A DNA stretch of 64,000 nucleotides from Streptomyces sp. WAC08241 (GTDB lineage Bacteria > Actinomycetota > Actinomycetes > Streptomycetales > Streptomycetaceae). Each line of letters starts with the position of its first letter. Position 1 is the first letter of the stretch. The position numbers were made by a program, and so were the translations under genes. The stretch is taken from positions 1,736,001-1,800,000 of the forward strand of contig CP042279.1 in assembly GCA_007858575.1 (NCBI GenBank). Reading direction: 5' to 3'. The notes beneath the pieces were generated by a model. It had not been told where the DNA came from. It did no database searches and saw nothing but the letters and a program-made list of their open reading frames with translations. Positions 1 to 64,000 of the stretch are shown here, in pieces.

Positions 1-872
1 CGGCGTGCGCAGGACGATCACCGGCCACCTCGGCTGCTCGCCCGGCTCGCCGTCGCGGGCCTTCCGCTGGACGTCCCGGATGCGGTCGAGCGCGGTGTCC
101 ATCGCCGCTGCCATCGCCCGGTGGACCCGGCGCGGGTCGTCGCCGCTCACGTGCAGCGGTTCGTGGCCGTAGCCGCGCAGCAGCTCGTCGAGCTCCGCCT
201 CGGGGAGCCGGGCGAGCACGGTGGGGTTCGCGATCTTGTAGCCGTTGAGGTGCAGGATCGGTAGGACGGCCCCGTCGTGGACGGGGTCGAGGAACTTGTT
301 CGCGTGCCAGGACGCGGCGAGCGGCCCCGTCTCCGCCTCGCCGTCACCGATGACGCAGGCCACCAGGAGGTCCGGGTTGTCGAGGGCGGCACCGTAGGCG
401 TGGGACAGGGAGTAGCCCAGCTCGCCGCCCTCGTGGATCGAACCGGGGGTCTCGGGCGCCACGTGGCTCGGCACCCCGCCGGGGAAGGAGAACTGCCGGA
501 ACAGCCGGGCCATGCCTCCTCGTCCCGGCTCACGTCCGGGTAGACCTCGCTGTAGCTGCCCTCCAGCCAGGAGTTCGCGACCACGGCCGGGCTGCCGTGG
601 CCGGGCCCCCACACGCACAGGGCGTCGAGGCCGCGGTTCCGGATCACCCGGTTGAGGTGGGTGTGCACGAGGTTCAGCCCCGGGGACGTGCCCCAGTGTC
701 CGAGCAGCCGGGGCTTGATGTGCTCCGGTTCCAGGGGTTTGCGCAGCAGCGGGTTGTCCATCAGGTAGATCTGTCCGACGGCGAGGTAGTTGGCCGCCCG
801 CCAGTGGGCGTCGAGCGCGTCGATCTCCTCGTCGGTCGGGGACGCGCCGTTCGAGCGCCTGTTCTTGCGCAT
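1..872 (-). CDS. xfp: Phosphoketolase, N-terminal part (cut by window edge)
   Basis: Thiamine-diphosphate enzyme that splits xylulose-5-P or fructose-6-P with phosphate into acetyl phosphate and an aldose phosphate. The first ~290 of the usual ~800 residues are present. The start ATG lies 6 nt after GGAGGA. Visible family signatures are [27 protein letters not shown] and WGPGHG, then [21 protein letters not shown] and the ThDP-type [11 protein letters not shown]. One frame break near 510 lies between DEE and the MARLFRQF segment and fits a C3 run read as C2. The remainder lies beyond position 1. The family call is very secure; I cannot separate the Xfp and Xpk substrate classes. Confidence 0.93.
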
Positions 873-1138
873 GTCTCCTCCGTCGTCTGCCTCGTGTGGG
901 CCGGGTGCCCGTACGGCCTCGTACGGCCTCGTGTGCGCGGACGCGGTCGCCCGGCCGACCGGCCCCGGTGTCCTCCGGGGCGTCTGCCCGCGCGCCGCCC
1001 CGGACACGCCCCGCTCCGGGCGCGCACGCCCCATGGTGGTGCGCGAACCGCCCGGAGGGGGCGTGACACAGGGCGGTGCGCCCGCAAGAGGGGCCGGACG
1101 GGTCAGAGGAACCGGACGGGCCGGGGCTCCCGTGCGTC
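873..1138. other. Intergenic region upstream of the phosphoketolase gene
   Basis: This stretch separates the phosphoketolase start from the 3' end of the MFS gene, both on the minus strand. It must hold the phosphoketolase promoter, but I see no convincing -10/-35 pair. It contains an adjacent duplication of the 10-mer GTACGGCCTC (around 910-930). No coding frame here has a protein-like product. Confidence 0.4.
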
Positions 1139-2403
1139 TCAGCGGGCGCGGAAGGCCCGCAGGGCGGAAGGGGTGACGTGCCTGAGGAACGGCACCGGGG
1201 TCACCGCGACGGCCACCGCGAAGACGCCGAAGGCGAGCCGCGTGCCGCCCCACTCGGCCAGGAGCCCGACCAGGGCCGCGCCCAGCGGCATGGCGCCGAA
1301 GCTGAAGAGCCGGGCCGCCGCGCCGTAGCGGCCGAGCATCTCGTCGGGGACGACGCGCTGGGTGAGGGTGCGGGCGTTGACCGTCCAGAGCGTGCCGCCC
1401 ATGCCGCCGAGGAAGGCCCCGGCCGCCACGGCCCGGATGTCGGTGGTCAGGGCGGGCAGGGCCACCATCAGGGCGGTGCCGACCAGATCGGCGAACATCG
1501 CCCAGCGCGCGCCGAGCAGCCGGTTCACCCGGGTGACGACCGCCGCGCCCACGAGCCCGCCGACGCCGAGGGCGCTGAGCACGATGCCGTACTCCCGGGG
1601 CCGAGCGCCATGTCCTGCTGGGCGTAGAGCGGCATGAGCGCCAGCCAGGCGCCCCAGACGGCGGCGAGCACGGCGACGATCAGCGACAGCGTGCGCAGCA
1701 CCCGGTCCCGCCACAGGAACCGCATCCCCTCGGCGATCCGGGCGTTGACCGGGACGGCCACCGCGTCCGGGGCGGGCGCGGGGCCCGGAAACGGCCCACC
1801 AGGAGGAACAGGGAGAGGGCGGCGAGGGCGTACGCGACGCTCGTCGCCCCCAGGGCGAACCTCGTCCCGGCGGCCAGCAGCAGTCCGCCGACGAAGGGCC
1901 CGGCGAACTCCTGGCCGACGGTCTCGGCCCCCACCATCCAGGCGTTGGCGCCCTCGCACCGTTCCGCCGGCACCGCGGCCGGGACCAGGGCGGAGGCGGC
2001 GGTCGAGGCGAGGACGTCGGCGACGCCGAGGACCGCCCCGGCGCCCAGGAGCACCCCGAGGGTGAGGCCGCCGCCCGCGGCGGAGGCGGTGAGCAGGGCC
2101 GTCGCCGCCAGCCGTGCTCCGTTCGCGCACCAGAGGAGCAGCCGCCGGTCGAAGCGGTCGACGAGCACGCCGACGTGCAGGGCCACGAGCAGCCAGGGCA
2201 GCGTGAGGGTCAGCGAGACGGCGGTGACCTCGGCGGGAGACCCGGTGAGCCGGGCGGCGAGCACCGGAGGGCCGTCTTCACCACCCCGTCGGCGAGGTTG
2301 GTGACGGCGGTGAAGCCGACCAGGACCGGGGTGTTGCGGCGCCGGGGTCGGCCCGGCCGGGACTCCCGGCGGTCTTCGTCGCTCCGGGCGGCGCTGTGAG
2401 CAT
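1139..2403 (-). CDS. MFS transporter (probable drug/metabolite exporter)
   Basis: About 421 residues, a normal length for a 12-helix major facilitator. Start ATG at 2403 follows GGGGAGA. Frame-corrected reading gives [40 protein letters not shown] with the loop 2-3 [10 protein letters not shown] motif, then [30 protein letters not shown] and the C-terminal [20 protein letters not shown]. This resembles the EntS-like exporter group. Breaks lie near 2345, 2268, 1795 and 1600, each one base short. It is transcribed divergently from a CGNR regulator across a 121-bp spacer with two similar operator-like sites, so local control is likely. Substrate unknown. Confidence 0.85.
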
Positions 2404-2419
2404 GATTCTCCCCTAACCA

Positions 2420-2493
2420 TCAAACGCTTTAGCCGGTGAGACCACTCTGGCGTACGGCCGACCGGTCCGCAACCGTCTAAACGTTTGACCGGT
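2420..2493. promoter_or_regulatory. Two operator-like direct repeats in a divergent promoter region
   Basis: TCAAACGCTTTAGCCGGT (2420-2437) and TCTAAACGTTTGACCGGT (2476-2493) are near-identical apart from one extra base, and each has an AAACG(C)TTT palindromic core. They flank the spacer between the MFS gene (minus) and the CGNR gene (plus), one close to each start. The AT-rich cores stand out from the GC-rich surroundings. A bound regulator, perhaps the CGNR protein, could control both directions; that part is inference. Confidence 0.55.
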
Positions 2494-2524
2494 AGGATGG
2501 GGGAGGTCCGCGGAAGGAGTCGTC

Positions 2525-3062
2525 ATGCTGGAGCCGCCCGCCCCGGCCGTCCTCGTGGAGGCCTTCGCCAACACGGTCGACGTGGAGGAGGGGAGCGACG
2601 AGATCGCCACCCCGGCCGGGCTCGCCGCCTGGCTGGAGGGACGCGGCCTGCTCGACGCGCCCGGCACGGTCCCCGACGGGATCCACCGCGACTACCTGGC
2701 CCTGCGCGCCGGCCTCCGCGAGGAGCTGGGGCCCACGTCGGCGACGCCCCCGACCCCGCCCTGCTCGCCGAGGCGGACCGGGTCCTCGCCGGGCACCCGG
2801 TGCGGATCACGGCCCACGGCGTCCTGACCCCTCGGCCGGACTCTCCCCGCAGCGCGCACCGCTGGCACGGATCGCCATCGCCTGGAGCGAACTGGTCGCG
2901 ACCGGGGACGCCGCCCGGCTCAAGCGCTGCGCCGAGCACACCTGCGGATGGGCCTTCTGGGACGTGTCGAAGAACCGGAGCCGCCGCTGGTGCTCCATGC
3001 GGGTGTGCGGGAACCGCAACAAGTCCCGGGCCTACGCCTCCCGGCAGCGGCGGGCGACCTGA
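2525..3062 (+). CDS. ABATE/CGNR zinc-finger family regulator
   Basis: About 179 residues. Start ATG follows GGAAGGAG at 2513-2520. The N-terminal half (FANTVDVEEGSDEIATPAGL, then LREELG) fits the ABATE ligand-like domain. The C-terminus carries the CGNR zinc finger with cysteines in the order CAEHTCGWAFWDVSKN, then RRWCSMRVCGNRNKSRAY. Proteins of this family are presumed transcription regulators of stress or efflux genes. Breaks near 2742 and 2826. It is divergent from an MFS exporter, a common regulator-target arrangement. Confidence 0.85.
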
Positions 3063-3090
3063 GACGCGACTCCTCCGCGGAACGGGCCCG

Positions 3091-3196
3091 AGGCTCCGGC
3101 GTACGGGAGCGGTGTGGGGCCCCGGCATGCGGGAACGGCTCCGAGGCTCCGGCGTACGGGAGCGGTGTGGGGCCCCGGCATGCGGGAACGGCTCCG
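3091..3196. repeat. Tandem 53-bp direct repeat, two copies
   Basis: A 53-bp unit starting AGGCTCCGGCGTACGGGAGC is repeated exactly at 3091-3143 and 3144-3196, followed by a degenerate part-copy to about 3225. Each unit is itself two related half-units around CGTACGGGAGCGG and CATGCGGGAACGG. It lies between the CGNR gene stop and the MpaB-family gene start. It is not convincingly coding. Confidence 0.85.
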
Positions 3197-3263
3197 ACGC
3201 CCGGTCGTACGGGAACGGTACGGACCGGCTCTCCCGCCCCCGTTCCGGCGTAGCCTGAACGCC

Positions 3264-4175
3264 ATGACGCAGGACGCCGACCCCGGACTCTTCGGGCCCC
3301 GCTCCGTGACCTGGCAGCTCCACAGCGACCCGGTGATGTGGATCGCCGGCGTCCGGGCCCTCTGGCTCCAGGCGCTGCACCCCGTCGCCGTCCGCGGCGT
3401 CATGATCAACAGCAGCTTTCGGCAGGACCCCTGGGGCCGCCTGATGCGGACCGCGAACTTCGTCGGGACCCTCAGCTACGGCACCACCGCCGCGGCGGAG
3501 GAGGCCGGCGCCCGCGTCCGCCGGATCCACCGGCGGCTCGGCGTGGACGATCCCGAACTGCTGCTCTGGGTCCACTGCGCCGAGACCGACTCGTACCTCT
3601 CCGTCGCCCGCCGCTCCGGGATCCCGCTCACCGACGCCGCGGCCGACCGCTACGTCGGCGAACACCGCGCCTCGGCCCGGCTCGTGGGCTCGACCCGGAC
3701 GCCGTCCCGGCGTCCACCGCCGAACTCGCCGCCTACTTCGAGGCGGTGCGCCCCGGCTCGCCGCCGGGCCCGACGCCCGGACCGTCGAGGACTTCCTGCG
3801 CCGCCCGCCCGTCGGACCCGCCCTGGTCCCGGCGCGCGAGGTGATCTGGCGGCGCGTCACGGCACTCGCGTACGACACCCTGCCCCCGTACGCCCACGCC
3901 CTCTACGGACGGCCCGCCCCGCCGCCCGGGACCGTCACCCGCCGGCTCGTCGCCACCGCCAACCTCCTGCGCTGCGTCCCTCCGGCCTGCGCTGGAGGCT
4001 GCCGCCCCGGCACGTCCTGCGGGTCGTGGCACGGCTCGGCCCGGAGACGCGACCCGACCCTTGCGCGTACCCCACCCCGTACCCCTTGTCCGACCCGGCG
4101 GCCATACTGGACACACCGGAAAGTGCGCACGGAATCGACGGGGGCGGCGGCACGCGATGGGGGACTCCAGACTGA
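3264..4175 (+). CDS. Oxygenase MpaB family protein (DUF2236)
   Basis: About 300 residues. It starts with FGPRSVTWQLHSDPVMWIAG, followed by RALWLQALHPVAVRGVM and the family heme-ligand-type segment LLWVHCAETDSYLSVARR. C-terminal landmarks are VIWRRVTALAYDTLPPYAHA and LRWRLPPRHVLRVVARL. Relatives are often annotated as latex-clearing-protein-like, heme b-dependent oxygenases; the substrate here is unknown. Breaks near 3690, 3770 and 3985 step the frame back by one base each time. The 3' end is uncertain: the last readable frame stops at 4175, overlapping the start of the kinase gene by 19 nt. Confidence 0.8.
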   Translation: MTQDADPGLFGPRSVTWQLHSDPVMWIAGVRALWLQALHPVAVRGVMINSSFRQDPWGRLMRTANFVGTLSYGTTAAAEEAGARVRRIHRRLGVDDPELLLWVHCAETDSYLSVARRSGIPLTDAAADRYVGEHRASARLVGSTRTPSRRPPPNSPPTSRRCAPARRRARRPDRRGLPAPPARRTRPGPGARGDLAARHGTRVRHPAPVRPRPLRTARPAARDRHPPARRHRQPPALRPSGLRWRLPPRHVLRVVARLGPETRPDPCAYPTPYPLSDPAAILDTPESAHGIDGGGGTRWGTPD

Positions 4176-6496
4176 TCCAGGGCCGGTACCGCCTGCACGA
4201 GGTCATCGGCCGCGGGGCATGGGCGAGGTGTGGCGCGCCACCGACGAGGCGCTCGGCCGCCGCGTCGCCGTGAAGTGCCTCAAACCCCTCGGTCCGCAGC
4301 AGGACCCCCACGCCCGCGACGTGGTGCGCGAGCGCTTCCGGCGCGAGGCCCGGGTGGCCGCCGCGCTCCAGCACCGCGGCATCACCGTCGTGCACGACTT
4401 CGGCGAGTACGAGGGCGTGCTCTTCCTCGTCATGGAGCTTCTGGAGGGCCGCAACCTCAGCCAGCTCCTCGCGGCCAACGCCCAGAACCCGCTGCCCGTC
4501 CAGGACCTCGTCGAGATCACCGACCAGGTCGCCGACGCCCTCGCGTACACGCACCACCAGGGCATCGTGCACCGCGACCTGAAGCCCGCGAACATCATGC
4601 GGCTGCGGGACGGCACGGTGAAGATCTGCGACTTCGGAATAGCGCGACTCGGCGCCGACATGGGCTTCACCTCCAAGCTCACCGGGACCGGCATCGCCAT
4701 GGGGACGCCCCACTACATGTCCCCGGAGCAGATCGGCGGCGGCGAGGTCGACCACCGCAGCGACCTCTACTCGCTGGGGTGCGTGCTGTACGAACTCGCC
4801 ACCGGCGCCCCGCCCTTCGACCTCGGCGACTCCTGGGCGATCCTCATCGGGCACCGGGACACGGTGCCGCGCCCGCCGCGCGCCCACCGGGCCGAGCTGC
4901 CCGACTACTTCGACCGCCTCGTCGTCGACCTGCTCGCCAAGGTCCCCGAGGAGCGGCCGGCCGACGCGGGCGACCTGCGCCGCCGGATCGTCTCGGGCCG
5001 CGCGGGCCCGTCCCCGTTCGGATCGCCGTCCGGCGTGCCCGGGCAGTCGCCCCTTCCGCCGACCCGGCCCGTGCCGGGCGGCACCGGGCCCGCCTCCGGA
5101 CCCGGCCCCGGTCCCGCCGCGCCCGCGCCCGCGTGGGCCCGCGGGATGGCCGCCGGACACCGCCCGGCTGCCGCTGCCGCCGGCGGCCCGCGTCCGGCCG
5201 CCCACGACCCCGCCGCGGCCGTCCTCACCACCGAGTGGACCACCGCCGCATCCGCCACCGCCGCACCCGCCACCTTGGCGTCCGCACCCGCCACCGCCGC
5301 GCCCGTCACCCCGGCGTCCGCACCCGCCACCACCGCGTTCGCCCCGGCCGCGCCCCCCGCCGAACTGGTCGCGGTGCTCGCCGGCCGGTACCGGGCCGGA
5401 ATGGGCCTCGGCAGGCTCGGCCGCTGGGGCGAGGCCGAGGCGGTGCACTGCCCGTCGCCGAGGACCGCTCACGGGTCCTCGGCCCCGACCACCCCGACAC
5501 CCTCGCCAGCCACTACGAGGTCGGCTTCGCCCTCGCCCGCCTCGACCGACCCGCCGACGCCCTGCACGCCTTCGACCGGGTCGCCCGCGCCCGCGCCCGC
5601 GTCCTCGGCGAGGACCACCCCGACACGCTCGCGGCGCGGCAGGAACGGGCGTACGCGCTCGGCCGCCTCGGACGGCACCCCGAGGCGTACGAGCTGTACG
5701 TCGAGGTGCTCGCCGCCCGCGAGCGCACCGTCGGCCCCGACCACCCCGACACCCTGCGCTGCCGCCACAACCTGGCGTTCACCCTCGGCCGTCTCGGCCG
5801 CCTGGAGGAGGCGCACCGCACGGCGCACGAGGTCGCGGAGGCGCGGGCCCGGCTGCTCGGCCCCGCCCACCCCGACACCCTGGCGACCCGCCAGGAGGTC
5901 GCCCACGTCCTCGGGCGCCTGGGGCGCGGCGAGGAGGCGCTCGCCCAGTACCGCGCGGTCGCCGAGGCGCGCGCCTCGGCCCTCGGCGCCGACCACCCGG
6001 AGACCCTCGCCGCCCGCTACGAGACCGGCGTCTTCCTCGGGCGGCTCGGACAGGCCGCGGACGCCCTGGACGTCTGCCGCGACCTCGTCGCCGCCCGCAC
6101 CCGCGCCCAGGGCGCCGACGGGCCCGAGACCCTGCGCGCCCGCCACGCCCTCGCCGTCAACCTCGGCCGGCTCGGGCGCTGGGAGGAGGCGCTCGCGGAG
6201 TCCCGGGCCGTCCACGCCGACCGGGAGCGCGTCCTGGGCGCCGACCACCCGGACACCCTCCTCAGCCGCCGCGAGACCGCCGTCGCCCTCGGCCGCCTCG
6301 ACCGCTGGAAGAGGCCCTGGACACCCACCGCGCCGTCGCCGCCGCCCGCACCCGGCTCCTCGGCCCCGCCCACCCCGACACCGTCGCCGCCCTGGAGGAC
6401 GGGGCCCACTGCCTCGAACGGCTCGGCCGGCCCGCCGAGGCCGCCGCCCTCCTCCTCGGAGCGGCCACACCGCCCCGGGGAGCGGCCCCGGCCTGA
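4157..6496 (+). CDS. Serine/threonine protein kinase fused to TPR-like repeats
   Basis: About 780 residues. The N-terminal ~275 residues form a Hanks-type kinase: glycine loop after VIGRG, VAVKCLK lysine, catalytic HRDLKPANI, DFGIARLG, and MSPEQ with a short activation loop. A Pro/Ala/Thr-rich linker of ~140 residues follows. The C-terminal ~370 residues hold about eight or nine ~42-residue repeats with the recurring signature LGPDHPDTL, typical of the TPR_10/TPR_12 kinesin-light-chain type. I see no transmembrane helix, so a soluble kinase that binds partners through the repeats is inferred. Breaks near 4217, 5450 and 6308. Confidence 0.9.
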
Positions 6497-6570
6497 CCCG
6501 CCGGGCGGGAGCTGCCTCCCACGGGAGGCGACGGCCCCGCCCCTTCCCCGCCTCCCGCCCGCGTGTGAGC

Positions 6571-8156
6571 ATGAGCCATGGCCGCCCCCGCCCCGCTCCC
6601 CGGAGCCCCGCACCCGCCCCCTCGTACGACGTCGTGGTCGTCGGGGCGGGCACAACGGGCTCGTCGCCGCCGCCTACCTGGCCCGCGCCGGGCGGACCGT
6701 CCTCGTCCTGGAACGGCTCGGTTCCACGGGCGGGCGGCCGTCTCCACCCGCCCGTTCGCCGGGGTGGACGCACGCCTCTCCCGGTACTCGTACCTCGTCT
6801 CGCTCCTCCCGGAGAAGATCGTCCGGGACCTCGGCCTGAGGTTCGAAGTGCGGAAGCGGTCCGTCTCCTCGTACACCCCGAAGGGCGACGGCGGTCTCCT
6901 CGTCGGCGGCGGTCCCGAGCGCACCCGCGCCTCCTTCGCCGCCCTGACCGGCTCCGACCGCGAGTATGAGGCCTGGCGGGCGTTCTACGCCCGCACCGGC
7001 CGGGCCGCCCGCCGGATCTTCCCCACCCTCACCGAACCGCTCCCCACCCGCGCCGAGTTGCGCGCCCGCGTCGACGACGCCGACACCTGGCGGATGCTCT
7101 TCGAGGAGCCCCTCGGCATCGCGGTGGAGAAGGACTTCGCCGACGACCTGGTCCGCGGCGTCGTCCTCACCGACGCCCTCATCGGCACCTTCGCCGACGC
7201 CCACGACCCCACCCTCCTCCAGAACCGCTGCTTCCTCTACCACGTCATCGGCGGCGGCACCGGCGACTGGGACGTGCCCGTGGGCGGCATGGGCGCGCTC
7301 ACCGACGCCCTCGCGGACGCGGCCCGCGCCGCCGGGGCCCGGTTGCGCACCGGCCACGAGGTCACCCGGATCGAGACCGACGGACGCCGCGCCGAGGTCA
7401 CGTACCGCACGGCCGACGGCGAAGGGACCGTCGAGGCCGGCCACGTCCTCGTCAACGCCTCCCCGCGCGACCTCGCCGCCCTCCTCGGCGACCCGCCCCG
7501 CCCGCCCCCCCGAGGGCGCCCAGCTCAAGGTCAACATGCTGCTCACCCGGCTGCCCAGGCTCCGGGACCGCTCCGTCGACCCCCGCGAGGCCTTCGCCGG
7601 CACCTTCCACATCGCCGAGGGGTACGGGCAGTTGGCCACCGCCCACGCCGAGGCGGCCGCCGGGCGCCTGCCCACCGCCCCGCCCTCCGAGATCTACTGC
7701 CACTCCCTCACCGACCCGACGATCCTCGGCCCGGACCTCGCCGCCCGGGGGTACCAGACCCTCACCCTCTTCGGACTGCACGCCCCCGCCCGGCTGTTCG
7801 CCGCCGACAACGACGGCGCCCGCGCCGCGCTCCTCGCGGCCACCCTCGCCCAGCTCGACGCCCACCTGGACGAGCCGATCACCGACTGCCTCGCCCCCGA
7901 CGCCGACGGGCGGCCCTGCATCGAGGCGAAGACCCCGCTCGACCTCGAACGCGACCTGCGGCTGCCCGGCGGCCACATCTTCCACCGCGACCTCTCCTTC
8001 CCCCACGCGGACGAGCCGGCCCACGGAGAGGACAGCGGCCGCTGGGGCGTCGGGACCCGCCACGCCAACCTGCTCCTCTGCGGCGCGGGCGCGGTCCGGG
8101 CGGGGAGTGAGCGGCATCCCCGGCCACAACGCGGCGATGAGCGTCCTGGGCGGTGA
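6571..8156 (+). CDS. FAD-dependent oxidoreductase, phytoene-desaturase-like
   Basis: About 529 residues. The N-terminal dinucleotide-binding fold reads SYDVVVVGAG then HNGLVAAAYLARAGR and VLVLERL. The middle has YSYLVSLLPEKIVRDLGL, and the C-terminal FAD signature is LLLCGAGAV with GIPGHNAAMSVL. This is the actinobacterial NAD(P)/FAD oxidoreductase group related to CrtI and mammalian PYROXD2; substrate unknown. Breaks lie near 6650, 6730, 8105 and 8150. One event at 7505-7511 goes the other way: a C7 run that reads correctly as C6. Start ATG 6571 was chosen because it is in frame with the Rossmann motif. Confidence 0.85.
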
Positions 8157-8357
8157 CGCCCCCGAGGGTGAGCGCCGTGCCCGCGTGTTGACGCCGGGCC
8201 GCCCCCGCCCGGGGTGTGAAGCTGATCTGCGAGCGCGCTTAAGAAATCCTCGATGGACCGGGGCCGCGCGTACGGGAGATTCTCTTCCAGGGATCTTGGG
8301 CGCACAGCCCTGCCCTCACCCCCGCATCACAGGACACGCACGTCGGGAGCCGTTGCA

Positions 8358-9391
8358 TTGAAGGCACTGGTCAAGCTGAAGGCGGAGCCGGGACTCTGGC
8401 TCACGGACGTGCCCGAGCCGGAGACCGGCCCCGGAGACGTCCTCATCAAGGTCAAGCGGACCGGCATCTGCGGCACCGACCTGCACATCCGTTCCTGGGA
8501 CGGCTGGGCGCAGAAGACGATCGCCACCCCGCTGACGCTCGGCCACGAGTTCGTCGGCGAGGTCGTCCACACCGGCCGTGACGTCGCCGACATCGCCGTC
8601 GGCGACCTGGTCAGCGGCGAGGGCCACCTCGTCTGCGGCAAGTGCCGCAACTGCCTGGCCGGCCGCCGCCACCTCTGCCGCGCCACCGTCGGCCTCGGCG
8701 TCGGCCGCGACGGCGCCTTCGCGGAGTACGTCGTGCTCCCCGCCTCCAACGTGTGGGTGCACCGCGTCCCCGTCGACCTCGACGTCGCCGCGATCTTCGA
8801 CCCTTCGGCAACGCCGTCCACACCGCGCTCTCCTTCCCGCTCGTCGGCGAGGACGTCCTGGTCACCGGCGCGGGCCCGATCGGCATCATGGCCGCCGCCG
8901 TCGCCAAGCACGCCGGCGCCCGCAACGTCGTCATCACCGACGTCAGCGAGGAGCGCCTCGACCTCGCCCGCAAGACGGGCGTCACCCTCGCCCTGAACGT
9001 CGCCGAGCGGACCATCGCGGACGGCCAGCGCACCCTCGGGCTCAAGGAGGGCTTCGACGTCGGCCTGGAGATGTCCGGCAATCCGCACGCGATGCGCGAC
9101 ATGGTCGCCAACATGACCCACGGCGGCAAGATCGCCATGCTGGGCCTGCCCAGCGAGGACTTCGCCGTCGACTGGGCCAAGATCGTCACCTCCATGATCA
9201 CGGTCAAGGGCATCTACGGCCGCGAGATGTTCGAGACCTGGTACGCGATGTCGGTGCTCCTGGAGGGCGGCCTCGACCTCGCCCCCGTGATCACCGGCCG
9301 GTACGCGTACACCGACTTCGAGGCCGCCTTCGACGACGCGGCCTCCGGCAAGAGCGGCAAGATCATCCTCGACTGGACTGCGGGAGCCTGA
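8358..9391 (+). CDS. tdh: L-threonine 3-dehydrogenase
   Basis: Zinc-dependent NAD+ enzyme oxidising L-threonine to 2-amino-3-ketobutyrate; about 343 residues, matching the family. It begins at TTG ([15 protein letters not shown]). Catalytic zinc motif [26 protein letters not shown], structural zinc cysteines C-x2-C-x2-C in [16 protein letters not shown], and the NAD loop [12 protein letters not shown] are all visible. One break near 8803, in the [12 protein letters not shown] segment. The kbl gene follows after 3 nt, so the two form the standard threonine-degradation operon. Confidence 0.97.
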
Positions 9392-9394
9392 CCC

Positions 9395-10590
<1,196 letters not shown>

Positions 10591-10599
10591 GACCCGGTC

Positions 10600-10622
10600 C
10601 CGGACCCCGGCCCAGGGTCCGG
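10600..10622 (+). terminator. Hairpin after the tdh-kbl operon
   Basis: Arms CCGGACCC and GGGTCCGG enclose a 7-nt loop, starting 10 nt after the kbl stop. There is no T-run, which is usual for Streptomyces terminators. Confidence 0.5.
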
Positions 10623-10653
10623 AGCAGGCCCTCCGGCCTGCGAGACTGGGGGC

Positions 10654-11553
10654 ATGATCGAAGCGCGGCGGTTGCACATCCTCCGTGCGGTGGCCGACCA
10701 CCGCACGGTCACGGCGGCGGCCGCCGCCGCTCTACCTCACCCCTCCGCCGTCTCCCAGCAGCTCGCCGCCCTGGAGCAGGAGACCGGTCACCGCCTGGTC
10801 GAGCGCAGCGCCCGGGGCGCCCGCCTCACCCCGGCCGGCGAGATCCTGCTCCAGCACGCCAACGCCGTCCTGGCCCAACTGGAGCGCGCCGAGGCCGAGC
10901 TCGCCGCCTACGGCTCCGGCGAGGCAGGCACGGTCACGGTCGCCGCCTTCGCCACCGGCATCGGCCTCGTGGTCGCTCCCGCCCTCACGGCGCTCGCCCG
11001 CACCGCGCCCGGCATCCGGGTCCGGGTGCGGGACGCCGAGGGCGACGAGAGCCTGCTTATGGTCCTGGACCGGCAGGTGGACGTGGCCGTCGCCGTCGAG
11101 TACCGGGGCGCGCCGGGCGAGGACGACGACCGGCTCACCCGCGTCCCGCTCTACGCCGAGCCCTTCGACGCGGTCCTGCCGGCCGGCCATCCCCTGGCGG
11201 CCGGCGATCGGTCGCGCTCGCCGCCCTCGCCAAGGACGACTGGATCGGGCAGTCCACCGGCAACCCCTGCCACGACGTCACCGTCCTGGCCTGCGAGTAC
11301 GCCGGCTTCGCCCCCGTTTCGCGCACGTCTCCGACGACTTCCGCGCCGTCGTCGCCCTCGCCTCCGCCTCCGCCGGAGTCGCCCTCGTGCCCCGCTCGGC
11401 ACTGCGCGGGACGGACCTCACGGGCGTCGAGATCCGCCCCGTGGACGGGGTGGCCCCCACCCGCCGGGTCTTCGCCGCGGTACGGCGCGGAGCCGAGGAA
11501 CACCCCTGATCAGCCCGTTCCTGACGGAGCTGCGCACGGCGGCGGCCGACTGA
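10654..11553 (+). CDS. LysR-family transcriptional regulator
   Basis: About 300 residues. The N-terminal winged HTH reads [20 protein letters not shown], then [20 protein letters not shown] and the turn [13 protein letters not shown]. The effector domain has [35 protein letters not shown] and [12 protein letters not shown]. Breaks near 11208, 11318 and 11506; correcting the last gives a C-terminus ending LRTAAAD at 11553 instead of an early stop at 11509. The helix segment [11 protein letters not shown] differs from the usual LxLTPSAVSQQ, perhaps through compensating errors. Being 63 bp after kbl, it may control threonine breakdown, but that is inference. Confidence 0.88.
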
Positions 11554-11574
11554 GGATTCCCGGGCCCGAGCCGG

Positions 11575-13393
11575 TCAGTCCCGGGACGCCGTCCAGCCCG
11601 CCGCCTCGATCCGCGCGCCGTCCGCCGGCCGGGCCTCGTCGAACAGCGGCCGCCCGGCGGCGTCGAGGACCCGCAGCCCGTCCACGTACACCCCGCGTCC
11701 GACGTACCGCGCGTCCGTCGCGTACCGCCACCGCAGCCGTACGGGGCGGAGCCCCGGGCCGCCCCCGGCACCTCGGCCGCCAGCCGGTGCCAGACCCGCC
11801 CGGACTAGCCGCCCACCGCCCCCGCCGGGTGCGGCGACGGCTCCTCTCCCGGGCGCGCGGTGACGAACGGCACCGGCTCCCAGGTCGTCCCGCCGTCGCG
11901 GGAGGCCTCCAGGAAGACGGCGTCCGCGTCCGGTTCGGTGTCCCACCACAGCGCGCACTCCAGACGCGCGGCGCCGGGCACCGGAGGCAGGGCGAGGGTG
12001 GCGGTGGCGCCGCTCGCCATCCCCGAGAACCAGGCCGTACGCCCCGGGCGGGCCGTACGGGCACGGCCCTGGCCAGGCGGTTCGCGGTGGCGACGCGCGG
12101 CGCGGAGCCGGAGCGCCAGGAGCGCACCGGGTGCACGGAGTTGCCGAGGACGATCAGGAACGAGTCGGTCGTCGGGTCCAGGACGAGGCCGGTGCCGGTG
12201 AAACCGGTGTGCCCGGCCGTGCGGGGCGTGGCCATCGCCCCCATGTACCAGTGCTGGTGGAGCTCGAAGCCGAGCCCGTGCGCGTCGCCGGGGAAGGCGG
12301 TGTTGAAGTCGGTGAACATCAGCTCCACGGAGGCGGGGAGAGGATGCGGGCCCGGCCGTACGCCCCGCCGTTGAGCAGGGTACGGGCGAGGACCGCCAGG
12401 TCCCAGGCGCGCGAGAAGACCCCGGCGTGCCCGGCGACCCCGCCGAGCGCGTGGGCGTTCTCGTCGTGGACCTCGCCCCACACCATGCCCCGGTCCAGGC
12501 CCGACCAGGGCGGCCGGGCGTCCTCGGTGGCGGCGATGTCCGGCCGCCAGGACGCCGGGGGTTGAAGCGCGTGCGGCGCATCCCGAGCGGAGCGGTGATC
12601 CCGTCGTGGAGCAGGACGTCCAGACCGCGACCGGTGATCTCCTCCAGGACCAGTTGCAGCGAGATCAGGTTGAGGTCGGAGTAGAGGTACGCGGACCCCG
12701 GCGGGTTCGCGAGCCGCTCCTCCCAGAGCAGCCGCAGCTTCCCTCCCGCGTCGGCTCCCGGTAGAGCGGGATCCAGGACCGGAACCCCGAGGTGTGGGTG
12801 AGGAGCTGGCGCACCGTCACGTCCCGCTTCCCGCCGCCGCCGAACTCCGGCAGGTACGCCGTGACCCTCGCCTCCAGGTCGAGGGCCCCGCGCTCGATCT
12901 GCTGCACCGCCAGGATCGAGGTGAACAGCTTGGAGACCGAGGCCAGGTCGAAGACAGTGTCCTCGGTCGTCGGCCGCTGCCGCTCCGGCGGCAGTTCGAC
13001 GCCGGTGTCGGTCTTCTCGTCGTACGCCGCGTAGCGCACGGCCGAGCCGATCGCCCGGTGCAGGGCCACGGTCCCGCCGCGCCCGGCGAGCAGGACGGCG
13101 CCCGCGTACCAGGGGTGCGCGGGGAGGGGCGAGAACGCCTCGGCCTCCGTCACCAACCGGTCGAGGTGCGGCGCGAGCAGCCCGGCCCGCGCGGCCGGAC
13201 CGCGCCGCAGGGTGGTCTGCCGCGCGACGGCCCCGGGACCGCTCCCGGGCCCGCCTCCCGACCCGCTCCCGGCCCCTTCCGCGAGGCCGGCGCCCGGCGC
13301 CGCACCGATCACCACCGCTCCTCCGAGGGCCAGCAGCCCGCCGCCGAACGCGCGCCGGGTCGAACGTCCTTGTCTCGCCGCATCCTCCGTCAT
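11575..13393 (-). CDS. Tat-exported serine hydrolase (class C beta-lactamase/CubicO family)
   Basis: About 606 residues. The N-terminus has a Tat signal ([20 protein letters not shown]) with alanine-rich cleavage region. The catalytic domain carries the SxxK motif in [10 protein letters not shown], the YSDLN tyrosine motif, [18 protein letters not shown] and a [14 protein letters not shown] segment equivalent to the KTG region. A C-terminal beta-rich segment ([20 protein letters not shown], then [18 protein letters not shown]) looks like a carbohydrate-binding type domain. Breaks near 12738, 12558, 12340, 12065 and 11755. An in-frame TAG at 11805-11807 interrupts the C-terminal domain. It is divergent from a MarR regulator with a strong palindrome between them. 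Probable esterase or D-aminopeptidase. Confidence 0.83.
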
Positions 13394-13479
13394 GCCCCTG
13401 TCATCCCACCGCCGCCCGCCGCCAAACGGATCTTCCCGGATCGAACGGCCCTTCCGGCAACATCGGCCGTAAAGATCTC

Positions 13480-13496
13480 TTTGCTTTCAAAGCAAA
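13480..13496. promoter_or_regulatory. Perfect palindrome, probable MarR operator
   Basis: TTTGCTTTCAAAGCAAA is a perfect 8+8 inverted repeat with a single central base, 38 bp before the MarR ATG and 86 bp from the divergent hydrolase start. The region is strikingly AT-rich for this genome. Autoregulation by the adjacent MarR protein is the simple reading. Confidence 0.75.
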
Positions 13497-13534
13497 ATAA
13501 AGAGTTTGAAACTGAAACGAAGGGGAGGTGCGCG

Positions 13535-14014
13535 ATGCAGAACGCCCACGAGGAGGACGAGGACCCCGGACCGGATCTGGACGAGGCCGTGCGCACGCTG
13601 CTGCTGCTGATGCCCCGGACGGTCGCACGGGTCAAGCGCCTCGGGATCCCCGAGGACCTGCGGTCGCTCACCCTCGCGCCCCGCCACCTCTCCCTCCTCG
13701 CCCGCCTCCTCCTCGACGGACCGCTGAGCGTCAACGGGCTCGCCGCCCGCCTGGAGGTGGCCCCCACGACCGCCAGCCTGATGGTGGGGGACCTGGCGAG
13801 GAAGGGCGTCCTGGAGCGGGTCGAGGACCCGGCCGACCGCAGGCGCAAGATCGTGTCCATCTCCGAGCGGTACCGGGCCGCCATCGACGGCTGGCTCGGG
13901 CGCGGCGCGGACGCCTGGCGCGCGGCCCTGGCTCCGCTCGACGCGAGGGAGCGGCGGATGTTCATCGAGACGCTCGCCGCGTACGAGCGCGGCCTCACCG
14001 AACCCCTGGAATGA
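13535..14014 (+). CDS. MarR-family transcriptional regulator
   Basis: Intact gene of 159 residues with RBS AGGGGAGG. It has the winged-helix order LTLAPRHLSLLARLL, LSVNGLAARLEVAPTTASLM (recognition helix), then LERVEDPADRRRKIVSIS, the MarR wing with DxRxxxV-like signature. The C-terminal helix forms the dimer interface. The palindrome 38 bp upstream and the divergent Tat serine hydrolase suggest it represses itself and that hydrolase. The inducer is not deducible. Confidence 0.9.
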   Translation: MQNAHEEDEDPGPDLDEAVRTLLLLMPRTVARVKRLGIPEDLRSLTLAPRHLSLLARLLLDGPLSVNGLAARLEVAPTTASLMVGDLARKGVLERVEDPADRRRKIVSISERYRAAIDGWLGRGADAWRAALAPLDARERRMFIETLAAYERGLTEPLE

Positions 14015-14055
14015 CCGAAATCGGGCGAAAGCCCCCTTGTGGCAGGATGCGGATC

Positions 14056-15149
14056 ATGAGTTCGAGCACGGCGGCAATGACACGTCAGTGGACCACCTGG
14101 GGACCAGTGGTGGCGGCGATCGCCCTGGGCGCGGCCTGGGGCGTGACCTCCCGGCTTCGTCGTGGGACTCATCGCCCTCTGCCTCCTCATGGCGGTCCTC
14201 GCGGCGGTCCACCACGCCGAGGTGATCGCCCACCGCGTCGGCGAACCCTTCGGCTCGCTCGTCCTGGCCGTGGCCGTCACCGTCATCGAAGTCGGTCTCA
14301 TCGTCACCCTGATGGCCGGAGGCGGCGAGAAGACCTCGACCTACGCCCGCGACACCGTCTTCGCCGCCGTCATGATCACCTGCAACGGCATCGTCGGCCT
14401 CTCCCTCCTCGTCGGCGCGCTCCGCAACCGCGTCGCCGTCTTCAACGCCGAGGGCTCCGGCGGCGCGCTCGCCATCGTCTGCACCCTCGCCACGATGACG
14501 CTGGTCCTGCCGACCTTCACCACGAGCCACCCCGGCCCCGAGTTCTCCGGCGCCCAGCTCATCTTCGCCGCCGTCGCCTCCCTCTGCCTGTACGGCGTGT
14601 TCGTCGGCGTCCAGACGGTCCGGCACCGCGACTACTTCCTCCCGGTGCCGCGCCCCGGCCACGACTCCGAGGACGAGCACGCCGCCCCGCCGGACAGCCG
14701 CGAGGCCTGGACCAGCCTCGGCCTGCTCCTCTCGCCCTCGTCGCCGTCGTCGGCAACGCCAAACTGGTCTCGCCCACCATCGAGGACGGCGTCCAGTCGG
14801 CCGGTCTGCCCAAGGCGGTCGTCGGCGTCGTCATCGCCCTGATGGTGCTGCTCCCCGAGACCCTCGCCGCCGTCCGCGCGGCCCGCCGGGACAGGATGCA
14901 GACTAGCCTCAACCTCGCCTACGGCTCCGCGATCGCCAGCATCGGCCTGACCGTCCCGGCGATCGCGCTCGCCTCGATCTGGCTGTCCGGGCCCCTGGTG
15001 CTCGGCCTGGGCCCCTCCACATGGTCCTGCTCGCCCTCACCGGCGTGGTGAGCGCCCTGACCGTGGTGCCCGGACGGGCCACGCTCCTCCAGGGCGGCGT
15101 CCACCTCTCGATCTTCGCCGCCTTCGTGTTCATGTCGTTCAGTCCCTGA
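14056..15149 (+). CDS. Calcium/proton antiporter (CaCA family, ChaA-like)
   Basis: About 364 residues, an ~11-helix CaCA membrane exchanger. The alpha-repeat signatures are visible: GEPFGSLVLAVAVTVIEVGL with the acidic E, and VGNAKLVSPTIEDGVQSAGL with VVIALMVLLPETLAAVRAAR. ATYxxDTVFAAVMITCNGIVG follows helix 3. It exports Ca2+ (or Na+/K+) in exchange for H+ across the cytoplasmic membrane. Breaks near 14152, 14738 and 15020. ATG at 14047 (MRI...) is an alternative start. It ends 24 bp before the convergent acylase gene. Confidence 0.88.
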
Positions 15150-15173
15150 CGGCCCTCGGACCGGTCCGCCGGC

Positions 15174-17565
15174 TCAGTCCCGGACGACCACCACCCGCAG
15201 CGCAGGCGAGCGCAGGATGTCCTCCTCGCAGAACCGGGAGGTCACCCAGCGCTCGCCGGCGTACAGCCGCGTCTGGTCGGCGTGGTGCGGCGACGCCGGG
15301 TTCGACGACTGGGAGTACGACAGCAGGGTGCGGGCCACCGGGCAGCGGCTCCCGTCCCAGCCCACCGCCTGCACGTGGCTGGTCCCGTGCGCCACCTCCG
15401 TGTAACCGCCGCCCGCCGCGTTCCACACGCCCTCGATCTTGTTCCAGACGCCCAGCGCCTCGGCTCCGCCGCTCACCGGGATCCGCTGCCCGTTCCGCAC
15501 CACGAACTGGTGCGCGCCGAGCGGCGCGTCCAGCGGGATCCCGGCCGCCCGCAGCTCCGCCACCGCGTCCGCGAGCGCCCGCGCGAAGCCCGGCGCGGCC
15601 GTGTTCAGGGCGCGCGGGGTACGGACCGGGTCGGCCGCCGAGAACGGCACGAGCCACTGCCGCGCCGCCGGCACGCTCCCGGTGAACTTCCGCCAGAACC
15701 GGTCGAAGAGCAGCGCGCCCCGGCTGTCCGCGTCCGCCGTGCGGTCCCAGGCCGCGAGCGCCCGGCAGGCCCCGGGATCGTCCGGCAGCGCCGCCGGGCA
15801 GGCCCGCGCCACGTCGGCCGCCGCCAGGTCACCGGCCGGGACCCGGTTCGCGAACTGCTGCCGCTGGAGGTCGGCCACCGTGAGCCGGCCCCGCCCGGCC
15901 ATCGCCGCCACGTCCTCGACGCCGCCCCGGGTGCGCAGCGAGCGCTGCGTCCCGATCGTCCCGAAGACCCGCTCGTAACCGGTCAGCGGCCGGTCGGCGT
16001 TGGTCAGCCAGGCGCTGTCGTTGGAGTTCTCCGCGTACGGCGCGTCCCGCAGCACCGGCGTCCGCGACGGCCCGAAGATCCCGGGCTGCACCGCGTCCGG
16101 GTCGGAGCCGAGCGCGCAGTCGGACCGCGAGCCGTCCAGGACCGCGACGCCCGACGCCGGATAGACGGCCCGGCCGAGCGGGGTGGAGCAGCGCCGCGCC
16201 AGCTCGTCGGTGATCCGGGGAGCACCTGGGCCTGGCCGAAGAAGGAGTGCTCGCCCGCGTCCGCCGCGACCGTGTTCACCCAGGGCAGCCCCTGGGTGCG
16301 CCGGAGCACGTCGGCGACCTCCCGCGTGGAGCGGGCCCTCCCGAGGCCGAGCGCGGTGTCGGAGGCGCGCAGATTGGCCGCGTTGGGGTCGTTCAGGGCG
16401 TAGGCCGTGCTCGCGGTCCACGGCAGCGGGAGCTGCGCGCCGAGCCCGTCGACGACCGGACCGTACCGGGTCCACCACTGGGTACGGGTGACGGGGCGCC
16501 GCCCCGACCGCCACCGTCACCGTGCGCGGCGTCATCCGCTCCGGCTCGCCGTCCACCAGGTAGGAGGTCGGGTCGCCCGGGGCGAGCGTCAGTCGGTGCA
16601 GGTTGAGCGGCACCCCGGTGGCGACGGTGTGGCTCCAGGCCACCTTGTCGTTGAAGCCGACGGTGACGACGGTCGTGCCCAGGAGCGAGGCGCCCGAGAC
16701 GTTCAGCTCGCCCGGGATGGTCTGCTGCGACTGCCAGAAGCGGCGGCCGCCCTGCCAGGGATAGTGCGGGTTCCCAGGAGCAGCCCGCGCCCGTTCGCCG
16801 TCACGGCCCCCGAGAAGGCCACGGCGTTGGAGCCCATGGCGGCGTTCCCGGCGTCGAACAGCGCCCGGGCGGCCCCGGCGGCCCGGGCGGGATCGGGGAC
16901 GTCGCGGGAGGCGCCCGCGGGGAGGAGGCGGCGGGCGGCCGGGCGGCGGTGATGCCGTCGACGGCCCGGCCCTGGCCGCCGAGCACCGAGACGGCGAACC
17001 CGCGCCGGGCCACGTCGAGCGCGGTCACCGGACGGACCCAGTCGGCCCGCGCGCAGGCCGGGTCCGTGATCCGGTTCTTCCGCAGCCAGGCGTTGTACCC
17101 GGCCGCCCAGCCGCGCATCAGCTCCTCGACGGCACGGCTCGGACCGGCCGGCGCCGGGGTGCGCAGGAGCCGCTCGACGGTCCCGGCGTCCCGGACCCCG
17201 CGGAAGTACAGGTCGCTGGAGAGGTTCGTGGTCGCGGAGGAGAGCGAGCCGTCCGGGGCGGCGTCGGGGCCGAAGTGCCGGGAGCGCTCCCCGGCCACGG
17301 TCACGAAGCCGTCCGCGAGCGTGCAGACCTGGTCGGCGGCCTGTGCCCAGCCCGTGCCGAACCCCAGGTTCGCGTAGTCCCTCGCGACGATGTGCGGGAC
17401 GCCGTACTCGGTGTACCGGATCACGGCCGACAGGCCCCGGTCGGACGGATGGCGGTCCCGGTCCCCGGAGCCGGGGCCGGCGGCGTTCGCGGGCATCGAG
17501 GCGGTGACGACGGCCAGGGCCGCCCCGGCGAGCGCCAGGTGTTTCAGTCGGGTGCGGAGGTGCAA
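15174..17565 (-). CDS. Secreted penicillin acylase family protein (Ntn hydrolase)
   Basis: About 797 residues with a Sec signal peptide (LKHLALAGAALAVVTASMPA). The TTG start at 17565 follows GGGAGG by 4 nt. The family makes a precursor that self-cleaves at a Gly-Ser bond; here the junction is NAAMGSNAVAFSG, giving a serine nucleophile. Alpha-subunit landmarks are VIRYTEYGVPHIVARDYANL and GTGWAQAADQVC; beta-subunit landmarks are NDSAWLTNADRPLTGYERV, AHQFVVRNGQRIPV and HGTSHVQAVGWDG. Relatives hydrolyse penicillins, acyl-homoserine lactones or cyclic lipopeptides. Breaks near 16925, 16770, 16500 and 16220. Confidence 0.9.
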
Positions 17566-17719
17566 GGTGCCTCCCGGTGGCGGTGGAGCACTGCGGATCG
17601 AACCATGCACCCAGCCGGGCGCCCCTTGTCAACTTCCCGTGCGGCGCGCTGGTGCCGGGCGCCTCCGGCGCGGCGCACGGTACTTGACCTCCCGTCAGGC
17701 GGACACGGAGGATCGCGCC

Positions 17720-19220
17720 ATGAGCCGACTCCCCAGCCGCACCGTCGACGGCGTCCTGCGCGCGAGCGCCCGGCGCGTCCCCGACCGGACCGCCCTGCGG
17801 TACGCCGACCGGAGCTGGACGTACGCGGAGCTGGACGCGGCCGTCTCCACCGCCGCCGCCGTCCTGCGGGAGGCCCACCACGGCATCGGGCTGCCGGAGT
17901 ACGCCCGGGTCGCCACCTACGGCCACAACTCCGACGCCTATCTGATCGCGTTCCTGGCGTGCGCCCGGGCCGGCCTGGTCCACGTGCCGGTCAACCACCA
18001 CCTGACCGGCGACGACCTCGCGTACGTCCTGGAGCAGTCGGACAGCTCGCTCGTCCTCGCCGACCCCGCCCTCGCGGACCGGATCCCGGACGGCTTCCCC
18101 GTCAAGCCGCTGCGGACGCGCCCGGTTCGCTGCTCGACGCGCTCGCCGAACCGGAGGCGTACGACACCGACCGCGACGCCCGCGACCTCGCCCAGTTGCT
18201 CTACACCTCGGGCACCACCGCCCTGCCCAAGGGCGCGATGATGACCCACCTCGCCCTGGCCCACGAGTACGCGAGCGCCGTCGAGGCCCTCGACCTGCGC
18301 GAGGACGACCGGCCCGTGCACGCCCTGCCGCTCTACCACTCGGCCCAGACGCACGTCTTCCTGCTGCCCTACCTCGCCGTCGGCGCCGAGAACACCCTCG
18401 TCGACGGACCCGACCCGGCCGTTCTGTTCGACCTGGTCGAGGCGGGCCGCGCCGACAGCCTGTTCGCCCCGCCGACGGTCTGGATCGGCCTCGCCGACCA
18501 CCCGGAGTTCGCCACCCGCGACCTCTCCGCGCTCCGCAAGGCCTACTACGGGGCCTCGATCATGCCGGTGCCCGTCCTGGAGCGCCTGCGCGCCCGACTG
18601 CCGGAGCTGCGGTTCTACAACTGCTTCGGCCAGTCCGAGATCGGCCCGCTCGCCACCGTCCTCGGCCCCGACGAGCACGAGGGCCGCATGGACTCCTGCG
18701 GCCGGCCCGTCCGCCACGTCGAGGCCCGGGTCGTCGACGAGAACGGCGACGACGTCCCCGACGGCACCCCCGGCGAGATCGTCTACCGCTCGCCCCAGTT
18801 GTGCGAGGGCTACTGGAACAAGCCCGAGGAGACCAGGGCGGCCTTCCGGAACGGCTGGTTCCACTCGGGCGACCTCGCGGTCCGCGACGCCGAGGGCTAC
18901 TACACGATCGTCGACCGCCTGAAGGACGTCATCAACTCCGGCGGCGTCCTGGTCGCCTCCCGCCAGGTCGAGGACGCCCTCTACACCCACCCCGGCGTCG
19001 CCGAGGCGGCCGTGATCGGCCTCCCCGACGAGCGCTGGATCGAGACGGTCACCGCCGTGGTCGTCCCGCGCGGCGGGGTCACCGAGACCGAACTCCTCGC
19101 CCACGCCCGCGAGAAGCTCCCCACTTCAAGGCCCCCAAGCGCGTCCACTTCCTCCCCGAACTGCCCCGCAACGCGAGCGGCAAGATCCTCAAGCGCGAAC
19201 TGAGAGACCGGTTCGCCTAG
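17720..19220 (+). CDS. AMP-dependent acyl-CoA synthetase/ligase
   Basis: About 500 residues of the ANL superfamily, activating a carboxylic acid as acyl-AMP and then CoA thioester. Motifs in order: LYTSGTTALPKGAMMTH (P-loop), YNCFGQSEIGPLA (A5), FHSGDLAVRDAEGYYTIVDR (A7), LKDVINSGG (hinge) and a C-terminal SGKILKREL lysine. This looks like the FadD/CaiC group that uses medium or long-chain acids. Breaks near 18118 and 19122. Its TAG stop overlaps the TAG stop of the convergent MarR gene within one CTAG. Confidence 0.92.
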
Positions 19221-19692
19221 GGAGCGGGACGCCTCTCAGGGGTGTCTGCCGCGTGCCCGGTGGATCCGAGGACCGAGGTCAGGAAGCGGCGCACGGTCTC
19301 CAGCTCGTCCGGCTCGAACCCTCCGCGACCGCCACCACCCCGCCGATGACCGGTCCGAAGAAGGACCACCCCAGCTCCACGGCCTTCTCCTCCACCCGGA
19401 GGAGGACGCGCCGCCGGTCCTCCGTGTCCCGCTCCCGCCGGACGAGCCCCAGCCGTTCGAGCCGGTCCACCAGGGCGGTGGTGCCGGCGGAGTTCAGCCG
19501 CAGCCGCTCGCCGAGCCGTCCGGGCGTGACACGGGTGCCGTCCCGCGCCGCGTCCAGCAGGTGGATCAGCGCCCGCACGTCGGTGGGATGCAGCCCCTCG
19601 CGCGCCGCGAACTCGGCGCCCAGCAGGTCGAATTCGACGGTGACCGCCCGCAGCAGGTGCACCAGCCGCATCGCCGGACCTCGATCGTCCAC
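19217..19692 (-). CDS. MarR-family transcriptional regulator
   Basis: About 158 residues. GTG start at 19692 lies 5 nt after GGAGGAG. The winged HTH includes LHPTDVRALIHLLDAARDG, PGRLGERLRLNSAGTTALVD and LVRRERDTEDRRRVLLRV. One break near 19318, before FEPDELETVRRFLTSVLGS. It is divergent from an alpha/beta hydrolase, with two 11-bp palindromes in the 75-bp gap, so it probably represses both genes. Confidence 0.88.
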
Positions 19693-19729
19693 CCGTACTC
19701 CTCCGTGCCCCGAACCCTTGCGTACCCTC

Positions 19730-19756
19730 TCGCTGAACGAGATTATCGCTCAGCGA
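19730..19756. promoter_or_regulatory. Two adjacent 11-bp palindromes, probable MarR operators
   Basis: TCGCTGAACGA (19730-19740, one mismatch) and TCGCTCAGCGA (19746-19756, perfect) follow the pattern TCGCTNAGCGA, with centres 16 bp apart. They also pair with each other as CTCGCTGA...TCAGCGAG. The AT-rich GATTAT between them could be a -10 element. The sites sit between a MarR gene and a divergent hydrolase. Confidence 0.7.
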
Positions 19757-19767
19757 GAGGAATGGGT

Positions 19768-20605
19768 ATGCCTCCGTCCGCCCACGAACGCGCCTTCGGC
19801 CTCGCCTACGACGAACTCCGCGCCCGCTGGCCCGGATCCACCGAGGAACGGGACGTCGACACCCCGTACGGGCCGACCCGCGTCCACGTCCACGGTCCGG
19901 TGGACGGCCCCCGCTGGTGTTGCTGCCCGGCGGCTCCGCCACCGGCCTGGTCTGGTTCGCCAACGCGCCGGCCCTCGGCGCGCGGTACCGGGTCCACGCG
20001 GTCGACCTCCTCGGCGACGCCGGCCGCACCGAACGCCGGGCAGGCCCCTGAAGGGCGCCGACGACCTGACGGCCTGGCTGGACGCGCTCCTGGACGGCCT
20101 CGGCCTCACCCGCGCGCACCTGTGCGGCCACTCGTACGGCGCCTGGCTGGCTGCCCGGTACGCGCTGCACGCGCCGGAGCGGGTCGACCGCCTCGCCCTC
20201 GTCGACCCCACCCGGGTCTTCGCCGGCTTCCGCCCCGGCTACCTGCTGCGCGCGCTGCCCGTCCTGACCCGCCCGAGCGAGGCCCGGGCCCGCGCCTTCC
20301 TGGCCTGGGAGACGGCGGGCACCCGTCCGGACGAGGCCTGGCAGCGCCTCTACGCCCTCGCCTCCACCGCCCCCGGACGCAAGCTCGTCGCCGGTGGCCG
20401 GCCCCGGGTCGCCGGCCTGCGCGCGCCCCTCCTGGTGCTGCTCGCGGAGCGCAGCCGCGCCCATCGCGCCGCCGAGGTCGCGGACCGGGTCCGGCGCACG
20501 CTCCCGGAGGCCGAGGTGGTCCTGCTCCCGGGTGCCACCCACCACTCCCTGCCGCTCACCGCACCGGAGCGGCTCGACGAGCGGCTGCTCGCCTTCCTGG
20601 GTTGA
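19768..20605 (+). CDS. Alpha/beta fold hydrolase
   Basis: About 279 residues. ATG 19768 was preferred over ATG 19762 because it stands 7 nt after GAGAGG. The fold is shown by [20 protein letters not shown] (oxyanion strand), the nucleophile elbow [19 protein letters not shown], the acid region [12 protein letters not shown] and the catalytic histidine in [19 protein letters not shown]. The nearest broad class is 2-hydroxymuconic-hydrolase or haloperoxidase-like; substrate unknown. Breaks near 19910 and 20040. Likely controlled by the divergent MarR protein. Confidence 0.85.
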
Positions 20606-20617
20606 CGGCACCGTCCG

Positions 20618-20653
20618 CCGGACGACCCGGCCGCACCGGACGACCCGGCCGCA
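20618..20653. repeat. Two tandem 18-bp repeats between convergent genes
   Basis: The unit CCGGACGACCCGGCCGCA occurs twice in tandem, followed by a part-copy CCGGACGG. It lies in the 84-bp space between the hydrolase and paaK 3' ends. Confidence 0.7.
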
Positions 20654-20689
20654 CCGGACGGACGGAGGACCTGATCCGCCGGACAGGCC

Positions 20690-21978
20690 CTACACGGACT
20701 CCCGCAGGTCCACGATCCGCCGGATCTTGCCCACCGAGCGCTCCAGCGTCTCGGGGTCGACCACCTCGACCCCGACCGAGACCCCGATCCCGTCCTTGAC
20801 CGCCGCCGCGATCGTCTGGGCCGCCTCCGCCCGCTGCCCGGCCGTCGCGTCCGCCCGGGCCTCGGCCCGTACGGTCAGGGCGTCGAGCCTGCCCTCCCGG
20901 GTCAGGCGCAACTGGAAGTGCGGCGCCACCGCCGGGGTGCGCAGGACGATCTCCTCGATCTGGGTGGGGAAGAGGTTCACCCCGCGCAGGATGATCATGT
21001 CGTCGCTGCGCCCGGTGACCTTCTCCATCCGCCGGAAGACCCGCGCCGTCCCCGGCAGCAGCCGGGTCAGGTCCCGGGTCCGGTAGCGGATCACCGGCAT
21101 GGCCTCCTTGGTGAGCGAGGTGAAGACCAGCTCCCCTCCTCCCCGTCCGGCAGCACCTCGCCCGTGAACGGGTCCACGACCTCCGGATAAAATGGTCTTC
21201 CCAGACGTGCAGGCCGTCCTTGGTCTCCACGCACTCCTGCGCCACGCCCGGCCCCATGACCTCCGACAGGCCGTAGATGTCGACCGCGTCGATCGCGAAC
21301 CGCTCCTCGATCTCCTTGCGCATCTCCTCCGTCCACGGCTCGGCCCCGAAGACGCCCACCTCCAGGGAGGTCGACCGCGGATCCACGCCCTGCCGCTCGA
21401 ACTCGTCGAGCAGGGTCAGCATGTACGAGGGGGTCACCATGATCACCTCGGGCCGGAAGTCCTGGATCAGCCGCACCTGCCGGGCCGTCATGCCGCCCGA
21501 GGCGGGGATCACCGTGCAGCCGAGCGCTCCGCGCCGTAGTGGGCGCCGAGCCCGCCGGTGAACAGGCCGTAGCCGTACGCCACGTGGACCTTGTGCCCGG
21601 GGCGCACACCGGCGGCGCGCAGGGAGCGCGCCACCACGTCCGCCCAGACCTCCAGGTCGCCGTCGGTGTAGCCGACGACGGTGGGCCGGCCGGTGGTGCC
21701 GCTGGAGGCGTGGATCCGCCGGATCCGCGACGGGTCGACGGCGAACATCCCGAAGGGGTAGTGGTCGCGCAGGTCCGACTTGGCGGTGAAGGGAAACGGG
21801 CCAGGTCCGCGAGCGTGCGGCAGTCGTCCGGGGCCACCCCGGCCGCGTCGAAGGAACGGCGGTAGAAGTCCACGTTCTCGTACGCGTGCCGCAGGGTCGC
21901 CCGCAGCCGCTCCAACTGGAGCGCCGCCAGCTCCTCCCGCCCGAGCCGCTCGCCGCCGTCCAGCAGTTCTTCCGTCAT
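20690..21978 (-). CDS. paaK: Phenylacetate-CoA ligase
   Basis: About 430 residues, the usual PaaK length. ATG at 21978 follows GGAGGAG. It activates phenylacetate (or a close aryl acid) to its CoA thioester with ATP. Motifs: [20 protein letters not shown] (P-loop), [37 protein letters not shown], then [11 protein letters not shown] and the C-terminal [15 protein letters not shown]. Breaks near 21786, 21523, 21188 (within a T-run) and 21137. No paaABCDE genes are nearby, so it may serve uptake only or feed a distant pathway. A TetR-type palindrome lies 42 bp upstream. Confidence 0.95.
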
Positions 21979-22019
21979 GCGTCGCTCCTCCACGCTCCGC
22001 GCCACGCCCTCGAAGCAAC

Positions 22020-22037
22020 CTACCGATCATTCGGTAG
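22020..22037. promoter_or_regulatory. TetR-type palindromic operator upstream of paaK
   Basis: CTACCGATCATTCGGTAG is a perfect 7+7 inverted repeat with a 4-nt spacer, 42 bp before the paaK ATG. The form ACCGA-N4-TCGGT is typical of TetR-family operators, including those of phenylacetate regulators. No TetR gene lies in this window, so the regulator would act from elsewhere. Confidence 0.7.
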
Positions 22038-22168
22038 ATCCGCTCGGGCCAGTAAAACCGGAGGTACGGGGGCTTGGCAAGGGGTCGGCGAGAGGAAGAC
22101 GGGGCCGCCCCGCTCCCGCCCGTCAAAACCCGTTGCCGCTCCCCGGCCCGGGTGCTGGAGTGACCGCC

Positions 22169-22969
22169 ATGGAACCCCCGCGCCCGCGCGCGCCGCGCGA
22201 CCCCCGTGACCTGCTCGCCCTGTACGACCGCCAGGTGCGCCGCGAGGCCCGCCCCGAAGGCCCCGGCTGCCGCGTCGAGCACGTCGGGGCGTCGTCCGCG
22301 CCACCGGCCCCGCGCACGCGTGGAACGGCGTCCTCTGGTCGGGCCTCGACGGCCCCGGCGCCGACGCCGCCGTCGCCGCGCAGATCGACCACTACGGGCC
22401 GCGGGCCTGCCCTTCGAATGGAAGCTGTACGGGCACGACGCCCCGCCGACCTCGGCGACCGGCTCCGCGCGGCGGGCTTCACCGCCGGGGAGCCCGAGAC
22501 CCTGATGGCCGCCGAGGCCGCCGCCCTGCCCCGGGACGTCCCGCTCCCCGGGGGCGTCGAACTCCGCGCCGTCACCGACGAGGCGGGCGTACGCCAGGTG
22601 GTCGAGGTCCACGCGCGCGCCTTCGGCACCGACAGCGCCTCCCTGGGCCGTCAGCTCCTCGACCGGCTCGCGGCCGACCCCGGCGGCGTCGCCGCCGTGG
22701 TCGCCCTCGCCCACGGCGAACCCGTCGGCGCGGCCCGTCTCGAACTCCACCCCGGCACCGACTTCGCCGGCCTCTGGGGCGGCGGCACCGTCGAGGGCTG
22801 GCGCGGCCGGGGCCTCTACCGCGCCCTCGTCTCCCACCGCGCCCGCATCGCCGCCGACCGGGGCCACCGCTACGTCCAGGTCGACGCGGCGCCCACGAGC
22901 CGCCCGATCCTGCGCCGCCTCGGCTTCCTCGAACTGACCACCACGACCCCGTACGCGTACGAGGTCTGA
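22169..22969 (+). CDS. GNAT-family N-acetyltransferase
   Basis: About 266 residues. The C-terminal GNAT domain has [40 protein letters not shown], the acetyl-CoA loop [20 protein letters not shown] and the final [20 protein letters not shown]. The N-terminal ~110 residues form an extra domain ([20 protein letters not shown]) common in two-domain Streptomyces GNATs. Breaks near 22288, 22397 and 22440. Target unknown. It is convergent with the pentapeptide-repeat gene. Confidence 0.83.
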
Positions 22970-22984
22970 TCGGGGCGCCGCTCC

Positions 22985-23799
22985 TCAGGCGGTCCAGTGC
23001 GCGGGCCGCTCGAAGCCCTCCGGGAGGCGGGTGGCGGCGTTCCCCGGGCCGCGTTCACCTGGGGCTGCGTGAGGAAGAGGGCGCCCGTCAGGTCCGCGCC
23101 CGACAGGTCGGCGTCCCGCAGGTCGGCACCGATCAGATCGGCGAGCGACAGGTCCGCCCCCGTCAGGTCGGCGGCGATGAGCAGCGCCCCGCGCAGGTCC
23201 GCGCCCCGCAGCTTCGCCCCGCGCAGCCGCTTGCCGATCAGGTCCGCCCCGCGCCGGCTTCTTCGGCCGGCCGCCGGCCGTGGCGCGGACCAGCTCGCTC
23301 GTCCGGAGCAGCAGCGGATTCACCCCGGCCCGCACGGCGTTCACGTCCAGCTCCTCCAGCGCGTCCGGCGTACCCGACGCGAGCGCCTCGACCCGGGCGA
23401 GCGCCGCCCGCACCTCGGCGTGGACGGGACGGGCGGCGGGCAGCGCCAGGGCCTCGGCGAGATGACGCAGCAGCTCGTGCAGCCCGCGCACCACCGGGAA
23501 CACCTCGTACATCTGCCGGGCCGTCTCCGGGGCCTCGCGCCAGGACACGCCGCCGAAGGTCACCAGGGACACCCGCTGGCCGGCGCCGAAGCAGTCGTAC
23601 ACCGTGCAGCCCTGAAACCGCTCGGCCGCAGCCGCGTGTGGATGCCGCAGCGGAAGTCCTCCCGCAGGTTGCGGCAGGGCTCGCCGGAGGGCTTGTCCAC
23701 GGCGAAGTCCGCCGACCTGGCGAAGGGCAGCGCCACGCAGCACAGGCCGAAGCAGTTCGCGCAGTCGCCGCGCAGCGCGGATTCCCGGGTGTCGGGCAC
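22985..23799 (-). CDS. Pentapeptide-repeat protein with N-terminal cysteine cluster
   Basis: About 271 residues. The GTG start at 23799 is inferred from AAGGAA upstream. The N-terminus has clustered cysteines, CANCFGLCCVALPFARSADF, then PCRNL, FRCGIH and GCTVYDCFGAGQR, suggesting metal or Fe-S binding. The C-terminal ~55 residues are A(D/N)LxG pentapeptide repeats: LRGAKLRGADLRGALLIAAD and TGADLSLADLIGADLRDADL. This fusion is seen in other streptomycetes with no known function. Breaks near 23623, 23255 and 23040. Confidence 0.78.
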
Positions 23800-23927
23800 G
23801 GTGAAACGATTCCTTAGGTGTGGGGAGGGGCGCCGGGGAGAGGGGCCCGTCCACCGTATCGCGCCCGGTCCCGTGCTCTCGGCGAAATTCGTTGCCGAGA
23901 TCACCGGGGCCGGTGAGGATCGACGCA

Positions 23928-25446
23928 TGCCGACGTTCACGACGTATGACGGAACCGAACTCGCCTACCGCACGCAGGGGGAGGGCGAGCCGCTGGTGTG
24001 CCTGGCGGGCGGGCCGATGCGCGACGCCGCCTACCTCGGCGACCTCGGCGGACTCGACGCCCACCGCACGCTCGTCCTCCTCGACGCCCGGGGCACCGGG
24101 GCGAGCGCCGTGCCCGCCGACCCCGGCACGTACCGCTGCGACCGGCAGGTCGGCGACGTCGAGGCGCTCCGCGCCCACCTCGGCCTGGAGCGGATCGACC
24201 TCCTCGGCCACTCGGCGGGCGGCAACCTCGCGACCCTGTACGCCGCCGCCCATCCCGGGCGGATCCGCTCCTCGTCCTCGTCACCTCCGCGGGCCGCGCG
24301 CTCGGCGTCACCACCACCGACGAGGAGTGGGACGCGGCCGCCGAGGTCTTCGCCGACCGGCCCTGGTACCCGGAGGCCAGGGCCGCGCTCGACGCGATCG
24401 GCCCCGACACCCCGCTGTCCCGCGTGTGCGAGATCACCGCGCCCTTCGCCTACGGCCGCTGGGACGGGGCCGCCCGGGAACACGCGGCCGCCGCCGACCG
24501 GCAGACCCGCTGGGAGGCCGCCGGCGCCTACCACGGCGAGGGCGCCTACGAACCGGCGGCGACCCGCCGCGCCCTCACCGCGCTCACCGCGCCGGTCCTG
24601 GTCCTCGCGGGGAGCACGACGCCGGACCGGCCCCGCCAAGGCCGCGGAGGCGACCGCCCTCTTCCCCTCCGCCGAGCTCGTCGTCCAGGCCGGCGCCGGG
24701 CACTACCCCTGGGTGGACGACCCGGACGCCTTCGTCCGCGCGGTCGCCGCCTTCCTCGATCCCGCCGTCCGCACGGTCACCGTGGACGGCGTGCGCTCGC
24801 CCACCGGGTCGCGGGACTTGAGGACGCCCCGCCCGTCGTCCTGGTCCACGGGCGCGGCGAGAACAGCACCACTTGGGCGCGGGTGGCGGCCGACCTGGCC
24901 GCCGACCACCGGGTGTACGCGCTCGACCTGCGCGGCCACGGACTCAGCGACCGGCGCCCCGGCGGCTACGGCTTCGACGCCTTCCGCGACGAGCTCGGCG
25001 GCTTCCTCAAGACCCTCGGCCTCACCGGCGCCACCGTCGTCGCCCACTCGATGGGCGCCGCCGCCGCGTACCTCCTCGCCCGGGACGAGCCCGGCCTCGT
25101 CGGCCGCCTCGTCCTGGAGGAACCCCCGGTCTTCTTCCCGCTCGACCCGCCGCGCCCCGTCGCCGAACGGCCCGAGGGCCCCTCGGCTTCGACTGGGAGG
25201 TGGTCCGGGCCACCGACGCCCAGCTCAACGACCCCGACCCCGACTGGCGCGACCGGCTCGCGTCGATCACCGCCCCCACCCTGGTCTCTGGCCGGCGGCC
25301 CGACCAGCCACGTGCCCCAGGAACGGCTGTCCTGGCTGGCGGACCGGATCCCCGGAGCCCGTCTCGCCACCGTCGACGCCGGCCACCTGATCCACACCGA
25401 CCGCGCGGCCGAATTCCTCTCCCTGGCAAGGGAGTTCGGCCTGTAG
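23928..25446 (+). CDS. Tandem double alpha/beta hydrolase
   Basis: About 506 residues containing two complete hydrolase domains in one reading frame. Domain 1 (1-~280) has the elbow LLGHSAGGNLATLYAAAHPG, acid strand APVLVLAGEHD and histidine GAGHYPWVDDP. Domain 2 (~285-506) restarts with TVTVDGVRLAHRVAG, PPVVLVHGRGENSTTW, elbow VVAHSMGAAAAYLLARDEPG and histidine DAGHLIHTDRAAEF. No stop codon or ribosome site is seen at the join (24760-24830). Breaks near 24270, 24610, 24635, 24812, 25190, 25290 and 25320. Substrates unknown. Two overlapping genes joined by error is the alternative. Confidence 0.75.
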
Positions 25447-25460
25447 GGAGGAGGGCTTCC

Positions 25461-25810
25461 TCACCCGCCGTGGCGTTCCCGGGCGGCCATCACCTCGTCG
25501 CCGTGCTCGGAGGCCCACGCCCCGAACGCGCCGATCGGACCGAGCAGGGTCCGCCCCAGCGGGTGAGCCCGTACGTGACCCGGGGCGCCGCCTCCGTATG
25601 GACGCGCCGCTCCACCAGGCCGTTGAACTCCAGCCGCCGCAGCGTCTCGGTGAGGACCTTGGAGCTGATGCCGCCGACGCGCCCGCGCAGCTCGACGTGG
25701 CGGCTCGGGCCGTCGCGCAGGGCCCAGAGCACCACCGAGTTCCAGGTGTGGGCGAGCAGGTCGAAGGCCAGCCGGGCACGGCAGTCGGCGAGGTATCCGT
25801 CGGAGGTCAC
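25461..25810 (-). CDS. HxlR-family transcriptional regulator
   Basis: About 116 residues, the normal HxlR size, with a GTG start at 25810. The winged helix reads FDLLAHTWNSVVLWALRDGP, HVELRGRVGGISSKVLTETL, then RRLEFNGLVERRVHTEAAPR and VTYGLTRWG. One break near 25550, before LLGPIGAFGAWASEHGDEV. It is divergent from an NADP-dependent oxidoreductase; HxlR proteins often control such a neighbour in response to redox or electrophile stress. No clear operator was found. Confidence 0.88.
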
Positions 25811-25902
25811 GTACCGGATGGTGCCCGACCGGCTCCCTAACGTCGTTCCCGGAGTGCCGGACGTCGGCGCCGGAGGACCGGAAGACCGGAAGGACGGGAA
25901 CG

Positions 25903-26566
25903 ATGAGGATCGGTGTACTGGGCACGGGCAACATGGCGGACGCCCTCGCCACCCACTGGGTACGGGCGGGCCACGAGGTGTTCGTCGGCGGCCGCGACGC
26001 GCGCCGGGCGGAGCGGCTCGCCGCCCGGCTCGGCGGCGGGACGCGGCACGGGAACCTCGACGAGGCGGCCGGGTTCGGGGCCGTCGTCCTCGCCGCGCTG
26101 CCGTACGGCGCGGGGCGGAGGTCGTCGCGGGCGTACGGGCCTCCCTGGCCGGGCGGGTCCTGCTGGACTGCTCCAATCCGGTGGGCCCCGGCTTCCGGCT
26201 GCTCACGGACGGCGGCCCTCCGCCGCCCGCCGACTGGCTGACGCGGCGCCCGGGGCGCGGGTCGTCAAGGCCTTCAACCTCTGCCACGAGGACGTGTGGC
26301 GGATGACCCCACCCGTCTTCGACGGCCGCCCCTCGCCGTCCCGGTCTGCGGCGACGACGGGGAGGCGCTCGCCCTGGTCGAAGAGCTGGTGCGGGACACG
26401 GGCTGCACCCCGCTGGCCGGGGCGGCCTCGACCGCGCCGGACTGGTCGAGGCGACCGCCGCGCTCCTCATCGGCCTGTGGGTCGGGAGGGCGCGGACGCC
26501 CAGGCGATCGCCCCGCCCCTGGCGTTCGCCACGGGACCGGCGGAGGGCCTCCCGCCGCACCCGTGA
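25903..26566 (+). CDS. NADPH-dependent F420 reductase-like oxidoreductase
   Basis: About 221 residues. The N-terminal NADP-binding fold is MRIGVLGTGNMADALATHWV with VGGRDARRAERLA. Then come VLAALPYG, LLDCSNPVGPGFRL and VVKAFNLCHEDVWRM, as in the YncA/NADP_oxidored family of F420:NADP reductase-like proteins. Frame breaks are dense here: near 26112, 26222, 26332, 26420 and 26490. Divergent from the HxlR regulator. Substrate not known. Confidence 0.82.
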
Positions 26567-26590
26567 CCGTGCCCGCCTACCCTGGCGCGC

Positions 26591-27003
26591 ATGCACGCGG
26601 AACGCGACCTGACCCGGCTCCTCGCCGGCCTGCGACCGGAACTCGACCCCGGCCGGTACGTCTTCACCACGGTGGACGGCCCCGTCCCGGCCGGGCTCGC
26701 CCCGGTGGTCACCGTCACCGAGCCCGAGGGGCTCACCCTCGTCGTACGGCAGGAGGAGGCGGACGCGGCCTTTCTCCCGTACGACTACGTGGCCGGCCGG
26801 ATCACCCTGCGGGTGCACTCCGCCCTCGACGCCGTCGGACTCACGGCCGCCGTCGCGCGCGAACTCGCCGACGCCGGCCTGAGCGTAACGTGGTGGCCGG
26901 GTTCCACCACGACCACCTCTTCGTCGAACGCGCCCGCGCCGAGGAGGCGTTGGGCCTCCTGAACCGACTGGCGGAGCGGTCGGGCGGCGAACGGGGCGAG
27001 TGA
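26591..27003 (+). CDS. ACT-domain-containing protein
   Basis: About 137 residues. Reads as a stand-alone DUF2241/ACT_7-type protein: LTRLLAGLRPELDPGRYVFT, GLTLVVRQEEADAAF, and the ACT core RITLRVHSALDAVGLTAAVA with VAGFHHDHLFVERARAEEAL. Relatives may bind amino acids as small regulators. One break near 26885. It starts 25 bp after the oxidoreductase stop and may be cotranscribed. Confidence 0.82.
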
Positions 27004-27262
27004 GACGGTCCCGGCCGGGGCGCGCGGGGCCGGTCGCCCGTACGGCGCACCCGGAGCGATCCTCCGGGCACCTCGGGTGACCGCAGGGTGCCGGGCACCC
27101 GCGCGCGAGCCTCCCGGAGCGGGCCGCCGGGGACCCGTCCGGGCCTCGCCCGAGTCCCCTCGGAGCACGGAACGGGCACCGCGGCACACCGGTGCGGTCG
27201 GGACGGCCGCACGGAGCCGCTCGGCGCGTCGCGCCCCGCTCCGGGGCACGTACCATGGCCGT
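27004..27262. other. Intergenic region with two small hairpins
   Basis: No credible gene. CCCGGAG...CTCCGGG (27050-27068, 5-nt loop) could terminate the ACT gene, and GGGTGCCGGGCACCC (27086-27100) is a perfect short palindrome. The promoter of the following gene should lie here but I cannot point to it. Confidence 0.4.
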
Positions 27263-27762
27263 ATGTCCTTCCTCCGCCGCCGCAGCGCCGCCACACCCGC
27301 GGGCCCGGACTTCGACGTCCTGGCCATGGACCCGGGGACTGGCCCGGCAATCTCGGCGCCGGCCTGCTGCCCGCGCCCGACGGCTCCTGCCAGGGAGTGT
27401 TCCTCCGGTACGACCTGTTCGGCGGCCGCGGCCCCGCGATGATCATCGGCAACCTGCCGGAGGGCTCCCCGGCCCGCGAGCTCGCGGACGGCCAGATCCC
27501 CTTCGAGGTGGCGCAGCTCCTCGCCGCCCTGGAGAACGACGAGCCGGTCGAGGTGCTCGACACCGAGGACGTCCCCGTGATGCAGGGCGACAACCTCCTC
27601 ATCGTCCGCCGCCTCAAGCTCTCCGAGAGCCGCATCTCCTGCGTCCAGTTCGACCGCAGCGACAACGTCCTCGTGACGATCGCCAGTTGGGACCGGCCGA
27701 TCACCGACGACCTGTACGCGCTGCTCAAGCCGCTGCCCGCCGAGCTGTTCCAGCAGGGCTGA
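27263..27762 (+). CDS. Conserved hypothetical protein
   Basis: About 166 residues. Start ATG 27263 has only a weak ribosome site. One break near 27338, after DFDVLAMDPG. The rest reads DWPGNLGAGLLPAPDGSCQG, GGRGPAMIIGNLPEGSPARE, LIVRRLKLSESRISCVQFDR and ends PLPAELFQQG. I do not recognise a domain. Soluble, no membrane helix. It is 16 bp upstream of the S4-domain gene, a spacing that suggests an operon. Confidence 0.7.
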
Positions 27763-27778
27763 CGGGGAGCGGGGCAGC

Positions 27779-28144
27779 GTGAGCGCGCGCGTCGACAGTT
27801 GGATCTGGGCGGTCCGCCTGACCAAGACCCGCTCCCAGGCCGCGGCGGCCTGCCGGGCCGGACACGTCAAGGTCAACGGCGAGCGGGTCAAGCCCGCCCA
27901 GCCGGTGAAGCCCGGCGACGAGGTCCGGGTCTTCCACGGCGGCCGGGAGCGGATCGTCGAGGTCAAGGTGCTGCACACCAAGCGGATCGGCCCGCCGGTC
28001 GCCGCCGAGGCCTACGTGGACAACAGTCCGCCCCCGCCGCCGCGCGAGCACGTCGCGGTCGCCGCCGTCCGCGACCGGGGCGCGGGGCGCCCCACCAAGC
28101 GCGAGCGCCGGGAGATCGACGAACTGCGCGGCCGCCGCCCCTGA
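27779..28144 (+). CDS. S4-domain RNA-binding protein (Hsp15/HslR-like)
   Basis: Intact, 121 residues, GTG start. The S4 domain opens the protein: RVDSWIWAVRLTKTRSQAAA, ACRAGHVKVNGERVKPAQPV, KPGDEVRVFHGG. Such proteins bind structured RNA; E. coli Hsp15 rescues 50S subunits carrying nascent chains. The C-terminal tail is basic (RGAGRPTKRERREIDELRGR). A bidirectional hairpin follows, shared with the convergent geosmin synthase gene. Confidence 0.9.
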   Translation: MSARVDSWIWAVRLTKTRSQAAAACRAGHVKVNGERVKPAQPVKPGDEVRVFHGGRERIVEVKVLHTKRIGPPVAAEAYVDNSPPPPPREHVAVAAVRDRGAGRPTKRERREIDELRGRRP

Positions 28145-28154
28145 GGGAGACGTG

Positions 28155-28179
28155 AGGCCCCGGGAACCTCCCGGGGCCT
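28155..28179. terminator. Bidirectional hairpin terminator
   Basis: Perfect 11-bp stem AGGCCCCGGGA / TCCCGGGGCCT with a 3-nt loop, between the convergent 3' ends of the S4 gene and the geosmin synthase gene. Confidence 0.75.
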
Positions 28180-28188
28180 CCGCACGCG

Positions 28189-32515
<4,327 letters not shown>

Positions 32516-32818
32516 GGCGGCCTCCAAGGCGTGGGGTGACACAGGGGGCGTGCGGGGCCGAACCCGTACAGGGGTATCGGCTCCCGGACGATCCGTCAAT
32601 CACACCCGGCGCCAGGGAAGTTCCCACGTCAGAGCGGGAACGGCGGCCGAACGGCGGAGTTTCGCGGCGACGGGCCCCGGGCCTGGGACGCGTCACTGGA
32701 GTGGACCACTGGAGGGGCGCCCGTGGGGAGGGCGGGGCCGGAGAAGGCGGTGCGCCGCGTCCCGGTGTGTCGGCACCGGGACGCGGCGCACCACCCCGTG
32801 GTCGGCGGGGCCCGCCCT
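32516..32818. other. Intergenic region upstream of the amidase gene
   Basis: No gene. It should hold the amidase promoter and contains the strong terminator of the upstream APH gene (32749-32792). A GGTATC-like element occurs near 32573, but I cannot assign a -35. Confidence 0.4.
32749..32792 (-). terminator. Long perfect hairpin terminator
   Basis: A perfect 19-bp stem, GGTGCGCCGCGTCCCGGTG and its complement, with a 6-nt loop TGTCGG. It starts 27 nt beyond the stop of the APH gene on the minus strand. Confidence 0.85.
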
Positions 32819-33943
32819 TCAGCGCGTCCCGACCGCCGCGCGCACGGCCCGCCGTGCCATGGCGCAGTCGTCGTGCAGCCGCCTGAGCAGCAGCCGCTGT
32901 TCCTCCCCGGGGGCGAGCGCCCCCGAGGGCACCGGCACGGAACCGGCCGGCGGGGCCTCCTTCATGGTGCGCTGCACCGCCGTCTCGTAGGTGCGGATCT
33001 CCCGCGTGAGCACGATCATCAGGTTCACCAGGAAGGCGTCCTGAGGCCGGGCCCGCCTGCTGGGCGAGCTGACTGATCTGGCGCCGGGCCAGCGGCGCGT
33101 CACCGAGCACCGCCCACAGGGTCGCCAGGTCGTAGCCGGGCAGGTACCAGCCCGCGTGCTCCCAGTCGACCAGGACCGGCCCGGTCGGGGAGAGCAGGAC
33201 GTTGGAGAGCAGGGCGTCGCCGTGGCAGAACTGGCCCGTGCCCTGGCGGCCGCCCGCGTGCGCCAGACCGTGCAGCAGCTTCTGCAGGTCGTCCCGGTCC
33301 CGGTCGGTGAAGAGCCCGAGCTCGTGGTACCGGGCGATCCGGGCGCCGTAGTCCAGCGGGGCCTCGAACGTCCCGGCCGGCGGCCGCCAGGCGTTGAGCC
33401 GGGCGATCGCGCCGAGCGCGGCCCGCACGTCGGCGCGGGGCGGGGCCTCGACGGGGTGGCGCGAGAGGGCCGCCGCCCGTCCCGGCATCCGCTCGATCAC
33501 CAGCGTGCAGTTCTCCGGGTCCGCCGCGATCAGCCGGGGCGCCCGCACCGGCGGACGGTGCCGGACGAAGGCGCGGTAGGAAGCTATCTCGTGCCGGAAC
33601 CGCTCGACCCAGGCCGGCGAGTGGTCCAGTAAACACTTCGCGACCGCCGTGGCCCGTCCGGTCGTCCCGACGATCAGTACGGAACGACCGCTGCGCCGCA
33701 GTACCTGCACCGGCTTGAACTCCGGGCAGATGCGGTGGACCGAGGCGATCGCCATCTTGAGCTGCGCGCCCTGGGGACCGGACAGATCGATCCTCCCGCT
33801 GACCGGCTGGGTACTGGTGCCGCCCGCCCAGCGCCGCGGCCGGACGACCTGCGGCGCGGGGCGAGGTACGGTCCGGCGCCGGCGGGGACGATGCGGTGCT
33901 GCGGCCGGGGCGGGGCGGACACGGAGGACGATGCTGTGTACAT
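32819..33943 (-). CDS. Aminoglycoside phosphotransferase (APH) family protein
   Basis: About 375 residues with kinase-like fold. Seen: [20 protein letters not shown] (ATP lysine), [40 protein letters not shown], the catalytic loop [20 protein letters not shown] and metal-binding [20 protein letters not shown]. The substrate need not be an antibiotic. Streptomyces carry many such enzymes. The ATG at 33943 has a weak ribosome site, so the start is uncertain. Breaks near 33870 and 33045. Divergent from the Nsd-like regulator and followed by a 19-bp hairpin terminator. Confidence 0.85.
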
Positions 33944-34105
33944 GGAGGTGACAGATCCCTTCGTGTGCCGACGAGTTGCGTGCGTCGCCCCGCCCGCCCC
34001 CGGTCCGCACCCTGGGGAATGAGGGCCGGTCGACGGGCGGGGTGGCGCGTTCCTACCTGACACCCGCGCGCGGGTGGCGGAACATCGGGCGCACCCTGGC
34101 GAACC

Positions 34106-34123
34106 CTGGCGAATAGTCGCCAG
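34106..34123. promoter_or_regulatory. Palindrome between APH and Nsd-like genes
   Basis: CTGGCGAATAGTCGCCAG has perfect 7-bp arms and a 4-nt spacer. A further copy of the half-site CCTGGCGAA lies directly before it. It is 52 bp upstream of the regulator GTG and is a candidate operator. Confidence 0.5.
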
Positions 34124-34175
34124 CCCCATGACAGGGGGTTACTGTCAACTCAGCCGAGAACCTGGGGGCTTAGAC

Positions 34176-35665
34176 GTGACCGGAGAAACCAACACCCGTC
34201 TCGCGGACCTGTTCGGCCTGGCCGGCTGGTCCAAGGGAGAACTCGCGAGACTCGTCAACCGGCAGGCGGCGGCCATGGGCCACCCCCAGCTCGCGACCGA
34301 CACCTCGCGGGTGCGGCGGTGGATCGACCGGGGCGAGACCCCGCGCGACCCCGTCCCCGGGTGCTGGCAGCACTGTTCACCGAGCGACTCGGCCGTGTCG
34401 TGACCATCGAGGACCTCGGGTTCGTACGACACGGGCGTGCAGGGAAACGGCAGGACGTCAGCACGACGGAGAACCCTGACCAACTGCCCTGGCCACCCGA
34501 TCGTACGGCGGCGGTCCTCACCGAATTCACGGGAATGGACCTCATGCTCAACCGACGCGGCCTGGTGGGCGCGGGTGCCGCGCTTGCCGCCGGCTCCGTA
34601 CTCAGCAAGGCCATGCACGACTGGCTCCAGACCGACCCCGCCCGTCCGGGCGCCGCTCCGCGTGCCGCCGATCCCTCCACGCCGACCCCGCCGGGTTCGA
34701 CTGTTACGAGGCCGCCCCCATCGGGTCGGAGGAGATCGAGGCCCTGGAGCACTCGGTGCAGGTCTTCCGCGCCTGGGACGCCTCCCGGGGCGGCGGTCTC
34801 CAGCGCAAGGCCGTGGTGGGCCAGCTCAACGAGGTGGGCGGCATGCTCGCCTACCGCCACGCCGACCACCTCCAGCGGCGCCTGTGGGGCGTCGCCGCCA
34901 ACCTGGCCGTCCTCGCGGGCTGGATGTCCCACGACGTCGGCCTCGAACCCACGGCGCAGAAGTACTTCGTCATCGCCGCCCACGCGGCCCGCGAGAGCGG
35001 CGACCGGCCCCGGGCCGGCGAGGCGCTCTCCCGCGCCGCGCGCCAGATGGTGCACCTGGGCCGGCCCGACGACGCCCTCGACCTGATCAAGCTCGCCAAG
35101 ACGGGCTCGGGCGACCGGCTGCTGCCCAGGACCCGGGCCATGTTCCACACCATCGAGGCCTGGGCGCAGGCGTCGATGGGCCGGGGCAGGCCATGCGCCG
35201 GACCCTCGGCGAGGCCGAGGACCTGTTCGTGTCGGACCGGCGCGACGAGGCGACACCGGACTGGATGCAGAACTTCGACGAGGCCGACATGCACGGCATG
35301 GAGGCCCTCGCCTACCGCACCCTCGCCGAGCACGACCCGGCCGCCGCGGTCCCCGCGCAGCGCCACGCCAAGCTGGCGCTCGAACTGCGGAGCAAGGGGC
35401 ACGAGCGGTCCAAGCTCTTCGACCACATCTCCCTGGCCTCCGCCTGCTTCATCGCCGACGACCCGGAGCAGGCCGACCGGTACGCCCGGCTCGCCCTCAC
35501 GTCCATGGGGACACCTCCTCCCACCGGACCTGGGACCGGCTGCGGGAGATGTACCGGCTCACCGGCCAGTACGCCGACTACGCCAGGACCGACGTCCTGC
35601 GCGAGGAGATCGAGCTGGCCCTGACCCGGTCCCCGGTGAACCGCCCGAGGCCCGGACAGGCCTGA
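34176..35665 (+). CDS. NsdA/NsdB-like transcriptional regulator
   Basis: About 497 residues. GTG start with GGGGG upstream. The N-terminal HTH-like region AGWSKGELARLVNRQAAAMG and DTSRVRRWIDRGETPRDPVP, then VTIEDLG, is characteristic of the Streptomyces Nsd family, negative regulators of antibiotic production and sporulation. A hydrophobic stretch MLNRRGLVGAGAALAAGSVL follows, then a helical TPR-like C-terminal domain (GLQRKAVVGQLNEVGGMLAY, ...FVIAAHAARESGDRPRAGEA). Breaks near 34361, 34688, 35186 and 35513. Whether it is a direct DNA binder is unproven. Confidence 0.78.
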
Positions 35666-35667
35666 TC

Positions 35668-35697
35668 CCCGGCCCCTTCGGGGGACCGGGGGCCGGG
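35668..35697. terminator. Hairpin between convergent Nsd-like and PP2C genes
   Basis: Arms CCCGGCCCC and GGGGCCGGG with a 12-nt loop lie in the 59-bp gap between the two 3' ends and could stop transcription from both sides. Confidence 0.55.
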
Positions 35698-35724
35698 ACT
35701 GCCGATCATCGGTTGCCGGCCGGC

Positions 35725-37190
35725 TCAGTGACCGACCCGCACCACCATCACGCAGGCGTCGTCCTCGCGCGCCTCCTCGCCGAACTCCTCGACCGCCATC
35801 CGCACGCCTTCCCGCGCGTCCCGCGCGCCGGCGAGCCGGGGCCGAGGGCGAGCAGGCGTTCCGCGCCCGTGTCGTCCGTGCCGCCGTTTCGGGTCAGCCC
35901 GTCGGTGTGCAGGACGAGCAGGTCGCCCGGGAGCAGCCGGTTCTCGGCCTCGTCGTACGCGGCGCCGGCCGTCGCCCCGAGGAGGACGCCCTCGGGACGC
36001 CGGAGGGCGCGTCCCGTCCCGCCGCGGAAGAGCAGCGGGGCGGGTGGCCGGCCTGCGCCCAGGTCAGGGTCTGGGCGACGGGGTCGTACCGGCAGCACAT
36101 GGCGCTGCCGAGCGCGGGCTGTACGGAGGTCTCCAGGAGCTGGTTGAGGTGGCCCATCAGGGCGGCGGGCCGGATCCCGGCGACCGCCATGCCCCGCAGC
36201 GCGCCGAGGAGCATCGCCATGGAGGAGGTCGCGGCGACCCCGTGACCGGTCAGGTCGCCGACGGTCAGCAGGGCGTCCCCGTCCGGCAGCGCGAGCGCGT
36301 CGTACCAGTCGCCGCCGATCAGTCCGGTGCTGGCGGCCGGAGGTAGTGCGCGGCCACGTCGAGCGGGGCCGGGCCGCCGTGGGCGAAGTGCAGCGAGCCG
36401 CGCCAGGGCGGCAGGACCGCCTCCTGGAGCTCGACGGCGACCCGGCGCTCGGTGCGCTCGATGTCCCGGCTGCGCTCCAGGCCCGCCCGGCTCTCCCTGA
36501 CGGCCCGCTGGCTGCGCCGCAGTTCGCTGACGTCCCGGAGGACGGCCCACATGGAGGCGGTGCAGCCGTCGGCGTCGAGGACGGGCTCGCCCGTCATGTG
36601 GACGGTGCGCACCCGCCCGTCGGTCCGTACGATCCGGAACTCGCCGTCGATCGGCTTCCCGTCGATCAGGCAGTCCGTCACCATCCCCTGGAGGAGGGGC
36701 TGGTCCTCGGCGAAGACCATCGTGGGCATCTCGTCGAGCGACATCGGACCGCTCTCACGGGTGCGGCCGAAGATCTGGTACAGCTCTCGGACCAGCTCAC
36801 CTCGTCGGTGAGCAGGTTCCACTCGGCGCTGCCGACCCGGAGAGCAGCGCGCCAGTGCGCGCCGGTGCGGCCGCGCCGTACGCGGTGCCGGGATCGGTCG
36901 CGAACCCCGCGTGGTGGAGGTCCTCCCGCCGCCCTCCGTCCCCGGCGGGACCTCCACCGGAACGCCCGCCCGCAACTGGCCCAACTGGGCCCCGAGATCG
37001 TCGAGTTGGTGCACGGCGAGGTCGCACAGGGCGCGCTGCCACCGCTGCTGCGGGTCGTCCTCGTCCGCCACGGCGTCCCGGCGGACGGCGTCGACCTCGC
37101 CGCGCAGGCGGCGGGTCTGCGAGATCAGCGCGTCCACCGCGCCCGGCTCCGGCGGCTGGGCGGGGCGGTCCGCGAACAGAGGGACGGCAT
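35725..37190 (-). CDS. PAS-domain PP2C/SpoIIE-family serine phosphatase
   Basis: About 490 residues. After a coiled N-terminus (QTRRLRGEVDAVRRDAVADE) comes a PAS domain (FAEDQPLLQGMVTDCLIDGK, GEFRIVRTDGRVRTVHMTGE, ADGCTASMWAVLRDVSELRR). The RsbU/SpoIIE catalytic domain has ELQEAVLP, GGDWYDALALPDGDALLTVG, DLTGHGVAATSSMAMLLGAL, WAQAGHPP, LLLHTDGL-type and the final EDDACVMVVRVGH. Such enzymes dephosphorylate anti-sigma antagonists in stress switches. The start is inferred: ATG 37190 is rejoined to the frame by one base near 37178. Other breaks near 36945, 36838, 36795, 36340, 36035 and 35840. Confidence 0.87.
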
Positions 37191-37510
37191 GGCGTACTCC
37201 GATGCAGGAGCGGCGCGGCCAAGAGTGAAGAGGAGGCCCGCATACGACTGTTGCACAGCCCGGGACGGCTCGTAAGAGGTTTGGCAACACTCGATCCGGT
37301 GGTGCTTCCGGCATATGCCAAAGGCCCGGAAGGGGTGGGGAGGCCGCGAACAGAGGTTCGGCGGGAGGGGGAACTGTACGAAGCCGGCCGTGTCCGGAGC
37401 GGCGTCCGGCACCGCCTCCGTGCGCACGGCGGTTCCGGAACCCCGTGCGCGGCGGCCTCCGGACCCGGGCCGGGCGTCCGGGGCGCGGCGGGCTGCGAGA
37501 GGATGGGGCG
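37191..37510. other. 320-bp divergent intergenic region
   Basis: Lies between the phosphatase (minus) and a GNAT gene (plus). It is less GC-rich around 37230-37320, where promoters would be expected, but I find no clear box, palindrome or gene. Confidence 0.35.
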
Positions 37511-38046
37511 GTGTCCACCTCACCGAGCCCGGCCCAGGACCCCGCGCCACCGGCGGCGCGGCGACCGCTCCGCACCGAGCGGCTGCTGCTGCGGCCCGTC
37601 CGCGCCGGTGACGTTCCGGCCGTGACGCGGCTGTGGACCGATCCCGACGTACGGCGCCACCTCGGCGGCCCCGTCACCGAGCCCGTCATCCGCATCCGGC
37701 AGCGGCGGATCGTCGGGGCGCCCGGCTTCCACGCCGTGGTCCGCGCCGGGGACGGCGTCCTCCTCGGGCTCGTCACGGTGGAGGAGGGCGGGCGGAACGG
37801 CGAGACGGAGGTCTCCTACCAGTTCCTGCCCGAGCACTGGGGCACGGGTACGCGCGCGAGGCGGTCGGCGCGGCCGTCGCGCGGGCCCTGGAGAGCGCGC
37901 CCGGCGTGGTCGCGGTCACCCAGGAGGCCAACCACCGCTCCCGGCGGCTCCTGGAGGCCGTCGGCCTGGAGCACGCCGAGTCCTTCGTGGAGTGGGACGC
38001 GCACCAGGTGCTGTACCGGCGACGGCGGGGCGACGGGGCCGCCTGA
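37511..38046 (+). CDS. GNAT-family N-acetyltransferase (RimJ/RimL type)
   Basis: About 178 residues with a GTG start. The RimJ/RimL-like N-terminus reads LRTERLLLRPVRAGDVPAVT, then RLWTDPDVRRHLGG. The acetyl-CoA region is VSYQFLPEHWG-HGYAREAVGAAVA, and the end NHRSRRLLEAVGLEHAESFV fits the family. One break near 37848. Probably acetylates a protein N-terminus or small amine. Confidence 0.87.
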
Positions 38047-38070
38047 GGCCCCTCCGCCCGCCGGCGCCGT

Positions 38071-38647
38071 TCACCGCGGCCGCCCGCCCGCCGCCAGTGC
38101 CGCCACCGCCCGCTCCAGCCGCGCCGCCCTCGTCCGCGCGGTGCGGGCCTGCCAGAGGCTCAGGATCACCAGATAGCGGTCCGTCCTGTTCAACGCCTCG
38201 AAGGCCGCCGCGGCGCGGGGCTCGGCCGCCAGGGCCGCCGCGAGGTCGTCCGGCACGGTCGCCTCCTTCTGGAGGGGTACGCGGCCTCCCACCGCCCGTC
38301 CGCCCGCGCCGCCCGCACCTCGGCGAGGCCCGGCTCGCGCATCCGGCCGGCGGCGGTCAGCGCCTCGACCTGGCGCACGTTGACCTGGGACCAGAGGCTC
38401 CCGGGTCGGCGCGGGGTGATCTTCTGAGGTACGACCGCTCGTCGCGCGCTCTGCGCTTGCCGGTGATCCACCCGTGGGCGAGCGTGGCGTCCAGGATCTC
38501 CTCGGCGGTGGGCGAGGCCAGGTCCGAGCCCTTGCGGGCGAGCAGCAGCCAGATGCCCGGGGTGTCGCCGTGGTGCCTCTCCAGCCAGGCCTCCAGCTCC
38601 TCCCCGCCGCCGAACGAGATCACCGCGAGTCCCTCGACCGTCTCCAC
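38071..38647 (-). CDS. YdeI/OmpD-associated family protein
   Basis: About 192 residues. GTG start with GGGGAGG 5 nt upstream. Family signatures: LEAWLERHHGDTPGIWLLLA, TAEEILDATLAHGWITGKRR, then PGSLWSQVNVRQVEALTAAG and RMREPGLAEVRAARADGRWE. The C-terminal half is the Omdp domain (VPDDLAAALAAEPRAAAAFE, LNRTDRYLVILSLWQARTAR). Function in bacteria is poorly defined (stress or bacteriocin protection). Breaks near 38430 and 38285. Divergent from the PfkB kinase. Confidence 0.85.
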
Positions 38648-38732
38648 CCGAACCTCCCCGCACCAGGACCTGGACGGTGACACGATACGGTCGGCGGCCG
38701 GGACGTCCGCTCCCGCCCGAGGAGATCCGCCC

Positions 38733-39644
38733 ATGTCCTTCCTGGTGATCGGCGAGTGCGTCGCCGACGTCGTCCGCGCGCCCGGCACCGCCGACCGCGT
38801 CCACCCCGGCGGCAGCCCGGCCAACGTCGCGTACGGCCTCGCCCGCCTCGGCCGGGACGTCACCCTGCTCACCCAGCTCGCCGACGACCCCGCCGGGCGT
38901 CTGATCGGCGACCACCTGAGGAGCGCGGGCGTACGGGTGGAGGTCGGCGGCCTCCCCGAACGCACCCCGTCGGCCGTCGTGGGCCTCGACGCGGAGGGCC
39001 GGGCCGCGTACGCCTTCGACATCGCCTGGACGCTGGAGGCCGGGGCTGCCCGCGCGGGCGCCCGCCCATGTGCACATCGGCTCGATCGCGGCCGTCACCG
39101 CCCCCGGCGCGGCGGCCGTCCTGGCCGTGACCGAGCGGCTCCGCGACCGGGCCACGGTCAGCTACGACCCCAACGTGCGGCCCGGGCTGATGGGGAGCAC
39201 GGCTCGGCCGTCGCCCGCGTGGAGCGCTGCGTCGCCCTCGCCGACCTGGTCAAGGCGAGCGACGAGGACCTGGCCTGGCTGTATCCGGGAGAGGAGCCGG
39301 AGGCCGTCGCCGCCCGCTGGCTGGCCCTCGGTCCGGCCGTCGTCCTGGTCACCCGGGGCGCGGCCGGCTCCTTCGCCGTCACCCGGCACCACACGGTCGC
39401 CGCCGGGGCGCCCCGGGTCGACGTCGTCGACACCGTCGGCGCGGGCGACTCGTTCATGTCCGCCGTCCTGGACGCGCTGACCGTACGGGACCGGGCGGCC
39501 CTCGGCGCGCTCTCCGCCGGGGAGTTGACCGGGCTGCTCGCCCGGGCCGGAGCGGCGGCGGCCGTGACCGTCTCCCGTGCCGGGGCCCGGCCGCCGGACC
39601 GGGCCGAACTGGACGCGGCCCGCGAGGACCCGGCCGGGACGTGA
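38733..39644 (+). CDS. PfkB-family carbohydrate kinase (fructokinase-like)
   Basis: About 304 residues, RBS GAGGAG. The PfkB N-terminal signature is seen in VHPGGSPANVAYGLARLGRD and the C-terminal one in VDVVDTVGAGDSFMSAVLDA, with the catalytic GAGD aspartate. DPNVRPGLMG and KASDEDLAWLYPGEEPE are typical of fructokinases. It phosphorylates a sugar with ATP; the exact sugar is not certain. Breaks near 39050 and 39200. A 15-bp hairpin terminator follows 3 nt after the stop. Confidence 0.9.
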   Translation: MSFLVIGECVADVVRAPGTADRVHPGGSPANVAYGLARLGRDVTLLTQLADDPAGRLIGDHLRSAGVRVEVGGLPERTPSAVVGLDAEGRAAYAFDIAWTLEAGAARAGARPCAHRLDRGRHRPRRGGRPGRDRAAPRPGHGQLRPQRAARADGEHGSAVARVERCVALADLVKASDEDLAWLYPGEEPEAVAARWLALGPAVVLVTRGAAGSFAVTRHHTVAAGAPRVDVVDTVGAGDSFMSAVLDALTVRDRAALGALSAGELTGLLARAGAAAAVTVSRAGARPPDRAELDAAREDPAGT

Positions 39645-39646
39645 CA

Positions 39647-39680
39647 GCCGTGGCCCCGGAGGAATCTCCGGGGCCACGGC
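39647..39680. terminator. Strong hairpin between convergent pfkB-like and DUF805 genes
   Basis: A perfect 15-bp stem GCCGTGGCCCCGGAG with its complement around the loop GAAT. It begins directly after the kinase stop and lies 28 bp from the stop of the convergent DUF805 gene. Confidence 0.85.
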
Positions 39681-39708
39681 CACGGGTGTCGCTTCGGCGC
39701 GGGGACCG

Positions 39709-40065
39709 TCAGTAGGCCGGGGCCAGCTTCGGGTTCGGGCCGTACGCGTTCTGCTGCTGCTCGCCCTCGGTGCAGTTGAAGACCAGCAGGATGATGCCGC
39801 CGACGAACGGGACCAGGGTTATGAGGAGCCACCAGCCGGAACGGCCGGTGTCGTGGAGGCGCCGGACGGACACGCCGAGGGAGGGCAGGAAGATGCCCAG
39901 GGCGTAGAGGGCGTACAGCAGCGGGAAGGTGCCGAGCAGCAGGTCGACGGTCGCGAGGACGGCGATCGCGATCAGGTTGAAGAGCGCGAACATCCAGAAT
40001 TCCTTGCGGCGCGCTCGGCCGCTGAACACCGCGTACTTCTTGAGAACGTCGAGGTACCAGTTCAC
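39709..40065 (-). CDS. DUF805 membrane protein
   Basis: Intact, 118 residues. GTG start at 40065 preferred because GGGGGA stands just upstream and family members begin MNWYLDVLKKYAVFSGRARR. Four hydrophobic helices: FWMFALFNLIAIAVLATVDL, LLYALYALGIFLPSLGVSV, WWLLITLVPFVGGIILLVF. The RRLHDTGRSGWW motif between them is diagnostic. Function unknown. Confidence 0.9.
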   Translation of the reverse strand: MNWYLDVLKKYAVFSGRARRKEFWMFALFNLIAIAVLATVDLLLGTFPLLYALYALGIFLPSLGVSVRRLHDTGRSGWWLLITLVPFVGGIILLVFNCTEGEQQQNAYGPNPKLAPAY

Positions 40066-40274
40066 TTTGTCCCCCAAGGACTGGGCGTGCGGGCGGGAGC
40101 CTGTCCCTGTGGAGCAAGCTTTACGCAGAACTTATGTGGCCGAAAGCGGATGGGTCAATTCGTTACCTTCCAGATGCGGTTCACCCGCGGGTACGGGAAA
40201 CGGCGGCACCTCCTGGGAGTTGGGGTGCCGCCGTCACGGACGAGGATCAGCGGGGGTCGGGGCGGAGCCGGACG

Positions 40275-40715
40275 TCATGTCCTCTTGCTCTTGCTCATGA
40301 GCAGTCCGCCGGCGGTGAGGGCGAACAGGCAGACGCACGCGCCGGTGATGACGTTGCTGAGGATCATGCCCGTGTCGGGTCCCCGGGAGACGACCCACGG
40401 CGAGACGATCAGCCACGCGCCGAGCAGCAGGACCACGAAGTTCAGGTCCTGCGACCGCTCGGGGACCATCGACATGCACAGGCCGAGGACCGCGAGCGCG
40501 ATGCCGACGACCAGGTTGCTGAGGGCGAGTTCCGGCCGGGCGGCGGCGAAGTGGACCGTCCACGCGGAGATCGCGGCGTAGACGCCGGCGAGGATCACGA
40601 GCTCCTCGACCGCCGCCACCCCTCGGGTCTGGAGCATACGGGCGTATCGGTCCCGCATTTCCGGCGCGTCCGGGTGTCCCGAGATGTCACCGGGGCGATG
40701 AGAGACGTCGGCCAT
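40275..40715 (-). CDS. SPW-repeat membrane protein
   Basis: Intact, 146 residues, RBS AAGGAGG. Two repeats of the SPW type: AWTVHFAAARPELALSNLVV followed by GIALAVLGLC, and IVSPWVVSRGPDTGMILSNV followed by TGACVCLFAL. Four predicted helices with a soluble N-terminus. Function unknown; SPW proteins are common small membrane proteins in Streptomyces. Confidence 0.85.
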   Translation of the reverse strand: MADVSHRPGDISGHPDAPEMRDRYARMLQTRGVAAVEELVILAGVYAAISAWTVHFAAARPELALSNLVVGIALAVLGLCMSMVPERSQDLNFVVLLLGAWLIVSPWVVSRGPDTGMILSNVITGACVCLFALTAGGLLMSKSKRT

Positions 40716-40948
40716 GTGACTCGCCTCCTTCTGGCGTCTTGCGTGTCGGGTCGCGTGTGCGGCGAATCCGCGCCGCTGTTTCATTGTGCTCTTATCTGGC
40801 CTTTATGTGTAGTTCTGGCCCTGAGGGATGTGCACAGAATTCGGACACCGGTTGTGCCGGGTTCCGCCAAAAGGAGCCGTCCGTTCGCCGGAGACCCGGC
40901 GCAGCCCGGAAGGGAACTCGGGAATCGGCCTTCCATCGCCGGGAGCGG

Positions 40949-41085
40949 ACGACGGCGAGACCGAGGAGTTCGGACCCGGCGACTTCACGCGGGTCGAGCC
41001 CGGTCACGACGCGTGGGTCCTCGGCGACGAGTCGTGCGTGGTCCTCGACTGGGTGGGCTTCGGGGACTACGCCAAACCTGCCTGA
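40949..41085 (+). pseudogene. Remnant of a cupin-domain protein (C-terminal ~45 residues)
   Basis: The frame 40949-41085 reads DDGETEEFGPGDFTRVEPGH then DAWVLGDESCVVLDWVGFGD and YAKPA, which matches the C-terminal end of small Streptomyces cupin proteins. Upstream, in all three frames, I find no matching N-terminal cupin strands, and the open frame (from 40828) has unrelated, arginine-rich sequence. So this looks like a true gene remnant, not a frame error. It sits at the edge of the sulfatase island. Confidence 0.6.
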
Positions 41086-41154
41086 CCCGCTCGGCCCGCT
41101 CGGCCTGCTCGGTACGGCCGGCTCGTGGCCGTGCGCCTCAGTGGTGGCCGAACC

Positions 41155-42543
41155 TCACCCCTCCCACGGCACCCGGTCGTACGGGAAGGAGTCCGGGCGC
41201 CGCTGGTCGAGCGAGCGCGGTGCGGCCGGTTCGATCACCGGATCGGCCCTCCACCCGCAGCAGCCACCCGGCCAGCGCCTCCCGCAGTCCGTCGGCCACC
41301 TCCCGGTGCGAGACGAGTCCCACCAGGTTCTCCAGTTCGTACGGGTCGGAGGCCAGGTCGTACAGCTCGGTCTCCCGGTAGCGGCCGGCCGCCGGCTCGC
41401 GCCAGGCGTCGGTCCCGGGCGGCGCCGACACCACGTACTTCCACCGCTCGGTCCGCACCGCCCGGCCGACCTGGTCCTCGCTGATCTGGACGAAGACCGA
41501 CTCGGGGCGGCCCGGATCCGTCCCGCCGCCCACCAGCGGCAGCAGCGACCGGCCCTGCACCCCTCGGGCACGTCGAGGCCCACCGCCTCGACCAGCGTCG
41601 GCATCAGGTCGGCCGTGGACACCGGCCGCCGGACTAGGCCGCCGCCCCGGAAGCCGGGGCCGGTCAGCGCCCACGGCACCCGCACCGAGGAGTCGTGCGC
41701 CGACCGCTTGTACTCCGAGTTCCGCGTACGGAAGTGGGAGCCGTGGTCGGCGGTCCAGGCGAGGACCGTGTCGTCCTCGATGCCCAGGGAGCGCAGCGCG
41801 TCCCGGAGCCGGCCCACGCCCTCGTCCACCCGCTTGACCTGTCCCAGATAGCCGCCGAGGTGCCGGTGCGCGCCGCCGTGCGGGGCACCGGGGCTCAGCG
41901 CGGCGAGGTCGGGCGGCAGCCAGCGGCCTTCGTACCGCTTCCCGGTACCCGGCGGGGCCGGGTAGTCGTCCGTCGGGTTCTGGTGGTGCGGTTCGAGCAG
42001 CGAGAGGAAGAGCAGGAACGGCCGGTCGTGGTGGTCGGCGACGAACCGGATCGCCGCGTCGACGAGGGCGTCCGAGCGGTAGCCCGGCAGCCGGACCGGC
42101 TCGCCCTCCTCGTCGTGGACCACCGTGCGGTACGCGTCCGAGGTGAACTCCAGCCGGTCCGAGGCCAGCCAGTGCGCGTAGCCGCCCCGGCGCCCGGGCG
42201 GCACGGGGCCGTCCGGGTTCTCCTCGCCGGCCAGGTGCCACTTGCCGATGTAACCGGTCGCGTACCCCGCCGCGCCGAGGACCGAGGCGAGGGTGGGGAC
42301 GTCCTCCGGCAGCGGGAGGCCGTTGCGGAAGACCCCGGTGGAGGTCGGCCAGCGGCCGGTCTGCAACGCCGAACGGGCGGGCGCGCAGACCGGGTTGAGT
42401 GATCGCCCGCTCGACCAGCGTGCCCTCGCGGGCCAGCCGGTCGAACTCGGGGGTCACCCCGCCGGATTGCCGTGGACGCCCGTGGTGTCCCACCGCTGCT
42501 GGTCGGTGAGGACCACGATCACCCGGGGCGGGACGTTCGTCAT
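41155..42543 (-). CDS. Sulfatase, formylglycine type, partner of TauD-like dioxygenase
   Basis: About 463 residues, no signal peptide, so cytoplasmic. ATG overlaps the dioxygenase stop (ATGA). Metal residues in [19 protein letters not shown]; the modification motif is [20 protein letters not shown], with C-A-P-A-R as FGly precursor. Further: [65 protein letters not shown]. It hydrolyses a sulfate ester, perhaps a choline-sulfatase-like or alkyl substrate. Breaks near 42455, 42400, 41560 and 41250; repair of the last gives the end ...RVPWEG. Needs the FGE encoded at 51250. Confidence 0.9.
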
Positions 42544-43575
42544 ACGGCGGCGGTCTCCGCCGCACCGACAGCCGCACCGACAGCCGCACCGGCCGCCGCG
42601 CCGTCCGCCGCACCGGCGGCCGTGTCCGCCGCCGCGTCCGTCGTCGAGGCGCCGGAGGCGATGCCGAACGCCGGGTCCGGCACGGACTCGGGCGCGAGCA
42701 GCACCGAGGAGCGCCCGTCCACGCCGACCGGCACGTCACCGTCGATGGTCACCCGGCGCAGCTTGCGGTCGTGGTCGTCGGAGTCGTCCACCCCGTAGTG
42801 CTGGGTGGCGCGGTTGTCCCAGATGGCGACGTCGCCGACCTGCCACTGCCAGCGGACGGTGTTCTCCGGGCGCTCCACGTGCCGCTGGAAGAGGGCGAAC
42901 AGGTCCCGCGAGTCGGCGCCGGTCAGACCGCTGATCCGCTGGACGAAGTTGCCGAGCAGCAGGGTCCGCTCGCCGGTCTCCGGGTGGACCCGCACGACCG
43001 GGTGCTCGGTCAGGAACTTCGTCGAGGCGAAGACCTCGCGGAAGCGCACGAGCTGCTCGGGCAGGGCGCCGGGGCGCAGGGCCGCGTAGTCGTAGTCGTT
43101 GGAGTGCACCGCCCGCAGCCCGTCGGCCAGCTTCCGCAGCGACTCGGGGAGGTTCTCGTACGCGGTCGCCGTGTTCGCCCACAGGGTGTTGCCGCCGTAC
43201 GGCGGGATGACGATCGCGCGGAGGATCGAGAAGGCGGGGTAGGCCGGGACGAACGTCACGTCACTGTGCCACTGGTTGGCCCGGCCGCCGTAGTCCGAGT
43301 CGATCGGGAAGGAGTAACGGCCGTCGGCGGAGGGGACGGTGGGGTGGGCGACGGGCGTGCCGAGGAGCCGGCCGAACGCCTCCTGCGCCTCCTCGTCCAG
43401 GTAGCCCTGGTCCCGGAAGAAGACGACCTTGTGCGCCAGGAGCGCGGCGCGGATCTCGGCGACGGTCTCGGCGGGCAGGTCGCCGCCGAGGCGGACGCCG
43501 GAGATGACGGCGCCGAGGCGGCCGCCGACCTCTGGACGGTGATCTTCCGGGCGTCGGGGAGGTGGTGGTCGACAT
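42540..43575 (-). CDS. TauD/AtsK-family alpha-ketoglutarate dioxygenase
   Basis: About 345 residues. Fe(II)/2-oxoglutarate enzyme that oxidatively cleaves sulfate esters or sulfonates. The iron triad is visible: QWHSDVTF (H-x-D) and NRATQHYGV (distal H), and R in [10 protein letters not shown] binds 2-oxoglutarate. [17 protein letters not shown] and [20 protein letters not shown] are typical of AtsK alkylsulfatases. The C-terminal ~40 residues are a low-complexity Ala/Gly/Thr tail of near-repeats, unusual for the family. One break near 43530. First gene of a two-gene operon with the sulfatase. Confidence 0.9.
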
Positions 43576-44152
43576 GACGTGTCCTTTCGGGAAGTGCGGT
43601 TCAGGAGCCCCGGAGCGGGTCCGGAGCAATTAATCTCGGAGAGGAAGTAATGAGGCGACGGGTGGGCCGGTGTGGACGTGCGCGTCCGTCGTGCGCCCGC
43701 GCCGTCCGGGCCCGTGGAGCGGGGTGAAGGGCCCGGAGCGGTGCGGATCGGGACGGTGCGGACCGGGTGCGGGAGGACGCTGTTCGGATGCGGCGGATCC
43801 GGAAGGACCGGACCACGGGAGCGGGACCGGCGGACCGGTCGCGCGAGGAGTCGCGAGGGTCAGGCGCCGCAGAGGGCGGGACAGGAGGAGGTCGCGAACA
43901 TGTCCCGGAGCCTGGCAGCGGCCGCCGCCGCGCGTCAAGCGCCCGTCCGCTCCCCGAACGGCCGCCCCGATGGTTGAATCGGCGCCTGCCCGGCGCCGCC
44001 GATCCGGCTTCCCCCACCCCGCCGAACCCCGCGTGACCAGCGATGATCCCCTTCCGGCAGGGGAACGCGTCCGGTACCGGACGGCGGAGGACGGCCGCGC
44101 CGGCGACCGCCCGGGATTTCACACCGCCGCAACAGTGACCAGAGAGGCACCC
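43576..44152. other. Central regulatory gap of the organosulfate island
   Basis: 577 bp between the divergent dioxygenase and ROK genes. It includes an AT-rich patch AATTAATCTC near 43627. Two mini-ORFs could be cysteine leader peptides: 43650-43727 plus (25 residues, two Cys, ribosome site AGAGGAAG) and 43860-43901 minus (13 residues, MFATSSCPALCGA, weak ribosome site). No full gene is supported. Confidence 0.35.
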
Positions 44153-45378
44153 ATGACCACGAGCACCCCGCACGGCTCCCGGATGGCCGGTGACGGCAGA
44201 CGCGAGACGAACGCCGCCACCGTCCTGCGGACCGTCCTCGACCACGGACCGGTCGCCCGCAGCGCCGTCGCCCGGCTCTCCGGCCTCAGCCCCGCCGCCG
44301 TCTCGCGCCAGGCCACCGACCTCACCCGGCTCGGCCTCCTGCGCGAGCTGCCCGAACTCGCCGGGGCGGGGAGTGGGGCGGCCCCAGATCCCCGTCGACC
44401 TGCACGTCGGCGCCACCGGAGGACCCGTCGTCGGCGGCGTCCACCTCGGCGTGCCCGGTTCGACCTTCGCCCTCGTCGACCTGCGCGGCCGGGTCCTGGC
44501 CCGCCACACCCACGCGCACGAGGGCATCGCGCCGGACGCCCTGCCCGGGGAACTCGCCCGCGCTGCGCGGCTTCCTCGACGAGCACGTCCGGAGCCGCCC
44601 CTGCTCGGGGTCGGCGCCGCGATCGGCGGCTGGGTGGACCCGGCCGAAGGGGTGGTGGTCCGGCACGACGCCCTCGGCTGGCGCCGCCGGCCGCTCGCCG
44701 CCGAACTCGCCCGCGGCCTCGGCGGACGGACCGTGCGCCTGGACAACCACGCCCGCTCCATCGCCCAGTCGGAGATCCTCTTCGGCCGGCCCGCCGCCCG
44801 CCGCAGCCTCGTGCACCTCTTCGTCGGCAACGTCGTCGACGCGGCCGTCGGACTCGCCGGGGTCGTGCACCAGGGGCCCGGGGCGGCGGCCGGCGACGTG
44901 GCGCACCTGCCCGTACCGGACTCCACGGCCCCTGCCCCTGCGGGCGTTCGGGCTGTCTGGAGGCGACCGCGTCGAACACCGCCCTCGGGCGCACCGCCGT
45001 GCGCCGCGGCATCGTGCCCGAGCCCGACACCTCCCTGGTGGTGGACGCGGCGGCGGCCGGGGACCGGCGCGCCGACCGGCTGCTGCGCGAACGGGCCCGC
45101 GCGGTCGGCCGCGCGGTGGCGCTCCTGCTCGACGTCCTCAACCCCGACCTGGTCGTCGTGACCGAGCAGGCCAGCGTCATCGAACCGGACTACCTGGAGG
45201 AGATCCGGGGGCCGCGATCGACCTCTCGCACGTCTGCGGAGACCCCGAACGCATCGTCAGTCCACATGCCGGACCGGCCACGCTGCCCGTCGCGGCGGGC
45301 ACGGTTCTGCTGAATCCCCTGTTCAGGAGGCCTCTTGAGACCTTCGAAGAGCTCCTGCCGACAGGGGCGGACGACTGA
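44153..45378 (+). CDS. ROK-family transcriptional regulator
   Basis: About 408 residues, RBS AGAGAGG. N-terminal winged HTH: TNAATVLRTVLDHGPVARSA then RLSGLSPAAVSRQATDLTRL. The ROK sugar-kinase-like domain follows with LLGVGAAIGGWVDPAEGVVV, RLDNHARSIAQSEILFG and the zinc motif CPCGRSGCLEA. Breaks near 44370, 44570, 44940 and 45212. It sits between the two arms of the sulfatase island and 16 bp from the palindrome at the next promoter, so it is the natural candidate regulator. ROK ligands are usually sugars, which would fit sulfated sugars. Confidence 0.88.
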
Positions 45379-45394
45379 TGTCGTCTCGGCATGC

Positions 45395-45412
45395 GGTCAA
45401 CGCCGGTTGACC
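45395..45412. promoter_or_regulatory. Palindrome overlapping the -35 box of the leader/ABC promoter
   Basis: GGTCAACGCCGGTTGACC has perfect 7-bp arms with a 4-nt spacer. Its right arm contains TTGACC, the likely -35. A repressor bound here would block the promoter. The ROK protein encoded just upstream is the first candidate. Confidence 0.65.
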
Positions 45413-45436
45413 ACTGCGCGAAGCCGCTGTCATATT
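45407..45436 (+). promoter_or_regulatory. Predicted housekeeping promoter for the leader peptide and ABC-FGE-sulfatase operon
   Basis: TTGACC (45407-45412) and CATATT (45431-45436) are separated by 18 bp. Expected initiation is about 45443, giving a very short leader before the leader-peptide ATG at 45455. The -10 match to TANNNT is only fair. Confidence 0.5.
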
Positions 45437-45454
45437 GCTCCCGTGAATCCGGAC

Positions 45455-45526
45455 ATGCGCCTCATCTCCCGCAGGCACGTCGACCTCTGTCGACAGGCCA
45501 GCGCGGTCTGTGCCGTCCGCGCCTGA
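45455..45526 (+). CDS. Cysteine leader peptide (sulfur attenuator)
   Basis: A 23-residue ORF whose core SRRHVDLCRQASAVC matches the actinobacterial leader-peptide family placed before sulfur-assimilation and sulfur-importer genes, in which RHVDLC and a second Cys are conserved. Ribosomes stalling at the Cys codons when Cys-tRNA is scarce are believed to change downstream RNA folding. It lies 357 nt before the ABC substrate-binding gene. Ribosome site is weak. This places the whole importer-FGE-sulfatase operon under sulfur control. Confidence 0.85.
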   Translation: MRLISRRHVDLCRQASAVCAVRA

Positions 45527-45882
45527 CCCCGGCGCCGGTCGTCGCACCGGCCGCACCGCTCCCGTACCGGCCCCGCAGGACCCGGGCCGCCCGCCGCACC
45601 CCCGTCACCGACGGCCGGCGAGCGCCTTGACGTTCCGCCCGTCGGCCGGACGCGCCACCACGGCTCCGTGACGCGAGGGGACCGGAGCCTCCACCGGCTC
45701 CGTGACCCCGGTCCCCGTCGCCGTGACCCTCCGCACCGCTCCCGCACCCGGTTCCGCGTGCTTCCGCGTCCCCGTACCCGGATCCGCGCACCCCTCTCCA
45801 CCTCCTCGTGGTTCCTTCCTTCCGCAGCGGAAGGAAATCCGCGCACCCCGCGGCCCTCCACCCCTTTCACAGGCAGGCATCG
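45527..45882 (+). promoter_or_regulatory. Long leader region, possible attenuator
   Basis: 356 nt between the leader peptide and the ABC lipoprotein gene with no protein-like frame. It contains many GC-rich complementary segments and a clear hairpin TTCCTTCCG/CGGAAGGAA (45816-45836, loop CAG) 47 nt before the ATG. The alternative structures needed for attenuation are plausible but not resolved by eye. Confidence 0.5.
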
Positions 45883-47481
45883 ATGACCGAGCTGTACCCC
45901 ACCACGCCCACCGCCCTCTCCCGGCGCACCACCCTGCGCGCCGCGGGCGGCGGCACCCTGCTGCTCGGGCTCGGCCTGGCGGGCTGCCGCTCGGCGGTCT
46001 CCGAGGCCGATTCCCCGGCGCCCGGCGCCAAGGCGGCCGCGGAGCCCCGGCGCGGAGGCACCCTCACCGTCGCCGTCAACTCGGACTTCACGCCCAGCCT
46101 GCTCTTCGCCCAGAGCGGCCAGTCGCTCCAGCAGCGGCTCGTCTACAACACCCTCGTCCGCTACGACGACCGGTTGAAGCCGCAGCCGGAGCTCGCCACC
46201 TCCTGGGACTACGCCGAGGACGGCCGCTCCATCACCCTGAAGCTGCGCACCGGCGTCACCTACCACGACGGCCGGCCCTTCACCGCCGACGACGTGATCT
46301 TCGCGGTGAAGAACCTCCAGAACCCGCTGCGCGCCGCCCAGTTGAGGGCCACCGCCGCCGCGATCACCGGCTTCGAGAAGCGCGGCGACCACGAACTCGT
46401 CCTCAAGCTCGCCCACCCGGTCAACAACCTGTTCGACCTCTTCGAGTTCATGATCATCACCGACCGGAACAGCGTCGAGGACGCCGTCGCCGGCAAGAAG
46501 CTCAACGGCACCGGCCCCTTCAAGCTCACCAAGTGGAGCCCCGGCACCGGCCTCGGCTTCACCCGCAACGAGAAGTACTGGCAGCCCGACCGCCCCTACC
46601 TGGACGCCGTCGAGTTCCGCGTCATCGCCCAGGCCGACGCCCTCCTCTCCTCCCCTGCGCACCGGCCAGACCCAGCTCTCCTACGGCGTCCCCGGCCGGA
46701 ACCTCGCCGTCCTCGCCGCCGACCCCGCGCTCGCCATCAGCGAGTACGCCACCGGCGGCGGCGCCCACTACCTCGGCGTCAACACCACCGTCGCCCCGCT
46801 GAACGACAAGACCGTCCGGCAGGCCCTCGCCTGGGGCGTCGACCGCGAGCGGATCCTCAAGCAGGTCCTCGGCGGCTACGGACTCGCCTCCGCCACCCCC
46901 TGGCCCAAGTCCTCGCCCGCCTTCAGCGAGGCCGGCCGCACCCACTACACCTACGACCCGGGCAAGGCCCGCGAGCTCCTCAAGTCCGCCGGCCACACCA
47001 AGCTCGACCTGCCGCTCCTCCACATCAACCTGCCCGGCGACACCGCGATAGCCGAGGCCATCCAGTACGACCTCAAGCAGATCGGCGTCCAGGTCACCCT
47101 CGAACCGACCGACCCGGCCACCGCCCAGAAGAACCTCATCTCCCAGTCCATGCCCGGCCTCTGGACCATGAGCCACGGCTTCGCCCAGGTCCAGCCCTCC
47201 ACCCTGGCCGTCAGCGCCTACCCCTTCAACGAGGCCAAGAACACGTCCAGGTTCCGCTCCGCCGCCTACACCAAGATCGTCCGCGAGGCCTGGACCACCC
47301 CGAGACCGGCGCCCGCGCCAACGCCCTGCGGCAGCAGATCACCGGCACCCTCCTCGACGAGGCGTTCATCATCGACCTCGTCATCCGGGGCTCCGTCCAG
47401 GTCGCCGCCAAGAAGCTGCACGGCGTCACCCTCAACAAGTTCGCCTACCTCAACCTCGACGACGCCTACCTGGCGGGCTGA
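45883..47481 (+). CDS. ABC transporter substrate-binding lipoprotein (dipeptide/nickel family)
   Basis: About 533 residues of the SBP_bac_5 family. Tat-style and lipoprotein signal: LSRRTTLRAAGGG, then LLLGLGLAGC with the lipobox cysteine. Family signatures: LVYNTLVRYDDRLKPQPELA, LKLRTGVTYHDGRPFTADDV, GTGPFKLTKWSPG, NEKYWQPDRPYLDAVEFRVI and VRQALAWGVDRERIL. Breaks near 46652 and 47303. First structural gene of the operon; it probably binds an organosulfate, sulfated peptide or a similar sulfur source. The ligand cannot be read from sequence. Confidence 0.92.
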   Translation: MTELYPTTPTALSRRTTLRAAGGGTLLLGLGLAGCRSAVSEADSPAPGAKAAAEPRRGGTLTVAVNSDFTPSLLFAQSGQSLQQRLVYNTLVRYDDRLKPQPELATSWDYAEDGRSITLKLRTGVTYHDGRPFTADDVIFAVKNLQNPLRAAQLRATAAAITGFEKRGDHELVLKLAHPVNNLFDLFEFMIITDRNSVEDAVAGKKLNGTGPFKLTKWSPGTGLGFTRNEKYWQPDRPYLDAVEFRVIAQADALLSSPAHRPDPALLRRPRPEPRRPRRRPRARHQRVRHRRRRPLPRRQHHRRPAERQDRPAGPRLGRRPRADPQAGPRRLRTRLRHPLAQVLARLQRGRPHPLHLRPGQGPRAPQVRRPHQARPAAPPHQPARRHRDSRGHPVRPQADRRPGHPRTDRPGHRPEEPHLPVHARPLDHEPRLRPGPALHPGRQRLPLQRGQEHVQVPLRRLHQDRPRGLDHPETGARANALRQQITGTLLDEAFIIDLVIRGSVQVAAKKLHGVTLNKFAYLNLDDAYLAG

Positions 47482-47482
47482 G

Positions 47483-48424
47483 ATGCGCGGCTATCTGCTG
47501 CGGAGGCTCCTCCGCGCTCCTCGTCCTCCTCGTCGCCTCCTTCGTCGCCTTCGCCGTCCTCCGGCTCGTCCCCGGAGACCCGGCGGCCGTCCTCGCCGGA
47601 CCCGACGCGAGCGCCGAGACCGAGGCCGCCATCCGGGCGCGCCTCGGCCTCGACGAACCCCTGCCCGCCCAGTACCTCCGCTGGCTCGGCGACCTCCTCA
47701 CCGGCGACCTCGGGCCGTCCTACGCGATCGGCGGACAGACCGCCGACCTCATCGGCGACGGCCTCGGAGCCACCGTCGAACTCACCCTCGCCGCCCTGCT
47801 GTTCGTCGTCGTCCTCGGCGCCGCCTTCGGCATCCTCGGCGCCACCTCCCGCAGCCGCTGGGTGCGCACCGCCGTACGGGTCGTCACCACCGGCGCCCTC
47901 GCCGTGCCGCCCTTCGTCACCGGCGTCCTCCTCGTCCTCCTCTTCTCCGTCCTCCTCGGCGTCCTGCCCCCGGGCGGCCGCGTCCCCTCCTCACCGCACC
48001 CGACCTGGGCGTCCAGTACCTGCTGCTGCCCGCCCTCTGCCTCGCCCTGCCCAGCGCCGCCGTCCTCGGCCGCTACCTCAAGGACGGCATCGAACGCGCC
48101 CTGGGCGAGGACTACGTCCGCACCGCCACCGCCGCCGGCATCGCCCCCGCCGGCTGCTGTGGCGCCACGCCCTGCCGAACGCGCTCCCGCCCGTCGTCAC
48201 CCTCCTCGGCATGCAGACCGGCAACCTCCTCGGCGGCGCCGTCCTCGTCGAGGCGATCTTCGCCTGGCCCGGCCTCGGCCAGCTCGCCGAACAGGCCCTG
48301 GTCCGCCGGGACTACCCCGTCGTCCAGGACCTCCTGCTCCTCCCTCGTCACCGTCTTCGTCCTCGTCCAACTGCTCACCGACCTCGTCCACGCCTGGCTC
48401 GACCCCCGGATCAGGTGGGAGTGA
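47483..48424 (+). CDS. ABC transporter permease (DppB-like)
   Basis: About 314 residues, starting 1 nt after the lipoprotein stop. N-terminus MRGYLLRRLL then LRLVPGDPAAVLAGPDASAE and RLGLDEPLPAQYLRWLGDLL are classic DppB/OppB. Several helices (VELTLAALLFVVVLGAAFGI). The cytoplasmic EAA loop is EDYVRTATAAGIAPA...RHALPNALPPVV. It ends VHAWLDPRIRWE, the typical family end. Breaks near 47512, 47990, 48157 and 48343. Confidence 0.92.
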   Translation: MRGYLLRRLLRAPRPPRRLLRRLRRPPARPRRPGGRPRRTRRERRDRGRHPGAPRPRRTPARPVPPLARRPPHRRPRAVLRDRRTDRRPHRRRPRSHRRTHPRRPAVRRRPRRRLRHPRRHLPQPLGAHRRTGRHHRRPRRAALRHRRPPRPPLLRPPRRPAPGRPRPLLTAPDLGVQYLLLPALCLALPSAAVLGRYLKDGIERALGEDYVRTATAAGIAPAGCCGATPCRTRSRPSSPSSACRPATSSAAPSSSRRSSPGPASASSPNRPWSAGTTPSSRTSCSSLVTVFVLVQLLTDLVHAWLDPRIRWE

Positions 48425-48429
48425 CCGCC

Positions 48430-49287
48430 ATGACCGCCCTCACGAAGGCCGCACTGCCCCTCGCGCGCCGGCCCCGCCACCCCTACCGGGCCGCCCTCGC
48501 CACCGCCCGCGGCCGCACCGGACTCGTCCTCGTCGGCCTGGTCGTCCTCGCCGGACTCCTCGCCCCGCTGCTCGCCGGCCACGGCCCCACCGACCAGAGC
48601 GGTCTGACGCTCGCCGGCCCCGGCACCCCGGGACACCCGCTCGGCACCGACGACCTCGGCCGCGACCTGCTCTCCCGGCTCCTCCACGGCATCCGCGCGG
48701 ACCTCGGCATCATCGCGATCGCCGTGCCGCTCGGCGCGCTCCTCGGCTGCCTCTTCGCCCTGGCCGCCGCCGCGCACCCGATCGCCGACACCGTCGTCCA
48801 GCGCGCCTTCGACCTGGTCCTGGCCTTCCCCGGGCTGATCCTGGCGCTCGCCATCACGGCGATCCTCGGCCCCGGCCGACTGCCCGTGATCATCGTGATC
48901 GCCCTGGCCGAGATCCCCGTCTTCGGACGGCTGCTGCGCACCGGGATCCTCGTCCAGCGCGGCCGGGAGTACGTGACGGCCGCCCGCGTCGGCGGCTCCT
49001 CCGGCGGCCGGATCCTCACCCGGCACGTCCTGCCCAACGCAGCCGACCCGCTCGTCGTCCAGATCGCCGTCTCCCTCACCGTCGCCGTCTTCATCGAAGG
49101 CGCCATGAGCTTCCTCGGCGTCGGCGTCCGGCCGCCCGAGCCCACCCTCGGCGCCGTCCTCAGCCAGTCCATGCCCTATCTGGCCCAGGCCCCGCACTTC
49201 GCCGCCGGACCGCTCGTGACCGTGACCGCGCTCGTCCTCGGCCTCTCCCCGACCGCCGAGGCACTGAACCGGGAGATACGCCGATGA
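48430..49287 (+). CDS. ABC transporter permease (DppC-like)
   Basis: Intact, 285 residues from ATG 48430; GTG 48421, overlapping the previous stop, is an alternative start. DppC signatures: [20 protein letters not shown] and [19 protein letters not shown]. The EAA loop is [20 protein letters not shown] then [13 protein letters not shown]. It pairs with the DppB-like permease. Its TGA overlaps the ATG of the ATPase gene. Confidence 0.93.
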
Positions 49288-51253
49288 CCACCCCTCCGCT
49301 CCTCGAAGTCCAGGGCCTGGACGTGGGGTTCACCACCCCGACGGCCGGCCCCTGCACGCCGTGCGGGACGTCTCCTTCACCCTCCGCAGGGGCGAGACGC
49401 TCGCCGTCGTCGGCGAGTCCGGCTCCGGGAAGTCCACCACCGCCCTGGCCCTGCTCCGGATGCTGCCCGGCACCGGCCGGATCACCGGCGGTTCCGTCCT
49501 CCTCGACGGGGAGGATCTCGCCACGGCCCCGGAGGACCGGCTGCGGGAGGTGCGCGGCGCACGGATCGGCATGATCTTCCAGGACCCGATGACGGCCCTG
49601 AACCCCGTCCTCAGCATCGGCCGCCACCTCGACGAGGTGCTCAGGGCGCACGGCGACCGGGACCGCACGACCGCGAACGGCACCGGCACCGCCACCAGTA
49701 CCGACAAGACGGCCGACGGCTCCGGGAACCCGGGCCGCTCCGAGAGCCCCGGCCGCCCCCGCCGCCCCGGAAACACCCGCCGCGACAAGGCCGCCCGCCG
49801 CGCCCGCGCCGTCGAACTCCTGCGCCTCGTCGGCATCCCCGACCCCGAGCGCCGCCTCGACGACCACCCGCACCAGTTCTCCGGCGGCCAGCGCCAGCGC
49901 GTCCTCATCGCCATGGCCCTCGCCGGCGAACCCGACGTCCTCCTCGCCGACGAGCCCACCACCGCCCTCGACGCCACCGTCCAGGACCAGATCCTCACCC
50001 TCCTCGGCGACCTCACCCGTACCACCGGCACCGCCCTCGTCCTCATCACCCACAACATGGGCGTGGTCGCCCGCGCCTGCGAACGCGTCCTCGTCATGTA
50101 CGGCGGCACCGTCGTCGAGGACGGCCCCACCGCCGAGGTCCTCACCCGCCCCCGGCACCCCTACACCGCCGGCCTCCTCGCCGCCGTGCCCCGGCTCTCC
50201 GCGCCCTCCGGCACCCGCCTCACCGGCATCCCCGGCACCCCGCCCGACCTCTCCCTGCCCCTCGCCGGCTGCGCGTTCGCCGCCCGCTGCGCCCTCGCCG
50301 AGGACCACTGCCACACGACCGCGCCCCCGCTCGTCGCCCTCACCGACACCGTCCGCGCGGCCTGCCTGCCCGCCGCCGAACGGTCCGAGCCGCTGCCGCC
50401 GCCCCCGCCGCCCGCCCGGATCGACCGGCCCGCGCCCGGCGCCGTCGTCCTGGCCGCCGAGGGGCTCCGCAAGACCTACCGGGGCCGGGGCCGCCGCACC
50501 TTCACCGCCCTGGACGACGTCTCCCTGACCCTCGCGGCGGGGGAGACCTCGGCATCGTCGGCGAGTCCGGCTCCGGCAAGTCCACCCTCGCCCGGGTCCT
50601 CGCCCACGCCCACCCCTCCGACGGGGCCGGATCTCCTCGACGGCCGGGACGTCACCCGCCCCGGCCGCGCCGAGCTGCACGCCGTGCGCCGCCGCGTCCA
50701 GATGGTCTTCCAGGACCCGTACGCCTCCCTCAACCCCCGCATGAGCGTCGGCGAGATCGTCGCCGAGCCGCTGCGGGCCTTCGGCCTCGGCGCCCCGGCC
50801 GAGCGGGCCGACCGCGTCGCGGAGCTCCTCCGCCTCGTCGGCCTCGACCCGGCCGCCGCCGACCGGCACCCGCGCTCCTTCTCCGGCGGCCAGCGCCAGC
50901 GCATCGGCATCGCCCGCGCGCTCGCCCCGGAGCCGTCCGTCCTCATCTGCGACGAACCCGTCTCGGCGCTCGACGTCTCCGTGCAGGCGCAGATCGTCGG
51001 CCTCCTCACCGACCTCCAGCGCGACCTCGGCCTCGCCCTCGTCTTCATCGCCCACGACCTGGCCGTGGTCCGCCAGGTCAGCCACCGCATCGCCGTGATG
51101 CACGAGGGCCGGATCGCGGAGACCGGCGCCGCCGACGAGCTGTGCGAGCGGCCCCGCGACCCCTACACCCGGGCGCTGCTCGCCGCCGCGCCCGAACCCG
51201 TACCGGTCACGGCCGCGCCCGTGCCCGCGGCGGCGGAGGCGGTGTCCGCGTGA
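49284..51253 (+). CDS. Fused double ABC ATPase (DppD-DppF type)
   Basis: About 656 residues with two nucleotide-binding domains. NBD1: [20 protein letters not shown] (Walker A), [35 protein letters not shown], then the oligopeptide tail [17 protein letters not shown]2: [69 protein letters not shown]1 has an odd ~40-residue Gly/Thr/Ser/Pro-rich insert before [13 protein letters not shown]. Breaks near 49350, 50550 and 50625 (two bases). Energises the importer. The end GTGA overlaps the FGE start. Confidence 0.92.
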
Positions 51254-52229
51254 GCGCCTGCTGCACCCCCGGCCGCACCTGCGCGGGCGGGAGCGGCCAC
51301 CGGCCTCCGCCGAACTGCTCCCCCTGCCGGCCGTACGGACCGCCCCGCCGGACCAGGCCCTGCTCGAACTGGCGGGCGGCACCTTCCGCATGGGCGACTC
51401 CTTCGGCGAGGGCTACCCCGCCGACCACGAGGGACCCGTGCGGGAGGTGACCGTCGCCCCTTCGCGATCGGCGCCACCGCCGTCACCAACGAGCGGTACG
51501 CGCGGTTCGTCGAGGCCACCGGACACCGCACCGACGCCGAACGCTTCGGCTCCTCCTTCGTCTTCCATCTCCTGCTCCACCCCGCCGCCGGGCGCCACGT
51601 CCTCGGCCGGGTCCCGCAGGCCCCTGGTGGCTCGGCGTCGAAGGGACCTCCTGGCACGCCCCGGAAGGGCCCGGCTCCGACCTCGAAGGCCGCGCCGACC
51701 ACCCGGTCACGCACGTCTCGTACGACGACGCCCTCGCCTACTGCGCCTGGGCGGGCGTCCGGCTGCCCACCGAGGCCGAATGGGAGTACGCGGCGCGCGG
51801 CGGCCTCGACGGCGCCCGCTACCCGTGGGGCGACGACCTCACCCCCGGCGGCCGGGAGAGGTGCAACACCTGGCTCGGGGACTTCCCGCACCGCTCCGAC
51901 CGGCCCGGCGGCCGCGTCGGCACCGTCCCCGTCACCGCCTACGAGCCCAACGGCCACGGCCTGTACAACACCTCCGGCAACGTCTGGGAGTGGTGCGCCG
52001 ACGCCTTCGCCCCCGCCGACGCCTTCGCCCCCGCCGACGCCTTCGGCCCGACCGGTCCCGCGCAGACGGCCGAGCGCGTCATCCGCGGCGGCTCGTACCT
52101 CTGCCACTCCTCCTACTGCAACCGCTACCGGGTCGCCGCCCGCTCCCACAACACGCCCGACTCCTCGACCGGCCACGGCGGCTTCCGCGTCGCCCGCTCG
52201 CTCCTCCCGGAAGGACCCGCCCCGCATGA
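51250..52229 (+). CDS. Formylglycine-generating enzyme (sulfatase-modifying factor)
   Basis: About 326 residues. GTG start overlaps the ATPase stop; N-terminus [11 protein letters not shown]. Copper-dependent oxidase that turns the Cys of C-x-P-x-R into formylglycine. Seen: [78 protein letters not shown], and the active-site pair in [20 protein letters not shown]. An 18-bp tandem repeat (ADAFAP units) enlarges the loop before the active site. Breaks near 51292, 51462, 51628 and 52215. It ends in ATGA overlap with its client arylsulfatase. Confidence 0.95.
52000..52035. repeat. In-frame 18-bp tandem repeat inside the FGE gene
   Basis: GACGCCTTCGCCCCCGCC occurs twice in tandem (52000-52017, 52018-52035), followed by a third part-copy. 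It encodes [17 protein letters not shown] in the loop between WEWC and the active-site GGSYLC segment. Confidence 0.85.
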
Positions 52230-54560
52230 CCACCGGAACCCCCGGCGAAGCCGCCCCGACCGCCCCCCGCCGCGACCCCTACGAGGGCTTCGCCGGGCGC
52301 GTCGGCCGCACCTTCGCCGAGTCCGAACCCGCCTGGCCCGCCCGTACCGCACCGCCCGCCAAGGCCCCCAACATCGTCGTCGTCCTCGTCGACGACATGG
52401 GCTTCAGCGACATCGGCCCCTTCGGCTCCGAGATCCCCACCCCCGTCCTGGACGCCCTCGCCGACGACGGCGTGCGACTCACCAACTACCACACCATGCC
52501 GCTCTGCTCGCCGGCCCGCGCCGCCCTGCTCACCGGCCTCAACCCGCACCGCGTCGGCTACGCCATGGTCGCCAACTCCGACCCCGGCTTCCCCGGCTAC
52601 GGCATGGAGATCGCCGACGACATCCCCACCCTCGCCGAACTCCTCCACGACGCCGGCTGCGCCACCTACGCCGTCGGCAAGTGGCACCTGGTCCGCGACT
52701 CCGCCTCCAACGCCGCCGACCACCGGGGCAACTGGCCGCTCCAGAAGGGCTTCGACCAGTACTACGGCGTCCTGGAGGGCCTCACCAGCCTCTTCCACCC
52801 GCACCAGCTCGTCCGGGACAACAGCCCGCTCGACATCGACGAGTTCCCCGACGACTACTACTACACCGACGACATCACCGACCAGGCGATCTCCATGGTG
52901 AAGTGCTGCGCGCCCACGACCCCGACAAGCCCTTCTTCCTCTACCTCGCGCACAACGCCGTCCACGGCCCCTCCAGGCCAGGGCCGAGGACATCGCCCGC
53001 CACCGGGGCCGCTACGACGAGGGCTGGGACGCCCTGCGCGAGCGGCGCTTCGCCGCCCAGCTCGCCGCCGGGCTCTTCCCGCCCGGCACCGAACTCCCCG
53101 CCCGCAACGGCGAGGCCGGACTCGACGTGCCCGCCTGGGACTCCCTCACCGAGGAGCAGCAGCGGCTCTACGCCCGCTACATGGAGGTGTACGCCGCCCT
53201 TGTCGACAACATCGACCAGAACCTCGGCCGACTCACCGCCACCCTCGACGCGCTCGGCGAACTCGACAACACCATCGTCGTCTTCACCTCCGACAACGGC
53301 GGCACCGGCGAGGGCGGCGCGGAGGGCACCCGCTCCTACTTCAGCCGCTTCGTCCACCACCCCCGCCTCCCCGGCGACTGGGACCCGGACGTCGACCGCG
53401 ACCCCGAGCTGATCGGCGGCCCCCGCAGCCTGGTCCACTACCCGCGCGGCTGGGGCATGGCCTCCAACACCCCTTCCGCCTCTACAAGGGCCACACCTAC
53501 GCCGGCGGCGTCCGCGTGCCCTTCGTCCTGTCCTGGCCCGAGGGCGTCCGCGACGGCCGGCTCGCCGCCGGGCTCCGCCCCCAGTACCAGTACGTCACCG
53601 ACATCGCCCCCACCCTCCTCGAACTCGCCGGCCTGGCCCGGCCGGAGAGCCGCCGGGGCGTCCCCTCCAGGAGCCGGACGGCGTCAGCTTCACCCCCGTC
53701 CTCGCCGACCCCGCCCACGACTCCACCCACCCCGAGCAGTACTGCGAGATGACCGGCAACCGCAGCCACTACCGCGACGGCCACAAGCTCGTCACCCTGC
53801 ACCGCCCGGGCACCCCTACGACGACTCCGAGTGGGCCCTCTACGACATCCGGACCGACCCCACCGAGATCCACGACCTCGCCGCCGAACGCCCCGAGCTC
53901 GTCAAGGAGCTGTCGGCCGCCTGGGAGGAGGCCGCCTGGCGCAACGGCGTCTTCCCGCTGCCCGACCACAGCGGCGCCCTCGCCCGCCGCAACCCCGCCG
54001 AACAGCGCCTGACCCGCCCCTCACCCTGCTGCCCGGCACCCCCGAGCTGGAGCGCTACCGCTCCTCCCGGCTCGTCGCCCTGCGCTCCTTCGAGATCGCC
54101 GTCGCCGTCGAGGAGACCGGCGACGGGGTCCTGGTCTCCCACGGCGACCAGGGCGGCGGCTACAGCCTGTACGTCGAGGACGGGCGCCTGGTCCTCGCGT
54201 ACAACGAGTACGGCACCCTCCACGAGACCGACGCCGGACCCCTCGGCCCCGGCCCGCACGAGATCCTCGTCTCCGCCACCGCCGAGGAGGGCCTGCGCTG
54301 GCGGTTCGCCGTCACCGTCGACGGCGAGCACCGGGCCGCGCCCGACAGCGTGCACCAACTGATCGGCATGGCCCCTTCCAGGGCATCAGCGTCGGCGTCG
54401 ACCGCAAGTCCCCGGTCTCCTGGCCGCTCCACGAACGCCACCGCTCCTTCCGCTTCACCGGCCGCCTCCGCTCCGTCACCTACCGGCCCGGCGCCCCGGC
54501 CCCGACGCGCCCGAGGCCGTCGCCGCCGCGCTGAAGGAGGCGGCCGCGGCCTTCGAATAG
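52226..54560 (+). CDS. Arylsulfatase (AtsA-like)
   Basis: About 778 residues, cytoplasmic (no signal peptide). Metal site [20 protein letters not shown], FGly motif [20 protein letters not shown] (C-S-P-A-R), [35 protein letters not shown] and [14 protein letters not shown]. The C-terminal ~170 residues form a beta domain ([20 protein letters not shown]) as in long AtsA-type arylsulfatases. Releases sulfate from aryl or other sulfate esters. Coupled by ATGA to FGE. Breaks near 52905, 52970, 53472, 53668, 53812, 54020 and 54375. A 13-bp hairpin ends the operon. Confidence 0.95.
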
Positions 54561-54571
54561 AACCCCCGGCT

Positions 54572-54609
54572 CCGTGCCGGACCCAGGCCCCCGGCCGGGT
54601 CCGGCACGG
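54572..54609 (+). terminator. Hairpin terminator of the ABC-FGE-sulfatase operon
   Basis: Perfect 13-bp arms CCGTGCCGGACCC / GGGTCCGGCACGG with a 12-nt loop, 11 nt after the arylsulfatase stop. Confidence 0.8.
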
Positions 54610-54629
54610 CGGCCGGGCAGAATGCCCGC

Positions 54630-55058
54630 ATGGAACGAGAACCGCGGGCCCACGCCTCCGACACCTCCGGCCACCCCGACGTCACCGAGGCCGTCGAGGG
54701 CGAACTGCGCCTGCTCGACCCGGCCGTGCGCTCCTCCCGCCCGCTCGCCGCGGAACTCCTCGATCCCGAGTTCACCGAGGTCGGGGCCTCGGGCCGCCGC
54801 TGGACGTACGAGGAGATGCTCGCCGCCCTCCCCGACATGGCGGGCGACACCGAGGACGGGACGCACTACCGGCCGTCCGCCGTCACCGGGACGCCGCTCG
54901 CGCCCGGCGTCGTCCACCTCACGTTCGAGACGGTCCGCGACGGCTGCCGCGCCCGGCGCAGCTCGATCTGGCGCCGCGCCTCCGCGGCGGACGGCGGGCG
55001 CATGCGCATGTACTACCACCAGGCGACGCCCGTGCCCGGGGAGGACGGCCAGCCGTAG
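54630..55058 (+). CDS. SnoaL/NTF2-like DUF4440 family protein
   Basis: Intact, 142 residues. The fold is suggested by VEGELRLLDPAVRSSRPLAA, ELLDPEFTEVGASGRRWTYE, then a strand with VVHLTFETVRDGCRARRSSI and WRRASAADGGRMRMYYHQAT, as in NTF2-like DUF4440 proteins. Could be a small binding protein or enzyme; no role is known. Its 3' end overlaps the convergent gene by 46 nt. Confidence 0.8.
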   Translation: MEREPRAHASDTSGHPDVTEAVEGELRLLDPAVRSSRPLAAELLDPEFTEVGASGRRWTYEEMLAALPDMAGDTEDGTHYRPSAVTGTPLAPGVVHLTFETVRDGCRARRSSIWRRASAADGGRMRMYYHQATPVPGEDGQP

Positions 55059-55414
55059 GCGTCCGTCACGCAGTCGGCGGCGCACCGCCCCTGCTCGTAC
55101 CGGCGCCGCAGCGCCGCCGCCGCGTGCCGCCGCTCCACCCCGTCGTACCCGTAGCGCTCCTCCGCCGTCCGCACCACGGCCGCCACGGTGACGATCGCCG
55201 GTTCGCCCTCGCCGGCGGCCCGCCGGGCCGCCGCGATCACCAGGTCCGCCGACCGCTGCAGGTCCCGGGCGTACTCCCGCTGGGCGAAGGCACGCGCGCG
55301 CGAGGCGGCGAACGGCCGCACCGACCACCCCTCGCGGAGCACGCCGGTCGCGACGAGCCCCACGGCGATCAGGACGACGAGCACCCCCACCAGGGCGTCG
55401 ACGCTCCACCTCAT
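55013..55414 (-). CDS. Small membrane-anchored hypothetical protein
   Basis: Intact, 133 residues from ATG 55414 (GTG 55417 is possible). One N-terminal helix, VDALVGVLVVLIAVGLVATG, is followed by a charged helical domain (RARAFAQREYARDLQRSADL, VERRHAAAALRRRYEQGRC). I do not recognise a domain. The overlap with the convergent gene is unusual, and the true end may differ. Confidence 0.6.
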   Translation of the reverse strand: MRWSVDALVGVLVVLIAVGLVATGVLREGWSVRPFAASRARAFAQREYARDLQRSADLVIAAARRAAGEGEPAIVTVAAVVRTAEERYGYDGVERRHAAAALRRRYEQGRCAADCVTDAYGWPSSPGTGVAWW

Positions 55415-55616
55415 CACCGGCCCCCTTCCGCGTGGACCCCTGATCTTAGGAGCTGCCGCCCCGGCGCACGAGTGCGCATGCGGCCGGGGCGCCCGGCCCG
55501 GTGCCGCGTCACACGTTCTTCATGTCCCGTGCATGGTCCGCCGGGGCGGGCGCGTCCATGATCAGCGGTGGGCCGCGCCCCGCCCCCGTACCCCGCCCCC
55601 CGCAAGGAGCCTCGCC

Positions 55617-57843
55617 ATGCCCAGCCGCCGCCGTTTCTCGCCGGGTCCGCCGCCACGCTCGGCCTCGGCGCCCTGCCGGCGACCGGCACCGCCGAGGCGC
55701 GGGAGACCGGGACGGCGCAGGAGGCGTCCGGGGCGGCCGCCGTCCGGCCGCCGAACCTCGTCGTCGTCCTCGCCGACGACCTCGGGTACGGCGAACTCGG
55801 CGCGTACGGCCAGAAGCTCATCACCACCCCGCGCATCGACGCGCTCGCCGCCGACGGACTGCGGTTCACCGACGCCTACTCGACGGCCGCCGTCTGCGCC
55901 CCCTCCCGCTGCTCGCTCCTCACCGGCCTGCACACCGGACACGCGACCGTGCGCGCCAACCCGTCCGGCGCCCAGGGCTCCCTCACGGCCGCCGACACCA
56001 CCTTCGCCCAGGTGCTCCGGGCCCGCGGCTACCGCACCGGCCTCATCGGCAAGTGGGGCTTCGGGCCGGAGAGCGCCGGCCAGGACAGCCACCCCAACGC
56101 CCGGGGCTTCGAGGAGTTCCACGGCTACATCGACCACGGCCACGCGCACCAGTACTACCCGCAGTACCTCTGGCACGACGGCGCCAAGGAGACGATCCCC
56201 GCCAACGCGAACGGCGCCAGGGGCGCCTACGCGCCGGACCTGCTGCGGCGGCGGGCCCTGGACTTCATCGACCGGCACGCCGCCGAACCGTTCCTCCTGT
56301 TCCTCACCCCGACCGTGCCGCACGCCCCCAGCGACGTCCCCGGCACCGGCGCGTACGCCTCCCGCGACTGGAGCGAGGCGAACAAGGGCACGCCGCGCAG
56401 GTGAGCCTCTTCGACGCCCTCGTCGGCGACGTCGTCGACCGGCTGCGCGCCCTCGGCCTGGAGGACGACACGGTCCTCCTCGTCACCAGCGACAACGGCC
56501 CCCACGAGGAGGGCGGGGCCAACCCCGACCTGTTCGACTCCAACGGACCGCTGCGCGGCTACAAGCGCAACCTGTACGAGGGCGGGATCCGCGTCCCCTC
56601 CTCGCCTGGGGCCCCGGCCGGATCCGGCCCGGCACCAGCGACCGCCCGACCCCGCTCACCGACCTCCTGCCCACCCTCGCGGAACTCGGCGGCGCCCCCG
56701 CCCCCACCGACGTGGACGGCCTGTCGGCCGCGCCCCTCCTCACCGGCGGCACGGACCCGGCCCGCCACGACCACCTCTACTGGTACCGCGACGAGAAGGG
56801 CGTCACCTCCCGCGCCAACGCCCAGGACAAGCAGCGCGCCACCTGGCTCGCCGAGGCGCTCCGCAAGGACCGCTGGAAGGCGGTCCGCTTCGCCCCCGTC
56901 CGTGACCGGGCGCTCCCCGACGACCAGTGGCAGGTCGAGCTGTACGACCTGGCCGTCGACCCCGGCGAGACCTCCGACCTCGCGGCCCGCCACCCGGCCC
57001 GGGCCACGGAACTGGTCGCCCTGATGCGCTCCTCCTGGCGCGACCAGTACCCCCGGGCCCCGTTCGGGCGTCCCTGGCGGTGCCGTCCCTCGCCGTCCCC
57101 GGAAGGCCCTTCACCGCCACCGCCGTGCTCGCCAACGGCTCGGCGCGTCCCTGGACCTCGGCCGCCCTCGCCCTGAAGGTCCCGGCCGGCTGGACCGCGC
57201 GCGCCACCACGGCCACCGCGGCGACGCGGCTCGCCCCCGGCGCGCGGCTCACCGCCGCCTGGCAGGTCACTCCCGCCCCCGGGCGCCCCGGCGGGCACCC
57301 CTGGACGCTGACCGCCGAGGGCACCGCCACCGCCCCGGGCGGCCCGGTGCGGTACGCCGCCCCGGCACCGCCACCACCCCGCCCCCGGCGCCCACCGGGG
57401 ACGGCTACCTCCGACCTGCCCTGGATCAGCGCCGTCAACGGCTGGGGCCCGGTCGAGCGCGACGCCTCCAACGGCAGGAACGCCGCGGGCGACGGCACCC
57501 CGATCTCCTTCGGCGGCACCACATACGCCAAGGGCCTCGGCGTCCACGCGTACAGCGACGTCGCCTTCCACCTGGGCGGCGCCGCCGACCGCTTCACCAC
57601 CCTGGTCGGCATCGACGACTTCTCGGCCCGCCAGAGCTCCGTCGGCGCCACCCGCGCCACGGTGTACGGCGACGACCGCGTCCTGCACACCACCGGCGTC
57701 CTGACCGCCGCCACCGGCCCCGTCCCCTCGACCTCGACGTCCGGGGCGTCCGGGTCCTGCGCCTGGAGGTCACCGACGCCAACGACAAGACCTCCTTCGA
57801 CCACACCTCCTGGGCCCTGGCCCGGATCACGGTCCTCCGGTGA
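55617..57843 (+). CDS. Tat-exported sulfatase with C-terminal NPCBM-like domain
   Basis: About 742 residues, RBS AAGGAG. Tat signal MPSRRRFLAGSAATLGLGAL. Sulfatase domain: NLVVVLADDLGYGELGAYGQ, FGly motif AAVCAPSRCSLLTGLHTGHA (C-A-P-S-R), GLIGKWGFGPES, FLLFLTPTVPHAPSDVPGTG, LLVTSDNGPHEEGG, GYKRNLYEGGIRVP. Then an NEW3-like Ig domain (SLAVPGRPFTATAVLANGSA) and a C-terminal NPCBM-type galactose-binding fold (GVHAYSDVAFHLGGAADRFT). Probably cleaves sulfated polysaccharides outside the cell. Tat export of a folded protein suits prior modification by FGE. Breaks near 55637, 56393, 56600, 57065, 57370 and 57722. Confidence 0.93.
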
Positions 57844-57870
57844 CCCCGCCGCCGCACCCTTCGGAAGCCG

Positions 57871-58286
57871 TCACTCCTCCGGCGGCACGCAGAGCACCGG
57901 CACCGTCGACATGTGGAGCAGCTTGTGCGGGGTCGAGCCGAGGAGGGCGCCGCGGATCGGGCTCTCGCTCCAACTGCCGACCACGATGACCCGGGCCGTA
58001 TGGCGGGTCGCCGCGTCGATCAGGGCCTGGGCCGGCTTCTCGTCGATGACCTCGACGACGGTCGGCACGCCCGCCCGGTCGGCCTCCGCGACCGCGTGTT
58101 CGAGACCGGTGCGGCCGGCCTGCCGGATGGCGTCGTAGTGGGAGCGGTACTCCTCCCCGGTGGGGCCGGGGCCGCCGCGCCGTAGACCAGGACGAGGGTC
58201 TCGCCGAAGGCGGCCGCCACCTCGACCGCGATCCGCAGCGCGCGGGCGGCCCCGGGCGACTCGTCGTAACCCAGCACGACCGACAT
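57871..58286 (-). CDS. Universal stress protein (UspA family)
   Basis: About 138 residues, RBS GGAAGGG. N-terminus MSVVLGYDESPGAARALRIA; ATP-binding tail RVIVVGSWSESPIRGALLGS followed by TPHKLLHMSTVPVLCVPPEE, the usual G-2x-G-9x-G-(S/T) arrangement. One break near 58180. Its ATG is 1 nt after the permease stop, so the two are one operon; Usp domains are often linked to APC transporters. Confidence 0.9.
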
Positions 58287-58287
58287 C

Positions 58288-59807
58288 TCAGCCCTTCCCT
58301 CCGTGATCGTCCCCGCCGCCCCGGATGCCCCGGACCACGTCCGGATCGGCCACCCTGGACGCTCGTCCCAGAACGCGGGCGCCCGCAGCCGCCACACGAT
58401 CATGACGATCACCCCGGCGACGGCGATGCCCAGGCCGATGACCAGCGGCGGGCCGAGGCCGAGCCACGAGTCGCCGCTGTACGAGTTCTCCGGGTCGGCC
58501 ATGTCGGAGACCGACCGCACGAGGAGCCACGTCAGGAGTCCCGCGCCCACCAGTGGGCCGAGCCCGATCAGCAGGAAGTTGTGGAGGCTCTCGAAGAGGT
58601 GCCGGCGGTAGTACACCGCGCAGGCCACCCCGGTGAGCGCGTAGTAGAAGGCGATGAGCAGCGAGAGGGCGGTGAGCGAGTCCAGGAGCGCGTTCTCGCT
58701 GATCTGGTTCACCGTCAGGTACCAGACGATCGCGATCCCGGCGACCCACCACGTGCTCACGTCGGGGTGCGGAACCGCGTGCTGATGTGCCCGTAGTGCG
58801 CGGGCAGCGCCCGGCGGCGGGCCATCGACAGGGCGGTCCGCGAGGCCGGGATGATCGTGGTCTGGGTGGAGGCGATCGCCGACGTGGACACGGCGAGGAG
58901 CAGCACCCAGTCCCAGCCGCCCAGGACGTCCCCGGCGAGCTGGGCGAAGATGAACTCCTCCTCGTCGGCGTTCTCTGCGAGGAACGCGGGACCGGCGTAG
59001 GCCACCACCGCGAATCCCACGGACACGTAGGTCACGAGCAGGATCACGGTCGACCACAGGCCCGCCTTGCCGGGGCGGTCGCGGAGTCCTCGACCTCCTC
59101 GGTGAGGTTGACCGCCGACTCCCAGCCCCAGTAGATGAAGACGCCGAGCAGCAGCCCGCCGGTGAGGGCCGCGCCGCCCGCGCCGAACGGGTTCAGCCAG
59201 TCGAGCGCGGGCTCCACCGAGTCGTACGCGCTGGTCCTGGCGTACACCTTCGCGAGCGCCACGCACACGAAGACGAGCAGGAAGACGACCTGCGCCAGGA
59301 TCAGCACGTTCTGCACCTTGGCCGACAGCTCGGTGCCGATCACGCACACGGCCGTCATCACGAGGATGAGCAGCACGGTGAGCAGTTGGCGCACGAACGC
59401 GTTCTCCACCCAGCCGTCGAGTCCGACGGCGAGCAGCCCGAAGCTCACGGCCACGTCGGCGAGCGAGCCGACGACCAGGACGCCGGTCATCGTGATGGCC
59501 CAGCCGCCCAGCCAGCCCGCCCAGGGGCCCATCGCGCGCGTGACCCACGAGAAGGTCGTGCCGCAGTCCTGGTCGACCTTGTTCAGGTAGTAGAACGCCG
59601 ACGCGATCAGCAGCATCGGGACGAAGGACGCGACCATCACCCCGGGCGCGTAGATCCCCGCGAGCGCGACGATCGGGCCGATGACGGCGGCGATGGAGTA
59701 CGCGGGGAGGTGGAGTTCAGCCCGATGACGAGGGCGTCGACGAAGCCGATTGCGTCGTGCTTCAGATCCGCCGGCCGGTCCCCGGACGCGGGGTCCTCGA
59801 CTGCCAT
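58288..59807 (-). CDS. APC-family amino acid permease
   Basis: About 506 residues, about 12 helices. Signatures: AIGFVDALVIGL, STSPAYSIAAVIGPIVALAG, FYYLNKVDQDCGTTFSWVTR, MGPWAGWLGGWAITMTGVLV, GVFIYWGWESAVNLTEEVED and [20 protein letters not shown]. This is an AA_permease_2-type transporter, substrate unknown. Breaks near 59718, 59085, 58760 and 58360. The downstream universal stress protein is its operon partner. Confidence 0.9.
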
Positions 59808-60005
59808 GTTCCCTCGCTCCCGTTCCGCCGCTTCCGTTCGGCCGCTTCAGGACCGCTCGGACAGAGCAGAGACGTGTCCCTCCACCGATCGTAGGAAGGA
59901 GCGGTTCCGCCCGCATGCCGGGCGGCTGGGGCTCGTCCGTCCGGGGGCGGGCCGCTAGCATCACGCGGGTCCGCCGCCCCGTCACGGAATGGAACGGAAC
60001 GCCCG

Positions 60006-60704
60006 ATGTCGAAGGACCTCGCCGGCTTCGCCGAGCTCTCCACGCCCCTGGTCGCCGACGCCTGCGTGCGGCTCGGGGAACCCCTGCGCGCCGCGCCCGC
60101 CGGAGTGCTGCCCGTCGCCGACGGGCAGCGGATCGCCGGACGGGCGCTCCCCGTGCGGCACTACGGAAGCGTCGACGTCTTCCTGGAGGCCTTCGCGCAC
60201 GCGGAGCCCGGGGACGTCCTCGTCATCGACAACGCCGGCCGCCGCGACGAGGCCTGCATCGGGGACCTCGCGGTCCTGGAGGCCGGGGCGGCGGGCGTCG
60301 CCGGGATCGCCGTCTGGGGGCTGCACCGCGACACCCCGGACCTCGTCCGGATCGGACTGCCCGTCTTCTCGTACGGGCGCCACGCCCCCGGCCCCGTGCG
60401 CCTCGACCCCCGCGAGCCGGACGCGCTGCGCTCCGCGCGCTTCGGGGAGCACGAGGTCACGTCGGACGACGTGGTGTTCGGCGACGACGACGGGTGCTGT
60501 TCGTGGCGGCCGACCGGGCCGCGGCCGTCCTGGAGGCCGCTCTGTCCCTCTTCCGCACCGAACGGGAGCAGGCCCGGCGCATCACGGCGGGGAGACCCTG
60601 CGCGACCAGACCCGCTTCGACGCCTACCTCGCGGGCCGGGCCGAGGACCCTCGTACACCTTCCGGCAGCACCTGCGCCGGATCGGCGGGGCGATCGAGGA
60701 GTGA
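60006..60704 (+). CDS. RraA-like protein (dimethylmenaquinone methyltransferase fold)
   Basis: About 233 residues. RraA family: STPLVADACVRLGEPLRAAP, GRALPVRHYGSVDVFLEAFA, GDVLVIDNAGRRDEACIGDL with the G-x20-R/D metal site, AGVAGIAVWGLHRDTPDL and SDDVVFGDDDG. Family members are RNase E regulators or oxaloacetate/HMG aldolases; the aldolase reading suits an organism of this type, but I cannot decide. Breaks near 60498, 60588 and 60645. Confidence 0.85.
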   Translation: MSKDLAGFAELSTPLVADACVRLGEPLRAAPAGVLPVADGQRIAGRALPVRHYGSVDVFLEAFAHAEPGDVLVIDNAGRRDEACIGDLAVLEAGAAGVAGIAVWGLHRDTPDLVRIGLPVFSYGRHAPGPVRLDPREPDALRSARFGEHEVTSDDVVFGDDDGCCSWRPTGPRPSWRPLCPSSAPNGSRPGASRRGDPARPDPLRRLPRGPGRGPSYTFRQHLRRIGGAIEE

Positions 60705-60729
60705 CGGACCCGGACCCGGCGCATGGGAC

Positions 60730-61167
60730 TCAGCCCTCGAAGCCGACCGTGCCGTCCGGCAGGACCGCCTCGACCCGGGCGCCGTGCTCCACGGTCCGGC
60801 TCACCGTGCAGAACTTCTCGTGCGTCAGGCGCACCCCGCGCGCGAACACCTCCGCCGCCTTCGGGTTGGTGTCCGGCAGGTCGAACTCGTAGCTGACCCG
60901 GATCCGGCCCACCCGGCCGTCGTCCTCGGGGCCCGAGACCGACTCCACCACGATCCGCAGGTCGTCGTGGTCCACCGCCCGCGCGGTCCGGTCGATCACG
61001 AGCCCGCCGCAGCCGCCCATCGCGGCGAGCAGCAGCTCGACCGGGGTGAACGAGGGCTGCGCGCCGTCGTCGTCCGCGGCGGCCATCCGCACCTCCGCGC
61101 CCCGGTCGTTGCGGGCGGTCCAGTTCCGGTACCCGGTGCGGACGGTCTCGATCCGGTAGTCGGCCAT
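60730..61167 (-). CDS. OsmC-family peroxidase/redox protein
   Basis: Intact, 145 residues. OsmC/YhfA fold: NWTARNDRGAEVRMAAADDD, SFTPVELLLAAMGGCGGLVI with the first catalytic Cys, and VRLTHEKFCTVSRTVEHGAR with the second. The pair reduces organic hydroperoxides in OsmC/Ohr proteins; the exact subclass is open. Convergent with the RraA-like gene. Confidence 0.92.
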   Translation of the reverse strand: MADYRIETVRTGYRNWTARNDRGAEVRMAAADDDGAQPSFTPVELLLAAMGGCGGLVIDRTARAVDHDDLRIVVESVSGPEDDGRVGRIRVSYEFDLPDTNPKAAEVFARGVRLTHEKFCTVSRTVEHGARVEAVLPDGTVGFEG

Positions 61168-61328
61168 GGCGGCGGGGCTCCTTCGTGCGCGTACGGTGGC
61201 CCGCCCACGGTACGCCGGGGCGGGCCGGCGGGCGCGCGCGGACGGACTCCGGCCCTGAGTAGCGCGGTACGGGCGTCTGAGTACGCCGACCGATGTGCCG
61301 CCGGCCCGCCCGCCGCTTGACTGGGGCC

Positions 61329-61512
61329 ATGACCTCCGAAGCCCGGCGCACCCGCCCCTCCAGCACGTCACGGCCACCGGCACGGCCCTCGCGGTGGCCC
61401 TCGGACCGGTGCTCGTCGGCGCCCTCATCGCCCGGTCGGTCGGCGCGGACCCGATGGCCTCCGTCAACGCCCTGATCGCGGGCGGCGGCCGGAGCGCCCG
61501 GATCTCCCGGGC
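61329..61512 (+). CDS. Possible small membrane protein
   Basis: ATG 61329 begins MTSEARRTRP; a one-base repair near 61362 joins it to LQHVTATGTALAVALGPVLV then GALIARSVGADPMASVNALI, a single hydrophobic helix. The shift has the same sign as the other breaks in the window. The stop cannot be fixed, so the given end is approximate. Low confidence. The rest of 61168-61622 holds nothing else I can support. Confidence 0.3.
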
Positions 61513-61622
61513 CCAGCTCAGGAGCGGGGCGGGACTTCGGAAGGGCGCGGGCGTACGGCTCCGGTCGGGTGCGCGCCCGGCCCGGTGCGCGTCTTCTGCT
61601 CGGAACGCGTCCCCGGTCCGGC

Positions 61623-62276
61623 TCAGTCGCGCGGCCTGCGCGCCAGGAGGAAGCCCTGCGGCGACTTCTCCCGGGGATCCGGCTCCCGCACCAGGCGGGC
61701 CGACTCGACGAGGCCGGCCGCGGCCAGCAGCTCCGCGATCCGGTCGGGTGACCGGCGGTACACGTCGAGGACGACCTCGTGCCCGTACGCCCGTTCCAGC
61801 CGTACCCGCTCGTCGCCCACCTTGAACGCGATCAGGAGCCGCCCGCCCGGCGCGAGCACCCGGTGGAACTCCGCGAAGGAGGCCGTGAGTTCGTCCTCCG
61901 GCATGTGCACCGTCGAGTACCAGGACAGGACCCCGCCCAGCGAGGCGTCCGCCAGGGCGAGCGCCGTCATCGACCCCACCTCGAAGCGCAGCCCCGGGTG
62001 GGCCTCGCGGGCGACCGCGATCATGCCCGGCGACAGGTCCACCCCGAAGGCCTCGGCGCCGATGCTCCGCAGATGGGACGTCACCCGGCCGGTCCCGCAG
62101 CCGAGGTCCCCGATCGTACGGGGCCCGCCGGACCGCTCCACCTCCTCCGCGAACCCGGCGATCACCGCCCGGTCCAGCGGCACCGCGTCCAACTGGGCGG
62201 AGAGCAACCGCTCGTAGTCGGTGGCGACGGTGTCGTACGAGCGGCGGGTGGCGGTGACGTGCGCGGCTTCGGTCAT
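61623..62276 (-). CDS. Class I SAM-dependent methyltransferase
   Basis: Intact, 217 residues. SAM motif I is RTIGDLGCGTGRVTSHLRSI; motif II/III region LRFEVGSMTALALADASLGG and LSWYSTVHMPEDEL; post-motif LAPGGRLLIAFKVGDE. Of the Methyltransf_11/25 group acting on small molecules; substrate unknown. RBS region is upstream of ATG 62276. Confidence 0.92.
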   Translation of the reverse strand: MTEAAHVTATRRSYDTVATDYERLLSAQLDAVPLDRAVIAGFAEEVERSGGPRTIGDLGCGTGRVTSHLRSIGAEAFGVDLSPGMIAVAREAHPGLRFEVGSMTALALADASLGGVLSWYSTVHMPEDELTASFAEFHRVLAPGGRLLIAFKVGDERVRLERAYGHEVVLDVYRRSPDRIAELLAAAGLVESARLVREPDPREKSPQGFLLARRPRD

Positions 62277-62312
62277 GACGGCACCCTACGGCCGCGCCGG
62301 AAGGCGGAAGGG

Positions 62313-62345
62313 CGGTGGCCCGCCCCGAGGAAGGGCGGGCCACCG
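62313..62345. terminator. Hairpin upstream of the methyltransferase gene
   Basis: Perfect 13-bp arms CGGTGGCCCGCCC / GGGCGGGCCACCG with a 7-nt loop. With the hairpin at 62396 it forms a double terminator after the DUF2382 gene. Confidence 0.65.
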
Positions 62346-62395
62346 TCGCGGCGCGACTTCGCCTTCGCGCCCGGGGAGCGCGAACTCCCATGGGG

Positions 62396-62424
62396 GGTGC
62401 CGCCCCGGCTCGCGGGGCGGCACC
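62396..62424 (-). terminator. Hairpin terminator of the PRC-barrel/DUF2382 gene
   Basis: Perfect 12-bp arms GGTGCCGCCCCG / CGGGGCGGCACC with a 5-nt loop, 18 nt past the stop on the minus strand. Confidence 0.75.
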
Positions 62425-62441
62425 GGTCGGTCGTCGGCCGG

Positions 62442-63333
62442 TCAGTAGCGCCGGCCGCGGGCGTCGGGGTCGTCCGGGTCCTCGAGGCCCTCGACCTCGA
62501 TCTCTCCTTGCGGACCTCGCCCGAGACGGTCTGCTCCTCCGTGACCTCGTCGGCCTTGAGGCTCACCCGCTCGACCGGGACGGTCCGGGTCTCCACGACG
62601 GGGCGCTCCTCGTGGAGGATGACCTCGTGCTCGGCCTCGGTGATCTCCGGGCCGGACAGGGCCTCGTCGCGGTTGGCGTCCGTGATCGGCTCCCGCTCGA
62701 TCCGCACCTCTTCGTGGCTCACGGGAATGGTCTGCTGGACCTCTTCGGTCACCACGTACTTGCGCAGCCTGACGCGTCCGGCCTCCGTGCGCTCGACGCC
62801 GACGTGCATCTGCTCCTCGGAGCGGGTCATCGCGTCGTCGTCCGTGCCCCTGGCGCGTCTGGCGGTGTCGCCCGCCATGTACCCCTCGGAGGTGCCCATG
62901 GGGCCGGTCGCGGTGCCGGTTCCCATCCCGGCCGCGGTGCCGGTGCCCGCCGCGGTTCCGGTCTCGCCGTGGGCCCAGCCGCCCTCACCGGGCTCGTTGG
63001 CCCGCTGCCAGGCGTCGTCCCACGCGATGCCGTAGTGCTCGAAGAGACGGTGCTCCTCGCTCGGAGAGGTGTCCGCCGGCGTCGACGTCCACGTTGGGGG
63101 CGTCCTTGATGGTGGACTTGGGGTACGGGACCTCCAGGTGGTCGTCGACCAGAGCCGCGTCCTTGATCGGGACGAAGGATTCACTGGTGCCGAACATGCC
63201 GGTCTTCACCGTCACCCACTCCGGAAGGCCGGTCGCGTCGTCGACGAAGATGCTTCGCGTCGCCGACCTTCTTGCCCTCCGCGTCGTAGACGGGATGGTC
63301 CAGCACGGCGTGGATCTGCTCTCGGGCGATCAT
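62442..63333 (-). CDS. PRC-barrel and DUF2382 (YsnF/AvaK) stress protein
   Basis: About 297 residues, RBS AGGAGG. N-terminal PRC barrel: HAVLDHPVYDAEGKKVGDAK, LPEWVTVKTGMFGTSESFVP, ALVDDHLEVPYPKSTIKDAP. A Gly/Thr linker (GTAAGTGTAAGMGTGTATGP) follows, then DUF2382: MTRSEEQMHVGVERTEAGRV, RLRKYVVTEEVQQTIPVSHE, EVRIEREPITDANRDEAL. Homologues are general-stress proteins with no enzyme activity known. Breaks near 63255, 63060 and 62508. The 5' region is AT-rich and likely holds its promoter. Confidence 0.9.
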
Positions 63334-63468
63334 GTCGACCCTCCTGCTCTCTCTCGTCTCGTTCACCACGCCTCTTACCAGACGAACGACAGAGAAACGG
63401 TACAAATCCATCTAATTATGTTGAATCATTAAACATGTGGACGCGGGGACGGGGCGGGCGGGGACGGC
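63334..63468 (-). promoter_or_regulatory. AT-rich upstream region of the DUF2382 gene
   Basis: About 60 bp near 63390-63440 is markedly AT-rich (on the minus strand GTTTAATGATTCAACATAAT). It likely includes the promoter, perhaps for a stress sigma factor, but I cannot fix a consensus. Confidence 0.4.
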
Positions 63469-63502
63469 GAGGGCCCCACCGCTCCGCAGCGGTGGGGCCC
63501 TC
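63469..63502 (-). terminator. Hairpin terminator of the gene running off the window end
   Basis: Perfect 15-bp stem GAGGGCCCCACCGCT with complement around loop CCGC, 17 nt past the stop at 63520. Confidence 0.8.
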
Positions 63503-63519
63503 GGCGGGTTCCGGAAGGG

Positions 63520-64000
63520 TCAGGCGACCGGCGGGATCCGGGACGGGCGGCCCGCGCCGCGCGTCAGGACGTAGCCGCCGATGCCCGCGAGCGCCGCGAG
63601 GACGCCGCCCGCCACGGTCCACAGCCAGCGGTCGGACCACCAACCGGAGGACCAGCCGTCCTCCGGGGCCGCCGCCTCGACGGCGGACGGGCGGCCCGCG
63701 TCGGCGTCCGCCTCCGCCCGGTCGGCGGTCGTCGCGCCCGGCACGAGCGGCGCGGCGAGCGCCCCGTCGGTGGCGTGGGCGCCGCCCTCGTCCTTGACGT
63801 CCACCCCGAGCCGGGCGTCGAAGGGCTGGCCGAGGTCCTCGTCCGGCAGGCCCGTGACGGTCAGGCGTACGGAGTAGCTGCCGGGCAGCGGGTCGTTCGC
63901 CCAGGCGTCGGCCGAGGCGCGCACCGGGCGCAGCACGCAGGCGAGTTCCACCTTCGCCGCGTCCTTCGCGGCCGTGCGGGACTGCGTCCCGTACATGCAC
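63520..64000 (-). CDS. Membrane-anchored protein, C-terminal part (cut by window edge)
   Basis: About 160 C-terminal residues. A beta-rich exported-type segment (SYSVRLTVTGLPDEDLGQPF, DARLGVDVKDEGGAHATDGA) is followed by an acidic linker and one helix, WTVAGGVLAALAGIGGYVLT, then a short basic tail RGAGRPSRIPP. This is the usual end of Streptomyces surface proteins with an extracytoplasmic N-terminal domain. The gene starts beyond 64000, so the main domain is not visible. Confidence 0.65.
   Translation of the reverse strand, partial: CMYGTQSRTAAKDAAKVELACVLRPVRASADAWANDPLPGSYSVRLTVTGLPDEDLGQPFDARLGVDVKDEGGAHATDGALAAPLVPGATTADRAEADADAGRPSAVEAAAPEDGWSSGWWSDRWLWTVAGGVLAALAGIGGYVLTRGAGRPSRIPPVA

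Follow-up and report, generated by a model that had tools for sequence, protein, structure and literature searches.

A conserved short reading frame with a fixed UGU cysteine codon ahead of an importer-sulfatase operon in Streptomyces

Introduction

Does the short, cysteine-containing reading frame that precedes an importer and sulfatase operon of Streptomyces tie sulfur scavenging to the supply of cysteine and, if so, which of its features would do the sensing? The question was raised by a window of 64,000 nucleotides from Streptomyces sp. WAC08241 (contig CP042279.1, positions 1,736,001 to 1,800,000; all coordinates below are those of the window), for which a first-pass annotation had proposed a cysteine leader peptide at 45455–45526, attenuating sulfatase maturation and import through the translation of two Cys codons.

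Results and discussion

Reading frame, start codon and promoter of the leader

The 23-codon ORF of the first-pass annotation does exist as a frame with a stop: 45455–45526 on the + strand translates as MRLISRRHVDLCRQASAVCAVRA*. When scanned from the ATG at 45455, it matches the NF042934 profile (‘putative leader peptide’) with 35.1 bits (E 7e-9), above the cut-off of 27, which bears out the proposed membership in the actinobacterial sulfur leader-peptide family; in a six-frame scan of its own genome the leader scores 32.8 bits (E 7.1e-7). The core of the leader follows the pattern R-x-x-x-D-L-x-R, five residues and C, this cysteine lying four residues ahead of the stop. The start codon of the first-pass annotation fared less well. 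Its ATG (45455–45457, +) is not conserved, being ATG in only 26 of the 40 leaders compared and AAG, CCG, CTG, GCA, CGC or one unlisted codon in the others, and is rejected as very probably the wrong start. Four codons upstream, GTG is found in all 40 leaders (GTG or ATG was accepted there by the script), and in two of them, from Yinghuangia soli and Embleya, one extra residue before the core shifts the spacing between core and GTG by one codon. Judging from this alignment, the true start is very probably GTG 45443, which gives an ORF of 27 codons (45443–45526, +), VNPDMRLISRRHVDLCRQASAVCAVRA, in which the ATG is codon 5.

A promoter is predicted at 45407–45436 (+), with the −35 box TTGACC (45407–45412), a spacer of 18 nt and the −10 box CATATT (45431–45436). 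It is the sole promoter-like site in 45300–46000 in a scan of both strands that was confined to sigma-70-type promoters, the mean in 50 shuffles being 0.0. Among 15 aligned orthologous regions, TTGACC is present in all 15 and GTG is constant, the −10 box reads CATATT, CATTCT or CACTCT, and the distance from this box to GTG is 6 or 7 nt. Since six bases separate the −10 box from GTG 45443 in the window, the transcript should begin on GTG itself; thus, the leader transcript is predicted to be leaderless, with +1 on GTG 45443.

The operon and its neighbours

The leader stop ends 356 nt before the ATG at 45883 of the operon's first gene, so that the upstream placement given by the first-pass annotation stands, whereas its distance of 357 nt does not. 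This gene encodes a solute-binding lipoprotein (SBP; SBP_bac_5, Pfam PF00496; 45883–47481, +) and is frameshifted, the tblastn matches lying in frames 1, 2 and 1. According to tblastn, it is followed on the same strand by ABC permease 1 (47511–48421, frameshifted) and ABC permease 2 (48460–49284), both given as matched extents, by tandem ABC ATPases with oligo_HPY domains (49337–51253), by a formylglycine-generating enzyme (FGE; 51253–52209, frameshifted, found with the orthologue from locus L034, PF03781) and by a sulfatase (52268–54498, frameshifted). The importer, with its SBP lipoprotein, two permeases and tandem ATPases, is of the oligopeptide type. Upstream of the leader, tblastn places a frameshifted gene for a ROK-family regulator (44144–45336, +; orthologue at L034:8251-9501, PF00480) and, as a divergent neighbour, a TauD-family dioxygenase (42645–43532, −; orthologue PF02668). 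Locus L034, from S. cyaneofuscatus, holds an intact version of the operon in the same gene order, plus a second sulfatase. Such a second sulfatase directly follows FGE in L033, L034, L041, L044, L054 and L077 and has no match in the window. Sulfatase-like genes of low similarity (27% and 32%) also flank the operon at 41740–42528 (−) and 55745–56329 (+), respectively, which marks the region as a sulfatase cluster. Within 44144–54498, the ROK, SBP, permease 1, FGE and sulfatase genes are each split over several frames. The genome (7.28 Mb in two contigs) has a completeness of 55.8%, and together with the splits this low value suggests sequencing errors rather than pseudogenes.

Conservation of the leader upstream of the importer

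An SBP search of 150 same-genus genomes gave 16 matches at E<=1e-40. The leader is present upstream of SBP in all 15 orthologues with at least 68% identity (L012 included and the window's own counted), and pattern scans did not find it at the sixteenth match (L026, 39% identity). A scan of one genome per species yielded 54 loci, from which a partial locus (L075) and a distant one from Clostridiales (L080, 25% identity) were excluded; among the remaining 52, which share at least 8 contigs with the set of 15, the leader is found upstream of SBP in 39. These comprise 36 loci labelled Streptomyces and one each from Peterkaempfera (L055), Yinghuangia soli (L069) and Embleya (L070). At the other 13 loci (L056, L058–L063, L065, L067, L068, L073, L076 and L079), 8 of them labelled Kitasatospora, 4 Streptomyces sp. 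and 1 Yinghuangia, no leader was found with the first pattern, in a looser look or in a scan of the whole fetched loci. The two kinds of locus differ in arrangement. In 10 of the 13 leader-less loci, TauD and ROK are co-oriented with SBP and lead into it, whereas TauD is encoded on the opposite strand in all 34 leader-bearing loci that yielded a match to it. The leader thus accompanies a layout that makes SBP the first gene of its own transcript.

The proposal of a leader placed before a sulfur-scavenging operon is upheld by the 15 orthologues and the 39 wider loci, and the constant partner of the leader is the importer. The description of an importer–FGE–sulfatase operon holds for the layout in the window, but FGE is not constant: at a tblastn threshold of E<=1e-20 it was found in 21 of the 39 leader-bearing and none of the 13 leader-less loci, and the conserved sulfatase turned up in 31 leader-bearing loci and in all 13 leader-less ones, the counts for the leader-bearing set being lower bounds because L030, L041, L049 and L055 end early. 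FGE was not found in the other 18 leader-bearing loci, three of which end too early to tell, and four full-length leader-bearing loci (L027, L051, L064 and L066) yielded neither FGE nor the conserved sulfatase. With FGE so often absent, sulfatase maturation is not supported as the regulated target. Elsewhere in the family, inspection by eye of the N-termini encoded downstream of other leaders revealed cysteine-synthesis-, sulfite-reductase-, rhodanese-, monooxygenase- and sulfatase-like proteins; two of these leaders, L083 and L109, apparently precede sulfatase-like genes.

The ORF is very short, as one that had come by its family-like sequence by chance might be. That explanation has next to no probability left and is refuted by the retention of the ORF in 15/15 and 39/52 loci with synonymous change, to which the predicted promoter can be added. 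The leader ORF is real and under selection: the core residues are kept with free synonymous change, and the UGU codon of Cys23 is fixed, which supports selection on the peptide and its Cys codons.

One cysteine codon of the family is fixed as UGU

The leader of the window contains two cysteines, Cys16 at the DLC position (TGT, 45488–45490, +) and Cys23 (TGT, 45509–45511, +), each encoded by a single codon, with six residues between them and no run of adjacent Cys codons. The first-pass annotation had treated the two as joint sensors, and both are indeed TGT here, but they are not equivalent. Cys16 is Cys in most leaders of this operon (TGT in 36 and TGC in 1, according to the positional table), is replaced by Arg in three lineages (L023, L055 and L070) and varies among the other members of the family. 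Cys23, the proposed sensor, is invariant, and its codon is TGT in 39 of the 39 leaders of this operon that were read. The positional table has TGT at codon 23 in 38 of 40 rows, the other two being L069 and L070, in which the core is shifted by one codon. TGT is likewise the codon in 134 of 134 other NF042934 leaders, in which the position of the conserved C-terminal Cys was fixed by its spacing from the DL pair. When the first Cys position of these same 134 leaders is Cys, it is encoded by TGC in 60 cases and by TGT in 2; the pair of positions directly preceding the conserved Cys has TGC 39 times and TGT 10 times, one Cys codon between the two Cys positions is TGT, and Cys codons further downstream are TGC in 54 and TGT in 30 cases. 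TGT is therefore not confined to the conserved place, as it also occurs after it and between the two Cys positions. As background, TGT is normally the less common codon: long ORFs of the loci used in the first, looser count (see below) have 62 TGT and 312 TGC.

The sample of 134 is not random. It consists of top profile matches and 40 hand-picked rows of the class table; 9 leaders, some of them weak matches, belong to the genome of the window, and the other 125 were collected by searching genomes at the levels of genus, order and class (L002–L010 and L081–L205), the leader of the window (L001) being excluded. The sample spans 44 genera, counted by genus code, and 126 distinct peptides, and the final codon count scored all 134 loci and dropped none. 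The sequences are related and no probability is stated; because relatedness inflates the count, the contrast between the two Cys positions within the same ORFs is the stronger argument. An earlier, looser count gave TGT in 83 of 83 leaders, 12 of 95 loci being without a pattern match, and a second loose pattern matched 50 of 52 loci, with 48 TGT and 2 TGC, the latter (L172 and L189) reflecting a neighbouring second Cys that the pattern had caught. Selection by a protein profile cannot create a codon preference. In 128 unique stretches the R, D, L, R and C residues of the core are invariant, and third bases are mixed at each of the 19 remaining codon positions in the table, which include the codons for R, D, L and R. 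With residues fixed and third bases free, the peptide is kept as residues and one codon is kept as a base. In seven leaders (L140–L142, L144, L145, L147 and L149), the same core runs into Cys runs of mixed TGT and TGC codons, and the conserved position is TGT.

UGU is decoded through wobble by a single tRNA-Cys with the anticodon GCA. As UGU needs wobble decoding, the synonymous choice might itself set the sensitivity to Cys-tRNA. It is accordingly possible, although we hold it somewhat doubtful, that the family is a codon-specific, nascent-chain-assisted cysteine sensor, in which the core positions the ribosome and one Cys codon, UGU and never UGC, is measured. Such a position-specific UGU rule was not found in the open-licence literature searched.

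RNA between the leader and the operon

The untranslated gap between the leader and SBP (45527–45882, +; 356 nt) has a C content of 0.49 and a G content of 0.28 and is the proposed Rho-loading region. C exceeds G in the gaps of all 40 sequences of this operon, and the gap reaches about 500 nt among orthologous loci. Across the family, C minus G is positive over the 100 nt that follow the stop codon of the leader in 129 of 134 loci (mean 0.162), and its mean is −0.004 in the 100 nt upstream of the leader core. Between −120 and −20 before the SBP start, the mean is 0.204 in 39 of the 40 sequences, one gap being too short. The 243 other upstream regions taken from these loci average 0.072, with positive values in 168. 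The composition looked for in a Rho attenuator, a C-rich, G-poor untranslated stretch after the leader, is thus present.

Hairpins are another matter. A consensus scan found no intrinsic terminator on the + strand in 45300–46000, and terminator-like sites occur at about the level of shuffled sequences (8 versus 7 of the 134 family loci and 2 versus 1 of the 40 sequences of this operon, with one shuffle each), which leads us to reject a trp-type attenuator with an intrinsic terminator. The 458-nt RNA of leader and gap has no significant fold (z −1.34, 11 of 100 shuffles folding as well), and a strong fold of the 5′ region is rejected likewise. No attenuator hairpins were thus found in the leader–gap RNA by terminator scan or folding. 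Furthermore, no Rfam family exceeds its threshold in 44000–47000, the only sub-threshold match lying 1.4 kb upstream of the leader, and a known Rfam element is rejected as well.

The gap also contains a perfect 21-bp palindrome, TTCCTTCCGC-A-GCGGAAGGAA (45816–45836), 67 nt before the SBP start. Its motif, required at 13 or more of 18 positions (the best shuffles reach 12), is present in 36 of the 39 leader-bearing and 2 of the 13 leader-less loci (L056 and L058), and no further site within 2 mismatches was found in the genome itself. From its form and conservation, the palindrome is a candidate operator, perhaps of the ROK regulator encoded upstream, and its retention in the two leader-less loci implies that it serves something other than the leader. 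Closer to SBP lies the conserved ribosome-binding region CACAGGCAGG (45868–45877, +). By eye, CACAGGCAGG is more strongly conserved than an ordinary ribosome-binding site in the majority of leader-bearing loci from Streptomyces, and the leader-less loci inspected have GAAGGA- or GAGGA-like sites instead.

A proposed mechanism and its alternatives

Untranslated, C-rich and G-poor RNA behind a short ORF suits the loading of Rho and so favours Rho-dependent attenuation. We consider it somewhat probable that the leader ORF is a cysteine-responsive cis-regulatory element at which the ribosome gates attenuation of this kind. Transcription would start on GTG 45443, and the ribosome would initiate at the extreme 5′ end of the leaderless transcript, read the conserved core and arrive at the Cys23 codon, UGU, four residues short of the stop. 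With plentiful Cys-tRNA, it would pass this codon and terminate, exposing about 350 nt of naked C-rich, G-poor RNA, on which Rho could load and halt the polymerase ahead of the importer genes. Under a shortage of Cys-tRNA, UGU would be read slowly at Cys23, and also at Cys16, which would keep the ribosome at the leader's 3′ end, where it would block or delay Rho, and the importer–sulfatase operon would be made. We infer where transcription actually starts, that Rho takes part, which way the response runs and that cysteine is its signal, control of the operon by cysteine being suggested by the family and by the published mycobacterial relatives.

Several observations weigh against this reading. 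Thirteen of the 52 loci, four with a Streptomyces label among them, have a related operon and no leader, and the four full-length loci described above bear the leader with neither FGE nor the conserved sulfatase. The excess of C over G is common in other upstream regions too, and the leader–gap RNA is not unstructured, given its z-score of −1.34. A single invariant Cys codon is also little to build simple attenuation by starvation on; either the choice of UGU makes the sensor more responsive, or the ribosome is aided in stopping by the peptide core. If the latter were carried to its end, the leader would be a nascent-chain arrest sensor, in which the core in the exit tunnel and UGU in the A site arrest the ribosome and cysteine, free or on tRNA, sets the arrest; TnaC-like and SpeFL-like leaders are examples of such sensing. 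The invariance of R, D, L, R and C in 128 unique sequences, with third bases varying at R, D, L and R, fits this explanation, and a 13-residue core before a single sensor Cys exceeds what the counting of codons needs. We nevertheless deem arrest alone unlikely, as the invariance of residues was partly favoured by the profile search and pattern that selected the sequences, and as related leaders with Cys runs (L140, L144 and L145) resemble codon-counting attenuators.

Two further explanations, each of which we judge to be quite improbable, place control at the SBP gene itself. In translational attenuation, leader RNA would pair with CACAGGCAGG and a stalled ribosome would free it. By eye, GUCUGUG over the Cys23 codon can form seven pairs, one of them G-U, with CACAGGC, the CACAGGCAGG region is strongly conserved, and a passage of a 2026 paper calls the control exerted by the mycobacterial relatives translation attenuation (PMC13236596). 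However, pairing between leader and ribosome-binding region averaged 0.128 in the 21 of 40 sequences that were folded, not convincingly above the 0.078 of shuffled-gap controls and owed mostly to a few loci, and duplex scans of the 40 sequences often placed the best partner of the ribosome-binding region beyond the leader. Alternatively, the leader might be real but seldom govern the operon, the importer genes being driven from a second, ROK-controlled promoter near the palindrome. The conserved palindrome 67 nt ahead of SBP and its retention in the leader-less L056 and L058 speak for such a promoter, and gaps of up to about 500 nt would leave room for it to bypass the leader, which counts against Rho-dependent attenuation. 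By contrast, neither strand of 45300–46000 showed another site in the scan, which covered the sigma-70 type, and the leader has been kept before SBP in 36 Streptomyces-labelled loci as well as in Peterkaempfera, Yinghuangia soli and Embleya.

If cysteine does gate the operon, then organic-sulfate scavenging by Streptomyces, uptake and sulfatases alike, would be tied at the RNA level to the end product of sulfur assimilation. The leader belongs to an already catalogued family, and its link to a sulfatase importer is a natural extension; the surprising part is the position-specific UGU rule. The fixed codon turns what such leaders measure into a question of one base, UGU or UGC at Cys23 with the same peptide, and, if the codon-sensor reading is true, a single synonymous codon has been retained in no fewer than 44 genera within one class of G+C-rich bacteria.

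Comparison with known systems

Leader peptides with Cys codons have been described in several bacteria. None of the 8 leader peptides in the consulted sections of the S. lividans reannotation (PMC8079986) has the core of the NF042934 leaders. The uORFC-8-2 motif before cysS in Rhodobacterales is likewise a Cys-codon uORF but, in the account excerpted from PMC8632094, combines stems and an intrinsic terminator with Cys codons that are mostly UGC, from all of which the leader of the window differs; UGC thus dominates in an unrelated alphaproteobacterial Cys uORF (PMC8632094). Predicted Cys leader peptides were described in 2005 for cys operons of Mycobacterium and Propionibacterium and for cbs of Bifidobacterium, as set out in the relevant passages of PMC1262725. 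They resemble the present leader in that there is no conserved terminator and Rho was proposed, namely for the terminator-less mycobacterial cys leaders, in a prediction that the authors call rather weak (PMC1262725). In contrast to the leader of the window, they stand before biosynthesis genes and carry several Cys codons in a row close to the stop (PMC1262725).

Closer still are the mycobacterial sORFs Ms5788A and Ms4527A (NF042933 and NF042936), which share with the leader of the window a short, Cys-containing reading frame and a related core. They are leaderless and located ahead of sulfur genes, as described in parts of PMC4633059 and PMC9031893, and in M. smegmatis, as summarized in a section of the latter review, leaderless sORFs with Cys codons attenuate downstream genes according to cysteine availability (PMC9031893). 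However, these leaders are polycysteine, whereas that of the window has no run of Cys codons, and against the NF042933 and NF042936 profiles it reaches 18 and 17.6 bits, far below their cut-offs of 45.

The nearest known system is NF042934 itself, catalogued as cis_reg_atten. The profile matches 41 of 41 same-genus genomes, with 4–16 matches each (E<=0.01), 147 of 147 genomes of an order-level draw that were mostly of the same genus (E<=0.001) and 171 of 246 genomes of a class-level draw (E<=0.001), 151 of them over the cut-off, and none of 14 control genomes. With this family, the leader of the window has in common a score over the cut-off, the core, the C-terminal Cys and the placement before sulfur genes. 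It departs from the family at the first Cys position, which in the 134 other leaders is UGC, in two cases UGU, or does not encode Cys at all: unlike its relatives, the sulfatase-importer leader bears the UGU mark at both of its Cys codons.
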